The position numbers and the translations under genes are program-made. A DNA stretch of 64,000 nt, from the NCBI RefSeq assembly GCF_000298175.1, contig NZ_BAGZ01000022.1, positions 1-64,000 of the forward strand. The letters are read 5' to 3'. The DNA is from Austwickia chelonae NBRC 105200. GTDB lineage: Bacteria; Actinomycetota; Actinomycetes; Actinomycetales; Dermatophilaceae. This document shows, piece by piece, positions 1 through 64,000 of the stretch (its first letter is position 1; the number at the start of each line of letters is the position of its first letter). Below the pieces are notes generated by a model, which was given only the letters and a program-made list of their open reading frames with translations, was not told the origin of the DNA and did not search any database.

Positions 1-104
1 GGGGCTTGATCTCGTCCCAGCTTTCCGGGTGTGGGATCAGCGTGGACGGGTAGGGCCGAGGACAACGGCTTGTCACAGCCAGACCCCGATCTCGAGGAGC
101 CCTG

Positions 105-974
105 ATGTCCGCGAAAGAGCGCGCAGACCTGTCCGCCGTGCCCGCCCAGCAGCAGGAATGGCCGGGCACGTTCAGCAAGCTGGACCCGCCGGCAGATCAC
201 GGCGAGACGACCTGGGAGCCCCGGGGCCGGTTGAAGGGCCGGCGCGCGCTGATCACCGGGGGTGACTCGGGGATCGGTCGTGCCGTGGCGATCTCTTTCG
301 CGAAGGAGGGCGCTTCGGTGGTGATCGCACATCTTCCGCAGGAGGAGGGCGACGCCGCGGAGACGGTCGCGCAGGTGGAGGCCGCAGGCGGGCGATGCTG
401 GGCGGTGCCTGGTGATCTGCGTACGCACGCGGCGAATGTGGAACTGGCCGAACGTGCGGTGCAGGCGATGGGTGGGGTGGACGTCCTCGTCTGCAATGCC
501 GCCTATCAGATGACCTACGACGGTCTGGAGAACTTCCCTCCGGAGCAGATCGAACGCACTTTCGCGACGAATGTGTTCTCCCCGTTCTGGTTGACGCAGG
601 CGCTGGTGGAGGAGCTTTCCGACGGCGGGTGTGTCCTGGTGACCACGTCGATCCAGGCGTATTCGCCCAGTGAGCACCTGCTGGATTACGCGGCGACGAA
701 GGCCGCTTTGAACAATCTGGTCGTGAACCTGGCGAGTGATCTGGGTGACAAGGGCATCCGGGTGAATGCGGTGGCGCCGGGGCCGATCTGGACGCCGTTG
801 ATCCCGGCGACGATGAGTGGGGAGAAGGTCGATTCCTTCGGCGCGGATACTCCGCTGGGGCGGGCCGGTCATCCGACGGAGGTCGCTGCGGCCTATGTCT
901 TCCTGGCGTCGGAGGAGGCGTCCTATGTTTCGGGCACGGTGTTGGGTGTGACCGGTGGGAAGCCGGTCTTCTGA
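105..974 (+). CDS. SDR-family NAD(P)-dependent oxidoreductase
   Basis: This encodes a 289-residue short-chain dehydrogenase of the long-N-terminus YhdF/YghA type. About 45 residues containing the sequence QQEWPGTFSKLDPP precede the Rossmann fold, as in the general-stress SDRs of that group. The nucleotide-binding glycine motif TGGDSGIG starts near residue 51, CNAAYQ replaces the usual NNAG, and the catalytic YAATK lies near residue 192 after a conserved serine. The ATG follows a GGAG ribosome site at the usual spacing. The reaction is presumably reduction of a small aldehyde, ketone or sugar, but the substrate cannot be read from the sequence. Its last 17 bases are repeated once just downstream. 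Confidence 0.9.
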   Translation: MSAKERADLSAVPAQQQEWPGTFSKLDPPADHGETTWEPRGRLKGRRALITGGDSGIGRAVAISFAKEGASVVIAHLPQEEGDAAETVAQVEAAGGRCWAVPGDLRTHAANVELAERAVQAMGGVDVLVCNAAYQMTYDGLENFPPEQIERTFATNVFSPFWLTQALVEELSDGGCVLVTTSIQAYSPSEHLLDYAATKAALNNLVVNLASDLGDKGIRVNAVAPGPIWTPLIPATMSGEKVDSFGADTPLGRAGHPTEVAAAYVFLASEEASYVSGTVLGVTGGKPVF

Positions 975-1323
975 GCGTCGCTGCGGCGCAGGTTCGACGT
1001 CGGGCGGCCTGGTCTTCTGAGCGTCGCGCCGGCGCTGATCTTCGGGCGGGTCTCGGCGTGTCCGTGCGGTCGGTGGCGTCCGGGGTGGGAGGTTGGTCGT
1101 CGTGTGGTCGGCTTTTTTCCGGTCGGCGTTCTTCGCGTGAGATGTGCGTCGAGGGTGCGCGGCCGGCTTCTTCCACGGGTGCACGCCCTGGTCGGTGACG
1201 ATCGGACGGCTGTTCCAGGGCGTGCACGCCGCCGTGCCGGGGCGGTTCTCGGTTCCTGGACGTCATTCGGCGCCACCCCCGGTTCTTCCCGACGGTGACG
1301 CCGACTGCTCGGAGATCCGCTGC
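975..1323. other. Intergenic stretch between convergent genes, no gene seen
   Basis: No credible coding region was found. Bases 964-980, which include the end of the preceding gene, reappear almost at once at 1011-1027. This is a small tandem duplication with a period of about 47 bp. A 13-bp perfect inverted repeat follows further on. Confidence 0.5.
1179..1227. terminator. Inverted repeat, possible bidirectional terminator
   Basis: GTGCACGCCCTGG at 1179-1191 is perfectly complementary to 1215-1227, with a 23-base loop. It sits between two genes that face each other. There is no T-tract, so termination is inferred from position only. Confidence 0.4.
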
Positions 1324-1842
1324 TCAGGCGGGGTGTCGGGCTGGTTGAGGGTTCTCCACGAGCTCGGCGAGTCGTTTCAGGGTGGCGGCCATGGCGGGGG
1401 CGAACCGGTCTGGGAAGGCCGGTTTCTCGATGGTCCAGTGGGCGTGCATCGCGGTGGACCAGTCGTAGGTTTCCCGGACGAGGGTGCCGTCGTCGAGGGT
1501 TTCGAGTTCGTAGCGCCAACGGTGTCCGCCGACGAAGGGTTTGCCCCGGAATTCGCCGGTGGTCGCCCAGGCGATGAGTCGGGGTTCCTCGAATTCGACG
1601 ACCTCGTTGATCGACCGGTAGGGGACGCGGCCCCATCGGCGCATCCCCATCGTGAACCGGGCTCCTGGGCTGAGCCGTCCGGGGCCGTGCGGTTCGCCGC
1701 TGACCATGTCGGAGCCGTCGATCAGGTGATGTTGGAAGGGGTCGGCGAGGACGTCGAAGATCGTCTGCCGGTCGGCATGGATGAGGCGTTCCACACTGCG
1801 TGACTGGAGACACCCGGCGGTGTGCGGCTGGGAGGTCGTCAT
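1324..1842 (-). CDS. SRPBCC-superfamily protein
   Basis: This is a 172-residue protein with the START/Bet v1-like helix-grip layout of polyketide cyclase/dehydrase and lipid-transport proteins. It shows an N-terminal strand with VERLIHADRQTIFDVLADP, a middle section carrying tryptophans and acidic residues (EEPRLIAWATTGEF), and a long C-terminal helix FAPAMAATLKRLAELVE. Such proteins bind a hydrophobic ligand. Nothing here fixes which one. It is convergent with the SDR gene and codirectional with the LysR gene upstream. Confidence 0.75.
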   Translation of the reverse strand: MTTSQPHTAGCLQSRSVERLIHADRQTIFDVLADPFQHHLIDGSDMVSGEPHGPGRLSPGARFTMGMRRWGRVPYRSINEVVEFEEPRLIAWATTGEFRGKPFVGGHRWRYELETLDDGTLVRETYDWSTAMHAHWTIEKPAFPDRFAPAMAATLKRLAELVENPQPARHPA

Positions 1843-1899
1843 GTGGCGACGCTACCCCTGTTTCCTGGAGGTTCGGCTGGAGGCGTCGATCGGATCCGG

Positions 1900-2820
1900 C
1901 TATGACTTGTCCGTGGGGGCTTCGGTGGCCTCTGTCAACGCCTGGACCAGGGCGTGTACGGCGGGGTTCTCGTCGGAGCTGAGCCGCCAGAGGGCTTCGA
2001 CGGTGCGGGTCGGCGCGGGGTGCACGGGCAGGGCGATGAGCCCGTCGGGCAGGGGCGGGCGGGCGATGCGGGGGACGAGTGCGATTCCGGCGCCGGCGAG
2101 GACCAGGGCGATCTGGGTGGAGAAGTCGTCGATGCGGTGGCCGACGTGGGGTTGGGATCCGCGGGCGAACAGGCGGCGGAACCAGTCGTGGCAGGCCGTC
2201 CCGGGCGGGCTGGTCACCCAGGTTTCTTCGCGGAGGTCGGCGGCCGACACCTGGGCGTGGCCGGCGAGTCGGTGCCCGGCGGGGACGATGACGTCGCCGA
2301 TGTCGGTGCACAGTTCCCGCAGGCAGGCCCGACGCAGGGGGCCGTCGGCACCGCGGACGGGCAGGGTCCGTGAGTCGTGGACGATGGCCAGGTCGGCGCC
2401 GCCGCTGGCCAGGACTGCCAGGGCTTCGGCAGGGTCGGCTTCGTCGATCCGCACGGTCAGGTCCGGGTGGTCGACGGCCAGGCGGGGCAGGGCGCGGGTG
2501 AGTAGGCCGCGGATGGCGGTGGAGAAGGCGACGACGTGCAGCGTCCCGGAGGCGTGCCGGGTACGGGCTCGTGCCGCGTGAGCTGCGCTCTCCAGGGCGG
2601 CGAAGACGTCGACGGATCGGGCGACGAGGGTCTCCCCGGCGGGGGTGAGGGCGACGCCGCGGCCGACCCGCACGAGGAGGGCGACGCCGATGCGGGCTTC
2701 CAGCCTTTTCAGTTTCTGGGAGACGGCGGAGGGGGTGAATCCGAGGATGTCGGCTGCGCCGGTGACCGACCCGGTTTCGGCGACCAGGGCGAGGGCTCTC
2801 AGCGAGGTGGGTTCGATCAC
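1900..2820 (-). CDS. LysR-family transcriptional regulator
   Basis: This is a 306-residue LysR protein. An N-terminal winged helix-turn-helix (AADILGFTPSAVSQKLKRLE, about residues 21-40) is followed by a type-2 periplasmic-binding-like effector domain. I place the start at the GTG at 2820, preceded closely by GGTGGG. The next in-frame start, a GTG at 2856, has no clear ribosome site. It is divergent from the dapA-type gene with an 83-bp gap, so it may control that gene and itself. The effector is unknown. Confidence 0.88.
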   Translation of the reverse strand: MIEPTSLRALALVAETGSVTGAADILGFTPSAVSQKLKRLEARIGVALLVRVGRGVALTPAGETLVARSVDVFAALESAAHAARARTRHASGTLHVVAFSTAIRGLLTRALPRLAVDHPDLTVRIDEADPAEALAVLASGGADLAIVHDSRTLPVRGADGPLRRACLRELCTDIGDVIVPAGHRLAGHAQVSAADLREETWVTSPPGTACHDWFRRLFARGSQPHVGHRIDDFSTQIALVLAGAGIALVPRIARPPLPDGLIALPVHPAPTRTVEALWRLSSDENPAVHALVQALTEATEAPTDKS

Positions 2821-2903
2821 CCCACCATTATGAAGCTCAGCTACCGAATACTGCACTGAATAAGTTGCTGGACTGGAATCTCAGGGTCGGAGATCATGAC
2901 CCC

Positions 2904-3815
2904 ATGACGCACACGCCCGCCCGCCCCTTCGGCTCCGTCCTCACCGCCATGGTCACCCCCATGCACCCCGACGGCTCCCTCGACCTCGAGGGCGCACGCG
3001 CCCTCGTCGACCACCTCCTCGCCACCGGCCACGATGGCATCGTCGTCAACGGCACCACCGGCGAATCGGCGACCCTCTCCGACGAGGAGAGCGTGCAGAT
3101 GATGGAACTCGTCGTCGACCAGGTGAACGGACGCGCCCAGGTCGTCGCCGGCGTCGGCTCCAATGACACCCGGCACGTCCTGGAGATGACCGAGCGCGCG
3201 CAGAATGCCGGGGTCGACGGTCTGCTGTTGGTTTCGCCGTACTACAACAAGCCGACCCAGCGTGGGCTGGTCGCGCACTGCCGGGCTGTGGCCGATGCGT
3301 CGCGGTTGCCCGTCATGTTGTACGACATCCCTGGTCGGACGGGTATCCCTTTCACTTCTGAGACCTTGCGGGAGTTGGCGTCGCATCCGCAGATCGTGGC
3401 GGTGAAGGATGCCAAGGGGGATCAGTGGGCGGCGACGGAGCTGATGGAGCAGACCGGTCTGGCCTGGTATTCGGGTTCGGACGAGGACAATCTGGCTTAT
3501 CTGGCTTTGGGCGCGGCCGGTGTGGTCAGTGTCGTCGGCCATGTGGCGGGGGGTCGTTATCGCGCTCTTGTCGAGGCGGTCGACGGTGGCGATCTGGCGG
3601 GGGCGCGGCGGATCCACCGGGAGCTGGTGCCTGCGGTGAATGCGATCATGCGCACCTCGCAGGGCGCCATCATGGCGAAGGCTGCTCTGGTCGAGTTGGG
3701 TGTCATCGAGCATGCCGCGGTGCGGATGCCTCTGGTCGAGTCCTCGGAGGCGGAGCTGACGGTTCTCCGCGAGGGCCTGGCGGCGTCGGGGCTGCTTGCT
3801 GCTGTGGAGTCCTGA
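2904..3815 (+). CDS. dapA: 4-hydroxy-tetrahydrodipicolinate synthase family aldolase
   Basis: This 303-residue protein is a Schiff-base aldolase of the DapA/NanA family. In lysine and diaminopimelate synthesis DapA condenses pyruvate with aspartate semialdehyde. The pyruvate-site GTTGES motif (about residues 45-50), YYNKP with the catalytic tyrosine, and the Schiff-base lysine in VAVKDAKGD are all present, and length is normal. I chose the ATG at 2904, where the alignment begins, over a TTG at 2865. The divergent LysR neighbour is unusual for housekeeping dapA, so this could be a second, catabolic paralogue. Codon third positions are C-rich up to about base 3200 and G/T-rich afterwards. Confidence 0.88.
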   Translation: MTHTPARPFGSVLTAMVTPMHPDGSLDLEGARALVDHLLATGHDGIVVNGTTGESATLSDEESVQMMELVVDQVNGRAQVVAGVGSNDTRHVLEMTERAQNAGVDGLLLVSPYYNKPTQRGLVAHCRAVADASRLPVMLYDIPGRTGIPFTSETLRELASHPQIVAVKDAKGDQWAATELMEQTGLAWYSGSDEDNLAYLALGAAGVVSVVGHVAGGRYRALVEAVDGGDLAGARRIHRELVPAVNAIMRTSQGAIMAKAALVELGVIEHAAVRMPLVESSEAELTVLREGLAASGLLAAVES

Positions 3816-3850
3816 GCGGGTTCGCGCGATCAGCTGGGTGGTGCCGCCGG

Positions 3851-4091
3851 TCAGGACCAGAGATCGGCGTTGTGCGTGGTGACCTTGGTGTAGTTGCCGG
3901 AGCTGGTTTCCGGCTGCGGCGCGCATCACCTTGAGTGAGGCACGCATTTGGCTGGCTCCGGCGGCCCATTCCTGCTGTGCTCGTGCTTGTGCGTCGGCTG
4001 CGGTGCCGTCCCAGATTCCCTGGAGTTTTTGGACGGCCGCGTCGAGGTCTTCGAGGGAGCTTTCGAGGTAACGCTCGAAGGTTTCCTCGTC
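3851..4091 (-). pseudogene. WXG100/ESAT-6-like protein remnant
   Basis: Reading the minus strand from about 4091 gives DEETFERYLESSLEDLDAAV, then LQGIWDG with the WXG turn, then two amphipathic helices. This is the hallmark of type VII secretion substrates and their toxin partners. The frame breaks near 3910, where one extra base changes the expected AAAETSSGNY to AAAGNQ. The following frame then reads GNYTKVTTHNADLWS and stops at 3851. An in-frame TAG lies at 4092-4094 before the conserved part, so the N-terminus is lost too. It faces the broken Rhs gene, as expected for a dead toxin locus. Confidence 0.72.
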
Positions 4092-4161
4092 CTAGCGGTG
4101 GTGCCTTGAGGGGGTGGGGTTGAGGGCGGGGGCTGTGGGTCGTGTGGAGGGGTGGGCTCAG

Positions 4162-4820
4162 GGCGAGGTTGATGTTGAATTTTTCGCGATTGTCGCGGAT
4201 CTGGCTGGTGGTCCGACCGAGCTGATTACTCCTGGGGGTGAGGTTGCTTGGACGCGGTCGACCAGGTTGTACGGGCAGCCCGTCGGGCCGGCAGCGACTG
4301 CTGGGTGTCCGTTGGGGCAGGTTCATGATGAGGACACTGGCTGGATCTACAACCTGCACCGTTATTACGACCCAGACATCGGCCGGTATGCCACTCCAGA
4401 CCCGGTAGGTATTACCGGCGGGGTTAATACCGCATAGCCCCGTTCTGAATCCGACTACGTGGGTTGATCCGTGGGGCCTGACACCGCAAGACTACAAAAC
4501 CAATAAAAATGCTTCCAGCATTAAGCAGATGATGCGGAAAGCCGGCCCTGGGGAAAGATTTGGACTTCCGAATCGAGGGAAAATACGGTCCGTTCCCCCC
4601 CCGGGAGGGGGGGAAGCCACATAAGTCCCTTCCGTGAGGAGATCGAAATGGGCATCTTGACCGTTTCGATAATGAATGGATTGCGGGTCCCTCGCGGACT
4701 AAAGGAGGGCCATTCGAGTGGGATATTGAACTCTCAGAGAAGCTGAAGAAAATAATTGAATATCTGTCTCGCGATGGCGCTCATGTGAATGTTTCATTGA
4801 AAGGAATCGTGACTCATTGA
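4162..4820 (+). pseudogene. Rhs/YD-repeat C-terminus fused to polymorphic toxin domain (broken)
   Basis: The first part, to about 4437, reads as the end of an Rhs core: [17 protein letters not shown], then the hallmark [18 protein letters not shown] frame break falls at the TAG at 4435-4437, after which NPTTWVDPWGLTP continues in another frame. A second shift occurs near 4560. The toxin domain then reads KYGPFPPREGGKPHKSL and EWDIELSEKLKKIIEYL, ending SLKGIVTH. TGA at 4635-4637 stands where a Trp is expected. The domain resembles polymorphic toxin type 17 (Ntox17), an assignment from memory of the motif. The final TGA overlaps the immunity-like gene start. Confidence 0.72.
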
Positions 4821-5098
4821 TGGTGGAGCCATTTAAATTTAATGAGATCATCATCACCAGTCGGAAAAATACTCCTCCTTCAGGGGCGGGTGGCCTCCCT
4901 TCTGGAATAGGTGTGGTTGTCGGTCGAGCTGAGGAGGATGGTGTCTGGTCTTATGCTGTTAGATATGGAGGAAGGGTCTACAGTGCTGATAGATCGGACC
5001 TGATACCTCTAGGGTATGTCATTGATAATATTTTCAGGCGAGGCGAGCGTGAAGATATACGTCAGCGAGCAGGGAGTCTCATTCGTAAGATCGTTTGA
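4820..5098 (+). CDS. Immunity-like protein paired with the Rhs toxin
   Basis: This intact 92-residue gene starts with an ATG inside the toxin stop (TGATG), the tight coupling typical of toxin-immunity pairs. The protein has the pattern G-G-V-G-R-x-E-D-G-V-W-S-Y-A-V followed by SDLIPLGYV, reminiscent of the Imm31-type immunity fold, then a basic helix. Base composition is visibly AT-richer than the surrounding genome, suggesting transfer. With the toxin dead, the gene may persist to protect against toxins of related strains. Family assignment is uncertain; a partner role for the toxin is well supported by position. Confidence 0.65.
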   Translation: MVEPFKFNEIIITSRKNTPPSGAGGLPSGIGVVVGRAEEDGVWSYAVRYGGRVYSADRSDLIPLGYVIDNIFRRGEREDIRQRAGSLIRKIV

Positions 5099-5280
5099 CG
5101 TATCTCCCGCGTTTTTATTGGCATAAGTCGATATTCGTCGCGGTCGAAGCACGTTTTGTTTGATTGCAAGTTTTCTTCATGGGGATAGCGGAGCGGATCT
5201 GGCTCCCGGTGAATGTCCCCCCCGGGGTTGTCTGAGTGGGGGCGAGGACTGCTCTTGTCGTTGAGGAGAAGTGGCGGGGC

Positions 5281-5346
5281 TAGGTGTGCATCTAGCGAGG
5301 GAGTGCTATTTATTTTATTCTGGCAAGGGGTTGTGATCCATTAATA
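5281..5346 (+). other. Possible remnant of a second toxin C-terminus
   Basis: Just before the second immunity-like copy the reading FILFWQGVVIH followed by a stop resembles the VSLKGIVTH stop that precedes the first. This suggests that a second toxin tail and immunity cassette once stood in tandem. The match is short, and bases 5100-5280 hold nothing recognisable. Confidence 0.3.
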
Positions 5347-5603
5347 ATGGAGCCGTTGAAGCTTTATGAAATTGTTGTCTCTGTCGATGTGGTTGTTCTG
5401 TCCTCCGGGCTGGGGGTGATCGTTGATCGTGTGGAGGAAAATGACGGGACCTGGGTATATGCAGTCGATTTCGCTAGGTCCGTGCATGCCGCCAGACAGT
5501 CGCAGCTTATTCCACTGGGAATGCTATCGATGAAATAGTTTTTAGCGGTAATGATGAGGATATTTGCCAGCGCATAGTGGACCTCATCCATAAGATCGAA
5601 TGA
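5347..5603 (+). pseudogene. Second immunity-like gene, one-base deletion
   Basis: This copy is related to the gene at 4820-5098: MEPLKLYEIVV matches MVEPFKFNEIII, GLGVIVDRVEENDGTWVYAV matches the VGRAEEDGVWSYAV region, and QLIPLG matches DLIPLG. The frame closes at 5536-5538 after 63 codons. Dropping back one base in the G-run near 5517-5520 restores NAIDEIVFSGNDEDICQRIV and a natural TGA at 5601-5603, parallel to the first copy. It is therefore a single-base deletion from intact, unless the short form is functional. Confidence 0.65.
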
Positions 5604-5870
5604 AGCGAAAACGGCAGCAGGTGGTCGGCTCCAGGGAGCAGCTGATGATCGGCATGCGAGAAGCGCAAGGGACGGGGAAAAGCGAGGAAGTCCGGCCCTC
5701 ACGCTCCCTCCCCGGCCCGGGATACCGATGAATCTGCTGCTGTTCAGTGCGTGTTCGCTCAGTTTGCGCCGGGCTCTGCCGAAAGGGGACCGTGCGCCCC
5801 GGACTGCCACCTCGGGCGCTCGTGGTCTGGGAACCCAGGGCCACCCCTACCGAGTTTCGCAGGAGCCCAG

Positions 5871-7532
5871 ATGTACCAATCATCCGTGCCGGAGGAGACA
5901 CAGGTCGGCGGACGGGGCCCCTCGTCTCACGGACGGCGGGTGGGTTTACGGACGAAGATCCTGTCGATCGGGCTGACCGGCGTGATCGTGGCGGCAGCCT
6001 TGACCATCCTGTCCATGTGGTCGCTCAATTCGATCGCCTCCACCACCAGCGAGCTCGAGAACTCCTACGAGACCAGGGCTCTGGTCGTCCGGGTCGACCA
6101 GCTGGTCTCCGAGCTGAACGGCCAACAGAACGCCTACGTGCTGAATATCCCCGCGCAGGGCGCTGCCGCGGTCGAGCCGAACAACGAATCCCGCAAGGCC
6201 TACCTGGACGCTATGACCGGGCTGAACGAACGGTTGAACTCTCTGCCGACCATGGTGCGCAGCGAGGACGGGCTGAAACAGGTCACCGAGATCCAGACCC
6301 AGGCGAAAGCCTTCAGCGCGAATGACGACAAGATCGTCGCCCTGGCGAAGGCCAACGGGGCGAACAGTTTCAAGGAAGCCTCGGAGCTGGCCACCACCGG
6401 GTCGGCCCAGTCGATGAAACCGTTGAGCGATGCCACGGCCAACCTGAACACCCTGGCGAAGAAACGGGTCGAGGACAGCCGGGCCAGCCTCGCCTCCGCA
6501 CGCAACATGGCGACCTACCTTTCCCTGGGCATGGTGTTGATCGCCGGTATCGTCCTGGTCTTCCTGTCCCTGCGGGTCAGCGGGGCCATCCTGGCCGCCG
6601 TCCGTAAGGTCCTGCAGAGCGTCCAAGCGATGGACGCCGGTGACCTGCGAGTGTCCGCCGACGTGGAAAGCGTCGACGAGATCGGCGACATGGCAAGAGC
6701 CCTGGACCAGAGCCGGGAATCGATGCGGAATGTGCTCCGCAGGGTCGGCGAGGCCTCGTCCACAGTGGCCGCTGCCAGCGAAGAGCTCACGGCCACCGCC
6801 GGTCAGATGAGGGCCTCCGCGACCTTGTCCTCCGAACGCGCCGGTGCCGCAGCCGGGTCGGCATCCGATGTGTCGACCAATGTGCAGACGGTCGCCGCCG
6901 GCACCGAGGAGATGACAGCGTCGATCCGGGAGATCTCGAAGAACACCACCGACGCGGCCGGGGTCGCGGCCAGCGCGGTACAGGTCGCCGACCGCACCAA
7001 TGCCACCGTCGCGAAGCTGGGCGATTCCAGCGTCGAGATCGGCAACGTCGTCAAGGTCATCACGACCATCGCGGAGCAGACGAACCTGCTGGCCCTGAAT
7101 GCCACCATCGAGGCGGCCCGCGCCGGCGAGGCCGGGAAGGGCTTCGCGGTCGTGGCGAACGAGGTGAAAGACCTCGCCCAAGAGACCGCAAAAGCGACAG
7201 AGGACATCTCCCACCGGGTCGAACAGATCCAGATCGACACCGAGGCCGCGGTCGCCGCGATCAGTGAGATCTCCTCCATCATTGCCCAGATCAACGACAC
7301 CCAGTCCACGATCGCCTCGGCGGTGGAGGAACAGACCGCCACCACCAACGAGATGAGCCGTAACGTCTCCGACGCGGCGGCCGGCGCCGGCCAGATCGCC
7401 GGCTACGTGGACGAGGTCTCCCAAGCAGCAGCCGACACCAACGGCGCCGTCGAGGACACCTCCGCCGCTGCCCAGGAACTGGCCTCACGATCACACGAGT
7501 TGCAGTCCTTGATCGGACGTTTCCAGTACTGA
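5871..7532 (+). CDS. Methyl-accepting chemotaxis protein
   Basis: This is a 553-residue transducer. TM1 lies at about residues 26-48, a four-helix-bundle ligand domain rich in Asn and Glu runs to about 220, and TM2 ([19 protein letters not shown]) is followed by a HAMP domain. The cytoplasmic coiled coil carries the CheA/CheW hairpin [18 protein letters not shown], then [15 protein letters not shown]. The ATG at 5871 has AGGAG upstream; the ORF can be extended to 5751 but that part is unlike the family. No che or flagellar genes are nearby, so it acts with components encoded elsewhere. The ligand is unknown. Confidence 0.95.
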
Positions 7533-7552
7533 CCCGCGGCGACGACGCCCGG

Positions 7553-7584
7553 TGGAGGAGGGGCGGCCCGACGGCCGCTCCTCC
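7553..7584. terminator. Hairpin terminator between convergent genes
   Basis: A GGAGGAG-rich arm pairs with GCTCCTCC across a GGCCcgacGGCC core. It lies between the chemotaxis gene and the MEMO-like gene, where both transcripts must end. Confidence 0.55.
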
Positions 7585-8400
7585 TCAGCCGTTCCCAGGA
7601 CGGAAGACGAACGAGGCATGCCCGGTGACCCGGTGCGGGTCGTCCCCGGTGTCCCCGGAATTGCCGGTGTCGAGCAGCTCCGGGATCAGACGGTGTTCCT
7701 GTACGGCGAGGAGGAGACCGTTGACAGCGGCAGCGCCGTCGGCCTGTTCGGCGGTGAGTGCGCCCCTTCCGTCGAGGATCTGCCCGATGGTGACCTCGTC
7801 GACGGCCCGGGCTTCTTCCTGGCGCAGCGACCGGGACAGCTCCGAACTGGCCACGACCAAGGTCTCCGGACCGCCCCAGAGAAGGTTGAGCGCGGAGGCG
7901 ACCTCGACGGGGGTGGCGCGCCCCACGGCGAGCGGGACCACGGTGAACTCGCCGAGCACTTCCTGCAGGAAGGGGAGCTGGACCTCCAGCGAGGTCTCCG
8001 CAAGATGAGGGCCGTCGTCGACGTGGACGACCTCGGGCATGGACGCGGTCAGGGCGCGGACGGCGTCCTGGTCGACGGGCACGTCACCGAGGGGGGTGGT
8101 GAACGTCGTCCAGGCGGGCAGGGTGATGCCTCGGGGCGGGTCCTGCCGGGCAGGGCCCAGGAGGACGACTCTCCGGACGGTGCCACGGGCGGTTTCGACG
8201 CGGGCGTAGGCGGCTGCCGATCCGTGGCCGCAATGGACGTAGGCGCTGTGCGCCACGAGGACGGCCTTCGGCGGAGGTTCGGGGTCGAGTGCCATATCGG
8301 CACGGCCCTCGGCGAGCTGCGATCTCATCAGATCGGTCAGCTCGCGTGCCTCTGCTGGATAGTGTCTGCCGGCTGCTACCGGCGGCCGGTTGGCGACCAT
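7585..8400 (-). CDS. MEMO1/AmmeMemoRadiSam system protein B-like
   Basis: This 271-residue protein follows the MEMO family from end to end: PVAAGRHYPAE, PPKAVLVAHSAYVHCG, LEVQLPFLQEVLGEF, VPLAVGRATPVEVASAL and LLDTGNSGDT. In the family a metal-like site is built from His and Asp/Cys residues. The His of HSAYV survives, but GPSH has become GPAR and SSDLSHY has become SSELSRS, so two usual ligands appear changed. The partner AMMECR1 and radical-SAM genes are not adjacent. It is probably a divergent or non-metal form. Family membership is secure and function unknown. Confidence 0.82.
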   Translation of the reverse strand: MVANRPPVAAGRHYPAEARELTDLMRSQLAEGRADMALDPEPPPKAVLVAHSAYVHCGHGSAAAYARVETARGTVRRVVLLGPARQDPPRGITLPAWTTFTTPLGDVPVDQDAVRALTASMPEVVHVDDGPHLAETSLEVQLPFLQEVLGEFTVVPLAVGRATPVEVASALNLLWGGPETLVVASSELSRSLRQEEARAVDEVTIGQILDGRGALTAEQADGAAAVNGLLLAVQEHRLIPELLDTGNSGDTGDDPHRVTGHASFVFRPGNG

Positions 8401-8733
8401 GAGACAACGCTACCCACAAATGAGTTGGGTCTTTTACGGGTATGCTGCCCCTGACATCCCAATGCGGCCTGACTCGGGGTTGGCGTGCGTGGGGAGAACC
8501 GGACGGTGTGGGTGAGCCGTGTCGAGCCTCCCGGCTCCGTGGCTATCGCGTGAACACAGCGTGATCCGCCTGTGACATGTCGATTTCTCCCGATATCGAC
8601 GACCTGGGCAGATGATCCTGTGATCGATACGTGACATCACAGTTGCGCAGCGAGCGCAACCACGGCCCTGGTCAGAGCGTCAGAGGGGGGACAGTATGTA
8701 TTACGAGACTGGTTCAAGGGCAAAGGAACCACT
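8401..8733. other. Divergent intergenic region, 333 bp
   Basis: The region separates the MEMO-like gene and the lipoprotein gene, so it should hold both promoters. A small perfect hairpin, GTTGCGC paired with GCGCAAC, lies at 8642-8660. No known riboswitch or operator could be assigned. Confidence 0.4.
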
Positions 8734-9825
8734 ATGAACGTCAAGACCTCCCGTTTCCTCCCCGGTCGACTCGGCCTGCTGGGAAAGGTGTTGGCTGTGA
8801 CGACCTGTGCAGCCCTGGCCGCTGCCGGTTGCGGAAGTCGGCAGGTCTCGACCTCTGCTGTGGCGTCGACACCCTCTGCGTCGACGTCCTCCCCGGCTGC
8901 CGACGTCGCGGAGAACCCGCAGGGCCCGGCGACGACTGATGCGGCGGCGGGCGTCATGTCCGTGCAGAACCTGGCCGCTCCGGCAGGGCGACTCCTCGAC
9001 GGGTTGGAGTGCCGGGCGAAGGTGGCCAGCACGGTCCGGCAGACCCTTTACGCCCACGAACTCAACGGTTCCATCGCCCGCATGGTCGAACGGCAGGGAC
9101 AGTTCAGTTTCCAGCCGGTGCTCCTGGCCCGGGGTGGTGGCATGGGTGATGTCGGCAGCGGCATGGAGACCTTCGTCGCCACCGACCCCCAGGGGCGTCT
9201 GCATTACATCGAGGTCAGCATGACCCGTGACGACGCCGGTAAGGTCGCCAGCTCCTTGTTGACCACGGACGTGGTGCTCGGGGAGGGCTATGACAAGGCC
9301 AAGGCCTTGGGCGCTTCGGTGGCTTTCCACATCAACGGTGACCCGGAGATCTTCGTCGTCGACGCCAAGGGGCAGTTGCTGCGGTACGAGATGACCGCGG
9401 CCGCCCGGCAGATCAAACTGTCCGAACCGAAGGTCGTCGCCACCGGGCTGCGCAATGTCACGTCGATGAGCGTCGAGAGTTTCGACCTGGACGGCAATCT
9501 CGCGGTGGACGAGCAGGCTGCGACGCGGGTGCTCATCGTCGACGGGGACACCGTCAAGCAGACGATCGTCCTGCGTGACGGCACCCATGACGGCCTGACC
9601 CCGGTGCTCGGCCCGCACCCGGAGATCCGTGACGCCACGGCGATCACCCGGATGTGGTGCGCTCAGCCCGACGGTCCGATGACGGATCAGGGCGGGCTGG
9701 TGTTCTTCTGGAACACCGGCGGTGGTGTCATCTTCACCGGTACCTACACCCCGGCGGTGAAGAAACCCAATCTGGCCTATTCCACCCGGATCGACCCGGC
9801 GGTCACCGGGTTGCTCGCCGGCTGA
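8734..9825 (+). CDS. Hypothetical exported lipoprotein
   Basis: This 363-residue protein begins with basic residues, a hydrophobic core (VLAVTTCAALAAAGC) and a lipobox-like AAGC, so it should be lipid-anchored outside the membrane. A Ser/Thr/Ala-rich linker of about 40 residues follows, then a globular domain with repeated strand patterns (ATDPQGRLHYIEV, FVVDAKGQLLRYE, FDLDGNLAVDE, FFWNTGGGVIF) that suggest a beta-propeller-like or repeat fold. I do not recognise a named family. An AAGGAA ribosome site precedes the ATG. It stands alone between divergent and convergent neighbours. Confidence 0.75.
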   Translation: MNVKTSRFLPGRLGLLGKVLAVTTCAALAAAGCGSRQVSTSAVASTPSASTSSPAADVAENPQGPATTDAAAGVMSVQNLAAPAGRLLDGLECRAKVASTVRQTLYAHELNGSIARMVERQGQFSFQPVLLARGGGMGDVGSGMETFVATDPQGRLHYIEVSMTRDDAGKVASSLLTTDVVLGEGYDKAKALGASVAFHINGDPEIFVVDAKGQLLRYEMTAAARQIKLSEPKVVATGLRNVTSMSVESFDLDGNLAVDEQAATRVLIVDGDTVKQTIVLRDGTHDGLTPVLGPHPEIRDATAITRMWCAQPDGPMTDQGGLVFFWNTGGGVIFTGTYTPAVKKPNLAYSTRIDPAVTGLLAG

Positions 9826-9935
9826 CGCTCCTCCGGGCTCTGTCTGAAGGTTCCTCGACCGTTCCCGGACGGTCGAAGCCCACCTGCCACTGGCCTGAGG
9901 TGCTCCCGGACGGCCAAGCCCCCACTACGGATACG

Positions 9936-9984
9936 GAACGGCGGTGGGCCGCCCACGCATTGCGTGGGCGGCCCACCGCCGTTC
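9936..9984. terminator. Perfect 24-bp palindromic terminator
   Basis: Bases 9936-9959 and 9961-9984 are exact reverse complements separated by a single T, giving a very stable GC-rich hairpin. It ends ten bases before the stop of the convergent PTS gene, so it probably terminates transcription from both sides. There is no T-tract. Confidence 0.75.
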
Positions 9985-9994
9985 GTCCAGGACC

Positions 9995-11917
9995 TCAGAC
10001 GGTCTTCGGCTCCTTGGAGAGCTGAGCCCGCATCTCGGTCGCGTACTGATCGGCGTTGAGCCCGACGATCAGGTGCAATGTCGTGTCGGTGATGTGGGCG
10101 ATGCCCATGACACCGGCCGCCCGCAGGGCGTCCTCGTCGACCGGGGCGTTCTCCCGGATGACGATCCGCAGACGGGTCTCTCCGGCTTCCTCGACCTTGA
10201 CGATATTGCTGCGGTGGCCGAGCGCTCCCAACCAGATCTCGACCTTCTGCGGGGCCTCGGGGTCGCGCAGCTTCGGCTGGACGGTCGTCGGTGCCTCGTA
10301 GACCACGTCGGCGACATCGGACTCGGAGAGTTCGGCGTCGTCACCGGCGGTGGCGAGGTACTCCTCCATGTCCGTCTTCAGGTTCTCCGAGCGGGTGCCG
10401 AAGATGGCCTGCATATTGCGGCCGACGAGCAGGACGCCGGCGGCGCCCAATGCCTTCAGCTTGGCCTGGTCGGCCCGGCTGACATCCTTCACCCCGACCC
10501 GCAGACGCGTGATGCAGGCGTCGAGGTCGGTGATGTTGGAACGGCCACCGAAGGCCAGGACCAGCTGGCGGGCGAAGTCGTTCGTCGATCCGCCGACGGC
10601 GGCGGTCTCGGCGACGGCGTCCTCACGGCCCGGGGTCTTCAGGTTGCGCCACTTGATCAGCGTGGAGAAGACCACGAAGTAGAGCACGAAGTAGATCGGG
10701 CCCACCAGGAGCACCAGCCACGGCTTCTGGTCCAGGGCGAAGTACAGCAGGTAGTCGATGCCGCCCTGGCTGAAGGTGTACCCCAGGCGTCCACCGAGCA
10801 GGAACATGATCGGGAAGCTCAGACCCGCCAGGATGATGTGCGCGACGTAGAGCAGCGGAGCCACGAACATGAACGAGAACTCGAGCGGCTCGGTGATACC
10901 GGTGAGGAAGGAGGTCAGCGCCGCGGAGAACATGATGGACCCGACCCGGACCCGGTTCTCCGGCTTCGAGGTCTTCCAGATGGCCAGCGCCGCGCCGGGC
11001 AGACCGAACATCTTGAACAGGAAGCCACCGCCGAGCACGCCGTACTCGGGCTTGTAGTAGAAGCAGTTCAACCAGCCGTGCAGCACGGTGCCATCGGGCT
11101 TGGTGCACTCACCCAGCTCGTAGAAGAAGGGTGCATTCCAGATGTGGTGCAGACCGAAGGGGATCAGCGAGCGCTCGACCGTTCCGTAGAGCCACACCGC
11201 GGCCCACGTCTGGCTGTTGGAGGCCCAGGCGCCGAAGGAGTTGATGCCGTTCTGGATGGGCGGCCAGACGAACGCCAGGACGACGCCGACCGCGATGGCG
11301 GCGAAGGCGGTCACGATCGGCACGAAACGCTTACCGGCGAAGAAGCCCAGGTAAGGGGGCAGGCTGATCCGGTAGTACTTGTTGAACAGGTACCCGGCGA
11401 CCAGGCCGATGATGATGCCACCGAAGACGCCGGTCGAGATCGTGTCGATCCCGAACATGCTGAACGGCGGCTTCTGCTCCGCCTTGGGCAGTTTGTCGCT
11501 CAACGGGACGATGATGCCCCGGGCTTTCCCGATGACGCCCATCGTCGCGATCATGACGAGGAAGCCGACGGTCGCCGCCAGGGCCGACACGCCGTCGTTC
11601 TTCGTCATACCCAGCGCGACACCGATCGCGAAGATCAGCGGCAGTGCGGCGAAGATCGGGTCGCCGGAGTTCTGCATGATCTGGAAGAGCAGGGTGACCG
11701 CTTGGGGCACCTGCCATCCGTTGGTCTCGATGCCCTTCAGGGACGCCATTCCGACGCCCAGGAGGATACCGGCGACCGGGAGCACCGACACCGGGAGCAT
11801 CAGGGACTTGCCGAGGCGTTGCATCTCGCCGAAGATCCGGGAACCGATCCCGGCCTTCTCGTCATTCGCCCCCGTCGAGCCGGAGGTCGTCTCCGACTGA
11901 GTGGCCATAGTGGACAT
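9995..11917 (-). CDS. ptsG: PTS glucose-type EIICB transporter with two IIB-like domains
   Basis: This 640-residue permease takes up and phosphorylates a hexose. The IIC part matches PtsG closely: [66 protein letters not shown] and [12 protein letters not shown] domain follows with the phosphorylated Cys in [12 protein letters not shown] second IIB-like domain at the C-terminus has GETRLRI at the same place and so lacks the cysteine. The start at 11917 has GGAAGG upstream. The gene lies 20 bp after the EIIA-HPr-EI fusion gene, so one operon supplies a whole phosphorelay. N-acetylglucosamine is an alternative substrate. Confidence 0.92.
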
Positions 11918-11937
11918 GGCTCGTGTTTCCTTCCGGG

Positions 11938-14526
11938 TCAGTACTGCTCGTAGGGGACGAGTGCGCGCACATCGGCGGCGGTGTCCGCTGCCAGGGCCTG
12001 CGCGGCAAGCTCTCGGGAACGTTCGACGTTGAGGGCACGGACCTGCGCCTTCACCGTGGGGATGGCGGGGACGGAGACGGACAGCTCGTCCACCCCCAGG
12101 CCGACGAGGATCGCGGTGGCCTGCGGGTCGGAGGCCACGCCGCCGCAGACCCCGACCCAACGGCCGTGGGCGTGGGCTGCCTCGACGGTCTGGGCGATCA
12201 GACCCAGCACGGCCGGGTTGAGCGCGTCGACCTGCGGTGCCAGCGTGGGATGTCCCCGGTCCATCGCGAGGGTGTACTGGGTGAGGTCGTTCGTACCGAT
12301 GGAGAAGAAGTCGCACTCGGTGGCGAACTGGCGTGCCATGACCGCGGTGGAAGGAACCTCGACCATGATGCCGACCGGCACCGGGTCGACGCCGAGCCGT
12401 TCGCGTTCCTCTTCCAGGACACCCTTGGCCGCGCGCAGGTCCTCGAGGGTGGCGACCATCGGGAACATGATGTGCAGCTTCGCGCCGGTGGTGGAGGCGC
12501 GCAGGATGGCGCGCAGCTGGGTGCGCAGTACGTCGGGACGGTTCAGTCCGACCCGGATGCCTCGTTCGCCGAGGAAGGGGTTCTCCTCGCGCGGCAGGGG
12601 CAGATAGGGCAGTGGCTTGTCGCCGCCCACGTCGAGGGTGCGGATGACCAGCGGCTGTCCGGGGGAGAGCGCTTCGGCAGCGGCCCGGTAGGCCTCGTAC
12701 TGCTCGTCCTCGGTGGGCGCGGTGGACCGGTCGAGGAAGAGGAATTCGCTGCGCAGCAGGCCGACGCCCTCGCCGCCCACCTCGGCGGCGGTGCGGGCGT
12801 CCTGGGCGCTGCCGATATTGGCGACGACCTCGATGGCACGTCCGTCGGTGGTGACCGCAGGGCTGTGGGCCTCGGCGAGATCACGCTGTTTGCGTTCGGC
12901 GACGCGGGCCTGACGTTCGCGGATCCGGGCGACCTCGTCGTCGGTGACATTGATCCGCAGGGTTCCGGCGGCTCCGTCGAGGACCACGCGGGAGCCGTTG
13001 GCCAGCTCCAGGGCCTTGGCCTCGATGCCGGCGATGGCGGGGATGTCCATCGACCGGGCCAGGATGGCCACGTGGCTGGTCGCACCGCCGCCGACGGTGG
13101 CGAATCCGACGACCTTGCTGGTGTCCAGGGAGGCGGTGTCGCTGGGGGTGAGGTCTTCGGCGATGAGGATGGACCCCTCGACGATGACCGGCCCTTCGGC
13201 CTTGTGTCCGGTGAGTTCTTCGAGCACCCGGCGGCCGACGTCGCGGACGTCGTTGGCCCGTCCGGCGAGGATCTCGTTCTTGAGCCCGGCCAGGCGGTCG
13301 GCGTAGACGGTGTATGCGGCTCGCCAGGCGAAGGGGGCGCTCTTGCCCTTGTCGATGCCGGAGACGGCGATGTCGAGCAGGTCGGGGTCGGTCAGCAGGG
13401 CCTGGTGGGCCTCGAAGATCTGCGCCTTGTCGTCGTCGGCTTCCTTGGCCATCTTGTCGCGCAGCGACTTGAGCTGCACGGCGGCCCGGTCGAGGGCGTC
13501 GGTCAGGGCGCGGCGTTCGGCGTGACGGTCGTGGGCGAACTCCTCGACCTCGATCTCGTCCTTGCGGATCTGGACGACGGTGCCGACGCCCAGTCCGGGG
13601 GAGGCCGAGACGCCGAGCAGGACGTCGGGGTCTTCCGAGCGGCGACGGATGAGCGGCTCGCCGTAGGATGTCGCGGCCGTGGCCGGTGCGCTGACGGGTG
13701 CGGCGTCGGGGTCGTCGGGCAGTGCGGTGACCCCGGCTTCGCCGAGACCTTCGGCGATGGCGCGGGAGAGGTCCGCAGCGGCCTTGTCGGCGTCGGCCCC
13801 GGTGGCGCTGATCTGGACCTTGTCGCGCAGGCTGACCGACATCGCCATGATCGCCATCACGCTCTTGGCGTTGGCGCTCTCGTCGCCGCGGCGCAGCAGG
13901 ATCTGCGATTCGAAGCGTTTGGCGGCGGTGGCCAGGGTGGCTGCCGGCCGGGCGTGCAGGCCGGCCGGGTTGGGCACGAGCACTGCCGGTGAGGTGACGG
14001 TGCGTCCGGTGGGCTCGGCGCCGGCGCCGTCTGCGCTGTCGCCTGCGGCGAGGGTGATGGTGGCGACGACGTCGTCCCCGGCCTGCACGATGCCCGTGAC
14101 GGGTTCGAAGGTGGCGATCCGGTCGGAGTTGGCGATGACGACCTGGGTGAGCAGGCTCTTGGCTTCGACGGCGATCTTGTCCATGTCGAAGTCGATCAGC
14201 GGCTGGCCGACCGTGACCTTGTCGCCCAGTTCGACGCGTGCGGTGAAGCCTTCACCGCGCATCTGGACGGTGTCCAGGCCGATGTGGAGCAGGATCTCCA
14301 GGCCGTCTGCGGTGCGGACGGTGACGGCGTGCTGGCTGGGGTGTATGTGGGCGATCTCGCCGTCGCACGGGGCGAGCAGGCTCGAGGAGAGCGGGTCGAT
14401 GGAGATTCCTTCGCCGACCATCTTCTGGGCGAAGACCGGGTCGGGTACCTGCTCTATGGGGACGAGCACGCCTGAGACCGGCGCTATGAGGCGCAGGCCA
14501 GGTGCAGAGGACGGTGCAGTCGTCAT
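11938..14526 (-). CDS. PTS EIIA(Glc)-HPr-EI fusion (multiphosphoryl transfer protein)
   Basis: This is an 862-residue fusion. A Crr-type EIIA domain (active His in LLHIGLDTV, about residue 85) is followed by HPr (His in [10 protein letters not shown], about 170) and enzyme I (His in [21 protein letters not shown]-binding part with [13 protein letters not shown] and GTNDLTQYT). It carries phosphate from PEP through EI, HPr and EIIA to the IIB domain of the downstream EIICB. The order recalls NagF-type proteins of pseudomonads. A strong GGAGGT stands before the ATG. Two HPr regulatory features cannot be judged from sequence alone. Confidence 0.93.
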
Positions 14527-14959
14527 GTCCACCTCCTTGGGAACGGCGGACGTGCGGGATTCGCTCACACGATCCGCTGCAGTGGGGTCCGGGGTCGAAC
14601 AGATGCTTGCAGACGCGTCCCTAAAGACGAAACCCGGGCTGCCGCCTAAGCCGTGGGTGGGGTGTCCCCGGAACTGTCCAAGGACACCCCGCGCTGAGAA
14701 TTTTGCTGTACAGCAAGGCCATTCGACGCAATTTCGAGGCTTATGAGGGTTTTCGGGACCAAGGGCGGATTTCGCTGGATGGTCACATGTCGCGTCCGAA
14801 TTGTGTGCCATCTCCCGGCGTGGGTCCGGGCCTCTTCTCGGCGGCGCGCCGGGCAGCCGAGGGCCTGGTCCGGAGTGACAGTGGACCACAGGGAAATTAA
14901 AGTGAAAAATCCGAAATGTCTCTAGTCGTGTCCACATCAGTCCCCGTGCAGGAGGACCC
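14527..14959. promoter_or_regulatory. Divergent regulatory region before the PTS operon
   Basis: This 433-bp region separates the PTS operon from the VOC gene. A 9-bp inverted repeat (GGGGTGTCC at 14659-14667 with 14682-14690) and a perfect 14-bp palindrome TTGCTGTACAGCAA at 14703-14716 lie about 135-190 bp before the PTS start. They are candidate operator sites. The regulator is unknown and no DasR-type site was found. Confidence 0.45.
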
Positions 14960-15373
14960 ATGGGTGTGCTCTTCAGCCCTTGTCTGAGCTTCGACGGCAC
15001 CTGCCGGGAGGCGATGGAGTTCTACCGGGACACCTTCGGTGGCTCGCTCGAGTTCGCCACCTTCGGCCAGTACGGTGCGGTGCACGGTGAGGGGGCGGAG
15101 CGGGTCTTGCACAGCCACCTCATCACCTGTTCGGGTTTCGTGTTGACCGCGGTCGATTCGTTGGAGTCCGCGGGTCGGCCCGCTCGGCCCAACGGACAGC
15201 TCTCGCTCACCGGCCCGCGGGGTGAGGAGATGTCGGGTTATCTCGAGCGGCTGTGCGACGGGGGGCAGATCGTCGAACCCTTCCGTTCCCAGCCCTGGGG
15301 GGACGAGTTCGGCACGGTGGTGGATCGCTACGGCGTCGTCTGGACGATCAATGTCGGTGCGAACGACGCCTGA
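14960..15373 (+). CDS. VOC/PhnB-like glyoxalase-fold protein
   Basis: This 137-residue protein starts LFSPCLSFDGTCREAMEFYRDTFGG, the typical opening of the PhnB/3-demethylubiquinone methyltransferase-like branch of the vicinal-oxygen-chelate family, and ends WGDEFGTVVDRYGVVWTINV. Such small dimeric proteins often bind a metal or a small molecule, and some confer drug binding. The substrate is unknown. AGGAGG precedes the ATG. Its last 26 bases overlap the 3' end of the convergent soxR gene. Confidence 0.88.
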   Translation: MGVLFSPCLSFDGTCREAMEFYRDTFGGSLEFATFGQYGAVHGEGAERVLHSHLITCSGFVLTAVDSLESAGRPARPNGQLSLTGPRGEEMSGYLERLCDGGQIVEPFRSQPWGDEFGTVVDRYGVVWTINVGANDA

Positions 15374-15842
15374 CGGGCTGTCCGGCGTGGGCATTCCTCC
15401 GGCGCCTGTTCTGCAGGGGCTCCGCGGCGCAGATGTCATTGGGGTTGACCAGGGGACAGCGCGAGGTGGAGAGGCATCCGCAACCGACGCAGTAGTCGAG
15501 GCTGTCCCGCATGGCGGTCAGCTGGTCGATGCGCTCCTGGAGTGATTTCTGCCAGATGCCGGTGAGATATTTCCAGTCGCTCTCGGTGGGTACGTCGTTC
15601 TGGGGGAGATGGTCGAGTGCTTTACGGATGTCGGCCAGGGACATGCCGAATTGCTGGGCGGCCTTGATGAAGGCGAGCCGACGCAGTACATGTCGCGGAT
15701 ATCGACGTTGATTGCCGCTTGTCCGATATGACGTGAGAATGCCTTGTTCTTCGTAGAAGCGCAGCGTGGGAACAGGGACCCCCGAGCGTTCTGAAATGTT
15801 GCCGATGGGCAACATGTCGTGCATGGTCAACTGGCGTGACAT
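15348..15842 (-). CDS. soxR: Redox-sensitive MerR-family activator SoxR
   Basis: This 164-residue protein has the MerR winged helix (IGNISERSGVPVPTLRFYEEQG), a dimerisation helix, and the 2Fe-2S cysteine cluster C-x2-C-x-C-x5-C in CVGCGCLSTSRC that defines SoxR. Oxidation of the cluster by redox-cycling compounds turns on target promoters. SoxR in actinomycetes usually controls a few export or oxidoreductase genes. The convergent VOC gene is a possible but unproven partner. A basic, arginine-rich tail follows the cluster. Confidence 0.93.
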   Translation of the reverse strand: MSRQLTMHDMLPIGNISERSGVPVPTLRFYEEQGILTSYRTSGNQRRYPRHVLRRLAFIKAAQQFGMSLADIRKALDHLPQNDVPTESDWKYLTGIWQKSLQERIDQLTAMRDSLDYCVGCGCLSTSRCPLVNPNDICAAEPLQNRRRRNAHAGQPVRRRSHRH

Positions 15843-15920
15843 GAAGAAATCCTAGCGGGTTCGGCCCTGTGACCTGTGTTGCGCAAAGGATAAGAATGAA
15901 TGAATTATCGCGGTCGCCCG

Positions 15921-17510
15921 TCAGCTGCGGGCGCCGGAGACCGCCACCCGATCCAGAAGAGCATCCAGCTCCGCCCGCATGTTCCGGGCAACCGCCTCCG
16001 GGTCCGGTAGCAATTCTCGGGCTGAAAGAATACCGATCTCCAGTTTCCCGTCGTAGCTGATCGCATGGATGAACAAGTACACCGGCGGGCAGATGATCGT
16101 CCGGGCGTACAAATGTTCTACCTTGCGTCCGCAGAAGTACAGCGGCGTCTTCGAACCACGCATCGTCGAGACCGAGAGATTCTGGGTCGGCGGGATGAGA
16201 TGGAAAGGCCGCGAACCCGCGAAAGCCATCGCCGCCGACACCATTCCCGGCAGGAGCAGATCACCCAGATCGGAGAGCACATCCCAGGACGCCCGCGAGC
16301 GGTGCAATCCGCCCTTGGCCTGACTCGACCGGGCGTGCACCGCGGTGAGCCGCTCGACCGGATCGTCCAGCTGCACCGGAAGATCGACCCAGATCGCGGT
16401 GAACGCATTGCCGCTCGCCTGCCCGCCGTCCCCGTCCGGGCGCGTCCGCACGCTCACCGGGCAGGTGGTCACCAACGGCCGGTCCGGGATCTCGTCGAAA
16501 TCTGCCAGGTAGGTGCGTAACGCCCCGCTGACCACGGCGAGGATCACATCGTTCACCGTCGCCCCCGGGTGCGCCCGGCGCGCAGCCTGCACCTCGTCGA
16601 GCGGCAGACTCAGCACGGCCATCGCCCGACCGGTGTCCTTGATGTGCCGGTTGAACCGGGTCACCGGCGGATGATCGGTGAAGGACGGGACGAACGGTGG
16701 ACGCCTCGTCGACCGGGCGACACCCCCGGAGTCGGACGTTCCCGCGGCTCCGCCCGGTGGTGATGCCATGTCTCCCCCGGGAAGTCGGTTCCTCAACTCG
16801 CGGGTCGTCCGGCTCATCGCACGCGGAGCCACCCTCGTCAGGACCCGGGCGATCCGCATACTCGTCCGTGCGGTGATCACGGCCCGCTGCGGGATCTCCC
16901 CGGCCGCCCGCACCAGGGCGGGCGGCTCGTAACCTGATCTCGGCCCGGCGAAGGGGCCCGGTATGCCGGCGGAAGGCGCGGCGACTCCCCGGGTCGGTGC
17001 CGACGAGCGAGCCGTCTGCGCGGCCGGTGCCGACGGCGGGTCGGTCTCGAAGATCGACTGGTAGAGATGCATGAACCCCAATCCGTCGGTGAGGGCGTGG
17101 TGCCCGCGCAGGATCAGCGCGCTCCTCCGGTCGGCCATGCCGTGCACCAGCCATACCTGCCACAACGGCCGGGATCGGTCCAAGGGCTCGGCGGTGAGGT
17201 CCAGGACGAGATCGAGCAGGTCGCGTTCGGTGCCTTCCCCGGGGCAGAAGATCTCCTGGACGTGGTGGTCGAGATCGACCTGGGCCTCGTCGACCCATTT
17301 GTCCTCGCCGATCCCGAGGGGGGCCTGGGAGACCCGCCGGCTCAGGTAGGGGGCTTCGGCCAGCACCCGCACGATGGTCAGCCGGACGTCGTCGTAGGTG
17401 AGTTCGGTGTCCCCGGCGGGTTCGAGCGTGGTGATGCCGACGACATCCATCGGGAAACCGTCGCGTTCCAGGCGCAGGAAGATGCGCTCGGTGCTGGTCA
17501 TGGATTTCAT
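15921..17510 (-). CDS. Wax ester synthase/diacylglycerol acyltransferase (WS/DGAT)
   Basis: This 529-residue enzyme carries the catalytic HHALTDG (HHxxxDG) at residues 137-143, an N-terminal SxxERxFLRLE segment, and a C-terminal domain ending with the family's NVR-like LSVSTMRGSKTPLYF and YDGKLEIGI stretches. It transfers acyl chains from acyl-CoA to diacylglycerol or fatty alcohols, making storage lipid. An Ala/Pro/Ser-rich insert between about residues 160 and 290 separates the halves. GGAG precedes the ATG at 17510; a second ATG three codons on is possible. Confidence 0.92.
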   Translation of the reverse strand: MKSMTSTERIFLRLERDGFPMDVVGITTLEPAGDTELTYDDVRLTIVRVLAEAPYLSRRVSQAPLGIGEDKWVDEAQVDLDHHVQEIFCPGEGTERDLLDLVLDLTAEPLDRSRPLWQVWLVHGMADRRSALILRGHHALTDGLGFMHLYQSIFETDPPSAPAAQTARSSAPTRGVAAPSAGIPGPFAGPRSGYEPPALVRAAGEIPQRAVITARTSMRIARVLTRVAPRAMSRTTRELRNRLPGGDMASPPGGAAGTSDSGGVARSTRRPPFVPSFTDHPPVTRFNRHIKDTGRAMAVLSLPLDEVQAARRAHPGATVNDVILAVVSGALRTYLADFDEIPDRPLVTTCPVSVRTRPDGDGGQASGNAFTAIWVDLPVQLDDPVERLTAVHARSSQAKGGLHRSRASWDVLSDLGDLLLPGMVSAAMAFAGSRPFHLIPPTQNLSVSTMRGSKTPLYFCGRKVEHLYARTIICPPVYLFIHAISYDGKLEIGILSARELLPDPEAVARNMRAELDALLDRVAVSGARS

Positions 17511-17613
17511 GCGGGTCTCCAGGACTCGTCGATGAGGCTACGCCAGAGAGTATCCCGGTGCGTCCGAGAGGAATCCGATCGGGTTCCGTGGTCGGGCGGG
17601 CCTGCCGAGGCGA

Positions 17614-18906
17614 TCAGCGGACATCCACCCAGCCGGGCGGCGGTAGCTGGGCCGCCTGCAACAGGGCCGGGGAGGGACGGTCCGGCAGGGTGCGTCGTCG
17701 ACAGGGGGTGCCGACGAGAGCGCCGAAGGAGGAGACGGCGACGACCGATCCGACGACGGACAGGGCGACGGACGACCCTGCGGAAGCGGCGAGCCAGCCG
17801 ATACCCACGGCAGCCAAGGTCATCAAGGCGATGTTCACGCTCTGGGAAGCGGTGACCTGCCGGGCCAGGAGAACAGCAGGGACGTAATTCTGCCGCCACC
17901 CGGCCCGGATCATGTTGCCGCAGACCACCCCGCAGCCGATCAGGAAGGTCCCGGCCAGGAGGTGCGGCAGGTGCGGATCGCCCGGTGTCCAACGGGGGAG
18001 CAGGAGCCCGCCGATGCCGACCAGCGGGTAGAGCAGCATGATGCTCTCGATGTCGCCCAGCGCGCGACAGATCCGTGGCGCCAGGGCCACCCCGGACAAC
18101 GAGCCGAGGGCCTGCGTGGCGACCGCAAGCCCGGCCTGGGCCGGGTCCAACCCCAGGTCGCGCACCAGCACCAGGACCATCAAGGTCTGCAGGCCGGTCA
18201 GCCCGGCATTGGAGACCGCGCCCTGTACGGAGAAGAAACGCAGGTAGGGGTCGTGGAAGGTCACCCGCCACCCGGCACGGACCTGTCGCATCGCCTCCGC
18301 GCAGGCGGTGCCCGGCATCGGCGGGTTCCGCGGGGCGGGTAGACGGAGCAGGGCCACGGCGGACCCGAGATGCGAGCAGATGTTGATCGCCACGACGAAA
18401 GCCGGGGCGAGGACGGCTGCGGTCAGCCCGCCCAGAGCGGGGCCGACGATCTGCGTGGTCGATTCGGCACGGGTGAGATCGTTGTTGGCCATGCCCAGCT
18501 CGCGCCGTCGGACGAGCCCGATCACGAGTCGGGGATATCCGGCGCGGAAGAGGACTGTGGCGAGGGCGACCGTCACCGCAGCGACCACCAGGTGGGCGAT
18601 GTACAACCGGTGCACGGCCCAGGCGATCGGGATCGTGGCCAGGACGAATGCGGCGGCCAACTGCCCCATCGCCATGGTGCGACGGGAGTTGCCCCGATTG
18701 ACCGCTACGTCCAGGGGGAGGCCGAGCAGGAGCCAGGGGAGCCAGACGGCGGCGTTGAGCAGTCCGATCCATACGGGTGAGGCCTGTAAGGGCAGGACGG
18801 CGATCAGGTTGAGCAGGAAGGCGGTCAAGCTGGTGCCCAGCGAGCTGAGGACGCCACCGGCCCAGAAGATCCGGTAGCGCTGGTTGTGCTGCAGAGGCGG
18901 GGTCAT
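17614..18906 (-). CDS. MFS transporter, drug-exporter type
   Basis: This 430-residue protein has twelve predicted membrane segments in two halves and begins YRIFWAGGVLSSLGTSLTAF, typical of the MFS_3/enterobactin-exporter-like group. The loop after TM2 carries LDVAVNRGNSRRTM, a degenerate form of the MFS motif A. Substrate is unknown. It runs in the same direction as the WS/DGAT gene about 100 bp downstream, but no functional link is evident. Confidence 0.85.
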   Translation of the reverse strand: MTPPLQHNQRYRIFWAGGVLSSLGTSLTAFLLNLIAVLPLQASPVWIGLLNAAVWLPWLLLGLPLDVAVNRGNSRRTMAMGQLAAAFVLATIPIAWAVHRLYIAHLVVAAVTVALATVLFRAGYPRLVIGLVRRRELGMANNDLTRAESTTQIVGPALGGLTAAVLAPAFVVAINICSHLGSAVALLRLPAPRNPPMPGTACAEAMRQVRAGWRVTFHDPYLRFFSVQGAVSNAGLTGLQTLMVLVLVRDLGLDPAQAGLAVATQALGSLSGVALAPRICRALGDIESIMLLYPLVGIGGLLLPRWTPGDPHLPHLLAGTFLIGCGVVCGNMIRAGWRQNYVPAVLLARQVTASQSVNIALMTLAAVGIGWLAASAGSSVALSVVGSVVAVSSFGALVGTPCRRRTLPDRPSPALLQAAQLPPPGWVDVR

Positions 18907-19001
18907 CCCCGGGCCGCTGCGTCTTCGCTGCGGGTGGCGTCCACGGCACCACAGTAGGGAGGGTGCCTGGTATGTACAAGAAGTCCGTGATGTCTGGAAG
19001 G

Positions 19002-20009
19002 TCAGCAGGGGCGGGCCGTGGGCGCATTCCTGACCGTCTCGCCCGGGTCGCGTACGGCCACCCCGTCGAGGACGCGGGCGATCCGGGACATCAAGGACGG
19101 TTCCAGGCGCATCCCGGCGGCCTTCGTCGACTCGGCGAGCTGGTCAGGGCGGGAGGCTCCCACGATGGCGGCGGCGACCCCGTCGTTCTGCAGGACCCAG
19201 GCCACGGCGAGTTGGGCCATGGTGAGCCCGGCTTCGTCGGCCAGGGGGGCCAGGCCTTGCACCGCGGCGAGGATCTCCGGGCGCATCCACCGTTCGATCA
19301 TGCCCTTGGTGTCCTCATGGGCGGCGCGACTGCCTGCGGGTGGCGGCGATCCCGGGGTGTACTTGCCGGTCAGTACCCCTTGGGCCATCGGCGACCACAC
19401 GATCTGGGAGATGCCCAGTTCGGTGCAGGTGGGGACGACTTTGTCCTCGATCACCCGCCACAGCATCGAGTACTGCGGCTGGCTGGAGATCAGGTGGATG
19501 CCCAGCTGTTCGGCCAGGAGGTGTCCGGCGCGGATCTGCTCGGCCGTCCATTCGCTGACCCCGATGTACAGGGCTTTTCCGGCCCGGACGATGTCGGCGA
19601 AGGCCTGCATCGTCTCTTCCAGAGGGGTGTGTTGGTCGTAGCGGTGTGCCTGGTAGAGGTCGACGTGGTCGGTGCGTAGTCGGCGGAGGGAGGCGTCGAT
19701 CGACTCCATGATGTGCTTGCGGGAGAGGCCGCAGTCGTTGGGTCCGCCGGGTCCGGTGGGCCAGTAGACCTTGGTGAGGATCTCCAGGGATTCGCGGCGT
19801 TCGCCGTCGAGTGCTTCGCCCAGGATGCTCTCGGCTCGGGTGTTGGCGTAGACGTCTGCGGTGTCGAAGGTGGAGATGCCGAGGTCGAGTGCTGTGCGGA
19901 TGCAGGCCAGGGCGTCGTCGTGGTCGATCTGGGAGCCGTGGGTGAGCCAGTTCCCGTAGGCGATTTCACTGATTTTGAGACCGCTTTTCCCGAGATGTCG
20001 GTATTCCAT
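19002..20009 (-). CDS. Aldo/keto reductase (Kv-beta/YghZ group)
   Basis: This 335-residue TIM-barrel reductase starts MEYRHLGKSGLKISEIAYGNW. The tetrad is visible: Asp and Tyr in FDTADVYANTRAE, Lys in ILTKVYWP and His in YQAHRYDQ. The C-terminal NADPH-binding segment IVGASRPDQLAES is present. It reduces aldehydes or ketones with NADPH; the exact substrate is unknown. The ATG at 20009 is chosen because homology starts there, though its ribosome site is weak. The ORF could be extended 34 codons upstream, but that part is not family-like. Confidence 0.9.
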   Translation of the reverse strand: MEYRHLGKSGLKISEIAYGNWLTHGSQIDHDDALACIRTALDLGISTFDTADVYANTRAESILGEALDGERRESLEILTKVYWPTGPGGPNDCGLSRKHIMESIDASLRRLRTDHVDLYQAHRYDQHTPLEETMQAFADIVRAGKALYIGVSEWTAEQIRAGHLLAEQLGIHLISSQPQYSMLWRVIEDKVVPTCTELGISQIVWSPMAQGVLTGKYTPGSPPPAGSRAAHEDTKGMIERWMRPEILAAVQGLAPLADEAGLTMAQLAVAWVLQNDGVAAAIVGASRPDQLAESTKAAGMRLEPSLMSRIARVLDGVAVRDPGETVRNAPTARPC

Positions 20010-20267
20010 AGCTGGACTGTAACTCTTTGGGGTTCTGTTGTTTTCGTGGGAGCGTCGGCCTTTCTGAGGCTGCCTGACGGACGCTTGACCAGGGTAGTTA
20101 GCCAAAGTCATTACTTGAACTAATCAAATCTTGGCCCTACCTTGGAAGTACAGAGAGCCCCACCGGAGAGTTCTCATACCTCCACTCGGCCAGAGCAACT
20201 ACCCCGGCGCCCCACCGCCTCGAGGGTCACCCCCACCAACTCACCCGGAAGACACAAGGGGAATCCC

Positions 20268-20483
20268 ATGCCCGACCGCTGCGCTCACTGCCTCCACCAC
20301 CCGCGACCGCACCGGAGCCTGCGCTCCCGCTGCGCCCGGCACGTCGTCCACACCGCCGACCGCGCCCGCCCCGACACCCGGCGCCGCCCGGCACCACCGC
20401 TGACGGCCGCCGGCGAGAACCTCAGCTACCCACGAGGCCGCGCGAAGACACGATCACCCTTCGCGCACTGCGGACGACACTGA
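20268..20483 (+). CDS. Possible small Cys/His/Arg-rich protein
   Basis: This 71-codon frame starts MPDRCAHCLHHP with an AAGGGG ribosome-like site nine bases before the ATG, and an AT-rich promoter-like stretch lies 130-150 bp upstream. It has CAHC, a further Cys, many Arg residues and FAHCGRH at the end, which might bind metal. It fills a 650-bp gap between divergent genes. Amino-acid bias and the lack of a family make it tentative. Confidence 0.35.
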   Translation: MPDRCAHCLHHPRPHRSLRSRCARHVVHTADRARPDTRRRPAPPLTAAGENLSYPRGRAKTRSPFAHCGRH

Positions 20484-20657
20484 GGGTCACCGCTGCGACG
20501 GAGGGCTGACCTCGCAGCAGACGACCCCGGTGCGCGCACCGTCCGGCGATGCCCGACCCGCGCCCGAGGGCACCCCGGTGCCCACCGCGCGCCAGGGCAT
20601 CGCCGGACTTTCCACGACCGACCACCCGGCGGGCCCCTCCACTGGCAGGATGCCCCC

Positions 20658-22145
20658 ATGTCGCCACCCTCCGCCGGACGGCCCACCACCCCCGACATCT
20701 CCGAACTCGGCGCCCTCGAACTGGCCGCAGCACTCCGCCGCCACGAGCTCACCGCCACCGATGTCGCCCGGCGCACTCTCGAACAGATCAGCCGACACAA
20801 CGACCGGATCGGCGCATTCGTCCACGTCGACGAGCAGCACACCCTCGAGCAGGCCCAAGCTGCAGACGATCTCCTACGCGAGCACCGGAAACGTCAGGAC
20901 GCCGACCCCGCCCGGCTCCCGCCCCTGCTCGGCGTTCCCTGCCCGGTCAAAGACCTCACCCCGGTCGCCGGGATGCCCTGCACCTTCGGCTCCGCAGCCA
21001 TGACCGGCTTCGTCCCGGACAGCGACGACGGCGTCGTCCGACGACTCCGCCGGGCCGGAGCACTCGTCATCGGCAAGACCACCACACCCGAATTCGGCTT
21101 CCCCTGCTACACCGAGCCCGACATCGCCCCGCCGGCCCGCACCCCCTGGGATCTCAACCGCTCCGCCGGTGGATCCTCCGGTGGCGCTGCTGCCGCCGTC
21201 GCGGCAGGGCTCGTCCCCATCGCCCACGGCAGTGACGGTGGCGGCTCCCTGCGCATCCCCGCCTCGGCCTGCGGCCTCGTCGGGATGAAAGCCTCTCGTG
21301 GGTTGATCAGCCCAGGACCGTCGAATGTCGACGGGCCCGGCCTGGCCACCCACGGCGTCCTCACCCGCACCGTCCGGGACACCGCGCTGGCCTTCGATCT
21401 CCTCCGCGTCGGCTGGCCCGGGGACGTCTATCGGATGCCCGCGCCGCGCACCACCTATCTGGATGCCTGTGAGCGCCTCCCGGGGTCGTTGCGGATCGGG
21501 GTGCTGACCGAGCCGGTCATCGCCGACTGCGAGGTCCATCCCGGCCCGTTGCGCGCTGTCGAACGGGCTGCGGCTCTGCTGCGCGATCTCGGGCATCGGG
21601 TGGTCCGTGCGCCGCGTCCCTTCCCTCGCGAACGGTGGGCTGCTTTCTCCGCCATCTGGTCGGTGCTGGCCCTGTCGGTGCCGCTGCCGCCCGGTGGTGA
21701 GGAGCGGCTGGTGCCTCTGACGAGGTGGTTGCGCGGGTGTGGGCGTGAGGTGAGTGGGGCGGACTATGCGGCGGCGCTGGCCTCGACCCAGCAGCTCGCT
21801 CGGGAGGTGGCTCGGTCCTGGTCGGACTTCGACGTGGTGTTGACCCCGACCCTGGCGAGGCCGCCGGCCCCGATCGGCGCGCTGCGCAACGATCGGGATC
21901 CGGCGGCGGATTTCGCGGATCAGTGTGCCTTCACCCCGTGGACCAGCATCTACAACCTGTCGGGTCGTCCGGCGGTCAGTCTTCCGGTGCACCGGGAGTG
22001 TGAGGACGGTGTCGAGCTGCCTTATGGCGTGATGTTGGGTGCGGGGTTGGGGGAGGACGAGTTGTTGCTCTCCCTGGCTGCTCAGGTGGAGGCGGCGGAT
22101 CCGTGGCCGGGGCCGGTCACCCCTGGTCGGGGAGGGAGCCGATGA
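20658..22145 (+). CDS. Amidase-signature family hydrolase
   Basis: This 495-residue enzyme has the Ser-cisSer-Lys triad layout: Lys in PCPVKDLTP (about residue 99), the glycine/serine loop RSAGGSSGGAAAAVAAG, and the nucleophile segment GSDGGGSLRIPASACG. Residues 1-60 contain the usual LELAAALRRHELTATDVARR. It hydrolyses an amide, but family members range from GatA-like to nitrile-pathway enzymes and the substrate is unknown. Its 3' end overlaps the convergent MarR gene by 29 bp. Codon third positions shift from C-rich to G/T-rich near base 21470. Confidence 0.9.
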   Translation: MSPPSAGRPTTPDISELGALELAAALRRHELTATDVARRTLEQISRHNDRIGAFVHVDEQHTLEQAQAADDLLREHRKRQDADPARLPPLLGVPCPVKDLTPVAGMPCTFGSAAMTGFVPDSDDGVVRRLRRAGALVIGKTTTPEFGFPCYTEPDIAPPARTPWDLNRSAGGSSGGAAAAVAAGLVPIAHGSDGGGSLRIPASACGLVGMKASRGLISPGPSNVDGPGLATHGVLTRTVRDTALAFDLLRVGWPGDVYRMPAPRTTYLDACERLPGSLRIGVLTEPVIADCEVHPGPLRAVERAAALLRDLGHRVVRAPRPFPRERWAAFSAIWSVLALSVPLPPGGEERLVPLTRWLRGCGREVSGADYAAALASTQQLAREVARSWSDFDVVLTPTLARPPAPIGALRNDRDPAADFADQCAFTPWTSIYNLSGRPAVSLPVHRECEDGVELPYGVMLGAGLGEDELLLSLAAQVEAADPWPGPVTPGRGGSR

Positions 22146-22635
22146 TCCGTCCGGTGATCCGTTCGAGGGCGGCGAGGTCGTCGGCGTCGAGGACGTCGAA
22201 GAGGTGTCGGCGGACGGCGGCGACATGGCCGGGTGCCGATTCCCGGATGCGTTCACGGCCGGTGTCGGTCAGGCTGACGAGCTGTCCGCGGGCGTCCTCG
22301 GGGCAACACCGGCGTTGGATGAGTTTGCGTTTCTCCATGCGGCCCAGGTGGTGGGAGAGCCGGCTGCGTTCCCAGCCGGTGAGATCGGCCAGTGCGCTGA
22401 CGCGGGAAGTCTCGTCGGGGGCTTCACTGAGGACGACGAGCACTTCATAATCGGGCATGGAGAGACCGGATTCGTTGATCAGGTCGCTGCCCAGGGTGCT
22501 CTGAAGCCCTTTGGTGGCGGTGAGCCAGCTCCGCCAGAGGCGCTGTTCGTGGGCGGTGAGCCAGCGGGGCTCTGGGGACGTCTTTTCGGTTGTGGGGTGA
22601 CCTGTGTTTTTTCCGGGTCGGGGGCTCGTCGTCAT
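22117..22635 (-). CDS. MarR-family regulator
   Basis: This 172-residue winged-helix protein has LSMPDYEVLVVLSEAPDETS, then the recognition-helix region LTGWERSRLSHHLGRMEKRKLIQR and the wing CPEDARGQLVSLTDTGRE. It is divergent from yceI across a 99-bp gap that holds two copies of a TTGAC-type inverted repeat, so it most likely represses itself and yceI. The inducer is unknown. Confidence 0.92.
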   Translation of the reverse strand: MTTSPRPGKNTGHPTTEKTSPEPRWLTAHEQRLWRSWLTATKGLQSTLGSDLINESGLSMPDYEVLVVLSEAPDETSRVSALADLTGWERSRLSHHLGRMEKRKLIQRRCCPEDARGQLVSLTDTGRERIRESAPGHVAAVRRHLFDVLDADDLAALERITGRIIGSLPDQG

Positions 22636-22655
22636 GACCCCATCTTACGAGATGG

Positions 22656-22700
22656 TTGACATGTCACTCAATGCATCCCTAAAGTAGTTGACACGTCAAC
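22656..22700. promoter_or_regulatory. Paired TTGAC-N2-GTCAA operators over yceI promoter
   Basis: GTTGACACGTCAAC at 22687-22700 is a perfect inverted repeat with a two-base centre. TTGACATGTCA at 22656-22666 is a second, slightly weaker copy. TTGACA at 22656 and TAAAGT at 22680-22685, 18 bases apart, look like the -35 and -10 boxes of yceI, so a bound MarR protein would block the promoter. Confidence 0.6.
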
Positions 22701-22734
22701 CACTTAGGTGGCCCGAAACCCTGAGGAGAACCCG

Positions 22735-23277
22735 ATGACCACGCTGAACCAGCTCGCCGGCACCTACACCATCGACCCCGCCCACTCGCGCATCGGCTTC
22801 GTCGCCCGCCACGCCATGATCACCAAGGTCCGGGGCTCCTTCGACGAATTCACCGGTTCGGCCACCACCGGTGCAGAACTCTCCGACGCCTCCGTCCGCA
22901 TCGACATCCAGGTCGCCAGCATCGACACCCGCAATGCGGACCGCGACGGCCACCTGCGCACCGGTGACTTCTTCGACGTCGAGCAGTTCCCTGTGATCAC
23001 CTTCGCCTCGACCGACCTCGCCGCGGCCGACGAGAGCACCCTGCGGGTCACCGGCGACCTGACCATCAAGGGGGTCACCCGGTCGGTCACCATCGACTTC
23101 GACTACGCCGGAGCGGCCCAGGACCCCTTCGGCAACGAGCGCATCGGCTTCGAAGGCTCCACCGTGATCAACCGCAAGGACTACGGCCTCAGCTGGAATG
23201 CAGCCCTGGAGACCGGTGGCGTGCTCGTCTCGGAGAAGATCACCCTCGAGTTCGAGATCTCCGCGATCAAGAACTGA
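22735..23277 (+). CDS. YceI-family lipocalin-like protein
   Basis: This 180-residue protein matches YceI throughout: YTIDPAHSRIGFVARHAMITKVRGSF, the long middle strand VASIDTRNADRDGHLRTGDFFDVEQFP, and DYGLSWNAALETGGVLVSEKI near the end. The family forms a lipocalin-like barrel that binds isoprenoid or other amphiphilic molecules. There is no signal peptide, so it is cytoplasmic. AGGAG precedes the ATG at 22735. Control by the divergent MarR protein is likely. Confidence 0.94.
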   Translation: MTTLNQLAGTYTIDPAHSRIGFVARHAMITKVRGSFDEFTGSATTGAELSDASVRIDIQVASIDTRNADRDGHLRTGDFFDVEQFPVITFASTDLAAADESTLRVTGDLTIKGVTRSVTIDFDYAGAAQDPFGNERIGFEGSTVINRKDYGLSWNAALETGGVLVSEKITLEFEISAIKN

Positions 23278-23332
23278 CCGGTTCTCCTCGGGTCGCTCGG
23301 GCCCGGCCCGATCCCCTCATGGCGGTGTGCCC

Positions 23333-24238
23333 CTACTGCTTCGGCAGCAGCGGGCGCACCGCCATCCGTCGTCCGGAAGCATCTGCGGTCGTCGCCCCCG
23401 GTGCGGGTGCCGGGCGGGTGTCGACCAGGTCCGACGGCGCCAGCTCGCTGAGGACGGCGGCGATCCCCTCGTCGTCGTGACCGTGGGTGATCACGTCGGC
23501 GACCGCCTTGACCGCAGGGGTGGCATTACCCATGGCCACGGCCAGCCCGGCCGCCTCCAACATGGGGATGTCGTTGTCGTGGTCGCCGAAGGCGATCACC
23601 CCTCCCATGGGGATGTCGGCATAACTGCACCACCGGCGCAGGGCGGACCCCTTGGTGGCGCCGTGGGCGGTGATCTCGATATAACTGCCCGAGGCGAAGG
23701 AGAACTCGACCTCGTCGCGCAGTCGGGCCCGGATCAGTCGGACCAGGGCTCCCAGTTGCTCGCCGCCGTGGCAGACGATGGCGTCGGGGGCCTGGTCCAG
23801 GACGTCCAGGTCGGGGGTGGGGACGATCTCCAGGTCGTTCTCCCGGGCCTGGGCGATGACGCTGGGGTTCTGGGGCTGGGGGGTGTAGACCTGGTTCCCG
23901 TGGCACCACAGGATGACCAGGTCGTTCCGGCTCCGGGCGATCTCGGCGACCCGCCGGGCGGTGGCCAGGGGAATGGTGCTGCGGGTCAGGGTGCGTCGGC
24001 TGTCGGCCTCGACGACGTAGGCGCCGTTGTAGCCGGCCAGGATCATCCCGGTGGGGTTGAGTTCGCAGCGTCGGACGAGCCGGTGCAGTCCGGCGACAGG
24101 GCGTCCGGACGCGAGCATGACGATCAGCCCTCGTGACTGCGCTGCGGTGAGCCAGGCGCGGGTGCCGGGCAGGATCTCCAGGGAGCTGTTGAGGAGGGTG
24201 CCGTCGACGTCGCAGACGATGAGGCGGTGATCCATCAT
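23333..24238 (-). CDS. Cof-type HAD phosphatase
   Basis: This 301-residue hydrolase has motif I DVDGTLLN near residue 9, motif II ASGRP, a C2-type cap, the lysine in HGATKGSALRRW, and motif IV FGDHDNDIPMLEAAG. These mark the Cof subfamily, which removes phosphate from sugar phosphates or cofactor intermediates. The ATG at 24238 is followed by a second ATG at once, and the ribosome site is weak. A Pro/Ala-rich tail of about 30 residues follows the catalytic core. Confidence 0.9.
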   Translation of the reverse strand: MMDHRLIVCDVDGTLLNSSLEILPGTRAWLTAAQSRGLIVMLASGRPVAGLHRLVRRCELNPTGMILAGYNGAYVVEADSRRTLTRSTIPLATARRVAEIARSRNDLVILWCHGNQVYTPQPQNPSVIAQARENDLEIVPTPDLDVLDQAPDAIVCHGGEQLGALVRLIRARLRDEVEFSFASGSYIEITAHGATKGSALRRWCSYADIPMGGVIAFGDHDNDIPMLEAAGLAVAMGNATPAVKAVADVITHGHDDEGIAAVLSELAPSDLVDTRPAPAPGATTADASGRRMAVRPLLPKQ

Positions 24239-24898
24239 GGGCAGACACGTTATTGCCTCGGGCCCACAACCGTGGGGGCCGCCCTGGCCGGCGGCATCGG
24301 GTAAGGGTGTTTTGGGCTGTTTAGTCGGGCTTGGTTCCACGGGCTCTGAATTTTTCCTGAAGCCGGGCTGTTCATGGGCTGCTATTTTGTGTATAATTTG
24401 TTCCCGAAGACTTCAGCTCGCGGAGTCGTCGACGCGGTCGATGCATGGTGAGCTCGGGCGCGTCCTGATCTGGATGCCCTGTTGAAGAAGGACAATCCGC
24501 CTGTTGGGATCGGGGAGATCTCGACCGGTGTGCGTCCGTCCCGCATTCCCGTCCTGGTGATCGTCGGAATGTGACGTGGCGTCCGGGATCGCCTTACTAC
24601 TCGGAGTCTTCTTCGCCCGAAGCATCTTGTCCGTGACGCTCGCCTCCTGCGGGCGGTCGGCGGCGGTGCCCGTGGCTCTTCGGATGCGTCATGCATCGGC
24701 CCGCTCACTGTCAGGAGTGGGGGCTCTCTCGTGGGTCGATCCCGGGTGGATCTGCGAGAGGGGAACGATCGAACGCATCGAATGCCATAGGGGGCGTCCA
24801 TCACTTTCATAGACTTTACAAATTTCAATCCTGGTTTCGATTCGACTAATCTATTGAAAGTCGCCGATCCGCGATTGCAGCATTCGAAAGGTTTCGAC
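24239..24898. other. Intergenic region, 660 bp, no gene recognised
   Basis: No frame here has convincing coding character or a known motif. A short AT-rich, promoter-like stretch lies at 24380-24405, and another AT-rich stretch at 24805-24860 precedes the small exported peptide gene and probably contains its promoter. Confidence 0.4.
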
Positions 24899-25216
24899 AT
24901 GAAGTGCACTGCCCTCGTCGTGACATCCCTGCTCACCGGAGGTATGGCTGTTGGCGGAGTCGTCGCGGACCCTGTCGTGAGCAGCGCCCCGGCGCGCATC
25001 GCCGCACTCGCCAATGCACCCCAGGTCCGAGTTCTCACCGTGCAGCCCGTCGGATCCATCCCCGAGCCGGAGCGCCTCGCCCTCAAGCGGATCGTCAACC
25101 CCGTGTCGCTGCCGAGCCTGGAGGACTCGGACCGGTCGTCCGGCGGTGGTCCGGCCTATGCGCCCCGTGCCACCGGCGAGCACGTCGACGGCCCGGCCTA
25201 TGCACCCCGTCGCTGA
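24899..25216 (+). CDS. Small exported peptide with GPAYAPR repeats
   Basis: This 105-residue protein has a Sec signal (MKCTALVVTSLLTGGMAVGGVVA) and a short mature part that ends with two copies of GPAYAPR separated by a nine-residue spacer. AAAGG precedes the ATG. A strong hairpin at 25250 closes the unit, so it is a free-standing gene. I know no family for it. A secreted signal peptide or the precursor of a modified peptide are possible readings. No modification enzymes lie nearby. Confidence 0.6.
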   Translation: MKCTALVVTSLLTGGMAVGGVVADPVVSSAPARIAALANAPQVRVLTVQPVGSIPEPERLALKRIVNPVSLPSLEDSDRSSGGGPAYAPRATGEHVDGPAYAPRR

Positions 25217-25249
25217 TCGGGGATGTGTCGCTCGACGGTGCGATCGTCC

Positions 25250-25274
25250 GGCCTCTCGTCATCGACGAGGGGCC
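25250..25274. terminator. Terminator hairpin after the small peptide gene
   Basis: GGCCTCTCGTC pairs with GACGAGGGGCC across a three-base loop, with one mismatch. It lies about 35 bp after the stop codon. Confidence 0.6.
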
Positions 25275-25420
25275 TGGTCGGCTGACGGTACCCATTCCGC
25301 GAGTCATAATTTTGCATTACTAAAACTATAAGGTTTGATGATTTGGTCGAACGATAGGTGACCCCCGGCACCGGCGCCCGCCCCGCCCGGGAAAACCCAC
25401 CGGATACCGGGAGTACGACC

Positions 25421-26140
25421 ATGAAGACCTCATCAGTCCTGGCGGACGACGCCATCGCACGCACCTCCTACGACCCGGACCTGCCCATCGAAACCGCCCT
25501 CGCCCCCGCACTGCGCCTGCTCCAGACCCAAGGCTGCCCCGGCGACGACACCTCGCTCCGCACCCTGACGAGGGCCGTCTCCGACACCGGCCTGCTCGAC
25601 ATCGGCCTCGACGCACTCCTCGCCGACGCGCGCGGCGGAACCCCCGCGCAAGCCGACGCCACCCGTGGCGCGAAAGCGCTCTTCGACGCGGCAGTGGCCG
25701 ATATCGCAGCGCTCTGCCCGACCGCGGCCCGCTATCTGCGCGACCAGCGCGATGTCATGGAGATGCTCGCCACCGGTCGACCGACCATCGCCAACGAGCG
25801 GCTGCTCCACGCCCTGCGTCGCGGCACGGTCACCGTCGTCCTGCCTGCCGGAGGACAAGCGCCCCTGCCCGGTGAGCTCCTGCCCGACGGAGGTGTCCGG
25901 ATCGCCCAGGTCGACCTCCCGGTGCACGGCTCGCCACTCGGCGCAGCCCTCATCCTGACCGTGCGCCTGCCGGACGGCACCAGGACCGTCGGATGGACCG
26001 GGCTGGTGTCCGGGCAGGTCATCCCGGTCACCGACTGCGGCGGCGACGAGTGGTGCGGACGGATCTCCTTGCGCGAGTGCACCATCGGGCCGGACGAAGT
26101 GATCGGAGCATATGAAGACGCCTCGGGAGCGGTCGAATGA
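25421..26140 (+). CDS. Hypothetical protein
   Basis: This 239-residue soluble protein is of unknown family. The first 150 residues look alpha-helical (LPIETALAPALRLLQTQG, GLLDIGLDALLADA, LFDAAVADIAALCPTAARYL). The rest looks strand-rich (TVTVVLPAGGQAPLPGELL, GSPLGAALILTVRLPDGTRTVGWTG) and includes CGGDEWCG. The ATG at 25421 has GGGAG upstream; a GTG at 25358 is also in frame. It has no operon partner, with the PadR gene starting about 100 bp downstream. Confidence 0.7.
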   Translation: MKTSSVLADDAIARTSYDPDLPIETALAPALRLLQTQGCPGDDTSLRTLTRAVSDTGLLDIGLDALLADARGGTPAQADATRGAKALFDAAVADIAALCPTAARYLRDQRDVMEMLATGRPTIANERLLHALRRGTVTVVLPAGGQAPLPGELLPDGGVRIAQVDLPVHGSPLGAALILTVRLPDGTRTVGWTGLVSGQVIPVTDCGGDEWCGRISLRECTIGPDEVIGAYEDASGAVE

Positions 26141-26178
26141 GTGCCTAGGGACACGCCGGGAAGCCCATAAAGATATAT

Positions 26179-26198
26179 CTATCGACATATCGCGATAG
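26179..26198. promoter_or_regulatory. Inverted repeat before padR
   Basis: CTATCG and CGATAG lie 8 bases apart in an AT-rich patch about 50 bp before the PadR gene. PadR operators often have two short arms separated by 8 bases, so autoregulation is plausible. Confidence 0.45.
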
Positions 26199-26247
26199 GT
26201 CGTCGCATGATGGACAGAACGGACCCCCGCCCCAGAAAGGACGACCC

Positions 26248-26925
26248 ATGCACCCCCACGACGACCACACCCGCCGCCACCCCCCACGCCAACCCTGGGA
26301 CCCCTTCGGCCCCGAATATCGCGCACTCGCAGGGCTCCTCGGCAGCTTCGGCCAAACCGGCACTACCCACCGCGGGCCGAAAGCAGGACACCACCGAAAC
26401 GGCCGAGCCCGCCGCGGCGACATCCGCCTCGCCATCCTCGGACTCCTCGCCGAAGAAGACCTCAACGGCTACCAGATCATCCGCACCCTCGAAGAACGCA
26501 CCGACGGACACTGGCGCCCCAGCCCCGGCGCCATCTACCCCGCCCTGTCCCAACTCGAAGACGAAGAACTCATCACCCCAGCCGAAGGCACCGGCAAGAT
26601 GTACACCCTCACCGACGCCGGCCGCGCCCACGTCGACGAACTCGGCCACCGCGCCCGCGCCTGGGAAAAACCCTCCACCGACGGACCCCCCGAACCCGAA
26701 CCCACCCCCAGCGGAAACACCGAACTGTGGGTCACCTTCGGCCAACTCGCCCTCGCCGTCCGCTCCGTCTCCAGCAGCGGCGACCCCCACATCAACCGTG
26801 CCGCCCGCGAACTGCTCGAAGAATCACGCCGACAACTCCACAGCCTCCTCGCCGAAGACCCCGACCGTCACCGGACCAAACCCGAAGACGACGACCACCA
26901 CGACGGACCCCACTACCGGCCCTGA
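26248..26925 (+). CDS. PadR-family transcriptional regulator
   Basis: This 225-residue protein has a PadR winged helix at about residues 55-130 (IRLAILGLLAEEDLNGYQII, then PSPGAIYPALSQLEDEELI and GKMYTLTDAGR). A C-terminal helical part (LALAVRSVSSSGDPHINRAA, LLEESRRQLHSLLAEDP) could dimerise. The N-terminal 55 residues are rich in His, Pro and Gly, and the tail is Asp/His-rich. It stands beside but convergent with the paa operon. A transporter, the usual PadR target, is not adjacent. Confidence 0.9.
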   Translation: MHPHDDHTRRHPPRQPWDPFGPEYRALAGLLGSFGQTGTTHRGPKAGHHRNGRARRGDIRLAILGLLAEEDLNGYQIIRTLEERTDGHWRPSPGAIYPALSQLEDEELITPAEGTGKMYTLTDAGRAHVDELGHRARAWEKPSTDGPPEPEPTPSGNTELWVTFGQLALAVRSVSSSGDPHINRAARELLEESRRQLHSLLAEDPDRHRTKPEDDDHHDGPHYRP

Positions 26926-26965
26926 ACCGACACCGCACCGAAAGCCACGTGAAGGAACCACCGGA

Positions 26966-28126
26966 TCACGCATCGAAGGTCACGGACACCCGATCGGAGA
27001 CCGGACGAGCCTGGCAGGTCAACACATAACCCTGCGCCACCTCGTCCGGCTCCAAGGCATAGTTCTCGTCCATCGACAACTCACCCTCCACCACCTTCGC
27101 CCGACAGGTCCCGCACACCCCACCCGCGCAGGCGAAAGGCACATCACCACGCACCCGCAAGGCCGCATTCAACACCGACTCACGCGCGCTCCGCGGCGAC
27201 TCCACCTCACCCGACAAACCGTCCAAGGTGAAAGCGATCGTGTATACCTCCCCCCGCGGATCCGCCGCCACCGGAGCACCCACCTCCGAACGCTCCTCCA
27301 CCGGACGCCCCGAAGAAAAAAGCTCGTAACGCACCCTCTCCTCGGACACCCCACGACGGGACAACTCCGCCCGCACCATCTGCACCAGCTCGAACGGCCC
27401 GCACAGGAAGAACTCGTCCGCCTTCTCCGCCCGGAACACCCGGTCGAAGATCACCCGGATCTTCTCGTCGTCGATCCGCCCCGAATGCAACGGACTCTGC
27501 CGCTGCTCACGTGACAACACGTGATGCACCGCGAACCGCGCCGGATAACGATCCTTCAGATCAGCCAACTCCTCCACGAACATCACGTCATTCGCCGTAC
27601 GGTTCGCGAAAACCAACTCGAACACCGCCCGCGGATTCGACGCCAGGACACTCCCCGCGATCGCGACCACCGGAGTGATCCCCGAACCCGCAGCCACCGC
27701 CGCGAACCGATCGACACCCCCCGACGACACCCGCGCCGCCACCCCCTGCGGATCGTTCAACTCGGTCAACGCATGCTTACTGACGAAAGCCCCCATCGGG
27801 GCCATCACCTCCAGCACGTCCCCGACCCGCAGACACTCGTTCGCCCACGTCGAGAACACCCCACCCGGAGTCGCCTTGATCGCCACCCGGATCGACCCGG
27901 GCACCGGCTCGGCACACAACGAATAACTCCGCCGCACCTCACGCCCGTCGATCACCGCACTCATCGCGACATACTGCCCCGACGTGTAGTTGAACCGCCC
28001 AGCCAGCTCCTCCGGAACCGCGAGCGTGACCTCCACCGCATCCTCCGTCAACCGGCGCAGCCCGGACACGACCAACGGATGGAAATGAGCCCGGCGCCGC
28101 GCCGCCACCGAAATCCGATCGGACAT
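26966..28126 (-). CDS. paaE: 1,2-phenylacetyl-CoA epoxidase subunit E (reductase)
   Basis: This 386-residue reductase passes electrons from NADPH to the PaaABC oxygenase. Residues 1-120 form the FAD domain (RRSYSLCAEP), the middle is the NAD(P) domain (AAGSGITPVVAI, FFLCGPFELV), and the C-terminus is a plant-type 2Fe-2S ferredoxin domain with CAGGVCGTC and a fourth Cys in LTCQARP. The start codon follows the paaD stop directly (TAGATG). It is the last gene of paaABCDE. Confidence 0.96.
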   Translation of the reverse strand: MSDRISVAARRRAHFHPLVVSGLRRLTEDAVEVTLAVPEELAGRFNYTSGQYVAMSAVIDGREVRRSYSLCAEPVPGSIRVAIKATPGGVFSTWANECLRVGDVLEVMAPMGAFVSKHALTELNDPQGVAARVSSGGVDRFAAVAAGSGITPVVAIAGSVLASNPRAVFELVFANRTANDVMFVEELADLKDRYPARFAVHHVLSREQRQSPLHSGRIDDEKIRVIFDRVFRAEKADEFFLCGPFELVQMVRAELSRRGVSEERVRYELFSSGRPVEERSEVGAPVAADPRGEVYTIAFTLDGLSGEVESPRSARESVLNAALRVRGDVPFACAGGVCGTCRAKVVEGELSMDENYALEPDEVAQGYVLTCQARPVSDRVSVTFDA

Positions 28127-28711
28127 CTACAACACCTTGAAACAGTCGAAGGGCTCGAGACAGTCGTCACACCGGTGGAAGGACTTGCACGCCGTCGACC
28201 CGAAATGCGACAACTCACGGGTGTTCGACGAAGAACACCGCGGACAGACCACCGGAGCACGCGCCGAACCCCACCGACCCGGCTCCCGGCCACAGACCGG
28301 ACCGGCCGGAGGAGCGATGCCATAAGCCCGCAGCTTCTCCCGGGCCTCGTCCGACAACCAATCGGTCGACCACGCCGGCGCCAGAACCACATCCACCTGC
28401 ACCTCGTCATAACCCGCCGACAAGAGCGCCACCGCGATATCGGTCCGGAAGACCTCCAACGCCGGACACCCCGAATAGGTAGGAGTGATCTCGACCCGAA
28501 CGACCCGGCGAACAACCTCCTGCGGCCCGGCCACCGACCCCACCCGGACCGTACGCAGAACACCCAGATCCGCCACGGACAACACCGGGACCTCCGGATC
28601 GCACACCGACGCCGCGACATCCCAGGCCCGCGCCGACTCCGCATCGGACGGACGGAGCCCAGCCGCAGAAGGCTCCGCAGCCAGCCCCCGGCCGCCGGAC
28701 GACCTGGTCAC
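28127..28711 (-). CDS. paaD: Phenylacetyl-CoA epoxidase assembly protein PaaD
   Basis: This 194-residue protein of the MIP18/DUF59 group is needed for iron or Fe-S maturation of the epoxidase. AASVCDPEVPVLSVADLG and TPTYSGCPALEVF mark the DUF59 domain, and the C-terminus has the PaaD zinc-ribbon-like cysteines CPRCSS and CKSFHRCDDCLEPFDCFKVL. I place the start at the GTG at 28711, which overlaps the paaC stop in a GTGA; the open frame itself extends further upstream into paaC. Confidence 0.94.
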   Translation of the reverse strand: MTRSSGGRGLAAEPSAAGLRPSDAESARAWDVAASVCDPEVPVLSVADLGVLRTVRVGSVAGPQEVVRRVVRVEITPTYSGCPALEVFRTDIAVALLSAGYDEVQVDVVLAPAWSTDWLSDEAREKLRAYGIAPPAGPVCGREPGRWGSARAPVVCPRCSSSNTRELSHFGSTACKSFHRCDDCLEPFDCFKVL

Positions 28712-29559
28712 CACGACGCCCCAGGATGGCGCCGGGCCAACACCTGCATCTCCGCCAACAACGGCCCGAAAGCCTCCCGATGCATGCCCCGACGCCCACC
28801 CGTACACGCCGCCGGAACCTGCGGCACCTCCAGACCGGCCTCCGCGAACAACCGCCCCAACCGCCGGTCGAAATCTGCCCGCAAAGCACTCGGCCGCACC
28901 GCGATCCCGCCGTGCTCGACGTCACCGAGCAGATCGATCAACTCGTCGTCGACGAACAACTCCTCGACATACGGCCAGACGACCTCCACACCGTGCTGGA
29001 GACGACGCCTGCTCTCCGCCGTGCCCAGCCCCAGCCGCAACACCCACTGCCAGGCGTGATCGACGTGGTACTCGACCTCCTTGTACGCCTTCGCCGCGAT
29101 GGCCGCCACCATGACGTCCCCGCTGCCCCGCAGGGCGTCGTACAAGCCGAGCTGGTACAGACTGACGACGACCTGACGGGCGATGGTCTGACCGAAATCA
29201 CCGTTCTCGAGCTCGACGATCTGCGCGCAGACGAACTCGTCCTCATCCCGGAAAAAGGCCAGATCATCCTCGGACCGCCCCCACGCGCTACCGGCGTAGG
29301 TCAGGAAACTACGGGCGTGACCGAGCAGATCGAGAGCGATATTGGCCAGGGCGATGTCCTCCTCCATCTCCGGCGCCCGGGAGACCCACCAGCACAACCG
29401 CTGCGAGAGGACGAGCGCGTCATCGCCCAGGCGCAACGCATACCGGGCGACCTGCTCGTCAGGGGCATCCCCCCGCTCGAGCTGGGTCGCAATATCCTCC
29501 GGGGTGAGCGCCACCCCGACCCCGATCTTCGTCGCTGACGCGAAACCTCCTGAACTCAC
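28708..29559 (-). CDS. paaC: 1,2-phenylacetyl-CoA epoxidase subunit C
   Basis: This is a 283-residue ferritin-like structural subunit that pairs with PaaA. It shows RYALRLGDDALVLSQRLCWW, EMEEDIALANIALDLLGHAR and AAKAYKEVEYHVDHAWQW, the usual PaaC helices. The GTG start overlaps the paaB stop in a GTGA; AGGGG lies upstream within paaB. Residues 1-15 are outside the family core, so an internal start cannot be excluded. Confidence 0.95.
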   Translation of the reverse strand: MSSGGFASATKIGVGVALTPEDIATQLERGDAPDEQVARYALRLGDDALVLSQRLCWWVSRAPEMEEDIALANIALDLLGHARSFLTYAGSAWGRSEDDLAFFRDEDEFVCAQIVELENGDFGQTIARQVVVSLYQLGLYDALRGSGDVMVAAIAAKAYKEVEYHVDHAWQWVLRLGLGTAESRRRLQHGVEVVWPYVEELFVDDELIDLLGDVEHGGIAVRPSALRADFDRRLGRLFAEAGLEVPQVPAACTGGRRGMHREAFGPLLAEMQVLARRHPGASW

Positions 29560-29861
29560 AGGTGCTTCACCCCTTCAGCTGTCGTGTAGTAGGTCGCATG
29601 CCGGTAGGACTTCCCCTGCGGCGACTCGAAGAAAGCCCCCTTGTGGTCCGGATCCGAAGTCGTGATCGCCTCCGCCGGCACCACCCAGACAGAGACGCCC
29701 TCGTTACGGCGGGTGTACAGGTCGCGGGCGTTGCGTACGGCCATCGCCGCGTCCGGGGCGTGCAACGAACCGGCATGGACGTGGGACAGCCCGCGGCTGG
29801 ACCGGACGAAGACCTCCCACAGCGGCCAGTCGTCGTCCTGGTCGAAGCTCCCGGTACTCAT
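29556..29861 (-). CDS. paaB: 1,2-phenylacetyl-CoA epoxidase subunit B
   Basis: This small subunit of 101 residues is required for the active complex. The conserved [20 protein letters not shown] opens the protein, followed by ALDLYTRR-like [19 protein letters not shown] and the end part [10 protein letters not shown]. The ATG overlaps the paaA stop (ATGA), showing translational coupling. Confidence 0.96.
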
Positions 29862-30889
29862 GCCCCCACCACCGCCGTCCCCACCGAACCGGACGTACGG
29901 CGCGCATAGGCCGCCGCCGCCTCACGCACCCATCCGCCCTCGTTGTGGGCCTGCCGGCGCCGTTCCAATCGTTGCTGATTGCACGGGCCGTGACCTGCCA
30001 GGACAGCCTTGAACTCGGCCCAGTCCAACTCGCCGTAGTCGTAATGCCCGCGGGCTTCGTTCCACTTCAGGTCCGGGTCGGGCAGGGTCAACCCCAGCGC
30101 CTCGGCCTGCGGCACCATCATGTCGACGAACCGTTGGCGCAGCTCGTCGTTGCTGAACCGTTTGATCTTCCAGTCCATCGACTGTTTGCTGTGCGGGGAG
30201 TCGGCGTCCGGGGGGCCGAACATCTGCAGGGCCGGGCCGTAGAACCGGTCCACCGCGTCCTGCGCCATCTGTTTCTGCTCGGGGGTGCCCTGGGAGAGGG
30301 CGTACAGGATCTCCCAGCCCTGCCGTTGGTGGAAGCTCTCCTCCTTGCACACCCGCACCATCGCCCGGCCGTACGGGCCGTAGCTGCACCGGCACAGCGG
30401 CACCTGGTTGCAGATGGCCGCCCCATCGACCAGCCAACCGATCGCCCCGACATCGGCCCAGGTCTTCGTCGGGTAGTTGAAGATCGAGGAGTACTTCGCC
30501 TTCCCGTCCAGCAGTTGCTGGACGAGCGTCGCCCGGGGAGTGCCCAGGGTCTCGGCGGCGCCGTAGAGGTAGAGGCCGTGGCCGGCTTCGTCCTGCACCT
30601 TCGCGATGAGGATCGCCTTGCGTTTCAGGCTCGGGGCGCGGGTGATCCAGTTCGCCTCCGGCTGCATGCCGATGATCTCCGAATGGGCGTGCTGGCTGAT
30701 CTGCCGGGTCAACGTGCGGCGGTAGGCCTCCGGCATCCAGTCACGGGGCTCGACACGGGAATCGTCGGCGATCAGCCGGTCGAAAGCCGCCTGCTCGGCA
30801 GGGACCACCGGATCAGGCGCACCCTCCTCGGGGAACGGCCCTCCGTCCGGCGGCGGTCCGGACACGGTCGAATGCGGGGTGTGCGTCAT
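29858..30889 (-). CDS. paaA: 1,2-phenylacetyl-CoA epoxidase catalytic subunit A
   Basis: This 343-residue di-iron oxygenase subunit epoxidises the ring of phenylacetyl-CoA. The carboxylate/histidine ligands are seen in [17 protein letters not shown] and [13 protein letters not shown], and the acyl-CoA-site motif [17 protein letters not shown] is present. The ATG at 30889 has AGGTGA upstream. It is the first gene of paaABCDE and divergent from paaK, with a PaaR-type operator about 80 bp before it. Confidence 0.97.
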
Positions 30890-31412
30890 TGCGGTCACCT
30901 CGGGGTCGGCGGTCGGACGACCGGTCCACGGTCTCCCGGCCCACACCGGACGGGAACGAACCGTGACGACCGACCGATCGGTCATTCCGGACGTTAGGGG
31001 TGCGCTCCCGCGAAGACAAGGACGTCGACGCCGGTGTCATGCCGGACGGACGGAGCCATCGGTGGGCGGGGCCGTCAGCGGACGGTTGACCATAACGGGC
31101 AGTCGGCAGGAGAACCGGACGCAACGCCTGCCGCAGGGCGCCTGCCGTCGAAGCGGGCCGGCTGCCACCGCGCAGGACGCTCAACGAACGCCACAACACA
31201 CTCACCGCGCAGGCCCGGCCCGTCGGACGCACCGACCCACCGCCGAACGCCTCCCTCCGCCACGACATTGGACACCGACCGCCACATCCGCTGAGCTGAC
31301 CGAACATCCGGTGCCACCCAGGCAGCCGTCGTCGACCGACCGGGAAAAGCCCCGCAACCGGAACAGCTCGCGGCCTCATCCCACCACCGGACACCCGCAC
31401 CCAGGAAGGCCG
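30890..31412. promoter_or_regulatory. Divergent control region paaA/paaK
   Basis: This 523-bp gap lies between the two arms of the paa cluster. Apart from the operator at 30969-30982 I see only GC-rich sequence with no credible gene. Confidence 0.6.
30969..30982. promoter_or_regulatory. PaaR-type operator ACCGA-N4-TCGGT
   Basis: ACCGACCGATCGGT is a palindrome of the kind bound by TetR-family phenylacetate regulators. A matching ACCGA-N4-TCGGT occurs before paaJ at 46686. The local PaaR is the likely binder. Confidence 0.6.
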
Positions 31413-32774
31413 ATGTCTGTGAAGACCACGCCACCGACACCGCCCAGGCTCGTCGACACCGACGCCCACCTCGACCCGGACCGCCCCGACCCCGAAGAAC
31501 TCCACGACGTCGACCAGCTGCGCGAACTCCAGTTCGCACGACTGACCTGGACGATCCGGCACGCCTACGACAACGTGCCCATGTACCGGGCGAAATACGA
31601 CGCGGCCGGCGTCCACCCCGACGACCTGCGTGAGCTCGAAGACCTCGCCAAGTTCCCCTTCACCGACAAGAGCGACCTGCGCGGGGCGTACCCCTTCGGC
31701 AGCTTCGCCGTACCCATGGCCGACGTACGCCGCGTCCACGCCAGCTCCGGCACCACCGGCCTGCCCACCGTCGTCGGATACACCGAAGGCGACCTGCGCA
31801 CCTGGGCCGGGATCGTCGCCCGCTGCCTGCGGCTCTCCGGGGTACACGCCGGCGACCTCGTCCAGATCAGCTACGGCTACGGCCTCTTCACCGGCGGACT
31901 CGGCGCCCACTACGGCGCGGAACGCCTCGGCTGCACCGTCGTCCCCATGTCCGGCGGACAGACCGAGAAACAGATCCAACTCATCGAGGACTTCAAGCCG
32001 CGCGTCATCATGTGCACCCCCACCTACCTGCTCGCCGTCATGGACCAGATGCGCAAAGAAGGCCTCGATCCCGCCGCCACCGCACTCAAGATCGGTGTGC
32101 TCGGCGCCGAACCCTGGACCAGCCAGATGCGCCGCGAACTCGAGGACGGATTCGACATCACCGCCAGCGACATCTACGGACTCTCCGAGGTGATGGGACC
32201 CGGCGTCGCCGGCGAATCCGCCGAAACCCGTGACGGACTGCACATCTGGGAGGACCACTTCCTCCCCGAGATCATCGACCCCTTCGCCGACGACAAGGTC
32301 CTCCCCGACGGCCGCGAAGGCGAACTCGTCTTCACCTCCCTGACCAAGGTCGCTATGCCCGTGATCCGCTACCGCACCCACGACCTCACCCGGCTCCTGC
32401 CCGGCACCGCACGCCCCGGACACCGGCGGATCGGGCGACTCACCGGCCGCAGCGACGACATGATCATCCTGCGCGGCGTCAACCTCTTCCCCACCCAGAT
32501 CGAGGAGATCGCGCTCACCCTGCCCGCGCTGTCCCCGCACTTCCAGCTCGAACTCACCCGCCCCCACCGGATGGACGAGCTCACCATCCACATCGAACGG
32601 CGCCCCGACGCCTCCGACGACGCAGCCGCCGCTGCAGCGCGTGAGCTGCAACATCTGGTCAAATCGCGGATCGGATCGTCCGCCCAGGTCACCGTCACCG
32701 ACCCCGGGGCGCTTCCCCGTTCGATGGGCAAACTTCGCCGGATCTACGACAACCGCCACTTGTCCGACGACTGA
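31413..32774 (+). CDS. paaK: Phenylacetate-CoA ligase
   Basis: This 453-residue adenylate-forming enzyme activates phenylacetate to its CoA thioester, the first step of the route. It has the phosphate-binding loop HASSGTTGLPTVVGYT, the YGYGLFTGGLGAHYGAE stretch characteristic of PaaK, ASDIYGLSEVMGPGVA, and the C-terminal hinge LTGRSDDMIILRGVNLFPTQIEE. AGGAAGG precedes the ATG at 31413. The TetR regulator follows after 55 bp. Confidence 0.96.
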   Translation: MSVKTTPPTPPRLVDTDAHLDPDRPDPEELHDVDQLRELQFARLTWTIRHAYDNVPMYRAKYDAAGVHPDDLRELEDLAKFPFTDKSDLRGAYPFGSFAVPMADVRRVHASSGTTGLPTVVGYTEGDLRTWAGIVARCLRLSGVHAGDLVQISYGYGLFTGGLGAHYGAERLGCTVVPMSGGQTEKQIQLIEDFKPRVIMCTPTYLLAVMDQMRKEGLDPAATALKIGVLGAEPWTSQMRRELEDGFDITASDIYGLSEVMGPGVAGESAETRDGLHIWEDHFLPEIIDPFADDKVLPDGREGELVFTSLTKVAMPVIRYRTHDLTRLLPGTARPGHRRIGRLTGRSDDMIILRGVNLFPTQIEEIALTLPALSPHFQLELTRPHRMDELTIHIERRPDASDDAAAAAARELQHLVKSRIGSSAQVTVTDPGALPRSMGKLRRIYDNRHLSDD

Positions 32775-32829
32775 CGTCGCACCGGCCACCCCCGTCCACC
32801 TGCCGGAACGCGCGAGGGAGAATGAACCG

Positions 32830-33489
32830 GTGATCACGAGCCCCGAACCCGGCGTGCTGGGCGCGCGCCGCAAACGACCTGGCTACGACGGAGAATCGAT
32901 CCTCGCCGTGGCTGTCGAGGTCTTCAACCGACACGGATACGAAGGCACCTCGATGGGGGTGCTCGCAGAGAACCTCGGCATCTCCAAGGCCGGGATCTAC
33001 TACCACGTGAACAGTAAGGAAGACCTGCTGCAACGAGCCTGCGATCGGGCCTTGTGCGCGTTGGAATCTGCCTTCGAGGAAGAGATCTCGGCGCCCGGGA
33101 CGGCGCGGGAGAGGCTCGAGGCCGTGGTGCGCCGCGCCGTACACGTGCTGCACGACGAGCTCCCCTATGTGACCTTGTTGCTCCGAGTGCGGGGGAACAC
33201 CGAGGTGGAACGGGCCGCCCTGGAGCGGCGTCGTCGGTTCGACCTGCGTTTCGCCTCTTTGGTCGAGGCTGCGCCCGAGGAGGGGGCTCTGCGGGCCGAC
33301 GCCGATGCCCTGCTGATCACCCGGTTCGTGTACGGGACGGTGAACTCCCTGGTGGAGTGGTATCGGCCGGACGGCGGGCATGACGCCGAGGTCGTGGCGG
33401 ACGCGCTGGCCGCCATGGTCTTCCACGGTTTGGATGCGCGCGGCCCAGGTTCTGCCGAGTTGCGGGGCGGGTCCGGCGCTGCGGGCTGA
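32830..33489 (+). CDS. paaR: TetR-family regulator of phenylacetate catabolism
   Basis: This 219-residue TetR protein has a helix-turn-helix at about residues 35-60 (MGVLAENLGISKAGIYYHVNSKEDLL) and an all-helical ligand domain. The GTG at 32830 is preceded by GGGAG. Its place directly after paaK and the palindromes before both paa operons make phenylacetyl-CoA the likely inducer. The 3' end, from 33463, lies inside a 226-bp direct repeat, so the last nine codons may be repeat-derived. Confidence 0.85.
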   Translation: MITSPEPGVLGARRKRPGYDGESILAVAVEVFNRHGYEGTSMGVLAENLGISKAGIYYHVNSKEDLLQRACDRALCALESAFEEEISAPGTARERLEAVVRRAVHVLHDELPYVTLLLRVRGNTEVERAALERRRRFDLRFASLVEAAPEEGALRADADALLITRFVYGTVNSLVEWYRPDGGHDAEVVADALAAMVFHGLDARGPGSAELRGGSGAAG

Positions 33490-33688
33490 GCTTGAGGGGC
33501 TGGGGGTGGGCCACTGGAAGCCTGTTGTGGTTGCTGGGGGCCTGGTCTGGTGACTGGGAGCCGTGAGATCTGCGGCGTGCAGTGACCAGAACAGGCTTCC
33601 AGTCATGACGGGTGCGATCACATCCTCGGCCGCCCGGTGCCGTCGTCCACAGCCGGACCGGGGGCACGCCCCGGCCGTACGCTCACCG
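33463..33688 (+). repeat. Long direct repeat, copy 1
   Basis: This 226-bp segment reappears at 34635-34859 with about six differences and one indel. It carries a 91-nt hairpin element and ends 15 bp before the start of the AbiEi-like gene, so it probably includes that gene's promoter. Confidence 0.92.
33513..33603 (+). repeat. ACTG/CAGT hairpin element A
   Basis: The pattern is ACTG-N16-GCTG-N16-ACTG-N4-CCGTGA-N13-CAGT-N16-CAGT, which is the 71-nt family plan with one extra 20-nt unit on the left. The outer arms ACTGGAAGCCTGTT and AACAGGCTTCCAGT are exact complements. Confidence 0.85.
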
Positions 33689-33703
33689 ACGCAGTCTGGA
33701 CGG

Positions 33704-34621
33704 ATGCATGACGACGATCTTCTGGCCGCCCTGGCCCGGCGCGACAGTTTCACCAGAACCGAACTCCTCGCACTGGGTGTCGACGGCCGACGTCTACACG
33801 CTCTCCTCGGCGGCGGGCAGCTGGTCCGGCTGTGCCACGGCCGGTACGGGACAGCCATCACCGGGCTCACCCCCGAAGAAGAACACCTCCGACTCGCGGC
33901 AGCAGTGCTTCGCAGATATCGGGGCTCGGCATTGCTCAGCCATCACAGTGCTCTGGCCGACGCCGGGTTGCCGCTGTATTCCGTCCCGTACGAACTGGCG
34001 TATCTGACGTCGAGGGCAGGACGTTACCGGCGGCGACGCAGCGACCATGTGCTGCATGCCGCCGATCCGTCGACAGTGGGAACGGACGGCGGCTCTCGGG
34101 TCGGTCTGCACCATGCCCTGGTGCAGACCGGACTTCGTTGGGGTCCCAAGTCTTTCCTGGTTCCCGCTGATGTCGCGCTGGGGCGGGGCCTGGTCACCAT
34201 GACGCAACTGGCCGAGGCCATCGAGGACTACCGTCGTTGCCCGGGTCTGCGCGGGGTGCGGGCTGCTTTCGCGCAGGTCGATCCGTCGGCGGAGTCCCCT
34301 GGCGAGAGCCTGTTGAGATGGTTGCTCTTCCGGCTGGGGTACCGCACCAGGTCCCAGGTGGTGGTGCACACTGCCGGACGCGGCTACCGGATTGACCTGG
34401 TGATCGAGCAGACCCGAGTGGCTGTCGAATTCGATGGAATGGGCAAGTACGGCTCTGCTGCTGACCTCCGTGCGGAGAAGGCCCGGGACGAGGACCTGCA
34501 GGCTGCAGGGTGGTCTGTCGTCCATCTGACCTGGCCGGATCTGTCCCGTGCTGAAGTCGTCGATCGTCGTGTCCGGGCGGCTCTGGCCTGGCAGGCGCGG
34601 GCTGCGGTGGGGGGTCGATGA
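33704..34621 (+). CDS. AbiEi-like winged helix fused to Vsr/DUF559-like nuclease domain
   Basis: This 305-residue protein begins with an AbiEi-type winged helix (DSFTRTELLALGVDGRRLHALL), continues with the family's LLSHHSALADAGLP and ALVQTGLRW segments, and ends in a PD-(D/E)xK-like domain. Candidate active residues are E201, D231, E242, D244 and K259 (YRIDLV, AVEFDG, RAEKARDEDL). Proteins of this type are usually annotated as type IV antitoxin-domain proteins, and no AbiEii toxin gene is adjacent. It is flanked by 226-bp direct repeats. A paralogue lies at 41068. DNA binding and cleavage are inferred. Confidence 0.82.
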   Translation: MHDDDLLAALARRDSFTRTELLALGVDGRRLHALLGGGQLVRLCHGRYGTAITGLTPEEEHLRLAAAVLRRYRGSALLSHHSALADAGLPLYSVPYELAYLTSRAGRYRRRRSDHVLHAADPSTVGTDGGSRVGLHHALVQTGLRWGPKSFLVPADVALGRGLVTMTQLAEAIEDYRRCPGLRGVRAAFAQVDPSAESPGESLLRWLLFRLGYRTRSQVVVHTAGRGYRIDLVIEQTRVAVEFDGMGKYGSAADLRAEKARDEDLQAAGWSVVHLTWPDLSRAEVVDRRVRAALAWQARAAVGGR

Positions 34622-34634
34622 CCCCGGCTGACTC

Positions 34635-34859
34635 CGGGGCGGGTCCGGCGCTGCGGGTTGAGCTGAGGGGCTGGGGGCGGGCCACTGGAAGCCTGTTGTG
34701 GTTGCTGGGGTCCTGGTCTGGTGACTGGGAGCCGTGACATCTGCGGCGTGCAGTGACCAGAACAGGCTTCCAGTCATGACGGGTGCGATCACATCCTCGG
34801 CCGCCCGGTGCCGTCGTCCACAGCCGGACCGGCGGCACGCCCCGGCCGTACGCTCACCG
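34635..34859 (+). repeat. Long direct repeat, copy 2
   Basis: This second copy of the 33463-33688 segment begins 13 bp after the stop of the AbiEi-like gene. Sequence beyond 34860 no longer matches the region after copy 1. Confidence 0.92.
34684..34774 (+). repeat. ACTG/CAGT hairpin element B
   Basis: It has the same 91-nt plan as element A, with the same extra 20-nt unit and identical outer arms at 34684-34697 and 34761-34774. Confidence 0.85.
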
Positions 34860-35147
34860 GCACGAACACGGAGCGGACGCAGCACCCCACCGGCTATATC
34901 TTTCTGCGAAAAGTCATTGCATAGTGCGGCGAATATTTTTCTCGGTAGCGATACGGTCACAGGCGAATAGCGTTAAGGGATAGCTGGTCACGGTATGACC
35001 TGAATCGATCACGGCTTGAGAACAACTGATGACACTGAGATGGGGCAGGAATACGGTTTTTCTGCACCCGAAATAAAGGATGCAGAGGGGGATCCCTTCC
35101 GCGCTGTCCTCCCCTTTTCTCTTCGTCAAAGGTAGGAGATTCCTGTC
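34860..35147 (+). promoter_or_regulatory. AT-richer leader of the secreted-protein gene
   Basis: This stretch holds two hairpins, GGTCA/TGACC at 34986-35000 and TCTGCA/TGCAGA at 35061-35086. The second is about 60 bp before the start codon. It may carry the promoter and a structured leader. No known riboswitch class was matched. Confidence 0.4.
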
Positions 35148-36728
35148 ATGTCCCGTCGGATTTCTGTGCGTCTTTCCGCCTGTCTTCTCGGCGGGCTCCT
35201 CCTCTCGACGACCGTCGGAGCGCAGGCCGCCGACCTCACCCCCACCGGCCGGATGCTCAACCCCGCCGCCGAGGACAATGCCGCCTCGAACCTGGCCACG
35301 GCACCCGTGGTCGTCCCGGCGCAGGCCGCACCGACATCGACGCCGGTGAAGATCGAGATCGGAGCAGTCAACTACGAGCACACACCCATCGTGACCATGC
35401 TGTGGAGCGCCGTCCGAGGAGACACCGCACTCACCGGATGGGACTACACCCTGATGTGGGCGAAAGGCACCATGGGCCAGGACGGGAAAGTGACCTTCGG
35501 CCCCGACGAGAAATACCCGATGAGCGACAAGACGACTCGCGCGCTGGGAATACACCGAGACTTCGGAGACATCTACCGATTCAGAGTCATCGGCCATGAC
35601 CTGCTCACCGGAGAAACTGCCCAAGGAGAACACATCGTCCAGTTGACGAATGCGATCGACCTCCCCTCCGGAACAGGAAAAGCCTCAGCCGGTTGGCACC
35701 TGGTGGAACACCCCGAATACTTCGGCAGAACCGCGGCCGTCACCTATCGGGCGGGGGAGACGATCACCCAGACCGTGACAGCCGCCGTCGACTCGACACT
35801 GACCGTGCAAGGAACCCTCCTCGCACAAGGCGGCACGGCCGAGATCTCGGTGGACGGAAGGCCCGGACAGTCCTTCACCACCACCACCGACGCGCCGAAC
35901 ACGAAAGATCCCTACCGTCGACGCCTGACAACAGTGCCCCTCCCGGCCGGCACCCACGTCGTGACGATCAAATCCACGTCGGCAGGGACGCTCGCGCTGG
36001 ACTCCCTCGAGGTGATACCGCGGCCGGGCACCGACCGGATGGGCAGCGTCGACCGGATCTCCACCGGAGACCTCAACTTCACGCAACCCACGCAGGAAGT
36101 CTCCTGGGACGTCTCGCACGGACCGTTGGGCACCCGCTACCGGGTGACCTACGCCCAGCTGACGCTCCGCCCGGACGGCAGCCGCGTCTACGGTCCGGAA
36201 AAACTCTGGTTCCCATCCACCCCACTGACGAGTGCCACCTTCCGCGGCGACTTCGGCGAGAAGTACGAGGTGCGGGTCAACGCGATCTGGCCTGACGGGC
36301 GGACCAGCGCCGTGTCCTCGACCGTCGTGCACCTGGCACCGCCCCCGATCGACATCACCGGTGTCGGCGCGGACAAGAACTGGCACTTCGTGAACCACCC
36401 GTCCTATCTGCACGGCACGGCGTTGGTCACCTACCAGGACAAGGCCCGCTGGACGACGACGGTGAACGTCGAGGACGGCCAGGGGATCGTGGCCATCCGC
36501 GGCACCAGACTCCCCCGAGGAGCCAAGGCGACCGTGTACGTCGACGGCAGCACCCCCGGCGAACAACTGGACACCTCAGGGCCGGTCAAGTACCAGGACG
36601 AACTCGGCCGCATCGTCTGCAACCAGGGCATCCACGCCCTCACCGTCGAGGCGAATGTGTCGCCAGGCCACGACGTCCTCGCCCTGGACGGATACCAGAT
36701 CGCCGACGGCCGGACGTTCAGGCCGTAG
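35148..36728 (+). CDS. Large secreted protein with two repeated modules
   Basis: This 526-residue protein has a signal peptide (CLLGGLLLSTTVGAQA). The mature part repeats a pair of modules. The first is FN3-like (ALTGWDYTLMWAKG ending YRFRVIGHDLLTG; then GTRYRVTYAQLTL ending YEVRVNAIWPDG). The second is a sheet-rich, carbohydrate-binding-like module (GWHLVEHPEYFGRTAAVTYR; then NWHFVNHPSYLHGTALVTYQ), each with ISVDG or VYVDG. There is no catalytic motif or anchor. A role in binding surface glycans or host/substrate polymers is only a guess. Confidence 0.75.
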   Translation: MSRRISVRLSACLLGGLLLSTTVGAQAADLTPTGRMLNPAAEDNAASNLATAPVVVPAQAAPTSTPVKIEIGAVNYEHTPIVTMLWSAVRGDTALTGWDYTLMWAKGTMGQDGKVTFGPDEKYPMSDKTTRALGIHRDFGDIYRFRVIGHDLLTGETAQGEHIVQLTNAIDLPSGTGKASAGWHLVEHPEYFGRTAAVTYRAGETITQTVTAAVDSTLTVQGTLLAQGGTAEISVDGRPGQSFTTTTDAPNTKDPYRRRLTTVPLPAGTHVVTIKSTSAGTLALDSLEVIPRPGTDRMGSVDRISTGDLNFTQPTQEVSWDVSHGPLGTRYRVTYAQLTLRPDGSRVYGPEKLWFPSTPLTSATFRGDFGEKYEVRVNAIWPDGRTSAVSSTVVHLAPPPIDITGVGADKNWHFVNHPSYLHGTALVTYQDKARWTTTVNVEDGQGIVAIRGTRLPRGAKATVYVDGSTPGEQLDTSGPVKYQDELGRIVCNQGIHALTVEANVSPGHDVLALDGYQIADGRTFRP

Positions 36729-36750
36729 CGAACCGCAGCCGGAACTGCTG

Positions 36751-36821
36751 ACTGAAATCACCTTTCCCCGTCTTCCCCCGTCATTCGACACAGGTGGAAG
36801 ACGGGGAAAAGTGCTGCCAGA
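36751..36821. repeat. ACTG/CAGT hairpin element C
   Basis: This 71-nt hairpin lies just after the secreted-protein gene. It has ACTG-N16-TCTT on the left and AAGA-N16-CAGA on the right, with long complementary arms (TTTCCCCGTCTTCC). The CCGTGA box of the family is not conserved here. It shares GGAAAAGTGCTG with elements D and E. Confidence 0.7.
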
Positions 36822-36931
36822 AGGAGGCGCAGGCGACCGACCCCCGACAGATCTTTCGACAACCGAATGACTCCCGGACCGCGGGGTAGAGAAGGGACGA
36901 CCGCGCGACCCCCGACCGAGGAGAAGACCAC

Positions 36932-37423
36932 ATGTCCGACCACGACGTCCAGAAGATCGCCGCGATGATCAAAGACCTCAAGACAGCCATGCTCACCAGC
37001 GTCGACGCCGACGGCAAACTCCTCGCACGCCCCATGTCCACCCAGGACGTCGAATTCGACGGCGACCTGTGGTTCATCGCCGAACGCGATTCCGACCAGG
37101 TCCGAGCCATCACCGCCCGCCCCCAGGTCAACGTCTCCTACGCCGGGAAGAACACCTGGGTGAGCGTGTCCGGCCGAGCCCGCGTCGTCGAAGACCCCGC
37201 CAGACTCCACGAGTACTGGAACACCTTCACCGACCTCTTCATGGAAGGCGGGCCCGACAACCCCAACAACATCCTGATCCACATCGAAGCCGACTCCGCC
37301 GAATACTGGGGCGGCAGCGACGACGGCGCAGGCGGACGCATCGGCCAGCTCATGCACATCGTCCGCAGCGCCGTCACCGGACAACGAGCCGAAGGCCGCA
37401 ACGACACCGTCGACCTGCCCTAA
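36932..37423 (+). CDS. Pyridoxamine 5'-phosphate oxidase-fold protein (general stress protein 26 type)
   Basis: This 163-residue split-barrel protein has LKTAMLTSVDADGKLLARPM, LWFIAERDSDQVRAI and PQVNVSYAGKNTWVSVSG, the GSP26/PPOX class signature. Members bind FMN, F420 or heme; the cofactor is not clear here. GGAG precedes the ATG. Its TAA overlaps the TAG of the convergent MarR gene within CTAA. Confidence 0.92.
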   Translation: MSDHDVQKIAAMIKDLKTAMLTSVDADGKLLARPMSTQDVEFDGDLWFIAERDSDQVRAITARPQVNVSYAGKNTWVSVSGRARVVEDPARLHEYWNTFTDLFMEGGPDNPNNILIHIEADSAEYWGGSDDGAGGRIGQLMHIVRSAVTGQRAEGRNDTVDLP

Positions 37424-38157
37424 TCGCCCCCGCGGCCGGAACCGACGCCGGAACCAGAAGCAGAACCCCCGTTCGTGCCGGCGTCGGCTCCACCGTCGGA
37501 CCCGGCTCCACCGTCGGACCCGGCTCCACCGTCGGACCCGGCTCCACCGTCGGACCCGGCTCCACCGTCGGACCCGGCTCCACCGTCGGGCCCAGGGACA
37601 CCGGCGACACCACTGCACCCGTCAAACCCGGGAACACCCGCCGACGGCGGCCGCGCCGACCGGGCAGCCGCCAACAGACCAGCCAACGCCCGCGCCACCA
37701 CGTCGAGTTCTTCGGACGAATAACCCGCCAACTGCGCGCGCATCCGATCAGCCAACGGGAGGAACATGAACCGGCTGGTCTCCCGGGCCCGATCGGTCAG
37801 TTCCAGAACAACTTTCCGCCCGTCGTCGACATGACGGCGGCGACGGAGATGACCCGCCCGCTCCAGGCGGTCCACCAGCGCGGTGGCCGCCGCCAACGAC
37901 AGGCTCATCTCGTGAGCCAGGACGCTGGGAGTCATGGGAGTGCCGCGACGTTCCGCGCCGACCAGGGCACCGATCGCGGCGATATCACTGCGATGATGCC
38001 CCAAGAGGCGCGCCACGTCGTCGACATAACGCATCGTCTCCATGGAGAGCGCCCGCATCGACCCGGTGATCTCCTGGGCCTGCGACCTCCCGCCGTCTCT
38101 GTCGTCATCCCTGTCGCCGGCTGCGTCGTCGGCTCCGACCGTCTGCCCGGCCTGCAC
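37420..38157 (-). CDS. MarR-family regulator with glycine-rich repeat tail
   Basis: This 245-residue protein has a MarR core at about residues 35-170 (GTPMTPSVLAHEMSLSLAAATALVDRLERAG, then the wing RRRHVDDGRKVVLELT). A C-terminal tail of about 70 residues contains tandem GAGSDG units from an 18-bp DNA repeat. A GTG at 38157 with GGAGGGAG upstream is taken as the start; ATG 38058 is a shorter option. It is divergent from idi and convergent with the PPOX gene. Target and inducer are unknown. Confidence 0.82.
   Translation of the reverse strand: MQAGQTVGADDAAGDRDDDRDGGRSQAQEITGSMRALSMETMRYVDDVARLLGHHRSDIAAIGALVGAERRGTPMTPSVLAHEMSLSLAAATALVDRLERAGHLRRRRHVDDGRKVVLELTDRARETSRFMFLPLADRMRAQLAGYSSEELDVVARALAGLLAAARSARPPSAGVPGFDGCSGVAGVPGPDGGAGSDGGAGSDGGAGSDGGAGSDGGAGSDGGADAGTNGGSASGSGVGSGRGGD
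37486..37593. repeat. 18-bp tandem repeat, six units, within marR tail
   Basis: The unit GGCTCCACCGTCGGACCC repeats six times without interruption; only the last unit has a base change. Read on the minus strand it encodes GAGSDG repeats. The copy number probably varies between strains. Confidence 0.95.
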
Positions 38158-38388
38158 CCCGACCCACTCCCTCCACGAGCGTCGACGACCATCCGGTCAG
38201 CGACGATGCCTGTCCTCCTCGATGGTACGAGGCGGGCAGCCGTTCACCGCGGTGGGAAGTGGGCCGGTCGTCCGACACTCCCGGCCGGATCTTCCGACGG
38301 CCCCACAAGATGCCTAGGCTGGCCGGGATCGAGAGCACCTGCCGAACGCGTCCGCCGACGAAGCCCACTTTCCCCGACGAGACAGGCC

Positions 38389-39021
38389 ATGACCCGACAG
38401 ATCGAATCCGACGAGGTGGTGTTGATCGGACCGGACGGGCAACCTGCCGGAACCGCCGACCGGCTCCTCGTCCACGGCGCCGACACACCTCTCCACCTCG
38501 CGTTCAGCGTGTATCTCCTCGACGGAGAAGGGCGTCTGCTGATGACCCGCCGGGCCTTGTCCAAGAGGACCTGGCCGGGAGTGTGGTCGAACAGTTGTTG
38601 TGGCCACCCTCGCCCGGGTGAGCAGGTCGCTGACGCCGTCCTACGTCGGACCTTCGAGGAGACCGGCTTGGACATCGACCAGCTGACCTGTGTGCTCCCC
38701 GAGTTCACCTACCGGGCGGTGGACGCCGGCGGCATCGTCGAATACGAACTGTGCCCGGTGTTCGTCGGACGTGCCCGCGGCGATCTGACCCCCGACCCTG
38801 CGGAGATCGAGGAAACCGCCTGGGCGGAACCGGCGGAGGTGCAGGTCATCGCCCGTTCCACCCCCTTCGTGCTGAGCCCGTGGTGCGTCCGCCAGCTTGC
38901 GCTCCTCGACCTGGACGCGGCGTCGGCCGCTCTCCGGGTGGACGGTCCGAGCCTCGGCCGCCGCGGCCGTCCGGGACCGGTGGCGGGACGAACAGGCACG
39001 ACCCGGGGCGAGGACGGATGA
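38389..39021 (+). CDS. idi: Isopentenyl-diphosphate delta-isomerase, type I
   Basis: This 210-residue Nudix-fold enzyme interconverts isopentenyl and dimethylallyl diphosphate for isoprenoid synthesis. The active-site Cys sits in WSNSCCGHPRPGE, the Nudix-like helix is RRTFEETGLDID, and the catalytic Glu lies in VEYELCPVF. The C-terminal 30 residues are a low-complexity Gly/Arg extension. Its TGA overlaps the ATG of the CPBP protease gene, so the two are cotranslated. Confidence 0.95.
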   Translation: MTRQIESDEVVLIGPDGQPAGTADRLLVHGADTPLHLAFSVYLLDGEGRLLMTRRALSKRTWPGVWSNSCCGHPRPGEQVADAVLRRTFEETGLDIDQLTCVLPEFTYRAVDAGGIVEYELCPVFVGRARGDLTPDPAEIEETAWAEPAEVQVIARSTPFVLSPWCVRQLALLDLDAASAALRVDGPSLGRRGRPGPVAGRTGTTRGEDG

Positions 39022-39752
39022 CGAGATGGGGTGCGCCGGTGCGGGAAGTCCGGGACTTCCTCGTCGCAGCGCTCTACGAACCGGTTCCTCGGACTCGTGA
39101 GGAGGACAAGGGTTCCCGACGCCGGGTCGTCACCGCGCTCACCTTGGTCGTGGCGGTCGCCCTGGTCGCGTACTCCCTGCGGATCCCCGCCGGCGACCCG
39201 CGTTTCTACCCGGCGACCTTGGCCCTGGCCGGCACCTATGTCGTCGGCGCCCTCGCGTCGGGGCCGTTGCGTCTGGGCCGGGCTCATCGGCGTCGGACGG
39301 GCACCAGTCGTCCGGTGGTGCAGCCGTTGCTGTTGGGGGTGCTGCTGCTGGGGGTCTTCATCGGCGGGGCGGGCGTCGTCGCTCAGCTGCCACTGCTGCG
39401 CGACCCGGTCGAAGAACTGCTCGACCACGCCCGATCGGGATCGTTACCGCTGGTCCTGGCGATCACCGTCGTCAACGGGATCGCGGAGGAATTGTTCTAC
39501 CGAGGCGCTCTCTACCCCGCGGTGGGCGGCCGGTCGGCGCTCGCCGTCACGACGGTCGTCTACACGGTGGTCACCGCGGCGGCCGGTATCCCGTTGTTGG
39601 CTTTCGCGGCTGCGGCATTGGGCTTGGTGGTCGGTTTGCAACGGCGGGTCACCGGCGGGGTGCTCGGGCCGATCATCACCCATCTGACCTGGTCGGTGGG
39701 CATGCTTTTTCTGTTGCCGCCGGCGCTGTCCCTTTTCGGGGATGTCCTGTGA
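39018..39752 (+). CDS. CPBP intramembrane metalloprotease
   Basis: This 244-residue membrane protein has about six hydrophobic segments and the CPBP/Abi motifs: EELFYRG (EExxxR) near residue 158 and the late HLTWSVGM. CPBP proteins are glutamate/histidine intramembrane proteases related to CAAX prenyl protease. Coupling with idi by ATGA overlap hints at a link with prenylated or isoprenoid substrates, but this is inference. Confidence 0.88.
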   Translation: MTRWGAPVREVRDFLVAALYEPVPRTREEDKGSRRRVVTALTLVVAVALVAYSLRIPAGDPRFYPATLALAGTYVVGALASGPLRLGRAHRRRTGTSRPVVQPLLLGVLLLGVFIGGAGVVAQLPLLRDPVEELLDHARSGSLPLVLAITVVNGIAEELFYRGALYPAVGGRSALAVTTVVYTVVTAAAGIPLLAFAAAALGLVVGLQRRVTGGVLGPIITHLTWSVGMLFLLPPALSLFGDVL

Positions 39753-39761
39753 CGGTCGAGG

Positions 39762-40838
39762 TCACGACAGTTCCTCCCGGGATCCGGCTTCCCGGACGCC
39801 CAAGGTGAGGCGGCTCCACCAATGGGTCGGCCGGTGCACGGCCACTCCCCACCGGTCCAGGCCGACGAAACCTCCGGCCCACGGCGGGTCCGCGACCGAC
39901 GCCGCCAGCGGGTCTGCGTCTGTCTCGGCGCCGTCCGGTGAGACATCGGGGTCACGTAACGACCGGCGGATCGCCTCGGAGATCCCGACCAGTGGTCGTG
40001 GCTGTGCTGCGATCCGGTCGATCTCACCGGGGGTGGCCACCATGTCGTGCCGTAGGGATCCCACCAGGGCCTCCACCACCGGTGCGGGAACCCGGGTGAG
40101 TAGCCCTGAGAGTCGGGCGACCGCGGATTCGGGCAGCATCGGCACGGTCACCTGTACCCGGCGCAGCCCGGAGACCGCCGCGTAGAGGCGCAGCAACTCG
40201 GGGTAGGTGCAGCGTTCGGGGCCGCCGATGTCGACGTGGCCGGTGTGGTCGCCTTCGACGGCGTCTCCCAGTAGCCGTACGACGTCCGAGACGGCGATCG
40301 GCTGCACCTGGGAGCACATCCAGGTCGGGATGGGCTGCACCGGAAGGTGTTCGGACATCTGCCGGATGACTTCGAAGGATGTCGATCCGGCACCGAGGAT
40401 CACTGCTGCGCGGAGGGTCAGGGAGGGGACGGTCCCGGCGGAGAGGGCCTGTTCGACTTCGAGGCGTGAGCTGAGATGTTCGCTGAGTTCGTCGGCGGGG
40501 ACGTCGGGGACGATGCCCGACAGGTAGACGATGCGTTGCACGTCGGCGTCGGCGCAGGCCTGCGCGGTGGTCTGGGCGGCGAGGAGGTCGGCGCGTCGGA
40601 AGTCGTTCCGGCCGAGGCCGTGCACGAGGTAGAAGACGGCGTCCACGTCGGTGACGGCGGCGGCGACGCTGTCGGGGGCCGTGACGTCCAGGGGTGTCCA
40701 TGCCACCCGGTCGGCCCAGCTGAGCGGGGGAGGGTCGGTGTGGCCGTAGGCAGCTCGAACCTGGTGCCCTCTGTTGAGCAGTTCGGGGACGAGGCGGGTG
40801 CCGATGTATCCGGTGGCGCCGGTCACGAGGATCCGCAT
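39762..40838 (-). CDS. NAD(P)-binding atypical SDR
   Basis: This 358-residue protein has GATGYIGTRLVPELLNRGHQV at the N-terminus, then DVDAVFYLVHGLG and VQRIVYLSGI, typical of atypical NmrA/YfcH-like SDRs. The catalytic YxxxK is not obvious, so it may be a binding protein or quinone/redox sensor. It is convergent with the CPBP gene with only nine bases between stops. Confidence 0.85.
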   Translation of the reverse strand: MRILVTGATGYIGTRLVPELLNRGHQVRAAYGHTDPPPLSWADRVAWTPLDVTAPDSVAAAVTDVDAVFYLVHGLGRNDFRRADLLAAQTTAQACADADVQRIVYLSGIVPDVPADELSEHLSSRLEVEQALSAGTVPSLTLRAAVILGAGSTSFEVIRQMSEHLPVQPIPTWMCSQVQPIAVSDVVRLLGDAVEGDHTGHVDIGGPERCTYPELLRLYAAVSGLRRVQVTVPMLPESAVARLSGLLTRVPAPVVEALVGSLRHDMVATPGEIDRIAAQPRPLVGISEAIRRSLRDPDVSPDGAETDADPLAASVADPPWAGGFVGLDRWGVAVHRPTHWWSRLTLGVREAGSREELS

Positions 40839-40983
40839 GGCGGTTTCTTACCCGTGTGGCCTTTTTTCATTCCACCGTCGAAGGAGAAATGGGTCACGTG
40901 GGGGCGGGCCTGGGCAGGACGAGGGGCAACGTAGGCGAACCGGGCGAGCCCCTACGTCGTCGCCCTCACTGGCGCCGCAGCCA

Positions 40984-41054
40984 ACTGACACCTCTTTTCC
41001 TGAACTGGCGCCCTGGACGATCACGGGCGGAGGACGCGGAAAAGCGCTGCCAGT
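40984..41054 (-). repeat. ACTG/CAGT hairpin element D
   Basis: This 71-nt element lies 13 bp beyond the stop of the second AbiEi-like gene. Read on the minus strand it is ACTG-N16-TCCT-N4-CCGTGA-N13-CAGT-N16-CAGT; one inner ACTG is lost. Outer arms match at 14 of 17 bases. Confidence 0.82.
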
Positions 41055-41067
41055 GAGCTCGGACAGT

Positions 41068-42006
41068 TCAGACGGCCCGGGCGCACCAGGACAGGCCAGC
41101 TGCCACCCGATCGGCGATCACCTGGGGACGGAACAACTCCGGCCAGGTCACATGGACGACATACCAACCACAGCTGAGCAAGTCCTCGTCCCGAGACTTC
41201 TCCGCACGCAGCCGCGCAGCCCGCTCATGAGGAGTCGTGACAGCGTCATCCAATCCGTACTTCGACACACCGTCGAACTCCAGCGCGAGGCGTGTGTCCT
41301 CGACCACCAGGTCGATGCGATAACCCCGACCCGGAAAACCCGCATCTACCTGCGAGATCGTTCGATAGCCCAGGAGATTCAACTGCCAGCGGAGAAGGCT
41401 CTCTCCGACGGACTCGGCCAGCGGGTCCATGCTCGCGACGGCCATACGAACCTCCGCCATGCCCGGGCTGTGCGTATAACCGGCGACGGCCTCATGAAGA
41501 TCGTCCTCGGTCACCAGCCCACGACGCAGCGCGGCATCAGCGCTGGGAAGCAAGGCTTGCGCACCCCATCGCAGACCGGTCTGTACCAGAGCTGCGCCTA
41601 CGCTCACCTGTTCCTTTGTTCCGAAGCCGGTGTCTCGGGACGAGAAGTCGGCAGCGTGCCGCACATGGTCGCTACGTCGCCGATAGTGGGAGCTGCGTGT
41701 CGCGGTGAGGTGAGCGACACCGAAGGGCACCCCGTGCAGCGGCAGTCCGACGACGGCCAAAGCGCTGTGGTGGCTGAGCACCGCCGTGCCGGCTGACCGA
41801 TGCAGCACGGCTTGCGCGAGCCGGGCGTGGCGTTGCTCGGGCGTGAGGTCTGGGCGTGGAATCCCGTAGGTGGCTCGTCCGATTCGGATGATGTCGCCAC
41901 GTCGGAGTGCCGCCGTGAGGGTAGCTTCGGTGAAACCTTGGCCGAGAAGCTGAGCGCGGGAGCGGTCACCTCGGTGGGTGAGCAGAGTGAGCAAGGCATC
42001 GAACAT
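41068..42006 (-). CDS. AbiEi-like/Vsr-like nuclease-domain protein, paralogue 2
   Basis: This 312-residue protein aligns along its length with the protein at 33704: VLSHHSALAVVGLPL, RRRSDHVRHAAD, ALVQTGLRWG, LAESVGESLLRW and GYRIDLVVEDTRLALEFDG, then RAEKSRDEDLLSCGWYVVHVTWP. All five candidate PD-(D/E)xK residues are kept. An insert of about ten residues (DDAVTTPHERA) precedes the catalytic lysine region. The ATG at 42006 is where similarity starts. It is flanked on both sides by 71-nt hairpins in direct orientation. No toxin partner is adjacent. Confidence 0.82.
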   Translation of the reverse strand: MFDALLTLLTHRGDRSRAQLLGQGFTEATLTAALRRGDIIRIGRATYGIPRPDLTPEQRHARLAQAVLHRSAGTAVLSHHSALAVVGLPLHGVPFGVAHLTATRSSHYRRRSDHVRHAADFSSRDTGFGTKEQVSVGAALVQTGLRWGAQALLPSADAALRRGLVTEDDLHEAVAGYTHSPGMAEVRMAVASMDPLAESVGESLLRWQLNLLGYRTISQVDAGFPGRGYRIDLVVEDTRLALEFDGVSKYGLDDAVTTPHERAARLRAEKSRDEDLLSCGWYVVHVTWPELFRPQVIADRVAAGLSWCARAV

Positions 42007-42174
42007 GGGCTCAGCGTGCGTTCCGGGACGTCGCGAGGGCAGCCGCGAGTCCACGCCCTGTGGACATCCTGTGACGGGGGGAAGCCTGTGGAATCGACGC
42101 GCGAACTGTGGCGGGGGCGTCCACCTCTTTGTCGTCCGCCACCGGCTGCCACATTTCTGCACCGGACCCCCTCA

Positions 42175-42245
42175 ACTGTCAGCACTTTTCTTTAACTGAC
42201 CACGGGTTTCGTCACGGCTGGCAGTCGAGGAAAAGTGCTGACAGT
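42175..42245 (-). repeat. ACTG/CAGT hairpin element E
   Basis: This is the cleanest copy: on the minus strand ACTG-N16-ACTG-N4-CCGTGA-N13-CAGT-N16-CAGT, exactly 71 nt. Outer arms ACTGTCAGCACTTTTC and GAAAAGTGCTGACAGT are perfect complements. It lies about 170 bp before the AbiEi-like gene start, the same side as element A relative to its gene. Confidence 0.9.
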
Positions 42246-42273
42246 CGACCGAAGGCCCTGATGGGGCCGGGGA

Positions 42274-44421
42274 TCAACCGCGAGCGGACGCCACCGGCCA
42301 GGTCTTCGCGACGAGGGTCAGCACGTCGTAGGTGGCCACGACCTCGCCGCGCTGGTTGTGCAGGATCGTGTCCCAGGCGACTTCCCCGTACTCGTCCGTG
42401 ACACGAGGGGTGATCCGCTTGGCCGTCAACGTGACCCGCACCGAGTCGCCCGCAGCGACCGGAGTGATGAAGCGCAGATAATCCAGGCCGTAGTTCGCCA
42501 GGACCGGCCCCGGCTCGGGGTCGACGAAGAGCCCGGCAGCCCAACTCACCAGCAGGTAACCGTGGGCGACGATCCCCGGGAAGAACGGATTCGCAGCCGC
42601 AGCCTCCTCATCGGTGTGCGCATAGAAGGTGTCACCCGTCTCCTCCGCGAACGCCGCGATGTCCTCCAACGCCACCCGCCGCAGCGGCGACGCGTAGGCG
42701 TCCCCGATCCGCAGGTCCGCCAATGACTTACGGAAAGGATGTGTCTCCTCAGGAGAACCGCCGTAGGCAGGATCTCCGGCGCAACGCCGGTCGGCACCGA
42801 CATGCCACACCCCGGTGATCGCGGTCAACATGTTCGGTGACCCCTGCAGAGCTGTGCGCTGCATGGCGTGCAGGATGGCGCGTTTCCCACCGAGCTCCTC
42901 ACCGCCACCGGCCCGTCCCGGCCCGCCGTGGGTCAACGTCGGCATGGGCGAACCGTGCCCGGTGGAGGTCTTCGCATCCTCCCGATTGAGGGTCAGCACC
43001 CGTCCGTGATGTGCGGCGATCCCCAACACGAGCCGGCGGGCCGTGCCCGGGTCATGGGTGCACACCGTCGCCACCAGCGAACCGCCTCCGCGGGCGGCCA
43101 GGTCGACGGCCTCGTCGAGATCCTGGTAGCCGACGATGCCGCTGACCGGACCGAAGGCCTCCACCGAGTGCAGGACGGCGTTGTCGCCCTCCGCCCAGCT
43201 GAACAGCTTCGGCGTCATGAAACCGTTCCCGCCGTTCCTACCGTCCCTGTCGTTCTCGCCGTCCCTGTCGCACCCACCCCCGCCGTCGTCGATCTGCCCC
43301 CACACCAGCTCGCCGCCCGCAGCGGCCATCCGACGCACCCGCTCAGCCGTCACCGCCCGCTGCTCGGCGCTGACCAGCGTACCCATCGTCGTCCCCTCGA
43401 CCCGCGGATCCCCGACCACGCGACGGCCCAGTGCGGCACCGACGGCTTCGGCGACCGCCGCGACCTGCCCGTGAGGGACGATGACCCGACGGATCGCGGT
43501 GCACTTCTGCCCGGCCTTGGCCGTCATCTCCACGGCGACCGATTTCACGAAGGCCGCGAACTCCGGGGTGTCCGGGGTGGCATCCGGGCCCAGGATCGCC
43601 GCATTCAACGAGTCGGCCTCCGCGGTGAAACGCACCCCGTCCTCGACGACGGCGCGGTGGGCCCGCAACCGACGGGCGACCGCGGCCGAACCGGTGAACT
43701 GCACCGCGTCCCGGTGGTCCAGGTGGTTCAGGAAGTCGACCGCGCCGCCGCAGACCAACTGCAGCGAACCCTCCGGGAGCAGACCCGAGTCGAGCATGAG
43801 CCGGACGGCCGCTTCGGCGACATAACCGGTCTGCGGGGCGGGCTTCACGATGGAGGGCACCCCGGCGATGAACGCGGGGGCGAATTTCTCCAACATCCCC
43901 CACACCGGGAAGTTGAACGCGTTGATCTGCACGAGCACCCCGGGGATGCGGGTGTACACGTGCGTGCCGAGGAAACTGCCGTCCTTGCTGAGCTGCTCGG
44001 TCGGCCCGTCCAGGACGACATTCGCATTGGGCAGTTCGCGGCGGCCCCGGCTCGACATGGTGAAGAGCACGCCGATGCCGCCGTCGATGTCGATGAGATT
44101 GTCGACCTTCGTCGCGCCGGTGGCGAAGGAGACGTCGTAGAGCTGCTGCTTCCGCGCCGGATCGGACAGGAAGAGCGCCAATTCCTTCATCTTCAGGGCT
44201 CGCTCGTGGAGGGTCAGCTCACCCAACGCGCGCTGGCCGACGGTACGGGCGTGGTCGACGACGGCGGCGATATCCGCTCCGTCGGCCCCCACCCGGGCGA
44301 CGACCTCCCCGGTCGAGGCGTCCCGGATGTCGTCCAGCCCGGCCTCGTCGTCCGGCGACCACCAGGCGTCCCGGAGATAGCTGCGGACGGTGCGGATCGT
44401 CGACGGTGCGCTCGTGGTCAT
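42274..44421 (-). CDS. paaZ: Oxepin-CoA hydrolase/3-oxo-5,6-dehydrosuberyl-CoA semialdehyde dehydrogenase
   Basis: This 715-residue bifunctional enzyme opens the oxepin ring and oxidises the resulting aldehyde in phenylacetate breakdown. The aldehyde dehydrogenase part has the catalytic Cys in AGQKCTAIRRV and Glu in FTAEADSLNAAILGPDA. The C-terminal MaoC-type hydratase has DTFYAHTDEEAA and PFFPGIVAHGYLL. A Gly/Asp/Asn-rich insert (about residues 390-420) comes from a low-complexity stretch at 43235-43290. It is the last gene of paaJ-paaH-paaZ. Confidence 0.95.
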   Translation of the reverse strand: MTTSAPSTIRTVRSYLRDAWWSPDDEAGLDDIRDASTGEVVARVGADGADIAAVVDHARTVGQRALGELTLHERALKMKELALFLSDPARKQQLYDVSFATGATKVDNLIDIDGGIGVLFTMSSRGRRELPNANVVLDGPTEQLSKDGSFLGTHVYTRIPGVLVQINAFNFPVWGMLEKFAPAFIAGVPSIVKPAPQTGYVAEAAVRLMLDSGLLPEGSLQLVCGGAVDFLNHLDHRDAVQFTGSAAVARRLRAHRAVVEDGVRFTAEADSLNAAILGPDATPDTPEFAAFVKSVAVEMTAKAGQKCTAIRRVIVPHGQVAAVAEAVGAALGRRVVGDPRVEGTTMGTLVSAEQRAVTAERVRRMAAAGGELVWGQIDDGGGGCDRDGENDRDGRNGGNGFMTPKLFSWAEGDNAVLHSVEAFGPVSGIVGYQDLDEAVDLAARGGGSLVATVCTHDPGTARRLVLGIAAHHGRVLTLNREDAKTSTGHGSPMPTLTHGGPGRAGGGEELGGKRAILHAMQRTALQGSPNMLTAITGVWHVGADRRCAGDPAYGGSPEETHPFRKSLADLRIGDAYASPLRRVALEDIAAFAEETGDTFYAHTDEEAAAANPFFPGIVAHGYLLVSWAAGLFVDPEPGPVLANYGLDYLRFITPVAAGDSVRVTLTAKRITPRVTDEYGEVAWDTILHNQRGEVVATYDVLTLVAKTWPVASARG

Positions 44422-44509
44422 CGGGGTGATTCCCTTCGGGTCGTACGTCGGGAGCAGGGGGAGCAGGGAGAGCAGAGGGAAGAGGGGGAGCAGCCCAGGT
44501 CGGGCCGGG

Positions 44510-45355
44510 TCACCAGTCGTAGAAGCCCTTGCCGGTCTTACGGCCGAGCTCGCCACGGGACACCTTGTCCCGCAGGATCTGCGGTGGGGCGAACCGCTCA
44601 CCTAAGGTGGCGTGCAGATAGTCCGCGATGCCCAGGCGGACGTCCAGGCCCACGATGTCGGTGGTCCGTAGAGGACCGACCGGATGCTTGTACCCCTCTT
44701 CCATCGCCCGGTCGATGTCGGCGGCGCTGGCCACCCCTTCTTCGAGCATCCGCATCGCCTCCAACGCCAGGTTCACACCCAGTCGACTCGAGGCGAAGCC
44801 GGGCGCATCGGTCACCACGATCGCCGATTTGCCCAGCGCGGACGCCCAACCCCGTGCAGCCTCCGTGAGTTCGGGGGCGGTCCGAGCACCCACGACGACC
44901 TCGATCAGTGAACTGGAGGGCACCGGGTTGAAGAAGTGCAGACCGCAGAAGGACGAGGGGCGGTCCAGCCGTTCGGCGAGCTCGCTGATCGACAGGGAAC
45001 TGGTGTTCGAGGTGAGGAAGGCCTCCGGGGCGATGGCCTCTTCCGCGGCGCGCAGGGCCTCGACCTTCACCTCGAGGATCTCCGGGACGGCCTCGACGAC
45101 CAGGGCACACCCGGACAGGTCGGGGATCTCCGTGGTCAGGGTGACCGCTTCGGTGCACGGTTCGGCGTTGTCGAGCAGCCCGCGTTCCACCGAAGCGAAC
45201 AGGGCCTTGTCGATCCGCTGCCCGGTGGTCGCCGCGGCGGCCGGGTCACGTTCGACGACGACGACCTCGCACCCTTTGACGAGGAAGGCGTGGGCGATGC
45301 CGACGCCCATCGTGCCGCCGCCGAGGACACCGACGCGGGTGGGGAGTGAACTCAT
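44510..45355 (-). CDS. paaH: 3-hydroxyacyl-CoA dehydrogenase
   Basis: This 281-residue NAD-dependent enzyme oxidises 3-hydroxyadipyl-CoA or 3-hydroxybutyryl-CoA. GVLGGGTMGVGIAHAF is the NAD site, SNTSSLSISELA and GLHFFNPVP carry the catalytic Ser/His region, and the tail ends RKTGKGFYDW as in the family. Being between paaJ and paaZ supports the phenylacetate role. A purine-rich low-complexity stretch separates it from paaZ. Confidence 0.92.
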   Translation of the reverse strand: MSSLPTRVGVLGGGTMGVGIAHAFLVKGCEVVVVERDPAAAATTGQRIDKALFASVERGLLDNAEPCTEAVTLTTEIPDLSGCALVVEAVPEILEVKVEALRAAEEAIAPEAFLTSNTSSLSISELAERLDRPSSFCGLHFFNPVPSSSLIEVVVGARTAPELTEAARGWASALGKSAIVVTDAPGFASSRLGVNLALEAMRMLEEGVASAADIDRAMEEGYKHPVGPLRTTDIVGLDVRLGIADYLHATLGERFAPPQILRDKVSRGELGRKTGKGFYDW

Positions 45356-45396
45356 CGGGGAACCTTTCGTACGGACGTTCGGACAGACCATGCCGG

Positions 45397-46614
45397 TCAC
45401 GCCCGTTCGAGCAGGAGCGCCGTCCCCTGCCCGACACCCACGCACATCGTGGCCAGCCCACGGCGGGCTCCTTCTCGTTCCATCCGGCCGAGCAGGGTCA
45501 CCGTGATCCGTGCGCCCGAGCTGCCCAACGGGTGTCCCAGGGCGATGGCGCCGCCGTCGGCGTTGACCCTGGGGTCGTCGTCGGCCAGCCCGAGCCGACG
45601 TAGACAGGCCAGGGACTGGGTGGCGAAGGCTTCGTTCAGTTCGATCGCGCCGATGTCCCGCAGCTGCCATCCGGCCCGGTCGAGGACGCGACGGGTGGCC
45701 GGTACCGGTCCGATGCCCATGACCGGCGGTGGCACTCCTGCGGACGCGGTGGCCACGATCCGCGCGCGGGGTGTCAACCGGTGGGTGCGTAGTGCCCGTT
45801 CGGAGGCGACGAGGACGGCGGTGGCGCCGTCGTTGAGGGAGCTGGCGTTTCCCGCGGTGACGACCCCGTCGGGTCGGACGACGGGGCGGAGCGAGGCGAG
45901 TGCTTCCGGTGAGCTGTCCCGGGGTCCTTCGTCGACGGTGACGGTGGTCATGGTGCCGCGGCGTCCGGGGACGTCGACGGGGACGATCTCGGCGGTGAAC
46001 CGTCCGGCTTCGACGGCGGCCAGCGCTCGCCGGTGGCTGCGTAGGGCGAAGGCGTCGGCGTCGGCGCGGCTGATCCGGTCGAGGGTCGCGAGTTCTTCGG
46101 CGGTTTCGGGCATGGAGTATGTCGTGGTGCCGTCCCGGGAGAGTTCGCCGTCGAGGAAGCGGGGGTTGACGAATCGCCAGCCGATCGAGGTGTCGGCGAT
46201 CTCGCCGGGTTTGCTGTAGGCGGTTGCGGGTTTGGCCAGTACCCAGGGGGCTCGGGACATGGATTCGACTCCGCCGGCGACCACGAGGTCGGCCGATCCG
46301 GCTCTGATCATGTCGGCGGCGATGGCGATGGCGGACATCCCGGAGGCGCACAGCCGGTTCACGGTGAGTCCGGGCACGCTGTCGGGCAGTCCGGCGAGCA
46401 GCCAGGCCATGCGGGCGATATTGCGGTTCTCCTCGCCGGCGCCGTTGGCATTGCCGAGGATGATCTCGTCGACGGTGGACGGGTCGGCCCCGGTGCGTCG
46501 TAGTTCTTCGCCGACGACGAGGGCGGCGAGGTCGTCGGGTCGGACGGGGGCCAGTGCGCCGCCGTAACGTCCGACGGGGGTGCGGGTTCCGCCGACGAGG
46601 AAGGCTTCGGTCAT
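45397..46614 (-). CDS. paaJ: Acetyl-CoA acyltransferase (beta-ketoadipyl-CoA thiolase)
   Basis: This 405-residue thiolase has the nucleophilic Cys in VNRLCASGMSAI, the GHPLGSSGARI histidine motif and the second Cys in TMCVGVGQG. In this setting it should cleave 3-oxoadipyl-CoA to succinyl-CoA and acetyl-CoA, and perhaps the dehydrosuberyl intermediate too. It is first in the operon, with a PaaR-type palindrome 70 bp upstream. Confidence 0.93.
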   Translation of the reverse strand: MTEAFLVGGTRTPVGRYGGALAPVRPDDLAALVVGEELRRTGADPSTVDEIILGNANGAGEENRNIARMAWLLAGLPDSVPGLTVNRLCASGMSAIAIAADMIRAGSADLVVAGGVESMSRAPWVLAKPATAYSKPGEIADTSIGWRFVNPRFLDGELSRDGTTTYSMPETAEELATLDRISRADADAFALRSHRRALAAVEAGRFTAEIVPVDVPGRRGTMTTVTVDEGPRDSSPEALASLRPVVRPDGVVTAGNASSLNDGATAVLVASERALRTHRLTPRARIVATASAGVPPPVMGIGPVPATRRVLDRAGWQLRDIGAIELNEAFATQSLACLRRLGLADDDPRVNADGGAIALGHPLGSSGARITVTLLGRMEREGARRGLATMCVGVGQGTALLLERA

Positions 46615-46685
46615 GGCGGGGTGGCTCCTCGGCTCCGGGACGACGGTCAGGTGTGGTGGGGCGCGGCTGCGGGGTCACCGATATG

Positions 46686-46699
46686 ACCGACGGTTCGGT
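46686..46699. promoter_or_regulatory. PaaR-type operator before paaJ
   Basis: ACCGACGGTTCGGT fits ACCGA-N4-TCGGT, the same pattern as the site before paaA. It places the paaJHZ operon in the same regulon although it lies 13 kb from paaR. Confidence 0.55.
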
Positions 46700-46855
46700 A
46701 GCAGGTTGGCAGAGCGGGCCCGGCGGTGGCGGGAAGGACACGCGTGGGGTGGACGAGAGGTTGCCCGGTGCGTCGGGCGGATCCGTCCGTCGCCGGTGCG
46801 CGCCGGTGCACGGTCGAGGGCGCGGACGCCGGGGAGCTGCCGCCGGGGAGCCGGT

Positions 46856-47797
46856 TCAGCCGTACATGACGCGGGGACGTCCCTGCCTGTCCGGTACGGA
46901 ACCGCCGTCGGACGCCCGGACCGGGGCGACGGTGGCTTTCGCGGTGATGACGGTGAGGGTCCACACGATGGTGACCGCCGCCGTCGAGTACAGGGCGGCC
47001 CCACCGGCGCTGAGCCGTTGCCCGCCCATCACCAGGCCGGTGACGAGCTCGACGACCCAGGCGAGGACGAGCGCCGCCGCCCAAGGCCTCAGGTCGGCCC
47101 GGTCCCAGGCGGCGACGACGGCGGCGACGATGAGGACGGTGGCCAGGACGGCCAGGACGATCCGCGCGACCTGCACCGCCGGGAAGGCATCGGTGTCGAT
47201 GAGCCGCCAGATCGGCCACCCCATGCAACGGGTGAACGACCCCGACCCGGCCACCGGGATCCCCGACGTGTGCATGACGACCAGGACGGCCAGCCCGGCC
47301 CACCCCCACCGGGCGGTGCGATGGCGGACGGTCAGATAGGGGGAACGGTTCACCGCGACGGTCGCCGTGGTGATGGCGATCAGGGCGGTCAGGGAGAGCC
47401 CCAGGTCGAGGACGCCCAGTGCGGGAGGAAGCCCGTGCAGCACGACCCGGCGGCCGAAGAGCGCGGCTGCGATCGCCCCGACCAGGGCCACCCACGGCAG
47501 CACCCGGACGAGGGACTCGCGACGGTGATGTTGCAAGGACAGCCCGGCCGCGGCGAGAATGAGCGGACCTGCGGCGATGGCGACGACCCGGTGGGTGAAT
47601 TCGATCAGCGGGTTCAGGTCGTCCGGCCGGGGCGCGATCTGCCCGGGGTGGCAGCCCGGCCAGGTGGGGCAGGCCGCGCCGGACTCGGTGGCGCAGACGA
47701 CCGACCCCATCACGACCGCCATCAGGGTGGCCAGGGTGGCCAACCGGAAGACCGTCCGCTGAGTATGGGATACGGGCAGACGTGGCTCGGTGGTCAT
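46856..47797 (-). CDS. COX15/CtaA-family membrane protein, atypical
   Basis: This 313-residue protein has about eight membrane segments and a first half like heme A synthase: VVCATESGAACPTWPGCHPG and LIEFTHRVVAIAAGP, with the heme-ligand HR. In the second half, where CtaA usually has a second His pair, I see SFTRCMGWPIWRLIDTDAFP and VQVARIV with no matching His. It may be a half-active homologue or have another role. AGGAG precedes the ATG. No cytochrome oxidase genes are adjacent. Confidence 0.75.
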   Translation of the reverse strand: MTTEPRLPVSHTQRTVFRLATLATLMAVVMGSVVCATESGAACPTWPGCHPGQIAPRPDDLNPLIEFTHRVVAIAAGPLILAAAGLSLQHHRRESLVRVLPWVALVGAIAAALFGRRVVLHGLPPALGVLDLGLSLTALIAITTATVAVNRSPYLTVRHRTARWGWAGLAVLVVMHTSGIPVAGSGSFTRCMGWPIWRLIDTDAFPAVQVARIVLAVLATVLIVAAVVAAWDRADLRPWAAALVLAWVVELVTGLVMGGQRLSAGGAALYSTAAVTIVWTLTVITAKATVAPVRASDGGSVPDRQGRPRVMYG

Positions 47798-48091
47798 GCG
47801 ATGCTCCTGGTCGAGGATGCTCGATGAACTCGGAACGGAGGGTGCGCGCAGCGCCCGATTCAGACGGTAGGTGAATCTCGCTGTAACTTCGTGTTTTTGG
47901 TGGTGTTTTCGGGTTTTCGTCGGTGGACGGTCATGCCATGACGGAGGTAGTCGTAGGTGAATGGGCCTCAAGGTTGGGATGAGTCAGGATGTGCCGATAA
48001 GGCGCACATGCGGGAACGTCCAGACAACCGCCCACAATCAGCACAGAGGAAAGAGAGCGTCGTTGACAGCTTCGTCCGGGAACCTTCCGAT

Positions 48092-49201
48092 ATGACCCGT
48101 GACCGTCGTCGGGCCGCAGGCGCCCACCGCGACCCACACCGTTCGACATCGCGTTCGGTCGCCCGCCTCGCCGCCGCTGCCGTCGTCGGACTCGGCGCGC
48201 TCGCCGGAGGCATCCTCGCCGCGAACGAGGTCCAGCAAGGACGCGAACCGTTGAAGTTCGCCGCCGAAGCCCTGGCCGGTCACCACGACGTCCCCCCGCT
48301 CCCGGCCGCAGCACCCAGCGACCCCGCCGACCCGGCAGGCGCCGGACACGCCGTCCCGCAGCCCCCTGCGGCCTCACCCCCCGTGGCCCCGCCGACCGCG
48401 AACCCGGAGGCCGGCCAGGCCGCACCGAACGCGCCCTCGGTGGCGGTCCCCATCCTGCCCAGGCCCGACGCGCTCCCGGTGCCCTTCGCCCCCGACCCCG
48501 CCAACCCGCGCGGCCCCCTGAAGGTCGTCGGTCTGGGCGACTCCGTCGGCTCCGGTTTCGCCTGCGGGTGCATGAACTACACCGAGATGGTCTCCCAACG
48601 GCTCGGCGACCGGCACGGCCGTCCTGTCGACATCGCCAACGAGGCCTACCCGGGGGCTTTCTCCCAGGACGTCCTCGACCAGCTCGCCGAGGAAGAAGTG
48701 CAGAAGAAGGTCAAGGAGTCCGACCTCGTCCTTGTGCAGATCGGCGCGAACGACTTCTCCGAGGAGGCGGACAACGCCTTCCTGGCCGAGTGCCGCGACG
48801 CGGCGAACTCGACCTGTTACGCCGACACGGCCAAGACGATGCGCGCCAACCTCGACACGATCCTCACCAAGGTGAAGGCACTCCAGCAGCGCCCCGGCGC
48901 GCAGGTCGTCGTCCTCGGCTACTGGAATGTCTACGCCGACGGCGAGGTCGGCCGCGCCCACGGCAAAGAGTTCGTCACCGGTAGCGACAACCTCACCCGG
49001 TGGATCAACCAGATGACCGCGCAGAGCGCCGCCGACCACCAGGCGCTCTACGCCGACGCCTACGCCGCCTTCAAGGGGGACGGTAGCCAGGACACCACCG
49101 ACCTGTTGGCCCCCGACGGTGAACACCCCGGTGCCGCCGGTCATCAACTGCTCGCCGAGGCGGTGCTCTCCGCCTTGGGCGATCACGCGGTCAAATTGTG
49201 A
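48092..49201 (+). CDS. SGNH/GDSL-family hydrolase, membrane-anchored
   Basis: This 369-residue protein has an N-terminal basic region and one membrane segment (LAAAAVVGLGALAGGILAA), a Pro/Ala-rich linker, then an SGNH domain: GLGDSVGSG (Ser block), IGANDFSE (Asn block) and DGEHPGAAGH (Asp-His block). It should be an extracytoplasmic esterase or lipase. Two Cys pairs (FACGCM; ECRDAANSTCY) may form disulfides. The start is uncertain; I use the ATG at 48092, but earlier in-frame starts exist. Confidence 0.85.
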   Translation: MTRDRRRAAGAHRDPHRSTSRSVARLAAAAVVGLGALAGGILAANEVQQGREPLKFAAEALAGHHDVPPLPAAAPSDPADPAGAGHAVPQPPAASPPVAPPTANPEAGQAAPNAPSVAVPILPRPDALPVPFAPDPANPRGPLKVVGLGDSVGSGFACGCMNYTEMVSQRLGDRHGRPVDIANEAYPGAFSQDVLDQLAEEEVQKKVKESDLVLVQIGANDFSEEADNAFLAECRDAANSTCYADTAKTMRANLDTILTKVKALQQRPGAQVVVLGYWNVYADGEVGRAHGKEFVTGSDNLTRWINQMTAQSAADHQALYADAYAAFKGDGSQDTTDLLAPDGEHPGAAGHQLLAEAVLSALGDHAVKL

Positions 49202-49256
49202 TCGACGAGTAGCCCCGCCGCGCGGGTTGATCGGGCATTCTGGGACGTTCGTCTCC

Positions 49257-49269
49257 TGAACATGGTTCA
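49257..49269. promoter_or_regulatory. BioQ-like operator TGAAC-N3-GTTCA
   Basis: TGAACATGGTTCA, a perfect palindrome, stands 23 bp before bioA. It matches the site described for the TetR-type biotin repressor BioQ of corynebacteria and mycobacteria. The repressor gene is not in this window. Confidence 0.65.
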
Positions 49270-49292
49270 ATTCGGCTGGTATCGTCCCCGGC

Positions 49293-50702
49293 ATGCACGA
49301 CCGATCCGCCTCGGTATCCGCCGACCCCACGGCCGTGGACCTGGTCCTCCGCGATCGCACCCGGGTCTGGCACCCCTACGCCTCCACGGTCGACCCCGGC
49401 CCCCTGTACGTCGTCAACGCCGCCTCCGGGACCCGCCTCACCCTCAGCGACGGACGCACCACCTACGACGTCGTCGACGGCATGTCCTCCTGGTGGTGCG
49501 CCATCCACGGCTACCGCAACCCGGTGCTGGACGAGGCGCTCGCCGCGCAGGCGGCTCGGTTCAGCCATGTCATGTTCGGCGGGCTGACCCACGAACCCGC
49601 GGTGGCCCTGGCCGAAGCCCTGGTGTCGATGGCCCCGCCCGGTCTCGGCCGGGTCTTCCTGGCCGATTCGGGCAGCGTGGCGATGGAGGTCGCGCTGAAG
49701 CTGGCCCGCCAGTTGGCCCTCACCCGCGCTGCGGGGCGGACGTCCGCCACCGGGCCGTCCGGGCATAGCGGCTCCGAGGGGGCGGCTCGTACGAAGGTCG
49801 CGGCACTGCGCGGCGGCTATCACGGCGACACCTTGGGCGCGATGAGTGTCTGCGACCCCGACGGGGGGATGCATGCGGCCTTCGCGGACAGCATCCCCGC
49901 CCAGCTGTTCCTGCCGCGCCCGCCGTCGTTCACGACGCCGGCCGACGACCCCGAGATGGTGGAGTGGGCCGTCCGGGCGCGGGAACTGATCCACGGACAC
50001 CGGGACGTCCTGGCGGCGATCGTGGTGGAGCCGATCCTGCAGGGCGCCGGCGGGATGTGGTCGTGGGCGCCGGCGGCCTTGTCGGTCCTGCGTGAACTGG
50101 CCGACGAGTACGAACTTCTGCTGATCGCCGACGAGATCGCCACCGGTTTCGGCCGGACGGGGCGCCTGTTCGCCTGCGAATGGGCCCAGGTCGTCCCGGA
50201 CGTCCTGGTCGTCGGGAAAGCCCTCACCGGGGGGTACATGACCCAGGCGGCGGTGCTCGCCCGGGACGAGATCGCCGCGGAGATCGGGCGAGGACCCTTC
50301 GGGGCGTTGATGCACGGCCCCACGTTCATGGGTAACCCGCTGGCCAGCGCGGTGTCCTTGGCGTCCTTGGGCCTGCTGGCCGACGGCGCATGGGAACCGT
50401 TGGTGGGCAGGGCCGCCCACGTGTTGAGCCGTGAATTGGCGCCGCTGGCCGAGAGCGCGGGCACGCCGGGCTCCCCGGTGGGTGACGTGCGGGTGCTGGG
50501 TGCGACGGCGGCGATCGAGTTGACCGTTCCCCTGGACATGCCCCTGGCCTTGCGTACCGCGGTGGAGCACGGGGTGTGGCTGCGGCCCTTCCGGAACCTG
50601 GTGTACGCGATGCCCCCTTATGTGGCCGACGAGTCCGACCTGGTGACCATCGCGCACGGGATGCGTGCCGTGGTCGGGGCCTTGGCCGGGAGGGCGTCGT
50701 GA
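49293..50702 (+). CDS. bioA: Adenosylmethionine-8-amino-7-oxononanoate aminotransferase
   Basis: This 469-residue PLP enzyme converts 7-keto-8-aminopelargonate to 7,8-diaminopelargonate, with SAM as amino donor. It shows VWHPYAS, the BioA-typical DGMSSWWCAIHGY, GGYHGDTLGAMSVCD, and the PLP lysine in VVGKALTGGYM. An insertion of about ten residues (ATGPSGHSGSEGA) precedes the KVAALRGGYHG segment. Its stop overlaps the bioD start (GTGA). bioF is missing from this cluster. Confidence 0.96.
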   Translation: MHDRSASVSADPTAVDLVLRDRTRVWHPYASTVDPGPLYVVNAASGTRLTLSDGRTTYDVVDGMSSWWCAIHGYRNPVLDEALAAQAARFSHVMFGGLTHEPAVALAEALVSMAPPGLGRVFLADSGSVAMEVALKLARQLALTRAAGRTSATGPSGHSGSEGAARTKVAALRGGYHGDTLGAMSVCDPDGGMHAAFADSIPAQLFLPRPPSFTTPADDPEMVEWAVRARELIHGHRDVLAAIVVEPILQGAGGMWSWAPAALSVLRELADEYELLLIADEIATGFGRTGRLFACEWAQVVPDVLVVGKALTGGYMTQAAVLARDEIAAEIGRGPFGALMHGPTFMGNPLASAVSLASLGLLADGAWEPLVGRAAHVLSRELAPLAESAGTPGSPVGDVRVLGATAAIELTVPLDMPLALRTAVEHGVWLRPFRNLVYAMPPYVADESDLVTIAHGMRAVVGALAGRAS

Positions 50703-51484
50703 CTCCCCGGGTGGCAGGTTCGCCGAGCCTGTGGAGCGGAGTCACCATCGTCACCGGCACGGACACCGATGTGGGCAAGTCGGTGGTGACGGCGGTACTG
50801 GCTGCGGCCCTGCACCGCAGCGGGGTCGAACTGGCCGTGGTGAAACCCGCGCAGACGGGCCTGGCTCCGGAGTCCGTCGACGGTGACGTCCAGGTGGTGG
50901 AGCGGCTGGCGGGTCTTCCGTCCGGCCTCTGCCACGAGTACGTCCGACTTCCTGAGCCGTTGGCGCCGACGACGGCGGGCCGCCGGGCGGGGATCTCCTT
51001 GCCTGCGGTGACCGAGCACGCCCGGCGGATCGCCGATCTGGCCCGGGCCCACGATTCGGTGCTCGTCGAGGGCGCCGGGGGCGTGCTGGTGGGTCTGGAC
51101 GACGCGGGCCGTGGCCTGCTGGAGTTGGCCGACGCGCTGCGCTGCCGGGGCGTGCCGACCGGTTTCGTGGTCGTGGCGCGGGCCGGTCTGGGGACGTTGA
51201 ACCACAGCGCGTTGACCTGTCGGGCGATCCGGGGGCGCGGGCACGATCTGAGCGGGCTGGTGATCGGGGCGGTGCCCGACGCGCAGTCCTTGGCCGGGCC
51301 GGACCGTCTCGCCGAGCGTTGCAACCTCGAAGAGATCAGTGATTTCTGCGATGCACCAGTTCTTTTCACCGTTCCCGCCGGGGTCGGTGAGTCGCCTGGA
51401 CGGGTGCGGGAGGCCGCTGAGACCGTCCCGTTGACCTATGTCGATCTGCCCGTACGGGCCGACGAACGGCAGGCACTGGCATGA
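50699..51484 (+). CDS. bioD: Dethiobiotin synthetase
   Basis: This 261-residue ATP-dependent carboxylase closes the ureido ring of dethiobiotin. The P-loop [11 protein letters not shown], the substrate Lys in VVKPAQTG, and [12 protein letters not shown] are present. The GTG start at 50699 lies within the bioA stop, so translation is coupled. Length is slightly above the usual 230 residues because of the C-terminal segment. Confidence 0.95.
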
Positions 51485-51536
51485 ACCGACACCCGGACCG
51501 CCGCATCCCGGCGACCGTCGACGAAAGGTGAGCACC

Positions 51537-52955
51537 ATGACCACCCTCGATGTGACCGAGACGACCGGTACCTCCGAGACGGCCGATCTGCAGCACGACG
51601 GGCCCACACTGGACCTCACCGCGATGGTCGAGGCCGGGCTGGCCGGCCGGTCGATCACCCGTGAGCAGGCCATGGCCGTGCTGGCCAGCGGCGACGACGA
51701 CCTGATGTCCTTGGTCGCGGCGGCCTCCCAGGTGCGTCGCAAGCATTTCGGACGTCGGATGAAGCTGAACTACCTGATCAACCTCAAGAGCGGCATGTGC
51801 CCGGAGGACTGCCACTACTGCAGCCAGTCGCTCGGCTCGGAGGCCGGGGTGCTCAAGTACAGCTGGCTGGGCAAGGACGAGGCGTCGGCGGCGGCTGCGG
51901 CCGGTGTCGCCGGTGGCGCCCGGCGGGTGTGTCTCGTCGCGTCCGGTCGTGGCCCGAGCAACCGTGAGGTCGAGAAGGTCGCCGGGATCATCGAGGGCAT
52001 CAAGGCGGACAACCCCGAGGTGGAGGTGTGCGCCTGCCTCGGTTTCGTCACCCAGGATCAGGCCCGGCGGCTGCACGAGGCCGGCGCCGACGCGTACAAC
52101 CACAACCTGAACACGGCCGAGTCGGCGTACGAGGAGATCTGCTCCACGCACACCTATGCCGACCGGGAGGCCACGGTCGAGGCCGCGCACGCCGGCGGGT
52201 TGTCGGCCTGCTCCGGGCTGATCGCCGGGATGGGGGAGAGCGACGAGCAGCTCGTCGACGTGGTCTTCGCGTTGCGGGAGATCGGCGCGGACTCGGTGCC
52301 GGTGAACTTCCTGCTGCCTTTCGAGGGCACCCCGTTGCAGGGGCACCTGGCGTTGACCCCGCAGCGTTGCCTGCGGATCCTCGCGATGGTGCGTTTCGTG
52401 CACCCGGACACGGAGGTGCGGGCCGCCGCCGGGCGTGAATACCACCTGCGGTCGTTGCAGCCCTTGGCCTTGGAGATCTCGAACTCGATCTTCTTGGGCG
52501 ACTACCTCACCTCGGAGGGTCAGGCGGGTGCGGCCGACCTGCAGATGATCGCCGACCTCGGGTTCACCATCGAGGGCGGTGGCACTCCGGAGGAGATCCT
52601 GGAGGCGGCCGCGGCTGCGGCGCACGGTCAGGTGCACGGGGTGGCCGAGGGGCACGCCCACGTGGTGGGGCAGACCTGTGGCAGCGCCGAGGGCGGCGGG
52701 TGCGGCGGGTCGGGTTCCTGCGGTGGGTCGGGCAGCTGCGGAGGCGGCGGGCATTCCCCCGGCGATGACCACGGACATGGGCACGGACCTGGGCACGGTC
52801 ACGGCGGTGGGGAGGCTGCGGTTGTCGAACCGCCGAAGGACTGCCCCAGCCGTCAGCCGGTGTCCGGGCCCGTCCCGGTCTCGGTCGGGACGGAGCCGCC
52901 GTCGGTGCAGGTTCGTCGCCGTGGTGTCGGCACGGAGTTGCCGCCGAACGCCTGA
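51537..52955 (+). CDS. bioB: Biotin synthase with Cys/His-rich C-terminal extension
   Basis: This 472-residue radical-SAM enzyme inserts sulfur into dethiobiotin. CPEDCHYC binds the 4Fe-4S cluster, and YNHNLNTAE and [13 protein letters not shown] are typical BioB. After the barrel, near residue 365, comes an extension of about 100 residues with CGGSGSCGG repeats and [14 protein letters not shown]. The end ([13 protein letters not shown]) is the common actinobacterial BioB tail, so the Cys/His block looks like an insertion between barrel and tail. It could hold metal. GAAAGG precedes the ATG. Confidence 0.95.
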
Positions 52956-52962
52956 GCCGGGG

Positions 52963-52986
52963 GCCGTCCTCCTCGGGGAGGGCGGC
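52963..52986. terminator. Terminator after bioB
   Basis: GCCGTCCTCC pairs with GGAGGGCGGC (one mismatch) across a four-base loop, eight bases after the bioB stop. Confidence 0.6.
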
Positions 52987-53196
52987 TCACTTGCCGGGGC
53001 GCAGACGGCCGGGCGTCCGTGGACTCTTCTGGGGTGCGGGTCTGATCCGGGCGTGTGATTCGGGCGCTTCGCGGGTATTTCCGCTCGTCGGGGAGCTGAT
53101 CGGCTCGGCGGATCGTTGGGCAGGGCGTGGGCCCGTGGCCCTGACATGTCGTCACGGCATCGTAGGCGGGCCCGGACGAAGGAGATGACACCACTC

Positions 53197-53598
53197 ATGA
53201 AGTTCACCGCCAGGACGGTCGGTCGGGTCGCGCTCGGAGCTCTGCTCATCCGGGCAGGTCTGAGCCACCTGGGCGCCAAGCGTGCCGAGTTCGCGGAGAT
53301 CGTGCCCGACTGGTTCCCGGCCGATAAGGACAGGACGGTCGTGGCCTCCGGGGTCGCCGAGATCGCTCAGGGGGCGGCGTTGATCGCGTTGCCGTCTCAG
53401 CAGCGTGTGGTGGGTCGGACGGCGGCGGCTTTCTTCGTCGGGGTCTTCCCGGCGAATGTCTGGCAGTACATGGAACGTAAGGACACCTTCGGTCTGGACG
53501 ACGACAACAAGCGGTTGGTGCGTCTGCTGGTCCAGCCGGCTTTCGTGGCTTGGGCGTTGTGGGCCACCAGCGGTCCGTCGGAGCCGGTCTCGCGTTGA
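53197..53598 (+). CDS. DoxX-like small membrane protein
   Basis: This 133-residue protein has three to four hydrophobic segments. It starts with RTVGRVALGALLIRAGLSHL, the opening of DoxX-like proteins, and includes VASGVAEIAQGAALIAL and FFVGVFPANVWQYMERKD. Function in the family is poorly defined. GGAG lies 12 bases before the ATG at 53197; the ATG at 53185 is too close to it. Confidence 0.72.
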   Translation: MKFTARTVGRVALGALLIRAGLSHLGAKRAEFAEIVPDWFPADKDRTVVASGVAEIAQGAALIALPSQQRVVGRTAAAFFVGVFPANVWQYMERKDTFGLDDDNKRLVRLLVQPAFVAWALWATSGPSEPVSR

Positions 53599-53811
53599 GC
53601 TCTGCTGTCTCGTCGGGGCGTCTCGGGGTGAGTTCTTCCGTGTCGGGGAGCTTCGGGGCGAACGGGCCGACGTCGGGGGTCGTCGTGCCGCGGGTCGTCG
53701 TGTCGTGGGTCGTCATGTCGAGAGGTTCGTGATCCCGGCGGTTCTGCCGTCTGTATTTCGGAGGGTCGCCCGGTCCTGGTGGATCGGACGGCCCTCTGCG
53801 CATGTCCGGAC

Positions 53812-53988
53812 GCGGGCGCGGGGGTAGTCGTGACCCGGGGCCTTGCGGTGGTTATTCATCGTGGGCGCGGGGTAGTCGTGCCGCTTCGTGGTTGCTTCGT
53901 GGGCGCGGGGAGGAGTCGGGGTGACATCCGTGTCAGGGGGCAATGGTTGCTTCGCGGGTGCGGGGGTAGTCGTGTCGTTTCGTGGGCG
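53812..53988. repeat. Degenerate minisatellite in a gene-free stretch
   Basis: The phrase GGGCGCGGGGTAGTCGTG or close variants recur four times (about 53814, 53862, 53901 and 53957) with interspersed TGGTTGCTTCG. The whole 53600-54182 interval has no gene; this block leads straight into the 20-nt repeat array. Confidence 0.6.
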
Positions 53989-54139
53989 ACTGGGAGCCTG
54001 TTTCAGTCACTACGAGCCGTGTTTAACGCGGCTCTCAGTCGTCGAAACGGGCTCCCAGTCGTCGAAACGGGCTCCCAGTCGTTGGAGTGGGCTCTCAGTC
54101 GTCGAAACAGGCTCACAGTGACCGAAATAGGCTCTCAGT
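53989..54139 (+). repeat. ACTG/CAGT hairpin element F with expanded 20-nt array
   Basis: The first 71 nt are ACTG-N16-ACTA-N4-CCGTGT-N13-CAGT-N16-CAGT. The CAGT-N16 unit then continues: CAGT falls at 54036, 54056, 54076, 54096, 54116 and 54136. The 16-nt parts are variants of CGTCGAAACGGGCTCC. It lies 44 bp from the 3' end of the amino-sugar kinase gene and is not next to a nuclease gene. Confidence 0.9.
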
Positions 54140-54182
54140 TGTCACAGTCGTCCATCTCCGGCTCGGACACCGGCCTCGTCGA

Positions 54183-55301
54183 TCACCTCATCGCCCGGGC
54201 CAAGGCCGCCCGGTCCAGGTCGACCCCCACCTCTGCTGCCGCCGCCGCGCACGCCCCGACGACCGGGTGCGGGACGAACACGGCCTGCGGATATCCGGCA
54301 CCCACCCGGTGACGTAGCGGACCCGAGGCGAGCAGCCCCCCGGCGAAGACGACCGGTGCTTCAGCGGCGCCCCCACCCTCGTCCGTGTCAGCGCCCGCAC
54401 CGATATCCTCACCAGCACCAGCACCAGCACCAGCAGCACCCGGGCCCCTGGCCTCGCCTTCGTCCGCACCGATACTCGCGCCCCTGGCCTCGCCTTCGTC
54501 CGCACCGATACCTGCGCCCCCGGCTCCGACCGCCGACAAGGTCGACGCCAAGGCCTCCCCGGCCCGGTCCACGATCGCCGTGGCCTGCTCGTCCTGCCCG
54601 GACAGATTCAACGCGACCTGCGCGAACTGACCCCACTCGGCCGGACGCAACTCGTCGACCGCCCGGATCAACTGTTGCGGGTCGACCCGTTCCGAACCGG
54701 CCGCCGGGCTCAACGACAGCTGGCCCAGGACCACTGCGGTCATCGCCGTCGGCGGCCCGCCACGGTCCAGGTCGGCGGCCACTGCACGCAACACTCGTCG
54801 CCCCAACCAGACGCCTGATCCGGTGTCGCCCAGCAACCAGCCCAGGCCGTCCCGTCGATCCTGCAGCGCCCATCCGGAGATCGACGCGGCCACCGCGCCC
54901 GTCCCGGCGATCAGGACATATCCGTCCGGTCGGGGAGCGGCCGCTCGGAAAGCGATTTCCAGGTCGGTCACCAGGGAGAAGGGCACGGTGCCCGGCTCGG
55001 ACGGATGCTCGGCGACTTTCAGGCCGACCGCGGCGCACGCCCGGCGGATCGCCCCGGCGACCTCGTCCCTGCGGGCGGGACCGGCTCCGGCGGATCCGAT
55101 GCACACCTGGTCCGGACGTGCCCGGACCGGCCCGGTGTCCACGCATTCCCGCAGTGCCCGTGTCAGGTGACCGGCCAGGTCGCCCGGTGACGAACGCACA
55201 TTCCCGCCCCGGGCCAGCCCTCGTCCGACCAGGGTGCCGTGCGCGTCGGTGAGCACGGCACGGATGGCGGTGCCGCCGATGTCCACGCCGAGAAAAACCA
55301 T
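54183..55301 (-). CDS. BadF/BadG/BcrA-type N-acetylglucosamine/MurNAc kinase
   Basis: This 372-residue sugar kinase has the ASKHA signatures FLGVDIGGTAIRAVLTD (phosphate 1), IAGTGAVAASISGW and LGDTGSGVWLGRR, and VVFAGGLLASGPLRHRV. The family includes GlcNAc kinases and the GlcNAc/MurNAc kinase MurK. Its position divergent from the nagZ-anmK-murQ operon fits a role in phosphorylating imported or recycled amino sugars. A Gly/Ala/Glu-rich insert of about 50 residues near 275-325 comes from a 36-bp DNA repeat. Confidence 0.88.
   Translation of the reverse strand: MVFLGVDIGGTAIRAVLTDAHGTLVGRGLARGGNVRSSPGDLAGHLTRALRECVDTGPVRARPDQVCIGSAGAGPARRDEVAGAIRRACAAVGLKVAEHPSEPGTVPFSLVTDLEIAFRAAAPRPDGYVLIAGTGAVAASISGWALQDRRDGLGWLLGDTGSGVWLGRRVLRAVAADLDRGGPPTAMTAVVLGQLSLSPAAGSERVDPQQLIRAVDELRPAEWGQFAQVALNLSGQDEQATAIVDRAGEALASTLSAVGAGGAGIGADEGEARGASIGADEGEARGPGAAGAGAGAGEDIGAGADTDEGGGAAEAPVVFAGGLLASGPLRHRVGAGYPQAVFVPHPVVGACAAAAAEVGVDLDRAALARAMR
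54445..54516. repeat. 36-bp tandem repeat, two units, in kinase gene
   Basis: Two near-identical 36-bp units encode the repeated IGADEGEARGxx on the minus strand. A (CCAGCA)n-like stretch lies next to them. Confidence 0.85.
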
Positions 55302-55564
55302 GGGTCACCTCTTCACCTGTCGACTTCGCCTGCCGACACGACCTCAGGCGTACGGCCTGCGGGTGCAGCAGAACTGGAGACGGGCCGATCCCCTGAGGGA
55401 AACAGGCTTCCACATGTCCTTTCCTCGCGGGGCCGGTTCGGCCGGTCCGGCACGACGACCTGGCGCGCCGAAGCGGCCAGTGGCACCAAATGCGCTACAC
55501 GACAGGGGAGGACACGTTAGTTTCGGAGGATCACCGGCCCGAGCGGACTCGACGAGGAGAACTG

Positions 55565-56845
55565 ATGGGCAAGCCTCTGGCGTGCATTCTGACCGGTCTG
55601 CTGCTGCTCCCGCTGGCAGCTTGCGGGGATTCCGGCAGCAGCAACAGTTCCGCTCGAGGTGACGGGCAGAAACTGACCGTCTGGATCATGGAAGGCACCA
55701 ACCCGGACAGCACCGCCTATTTCACCCAGGTGAAAGAAGCGTTCAAGGCCAAGACCGGTGCCGAACTCGACGTCCAGCTGGTGCCCTGGGCGAGCGCCAA
55801 GGACAAGTTCACCACGGCCATCGCCGGTGGCACCACCCCTGATGTCGCTGAGGTCGGCACCACGTGGACTCCCGAGTTCGCCGATGTCGGTGCTCTCGCG
55901 GATCTCACTGCGAGGGTGCGTGACGCCGGGCTTGCCGACGATCTCGTCGACGGGTTGAGAGATGCCGGCACTCTCGAGGGGAAGCTCTACGGGATGCCTT
56001 GGTACGCCGGGGTGCGTGCCGTCCTCTACGACAAGGAGGTCTTCGCCCGGTCGGGTATCACTTCGCCTCCCGCGACGTGGGCCGAGTTCGCCGAAGCGGT
56101 CACGAAGGTCAAGAGTCACCAGCCGGGGATCGTCCCCTTTGCCGTGCCGGGGAGCAGCGAGTTCACCGCTGTCCCTTTCATCTGGGGTGCCGGTGGTGAA
56201 CTCGCTGTGAAGGAGGGCGACCGGTGGCGTAGTCGGATCAATTCGCCCGAATCCGTCGCGGGGATCACTTTTCTGACCGATCTCGCTGTGAAACAGCAGG
56301 CTTCCACTCCTGCGGCGGCGACTTGGAATGAGAAGGACGTCCTGGCGGCTTACGCCAAAGGTGGTGTCGCGATGATCGTTTCCGGGTCGTGGACGCCGCC
56401 GACGTTGACGAAGGACGCCCCGGAGGTCGCCGCTCGCACCGGTGCTTTCCCGATCCCTGGGAAGGATGGCATGGCCCGTTCTTTCACCGGCGGTTCTCAC
56501 CTGGCGGTCTTCGAGAAGAGCACGAAGAAGGATCTTGCTTTCGAGCTGGTGAGGTTGATGACCACCGGTGATCTGGCCACCCGGTGGGGCAAGGAGTCGA
56601 CCTATTTCCCGGGGACGAAGAGCCTCGTCGGGAAACTGGGTGATCAGGAGAAACTGACGAAGGTTTTCGTGGAGCAGTTCACTCGGGGTGGTAAGACGGT
56701 GCCGGTGACGCCTGCTTGGGGCAAGGTCCAGGGCAAGAAGGTCGTTCCGACGATGATGCAGTCGATCCTTTCGGGGAAGGCCACCGTTCAGCAGGCTGCC
56801 GATCAGGCGGCCAAGGACATGGACGAGGTCTTCGCCGCGAAGTGA
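55565..56845 (+). CDS. ABC transporter sugar-binding lipoprotein
   Basis: This 426-residue extracytoplasmic binding protein of the maltose/chitobiose type has a lipobox in LPLAACGDS and a Ser/Asn linker, then KLTVWIMEGTNPD, a mature start typical of the family, and GGSHLAVFEKSTKKDLAFELV. GAGGAGA precedes the ATG at 55565. Genes downstream suggest that it captures muropeptide-derived sugars such as GlcNAc, MurNAc or their disaccharide. No ATPase gene is present, so a shared MsiK-type ATPase is likely. Confidence 0.92.
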   Translation: MGKPLACILTGLLLLPLAACGDSGSSNSSARGDGQKLTVWIMEGTNPDSTAYFTQVKEAFKAKTGAELDVQLVPWASAKDKFTTAIAGGTTPDVAEVGTTWTPEFADVGALADLTARVRDAGLADDLVDGLRDAGTLEGKLYGMPWYAGVRAVLYDKEVFARSGITSPPATWAEFAEAVTKVKSHQPGIVPFAVPGSSEFTAVPFIWGAGGELAVKEGDRWRSRINSPESVAGITFLTDLAVKQQASTPAAATWNEKDVLAAYAKGGVAMIVSGSWTPPTLTKDAPEVAARTGAFPIPGKDGMARSFTGGSHLAVFEKSTKKDLAFELVRLMTTGDLATRWGKESTYFPGTKSLVGKLGDQEKLTKVFVEQFTRGGKTVPVTPAWGKVQGKKVVPTMMQSILSGKATVQQAADQAAKDMDEVFAAK

Positions 56846-57750
56846 TGGTGTCACCCAGATTGATCCGCCGGGCCCGCCCGTGGCTGTTGCTCGCTCCTGC
56901 TCTGTTCGTCCTCGCCGTGTTGATGGTTTGGCCGTTGGTCCGGGTCGTTGACCTGTCTTTCCAGGAACATGGTCTGCGTGAGTTGAATCGGGGTACCACC
57001 CGCTATATCGGTTGGCGCAATTACACCGAGATCCTCGGTGACGGCTATCTGTGGCGTACCGTTCTGCCTAATACGGTTGTCTTCGCGGCGGTATGTGTCG
57101 TTCTCACTGTCGTCCTGGGCACTGTGGTGGCGCTCTTCCTGAAGTCTCTGCCGACGGGTCTGCGGTATGTCCTGTGCAGCGCGATCATGGTGGCTTGGGC
57201 GGTGCCTGCCATCACTGGGACGTATGTGTGGGTTTTCCTTTTCGATCCGGGTGACGGGTTGGCGACTCATCTGCTCGGCGGCCTGGGTCTGGTGGAGACC
57301 GGGCAGGTCAACTGGTTCCTTGATCGGACGTCTTTTTTCGCGATTGCCACTTTGAATGTCGTCCATCATGGTTTCCCGTTCGTGGCGGTGACCGTGTTGG
57401 CCGGGTTGCTCGCTGTCCCGGACGAACTGTACGAGGCGGCTCGTATCGACGGTGCCGGGTCGTGGCGGCAGTTCCGGCATGTCACTCTGCCGATGTTGCG
57501 TCCTTTGTTCGCTGTGGTGACCATCTTGTCGACCATCTGGGACTTCAAGGTGTTCACGCAGATCTTCCTCATGCCTGGTGGCGGTGGCACGAACCGGGAG
57601 GTTTTCAACCTGGGTGTGTGGAGTTACATCACCAGTTTCGGGCAGGGCCGGTACGGGATGGGCGCGGCCGTCGCGGTCCTGCTGACGTTGTTGTTGTTGG
57701 CGGTCACTCTCGTCTACTTGCGCACGTTGTTCGCCGAGGAGGAGTGGTGA
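56845..57750 (+). CDS. ABC transporter permease 1 (MalF type)
   Basis: This 301-residue permease has six membrane segments, starting RRARPWLLLAPALFVLAVLMVWPLV. The EAA loop that contacts the ATPase is YEAARIDGAGSWRQFRHVTLP. Its ATG shares bases with the stop of the binding protein (TGATG), and its own stop overlaps the next permease start. It is part of the same sugar importer. Confidence 0.94.
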   Translation: MVSPRLIRRARPWLLLAPALFVLAVLMVWPLVRVVDLSFQEHGLRELNRGTTRYIGWRNYTEILGDGYLWRTVLPNTVVFAAVCVVLTVVLGTVVALFLKSLPTGLRYVLCSAIMVAWAVPAITGTYVWVFLFDPGDGLATHLLGGLGLVETGQVNWFLDRTSFFAIATLNVVHHGFPFVAVTVLAGLLAVPDELYEAARIDGAGSWRQFRHVTLPMLRPLFAVVTILSTIWDFKVFTQIFLMPGGGGTNREVFNLGVWSYITSFGQGRYGMGAAVAVLLTLLLLAVTLVYLRTLFAEEEW

Positions 57751-58556
57751 GGGGTTTCGCCCGGTGGTGCGGTGTGGCCGTTTTGCTCGTTTTCGCGCTT
57801 TTTCCCGCTTATTGGATGGTGTCCACCGCTGTCGATCCGCGCGCGGCGACTCGGGGTGGGAGTCTCTTGCCTTCCGGGGTCAGTGCCGAACATTTCACCC
57901 GTGTCCTCAGTGGTGCCGGTTTCGGTCGCTACCTGGTGAATTCGGCGTTGGTCGCTGTGGTGACCGTGGCGGTCAGTTCGTTCGTCGCCCTGTTGGCCGC
58001 GGTTGCTGTCGCCCGTTTCCGTTTCCGGATGCGCACCACTGTGATGGTGATGATCCTGGTCGCGCAGATGGTGCCTTTGGAGGCTCTGGTCATCCCGCTT
58101 TTCTTGCAGGCCCGTAATCTGGCTGCGCTGAATTCTCTGCTGGGTCTGTCGATCGTCTACTTGGCGTTCTCTCTGCCGTTCGCGGTGTGGCAGTTGCGCG
58201 GGTTTGTCGCTGCTGTCCCCGTGGAGATCGAGGAGTCCGCTCAGGTCGACGGTTGTTCCTGGTGGCAGAGCTTTTGGCGGGTTCTCGTCCCGATGGTCGC
58301 GCCTGGTCTGGTCGCTACCAGCGTCTTCAGTTTCATCACCGCGTGGAATGAGTTCATCTTCGCGTTGACCTTTCTCCAGGATCAACGGAAGTACACCGTG
58401 GCGATCGGTTTGCAGAAGTTCTTCGGGGAGAACACCGCTGACTGGGGGCCGATCATGGCTGCGTCGACTCTGCTGGCCGTGCCTGTGGTCGTCTTCTTCA
58501 TGATCGTGCAAAGACATCTCGTCGCCGGGGTGACTTCCGGCGCGGTGAAGGGATGA
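57747..58556 (+). CDS. ABC transporter permease 2 (MalG type)
   Basis: This 269-residue permease has the EAA loop EIEESAQVDGCSWWQSFWRVLVP and the end-loop FSFITAWNEFIFALTFL of MalG-like proteins. The GTG start lies within the stop of permease 1 (GTGA). The next gene, nagZ, follows after four bases. Confidence 0.94.
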   Translation: MRGFARWCGVAVLLVFALFPAYWMVSTAVDPRAATRGGSLLPSGVSAEHFTRVLSGAGFGRYLVNSALVAVVTVAVSSFVALLAAVAVARFRFRMRTTVMVMILVAQMVPLEALVIPLFLQARNLAALNSLLGLSIVYLAFSLPFAVWQLRGFVAAVPVEIEESAQVDGCSWWQSFWRVLVPMVAPGLVATSVFSFITAWNEFIFALTFLQDQRKYTVAIGLQKFFGENTADWGPIMAASTLLAVPVVVFFMIVQRHLVAGVTSGAVKG

Positions 58557-58560
58557 CCTG

Positions 58561-60111
58561 ATGAGCAGACTCGCCCACGGTGTACTGATGACGGGGTTCT
58601 CCGGCACCCGGGTGCCGGACTGGTTGGCGGAGGCTCTGGCCGACGGTCTTGCCGCGGTCTGCTTGTTCGCCCAGAACACTCCTGACCTGGTGACGACCCG
58701 CGCTTTGACCGCCGAGTTGCGGGCTGTTCACGACGGGGCTGCTGCGCGTGCCGGGGCGGTGGCGGGTGGTGCGGGTGGGTTGGTGATCGCTGTCGATGAG
58801 GAGGGCGGTGATGTGACCCGGTTGCAGGCTGTGCACGGGTCGTCGTTGCCGGGGGCGGCGGCGCTCGGGGCGGTCGACGATCTGGGGTTGACTCGGCGGT
58901 GTGGCCGGTTGTTGGGTGAGTTGCTCGCTGAGGTCGGGGTGGATTTGGATCTGGCGCCGTGTGTGGATGTGGCGGCTGAGCCGTTCAATCCGGTGATTGG
59001 GACGAGGTCGTTCGGGGCCGATCCGGATGTGGTTTTCCGGCATGGTGCGGCCTTCGCGGAGGGTTTGGCCGTGGCGGGGGTCGCTTCGTGTGCGAAACAT
59101 TATCCGGGGCATGGGGATACCCGGGTCGACAGTCATGTGGACCTGCCGGTTCTGGAGGCCGGTGAGGATCTTCTGTGGCGTCGGGATCTGGCGCCTTTCC
59201 GGGATTTGTTGACGCCGGACGGTGCGGGGTGTGCCGGGGTGGATGCGGTGATGGTGGGTCATCTGGTGGTGCCTTCCAGGGGTGTGGAGCCGGCGTCCTT
59301 GTCGTCCTGGGCGGCGGGCAGTATCCGTGAGTTCGGTTTCACCGGGCCGATCGTCACCGATGCTTTGGGGATGTGTGCGCTCAGCGACCGGATGTCCTTG
59401 GGGGAGGCGTGTGTGCGTGCTCTGGTGGCTGGTGCTGATCTGTTGTGTCTGGATGCGCCGCAGCGTCGTGATCCGGAGGCGGCGTTCGTGGAGGCGGTCG
59501 CTGCGATCGACGAGGCCGTGGCGGGTGGGGTGTTGGATCCGGCGGTGTTGGCCGAGTCGGCTGGGCGTAATGCGACGCTTGTGCGGCGTTCTCGGGGGGT
59601 GGGGTCGTCGGGGGTGTTTTCTGCGGAGGCTGTGCGTGGTGCGGAGGAGGCTCTGCGGTCGGTGGGGGCTGTTGCGGCGCGGCAGGCTTTGCGGGTGACC
59701 GGGGAGGTGGCCTTGTCGGGGCCGCCGCTGTTGATCGATGTCCGTCGTCGGGTGGATGTTGCTGCTGATCGTCTGTCTTGTCCTTTCGCGGAGGTTTTCC
59801 GGCGGTCTTGGGTCGCGGCGGAGGTGTTGATCCCGTTGGATGCTGCTGAGGTCGCGGCTGCTTTGGATGTCGCTCCGGTCGGTCATCATGTGGTCGTGTT
59901 GACGGCTCGGGCGTGTGCTGATCCGGCGGAGGGGGAGTTGTTGAAGGCGGTGTTGGCGGCGCGTCCGGACGGGGTGGTCGTTCATACGGGGGTGGGTGAG
60001 GCGGCGCCGGCGCCGGCGCGTCTGGTGTGTGCTTTCGGGAGTGGTGCGGCCAATGCGGAGGCTGTGGTGCACGTGTTGACGGCCGGGGGGACCGGTGGGG
60101 GTGGCGCGTGA
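58561..60111 (+). CDS. nagZ: Beta-N-acetylhexosaminidase, GH3 NagZ type
   Basis: This 516-residue enzyme cleaves GlcNAc from anhydroMurNAc or MurNAc in wall recycling. The NagZ signature AKHYPGHGDTRVDSH (general-base His and Asp dyad) and the nucleophile Asp in FTGPIVTDALGM are present. It has no signal peptide, so it is cytoplasmic and acts on imported disaccharide. A C-terminal domain of about 170 residues, not found in proteobacterial NagZ, resembles the second domain of Gram-positive forms. The coding strand is very rich in G and T. Confidence 0.94.
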   Translation: MSRLAHGVLMTGFSGTRVPDWLAEALADGLAAVCLFAQNTPDLVTTRALTAELRAVHDGAAARAGAVAGGAGGLVIAVDEEGGDVTRLQAVHGSSLPGAAALGAVDDLGLTRRCGRLLGELLAEVGVDLDLAPCVDVAAEPFNPVIGTRSFGADPDVVFRHGAAFAEGLAVAGVASCAKHYPGHGDTRVDSHVDLPVLEAGEDLLWRRDLAPFRDLLTPDGAGCAGVDAVMVGHLVVPSRGVEPASLSSWAAGSIREFGFTGPIVTDALGMCALSDRMSLGEACVRALVAGADLLCLDAPQRRDPEAAFVEAVAAIDEAVAGGVLDPAVLAESAGRNATLVRRSRGVGSSGVFSAEAVRGAEEALRSVGAVAARQALRVTGEVALSGPPLLIDVRRRVDVAADRLSCPFAEVFRRSWVAAEVLIPLDAAEVAAALDVAPVGHHVVVLTARACADPAEGELLKAVLAARPDGVVVHTGVGEAAPAPARLVCAFGSGAANAEAVVHVLTAGGTGGGGA

Positions 60112-61319
60112 GGGTTCTGGGGGTGATGTCCGGTACGTCCTTGGATGCGATTGATCTGGCGTTGGCGCAGATTTCGGCGGTGGATCTGCCGGTTTCGGGG
60201 CGGGGTGAGTCGGGGTACGAGGTGCATCTGCTTCCGGTGGCGGATGAGGAGGTGCCGTGGCCGGCTGGGGTGCGGGCGGAGTTGGTCGCGGCGAGTACGG
60301 GTCGGGTGGTTGCGGGTCCGGATCGGTGGTGTCTGTGGCATGCGCAGGTCGGTCGGATCGTGGGGGAGGCGTGTGCGCAGGCCATCGCCAGGTGGGGGCC
60401 GGTGGATCTGATTGTCTGTCATGGGCAGACGTTGGCTCATGTCGTGGTGGACGGTCGGGTGTCGGGCAGTCTTCAGGTGGGTTCTCCGGCGCATGTGTAT
60501 GCGGCTACGGGTGTTCCGGTGGTCAGTGATCTGCGGAGTGCGGATGTCGCTGCGGGCGGGCAGGGGGCGCCGTTGGCGAGCATGTTCGACGCGTTGTGGT
60601 TGGGGGATCGGCCGTCGGCGGCGGTCAATCTGGGGGGTATCGCGAATGTGACCTTGATCGATGCGGCGGGTGCGGTGGTGACGGGGGATACCGGTCCGGC
60701 GAATTGTCTGTTGGACAGTGCTGCTGCGGAGCTGGGCGAGTCCTGTGACCGGGAGGGGAGGTGGGCGGCGGCTGGGGTGGTCGACCGGGTTGCTCTGGGT
60801 CGTTTGTTGGCCGATCCGTATTACGCCCGGCCTTTTCCGAAGAGCACTGGGCGGGATCATTTCCACTGTCGTTATGTCCGTGACTTGTTGGGTGGGCAGG
60901 TTCTGTCGGGGCCGGATCTGTTCGCCACGCTCACGGAGTTGTCGGCGCGTACGGTGGCGGATGCGTTGGGTTCGGTCGATCGGGTCGTGGTGTCCGGTGG
61001 GGGTGCGGCGAATCCCACGTTGATGCGCCGGCTGCGGGAGTTAGCTGGGGCGCCGGTGACGACCAGTGATGCGCTCGGTGTGCCGTCGTCGGCGAAGGAG
61101 GCTCTGTTGATGGCGTTGTTGGGTTGGTTGTCGGTTCATGGCGTGCCTGGTGTGGCGGTGGGGCCGGGGGGTCCGGTGACTGGTGCGTGTCGTCCTGCGG
61201 TGCTGGGTTCGTCGACTCCGCCGTGTCGGATGGATCTTCCGGGGCGGTGGGCTGGTCGGCGGCCTCGACGGTTGGTCGTCGGTGTGCGTGGTGGTCGATC
61301 TGGTGGGGGGCAGCGGTGA
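60108..61319 (+). CDS. anmK: Anhydro-N-acetylmuramic acid kinase
   Basis: This 403-residue kinase opens and phosphorylates 1,6-anhydroMurNAc to MurNAc-6-phosphate. RVLGVMSGTSLDAIDLA is the AnmK opening, followed by ICHGQT-like IVCHGQTLAH, AVNLGGIANVT, TGDTGPANCLLD and VVSGGGAANPTLM. The GTG at 60108 overlaps the nagZ stop. A Gly/Arg-rich tail of about 30 residues follows the core and overlaps the murQ start. Confidence 0.95.
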   Translation: MRVLGVMSGTSLDAIDLALAQISAVDLPVSGRGESGYEVHLLPVADEEVPWPAGVRAELVAASTGRVVAGPDRWCLWHAQVGRIVGEACAQAIARWGPVDLIVCHGQTLAHVVVDGRVSGSLQVGSPAHVYAATGVPVVSDLRSADVAAGGQGAPLASMFDALWLGDRPSAAVNLGGIANVTLIDAAGAVVTGDTGPANCLLDSAAAELGESCDREGRWAAAGVVDRVALGRLLADPYYARPFPKSTGRDHFHCRYVRDLLGGQVLSGPDLFATLTELSARTVADALGSVDRVVVSGGGAANPTLMRRLRELAGAPVTTSDALGVPSSAKEALLMALLGWLSVHGVPGVAVGPGGPVTGACRPAVLGSSTPPCRMDLPGRWAGRRPRRLVVGVRGGRSGGGQR

Positions 61320-62278
61320 CGGGTGGTGGTCGGCCTGATCTGGGGTGGCGTACCGAGGGGCGGCATCCTGCGGCTCGGATGCTCGACGCCGGTGACACGG
61401 CTGAGGTGGTGGCGGCGGTGTTTGCTGCCGACCGGCAGGTCTTCGACGCGGTGCAGGCGGTGTCTGCGCAGGTGGTGGCGGCGGCGGAGTTGATGGTCGG
61501 GACGGTTTTCGCGGGGGGTGTCGTCCATTACGTGGGTGCGGGGACGTCGGGGCGGATGGGGGTGTTGGATGCGGTGGAGTTGTGGCCGACGTACCGGGTG
61601 GGTCCGGAGTCGGTGCGGGCTCATCTGGCCGGGGGTTTGTCGGCGATGACTTGTGCGGTGGAGGGCGCGGAGGATGATGAGGCGGCGGGGGCGGCGGTGG
61701 TCGGGGGGTGTGGTCCGGGTGATTTGGTGGTGGGGATCGCGGCGAGTGGGCGGACGCCGTTCGTGCGGGGTGCTCTGGTGGCGGCGCGGGGGCGCGGGTT
61801 GGTGACGGTGTTGATCGCGGCGGTTCCGGATGCGGCGTTGGCGGGGCTGGTGGATGTGGCGATCTTGCCGGATACGGGCCCGGAGGTTGTGACGGGTTCG
61901 ACGCGGTTGAAGGCGGCGACGGCGCAGAAGTTGGTGTTGAACGCCTTGTCGACGGCGACGATGGTCCGGTTGGGGAAGACGTATGAGGGTTTGATGATCG
62001 ATCTGGTGCCGACGAATGCGAAGTTGCGGGCGAGGTCGGTGCGGATGTTGGTGCAGGGCAGTGGCCGTTCGGAGCCGGAGTGTGCGCGGGCGTTGGCGGC
62101 GGCGCGGGGGCAGGTGCGTCCGGCGTTGGTGGCGTTGGCGGCGGGTCTGTCGCCGGAGGAGGCTGGTTCGGCGGGGGTGGCTGCTGCGGTGGCGGCGTGT
62201 CCGCCGGATCCGGGGCGGGTGGGTGATCCGTCGGGGGTGCGGGCGGCGGTGGCTCGGGTGCTTGCGGGGCGTTCCTGA
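61316..62278 (+). CDS. murQ: N-acetylmuramic acid 6-phosphate etherase
   Basis: This 320-residue SIS-fold enzyme removes lactate from MurNAc-6-phosphate to give GlcNAc-6-phosphate. It shows HPAARMLDAGD near the start, VGAGTSGRMGVLDAVELWPTY, VEGAEDDEAAG, GIAASGRTPFV and TGSTRLKAATAQKLVLNALST. The GTG at 61316 overlaps the anmK stop. It closes a six-gene transport and recycling operon. Confidence 0.96.
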   Translation: MTGGGRPDLGWRTEGRHPAARMLDAGDTAEVVAAVFAADRQVFDAVQAVSAQVVAAAELMVGTVFAGGVVHYVGAGTSGRMGVLDAVELWPTYRVGPESVRAHLAGGLSAMTCAVEGAEDDEAAGAAVVGGCGPGDLVVGIAASGRTPFVRGALVAARGRGLVTVLIAAVPDAALAGLVDVAILPDTGPEVVTGSTRLKAATAQKLVLNALSTATMVRLGKTYEGLMIDLVPTNAKLRARSVRMLVQGSGRSEPECARALAAARGQVRPALVALAAGLSPEEAGSAGVAAAVAACPPDPGRVGDPSGVRAAVARVLAGRS

Positions 62279-62312
62279 ACGGCGGGGTTTTGTTCTTCGG
62301 CCTTCGAGGTTT

Positions 62313-62337
62313 TGGCGTTCATTGCCGGGCTGGCGGG
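62313..62337 (+). repeat. 25-bp direct repeat, left copy
   Basis: This sequence, beginning TGGCGTTCATTGCCGGGC, is repeated exactly at 63453-63477. It lies 34 bp after murQ and marks the left edge of an AT-rich segment. Confidence 0.92.
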
Positions 62338-62507
62338 ATTGGTTCGCTGATCAGCAAGGTGAGGAGATAATCTCCTCTTGAAGAGTGCTTTTGCATAGCA
62401 ATATTTGTTGGCCAGATATCGGGGGGCATGTTCTCCTTCCCGATAATGAGGATTGCAGCCGTTTCCGACGTGCGCGATGGCCTTGTGGAAGAAAGTTGGC
62501 GAGCCGC

Positions 62508-63452
62508 ATGCCTCAAGATAGAGTTTTTGTAAAATATTATATTAGTGCAGATAGAAAGACATGGCGGTGGTGGTGTGAGGTGGCGCAGCTGTCCGCTTTT
62601 GCTGGAGGAAATCTCCTCTTCGCTGGGGCGATCGGCTTTGTAATTTTGTCCGAGCGGACTCTGTTGTATATCCCCTTATTTTCTATGTTCTTCTCCGGGG
62701 GGCTCTTGCTCGCCATGTTCTTGGTGTATGACCTTTTCGGAGTATCTCCAGAATGTTATATTTCTATTTATCGAGGGCGAAAAGTTGTCGTCATGTCGGC
62801 GTTCCCTAGGCTGTGCCTGATACCGGCTCAGCTGACCGTTCACTCATTGGCCGCACTCATGCTTACCGTTAGTCTTGACAAAAATGATGGACATTTAATT
62901 TACGATGGTTTTTTCTGGATCATGGTTTTTCCTTTTCTGCTCATGTCCTTGGCGACAATTTCTGGGGCTTGGATGGGTTGGCCCAGGGTGATATTGCGTT
63001 CGGATGCAGTTATCATTCACTGGAAATTCTCGGAGACCGTCATTCCCTGGGAGAAGGTTGTGAGAGACGATCTTGGAGGCCGCGATTTTAGAATCAAAGT
63101 CGCGGCGCGAGTGAGGGCTGAAAGGAGATTTCGCATCCTCTTTGGGCTGAATATTCCTACGCCCCTCATTCAAGTTCCGTATTCAATCGATCTTGTTTGC
63201 CTTTATGAGGGCAAATATTTGTACAATCAATGGGAGTACGCCTCGCGTGTCGTTGATTTTTATTTAGCGAATGCGGAGGCGCGGGAGCGGCTGGGAACTC
63301 GGGAGTCTCTGCGGGAGATCAGGGATGAAGAGCTGAGAACCAGGCCTTATCTTGTTTTGCCTGATATGGATGAGAGGGTTAACTGCCCGGAGGGCTGTCA
63401 ATGTTGTCCACTATCGCTTGAGTGGGATAATCGAAGCTCTGCAAGTTTGTGA
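62508..63452 (+). CDS. Membrane protein of unknown function, AT-rich
   Basis: This 314-residue protein has four hydrophobic segments (around FAGAIGFVIL, LFSMFFSGGLLLAMFLVYDLFG, LIPAQLTVHSLAALMLTV and FFWIMVFPFLLMSLATI). A soluble C-terminal half opens with VILRSDAVIIHWKFSETVIPWEKV, like a bacterial PH-type domain. It ends with a small Cys cluster (CPEGCQCC). Composition and codon use (ATA, TTT, AAA) differ strongly from the neighbours, and its stop codon abuts the right 25-bp repeat. I infer recent insertion. No partner gene is present in the insert. Confidence 0.72.
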   Translation: MPQDRVFVKYYISADRKTWRWWCEVAQLSAFAGGNLLFAGAIGFVILSERTLLYIPLFSMFFSGGLLLAMFLVYDLFGVSPECYISIYRGRKVVVMSAFPRLCLIPAQLTVHSLAALMLTVSLDKNDGHLIYDGFFWIMVFPFLLMSLATISGAWMGWPRVILRSDAVIIHWKFSETVIPWEKVVRDDLGGRDFRIKVAARVRAERRFRILFGLNIPTPLIQVPYSIDLVCLYEGKYLYNQWEYASRVVDFYLANAEARERLGTRESLREIRDEELRTRPYLVLPDMDERVNCPEGCQCCPLSLEWDNRSSASL

Positions 63453-63477
63453 TGGCGTTCATTGCCGGGCTGGCGGG
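63453..63477 (+). repeat. 25-bp direct repeat, right copy
   Basis: This is an exact copy of 62313-62337, starting at the base after the stop of the AT-rich gene and ending 12 bp before the stop of the macrodomain gene. Confidence 0.92.
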
Positions 63478-63489
63478 GCCTGGCCGTGC

Positions 63490-64000
63490 TCAGCGGTGAT
63501 CGAGCAGCTCGACGAAGATTCGGTGGGCTTCAACGCTGAACAGGACGAAGCGGATCAGGTCGAGACGTCCGTCGGCGGCCGCAGGATGCGCGCCTGCCGT
63601 GGCGACGGCGATCCGGGCGACCTCGGCCATGTCCCAGCCGTAGATGCCGGCGCTGATCGCTGGGAAAGCGACAGTGCGTGCTCCGACGCTGACGGCGACG
63701 TCGAGACTATTGCGGAAAGCCGCAGCAAGCAGCTCCGGATCGTCCTGCCCGGCATGTCGATTAGGGCCGACCGTATGGATCACCCATGCGGCGGGCAGCC
63801 GTCCGGCAGTAGTGGCGACAGCCTGACCGACCGGCAGCCCCCGGGGCAGGTCGCCGGACCGTAGTTCTCTACAAGCGTTGAGGAGCTCGACGCCAGCGGC
63901 GCGGTGGATGGCGCCGTCGACGCCGCCGCCGCCCATCAGGGAGGAATTGGCGGCGTTCACGATCGCGTCGACCTGTTCGGTGGTGATGTCGCCGTGGACG
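63490..64000 (-). CDS. Macrodomain protein (O-acetyl-ADP-ribose deacetylase type), 5' end outside window
   Basis: The gene runs off the right end; the last bases read [20 protein letters not shown], so only the start is missing. The ADP-ribose-binding and catalytic loop [30 protein letters not shown] and the second loop [14 protein letters not shown] are intact and match the MacroD/YmdB group. It removes ADP-ribose or hydrolyses O-acetyl-ADP-ribose. Composition is normal for the genome, unlike the insert beside it. Confidence 0.92.

What the first reader, a model, noticed from the sequence alone, without database searches (positions are those of the whole stretch)
62313..63477. AT-rich one-gene insert bounded by a perfect 25-bp direct repeat
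The repeat copies at 62313 and 63453 enclose about 1.1 kb with clearly foreign composition and a single membrane protein with a PH-like domain. The right repeat starts immediately after the gene's stop codon. This looks like a cassette inserted between murQ and the macrodomain gene, though no integrase is present. It could be a defence or immunity cassette moved by an enzyme acting in trans.
Basis: partly seen in the sequence, partly recalled or inferred. Interest (0 to 1): 0.68.

Follow-up and report, generated by a model that had tools for sequence, protein, structure and literature searches.

The report
Orphan immunity-like gene between deletion scars
The AT-rich gene is not a newly inserted cassette but the remnant of a larger secreted-effector gene cluster that a related species still has, and the protein it still encodes probably protects against that effector.

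Summary
The 25-bp perfect repeat (62313-62337, 63453-63477) and the AT-rich membrane-protein gene (62508-63452) are real. The insertion reading is not. In sister species G001 the murQ-macrodomain interval (about 7.3 kb) holds a type VII (ESX)-like module: SAV_915 gene, 110-aa WXG-like gene, 401-aa effector-like gene with a glycine-zipper end, the ortholog (71% identity), a 274-aa paralog, then oppositely oriented ABC and lactococcin-972-like genes. In the window the left repeat spans a deletion joint: murQ flank, 28 bp from inside the WXG-like gene, then the effector's last 13 codons and stop, out of frame. The right repeat is the same 25-mer joined to the macrodomain flank at GGCGGG. So the locus is a deletion relic, at least on its left side. 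The kept gene has dN/dS 0.25 against its ortholog. Polytopic membrane proteins lie directly downstream of related effectors in 20 of 28 loci, against 1 of 28 murQ control loci. Most likely role: orphan immunity to a membrane-active effector, like TsaI or ExiCD; inferred, not shown. How the second repeat copy arose (template switching, or tandem duplication plus deletion) is open.

The parts
61316..62278 (+). murQ (SIS-domain etherase), left neighbour
   Evidence: 90% aa identity to G001 murQ; SIS-type Pfam hits
62301..62328 (+). fragment from the inside of the 110-aa WXG-like gene
   Evidence: 23 of 28 bases match G001 in that register; best of 200 shuffles 20
62313..62337 (+). left copy of the 25-bp repeat, spanning the WXG-like/effector deletion joint
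62329..62370 (+). last 13 codons and stop of the effector gene (remnant); the WXG-like piece enters it in another frame
   Evidence: alignment with G001 begins at 62329, register switch at about 62329; reading by eye
62477..62521 (+). short upstream reading frame of 14 codons overlapping the gene start, present also in G001
   Evidence: significance untested
62508..63452 (+). kept fourth gene of the module: 314-aa polytopic membrane protein with PH-like region, putative immunity protein
   Evidence: 71% identity to the G001 323-aa protein; dN/dS 0.245; link to the fourth-gene family
63433..63452 (+). 20 bp of unknown origin that encode the last residues and stop of the gene
   Evidence: homology to G001 ends at 63432; no match in the G001 interval better than shuffles
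63453..63477 (+). right copy of the 25-bp repeat, joined to the macrodomain flank at GGCGGG
   Evidence: alignment with the G001 macrodomain flank starts at 63472, 117 of 129 bases
63490..64000 (-). macrodomain gene, right neighbour (runs past the window edge)
   Evidence: Pfam Macro, E 1.4e-39

Best explanation
The locus is the relic of an ESX/type VII-like effector module that stood between murQ and the macrodomain gene. Shown by comparison: the SAV_915 gene, nearly all of the WXG-like gene and all but the last 13 codons of the effector gene are missing from the window and present at that place in G001; the leftovers are fused out of frame at short shared words; the fourth gene is intact. 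Inferred: the effector disturbs target membranes through its glycine-zipper end, and the kept polytopic PH-like protein sits in the membrane and blocks it, so the window species no longer makes this effector but stays immune to kin that do. The 25-bp repeat is a by-product: the left copy spans the WXG-like/effector joint, the right copy is a second copy of the same stretch joined to the macrodomain flank, arisen by a template switch during the last rearrangement or as the rest of a tandemly duplicated module.
For: Synteny with G001. Three successive registers across the left repeat: murQ flank to about 62300, WXG-like gene 62301-62328 (23 of 28, shuffles at most 20), effector end from 62329. 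Shared word GGCGGG at both joints. SAV_915 domain over cut-off in 3 of 3 module proteins tested, one each from G001, G024 and G116. Polytopic membrane ORF directly downstream of the effector in 20 of 28 loci and upstream only in 3, against 1 of 28 downstream of murQ. Profile-profile link of the window family to 21 such proteins, 94.9%, E 4.7e-8 over 106 columns. Constraint: dN/dS 0.245. The window genome has an EccC over the curated cut-off but no homolog of the 110-aa or SAV_915 protein. Glycine-zipper pattern at 7 overlapping positions, residues 316 to 343 on, in the G001 effector. Known parallels: ExiCD (passages of PMC12744356) and TsaI (passages of PMC7456083).
Against: No toxicity or protection has been tested. 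The window protein itself scores only E 0.02 against the profile of 21 fourth genes, level with the best shuffle (0.027), and the 323-aa ortholog is not among the rows printed. The WXG and glycine-zipper Pfam/NCBIfam hits of the G001 proteins are all below their curated cut-offs, and the fold search with the effector model found nothing at E <= 0.001. 5 of 28 effector loci have no such neighbour by the rule used, and several loci come from the same genus. In PMC10434224 the six-pass protein next to telE did not protect. dN/dS is pairwise and may reflect the time before the effector was lost. The right side is not polarised and 20 bp there are unexplained.
Confidence: 0.65

Rival explanations
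1. The fourth gene is not an immunity protein but a membrane partner used in making or exporting the effector, and in the window it is a leftover on its way to decay.
For: Function is inferred from position only. In PMC10434224 (passages) the six-pass protein next to telE did not protect. The module also has a SAV_915 protein of unknown role.
Against: The gene is intact while its partners are gone, with dN/dS 0.245. Two diverged paralogs (34% identity) stand side by side in G001, as immunity genes often do. 71% aa identity against 90-92% for the neighbours fits a fast-evolving partner.
Confidence: 0.25
2. One reading: a one-gene cassette inserted between two 25-bp repeats, moved by an enzyme acting in trans.
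For: Perfect repeat, AT-rich content, single gene.
Against: Ortholog at the same site in G001 within a larger module; left repeat composed of fragments of two module genes; no other site of the repeat in the genome; no tblastn match to the protein among plasmid or phage records.
Confidence: 0.03
3. On the right side the window state is the older one: the paralog, ABC and lactococcin-like genes were gained in G001, and only the left part (SAV_915, WXG-like, effector) was deleted in the window lineage. This is compatible with the main explanation and changes only the history of the right joint.
For: The window genome's best relative of the G001 677-aa protein is only 33% identical and lies on another contig. 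No remnant of the right-hand genes was recognised; the 20 bp at 63433-63452 match no better than shuffles. G002 and G003 have murQ in other surroundings and cannot polarise.
Against: The right 25-mer carries WXG-like-gene sequence, so a rearrangement happened at the right joint too.
Confidence: 0.3

Closest known systems
ExiCD, immunity to the T7SSb glycine-zipper toxin EsxX of Staphylococcus aureus (PMC12744356, passages read)
   Same: Two polytopic membrane proteins encoded with a T7SS effector that has a C-terminal glycine zipper; ExiCD also occur in strains without the toxin. G001 likewise has two polytopic paralogs, and the window has one without the effector.
   Different: No sequence relation found (no Pfam family over cut-off for the window protein). 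Here the partner has a PH-like region, the neighbours are SAV_915 and WXG-like genes, and the host is outside the Firmicutes. Protection untested.
TspA/TsaI of Staphylococcus aureus (PMC7456083, passages read)
   Same: Membrane-embedded immunity protein encoded next to a T7SS membrane-depolarizing toxin
   Different: TsaI is a DUF443 protein with five predicted TM segments in an array of ten genes; the window protein gives no DUF443 hit
TelE/TipE of Streptococcus gallolyticus (PMC10434224, passages read)
   Same: Effector with C-terminal glycine zipper; immunity encoded downstream
   Different: TipE is soluble; the adjacent six-pass protein did not protect
esaG and tipC orphan immunity arrays (PMC9484751, passages read)
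   Same: Immunity genes kept without the toxin; gain and loss by recombination
   Different: There long homologous gene copies recombine; here the joints lie at words of 6 to 9 bp and the effector gene itself is deleted
WXG-type polymorphic toxins of Actinobacteria predicted by comparative genomics (PMC3482391, passages read)
   Same: WXG leader, variable C-terminus, immunity gene nearby
   Different: The passages I saw list enzymatic toxins and soluble immunity families; I saw no PH-like membrane family there, having read only the 12 passages returned

Membership tests
Orphan T7SS immunity gene | Homolog lies next to a T7SS effector gene in relatives | tested here: met
   G001 ortholog directly follows the 401-aa effector-like gene; related effectors have a polytopic neighbour downstream in 20 of 28 loci
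Orphan T7SS immunity gene | Cognate effector absent from the genome that keeps the gene | tested here: met
   110-aa protein: no match in the window genome. Effector: no match at 1e-8, only an N-terminal relative on contig C29 (25% identity; E 1e-13 with the profile)
Orphan T7SS immunity gene | Protein neutralises the effector | not testable with these tools
   needs co-expression
Orphan T7SS immunity gene | Neighbouring effector is a type VII substrate (WXG or LXG leader) | tested here: inconclusive
   WXG100-type hits below cut-off; helical N-terminus in the model but no fold match at E <= 0.001
DUF443 (TsaI) or DUF5079/DUF5080 family | Pfam match | tested here: not met
   only bPH_8 at E 0.33 for the window protein
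Bacterial PH domain (bPH) protein | Pfam bPH match over cut-off | tested here: inconclusive
   window protein not over cut-off; one of four related proteins is (bPH_6); profile-profile link
Inserted mobile cassette | Repeats are target-site or attachment-site copies; relatives show an empty site | tested here: not met
   left copy is made of module gene fragments; G001 holds the fuller module at the site; repeat only here
Known anti-phage defence gene | Match to a PADLOC profile | tested here: not met
   0 families at E 0.1 for the four proteins scanned

The most novel reading that the evidence does not exclude
The kept gene represents a new class of polytopic, PH-domain immunity proteins for ESX-exported glycine-zipper effectors, encoded in a SAV_915 / WXG-like / effector / PH-protein module that recurs across the order. 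The locus catches a species that gave up the effector but kept immunity, with microhomology scars that now leave the immunity gene itself between direct repeats and so open to excision.
Probability: 0.4. Interest if true: 0.58.

Novelty: new variant of a known kind. Interest (0 to 1): 0.38.

Why it matters
WXG-type polymorphic toxins of Actinobacteria have been predicted by comparative genomics (PMC3482391, passages), but the experimental toxin-immunity work whose passages I read is on Firmicutes. A recurring module with a polytopic PH-like partner, and two sister species with and without the effector, offer a simple test of whether ESX systems in this order carry toxin-immunity pairs. The case also shows that a perfect direct repeat around one AT-rich gene can be a deletion scar and not a cassette boundary.

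Tried and rejected
Mobile cassette: rejected by synteny with G001 and by the make-up of the left repeat. Common intergenic motif: rejected. Known defence gene: no PADLOC hit. Phage or plasmid origin: no tblastn match to the window protein in either collection, no PHROG hit for it; the G001 effector has weak PHROG hits to tail proteins, best 4.8e-4 to an unknown family, not pursued. Structure of the 314-aa protein: poor model (mean pLDDT 49), not used for a fold search. Structure of the effector: only the N-terminal part is confident and the fold search gave nothing at E <= 0.001. Solved-structure search with the family profile: one hit, E 0.04, unrelated in name. Naming the organism: the first genome-contig scan found no relative, the second returned 80 murQ loci, best 62% identity, from other genera. 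Promoter and terminator scan: 2 and 4 sites against 1.1 and 2.4 in shuffles, not informative.

Rows dropped before counts. One search scanned 31 loci: 30 plus G001. One search left out G001 and two repeats (L050 is the same place as L062; L084 is another piece of the L081 effector), leaving 28. The five without a neighbour are L055, L064, L066, L078 (the window's own genome) and L080. Of these, L064, L066 and L080 hold an ORF that matches the fourth-gene profile but overlaps the effector ORF too far for the rule; for L080 that is trivial, because the same gene, seen as L085's upstream neighbour, was in the profile. L085 counts as upstream only for that reason and is not independent. L067 and L068, and L071 to L073, come from the same genus each. 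In the murQ control (28 loci, L009-L036, which include weak murQ-like rows) the reference ORF is the one with the largest overlap and may in some loci be an antisense frame. Of 27 candidate fourth genes, 21 went into the profile, chosen by eye after removing repeats and unlikely frames.

Full report
Observation. The two 25-mers are exact, 1140 bp apart, not expected by chance, and found only here in the 3.54-Mb genome. In 186 family genomes the only other matches at up to 3 mismatches are two single hits in two other genera. The gene between them has 48% GC; its start shared with the sister species is ATG 62508, giving 314 aa with four hydrophobic segments. The right repeat begins directly after its stop.

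Relatives. Of the four genomes held for the genus, three, the window's own included, carry the gene family; the same three of 186 in the family. In G001, whose murQ is 90% identical, the ortholog (71% identity) stands in the same murQ-macrodomain interval. That interval is about 7.3 kb there, against 1.2 kb in the window, and holds a SAV_915-domain gene (over cut-off), a 110-aa WXG-like gene, a 401-aa gene with WXG-like N-terminus and glycine-zipper C-terminus (weak hits below cut-off; zipper pattern), the ortholog, a 274-aa paralog, and on the other strand an ABC ATPase, a 677-aa protein beside it and a Lactococcin_972 gene. In the 11- and 12-kb stretches around murQ of G002 and G003 no protein matched the macrodomain or module proteins, so they cannot polarise the change. 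G002's homolog lies 256 bases from a contig end; I saw no effector tail there, reading one frame by eye.

Left repeat. Sliding comparison shows three registers in a row: murQ flank to about 62300, inside of the 110-aa gene at 62301-62328 (23 of 28; best of 200 shuffles 20), effector end from 62329, with its last 13 codons and a stop kept. The WXG-like piece enters the effector piece in another frame. At the joint the two G001 genes share GCxGGCGGG. The 25-mer spans the joint. Non-coding fragments of two genes show loss in the window lineage on the left side.

Right repeat. The match to G001 ends at 63432; 20 bp of unknown origin follow, then the 25-mer, whose GGCGGG is shared with the macrodomain flank that aligns from 63472 on (117 of 129). 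Since both copies are identical and end at the same word, the right copy is either a short templated insertion copied from the left joint or the rest of a tandemly duplicated module. Two neighbouring effector matches about 1.5 kb apart in G323 show that tandem modules exist. The data do not decide. Whether the right-hand genes were lost here or gained in G001 is open; the window genome has only a 33% relative of the 677-aa protein, on another contig.

The gene family. A profile of the effector found 18 of 396 genomes of the order, 24 places, the window's own genome among them through an N-terminal relative on contig C29; the G001 protein alone found 7 of 186 family genomes, G001 included, at 1e-8. 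In 28 loci outside G001 a same-strand ORF of at least 130 aa with at least three hydrophobic segments lies directly downstream in 20 and upstream only in 3; downstream of 28 murQ loci the same rule gives 1 (caveats in Tried and rejected). Three of the neighbours (L065, L069, L075) end in a motif resembling the window protein's RLGTRESLREIRDE (by eye). A profile of 21 of them matches the G002 homolog at 9.9e-10 and the G001 paralog at 6.7e-7, but the window protein only at 0.02 (best shuffle 0.027), and the 323-aa ortholog is not among the printed rows. Profile against profile the link is 94.9%, E 4.7e-8 over 106 columns; with only four neighbours it was 71.8%, E 3.5e-5. One of four neighbours scanned is a bPH_6 protein.

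Function. The window genome has an EccC over the curated cut-off, as do three of the four genus genomes, and keeps another EspC-like/WXG-like pair on C29. It lacks homologs of the 110-aa and SAV_915 proteins. The gene has dN/dS 0.245 against G001 (murQ 0.187, macrodomain 0.142) and dS 0.78 against about 0.3, so it is constrained over the pair's history and diverges faster than, or before, its neighbours. Passages of PMC12744356 describe two polytopic proteins that protect against a T7SS glycine-zipper toxin, also in strains without it; PMC7456083 describes TsaI; PMC9484751 describes orphan immunity genes and their recombination. PMC10434224 is a warning: there the adjacent six-pass protein did not protect. 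I take orphan immunity as most likely, not as shown.

Print. SAV_915 appears in one paper of the library, on a paulomycin cluster, seen in the listing only (the 15 listed had no occurrence). Searches joining type VII secretion with orphan immunity, bacterial PH domain, glycine zipper, or Streptomyces effectors, and one on orphan immunity with direct repeats, listed no paper whose title or abstract start describes such a module. The lists were capped and the library is incomplete.

Verdict.

Noticed in passing
L037:7151-10175 (own contig C12:67151-70175, just outside the window): Staphylopine-like metallophore genes: staphylopine dehydrogenase (E 4.1e-181) beside a nicotianamine-synthase-like and a diaminopimelate-epimerase-like gene.
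   Followed up: partly
L078:1124-2571 (own contig C29, about 477 kb): A second EspC-like / WXG-like gene pair is kept in the window's genome, without a polytopic membrane neighbour by the rule.
   Followed up: partly
window 62477-62521: Short reading frame of 14 codons that overlaps the start of the kept gene; a similar one stands at the same place in G001. Could couple translation.
   Followed up: no
L039:7450-7713 (G002): Upstream of the G002 homolog two similar stretches lie in tandem about 120 bp apart at the contig end, seen by eye.
   Followed up: no
L080 and L085 (G323): Two effector matches about 1.5 kb apart, apparently tandem modules, a possible source of repeats like the one here.
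   Followed up: no
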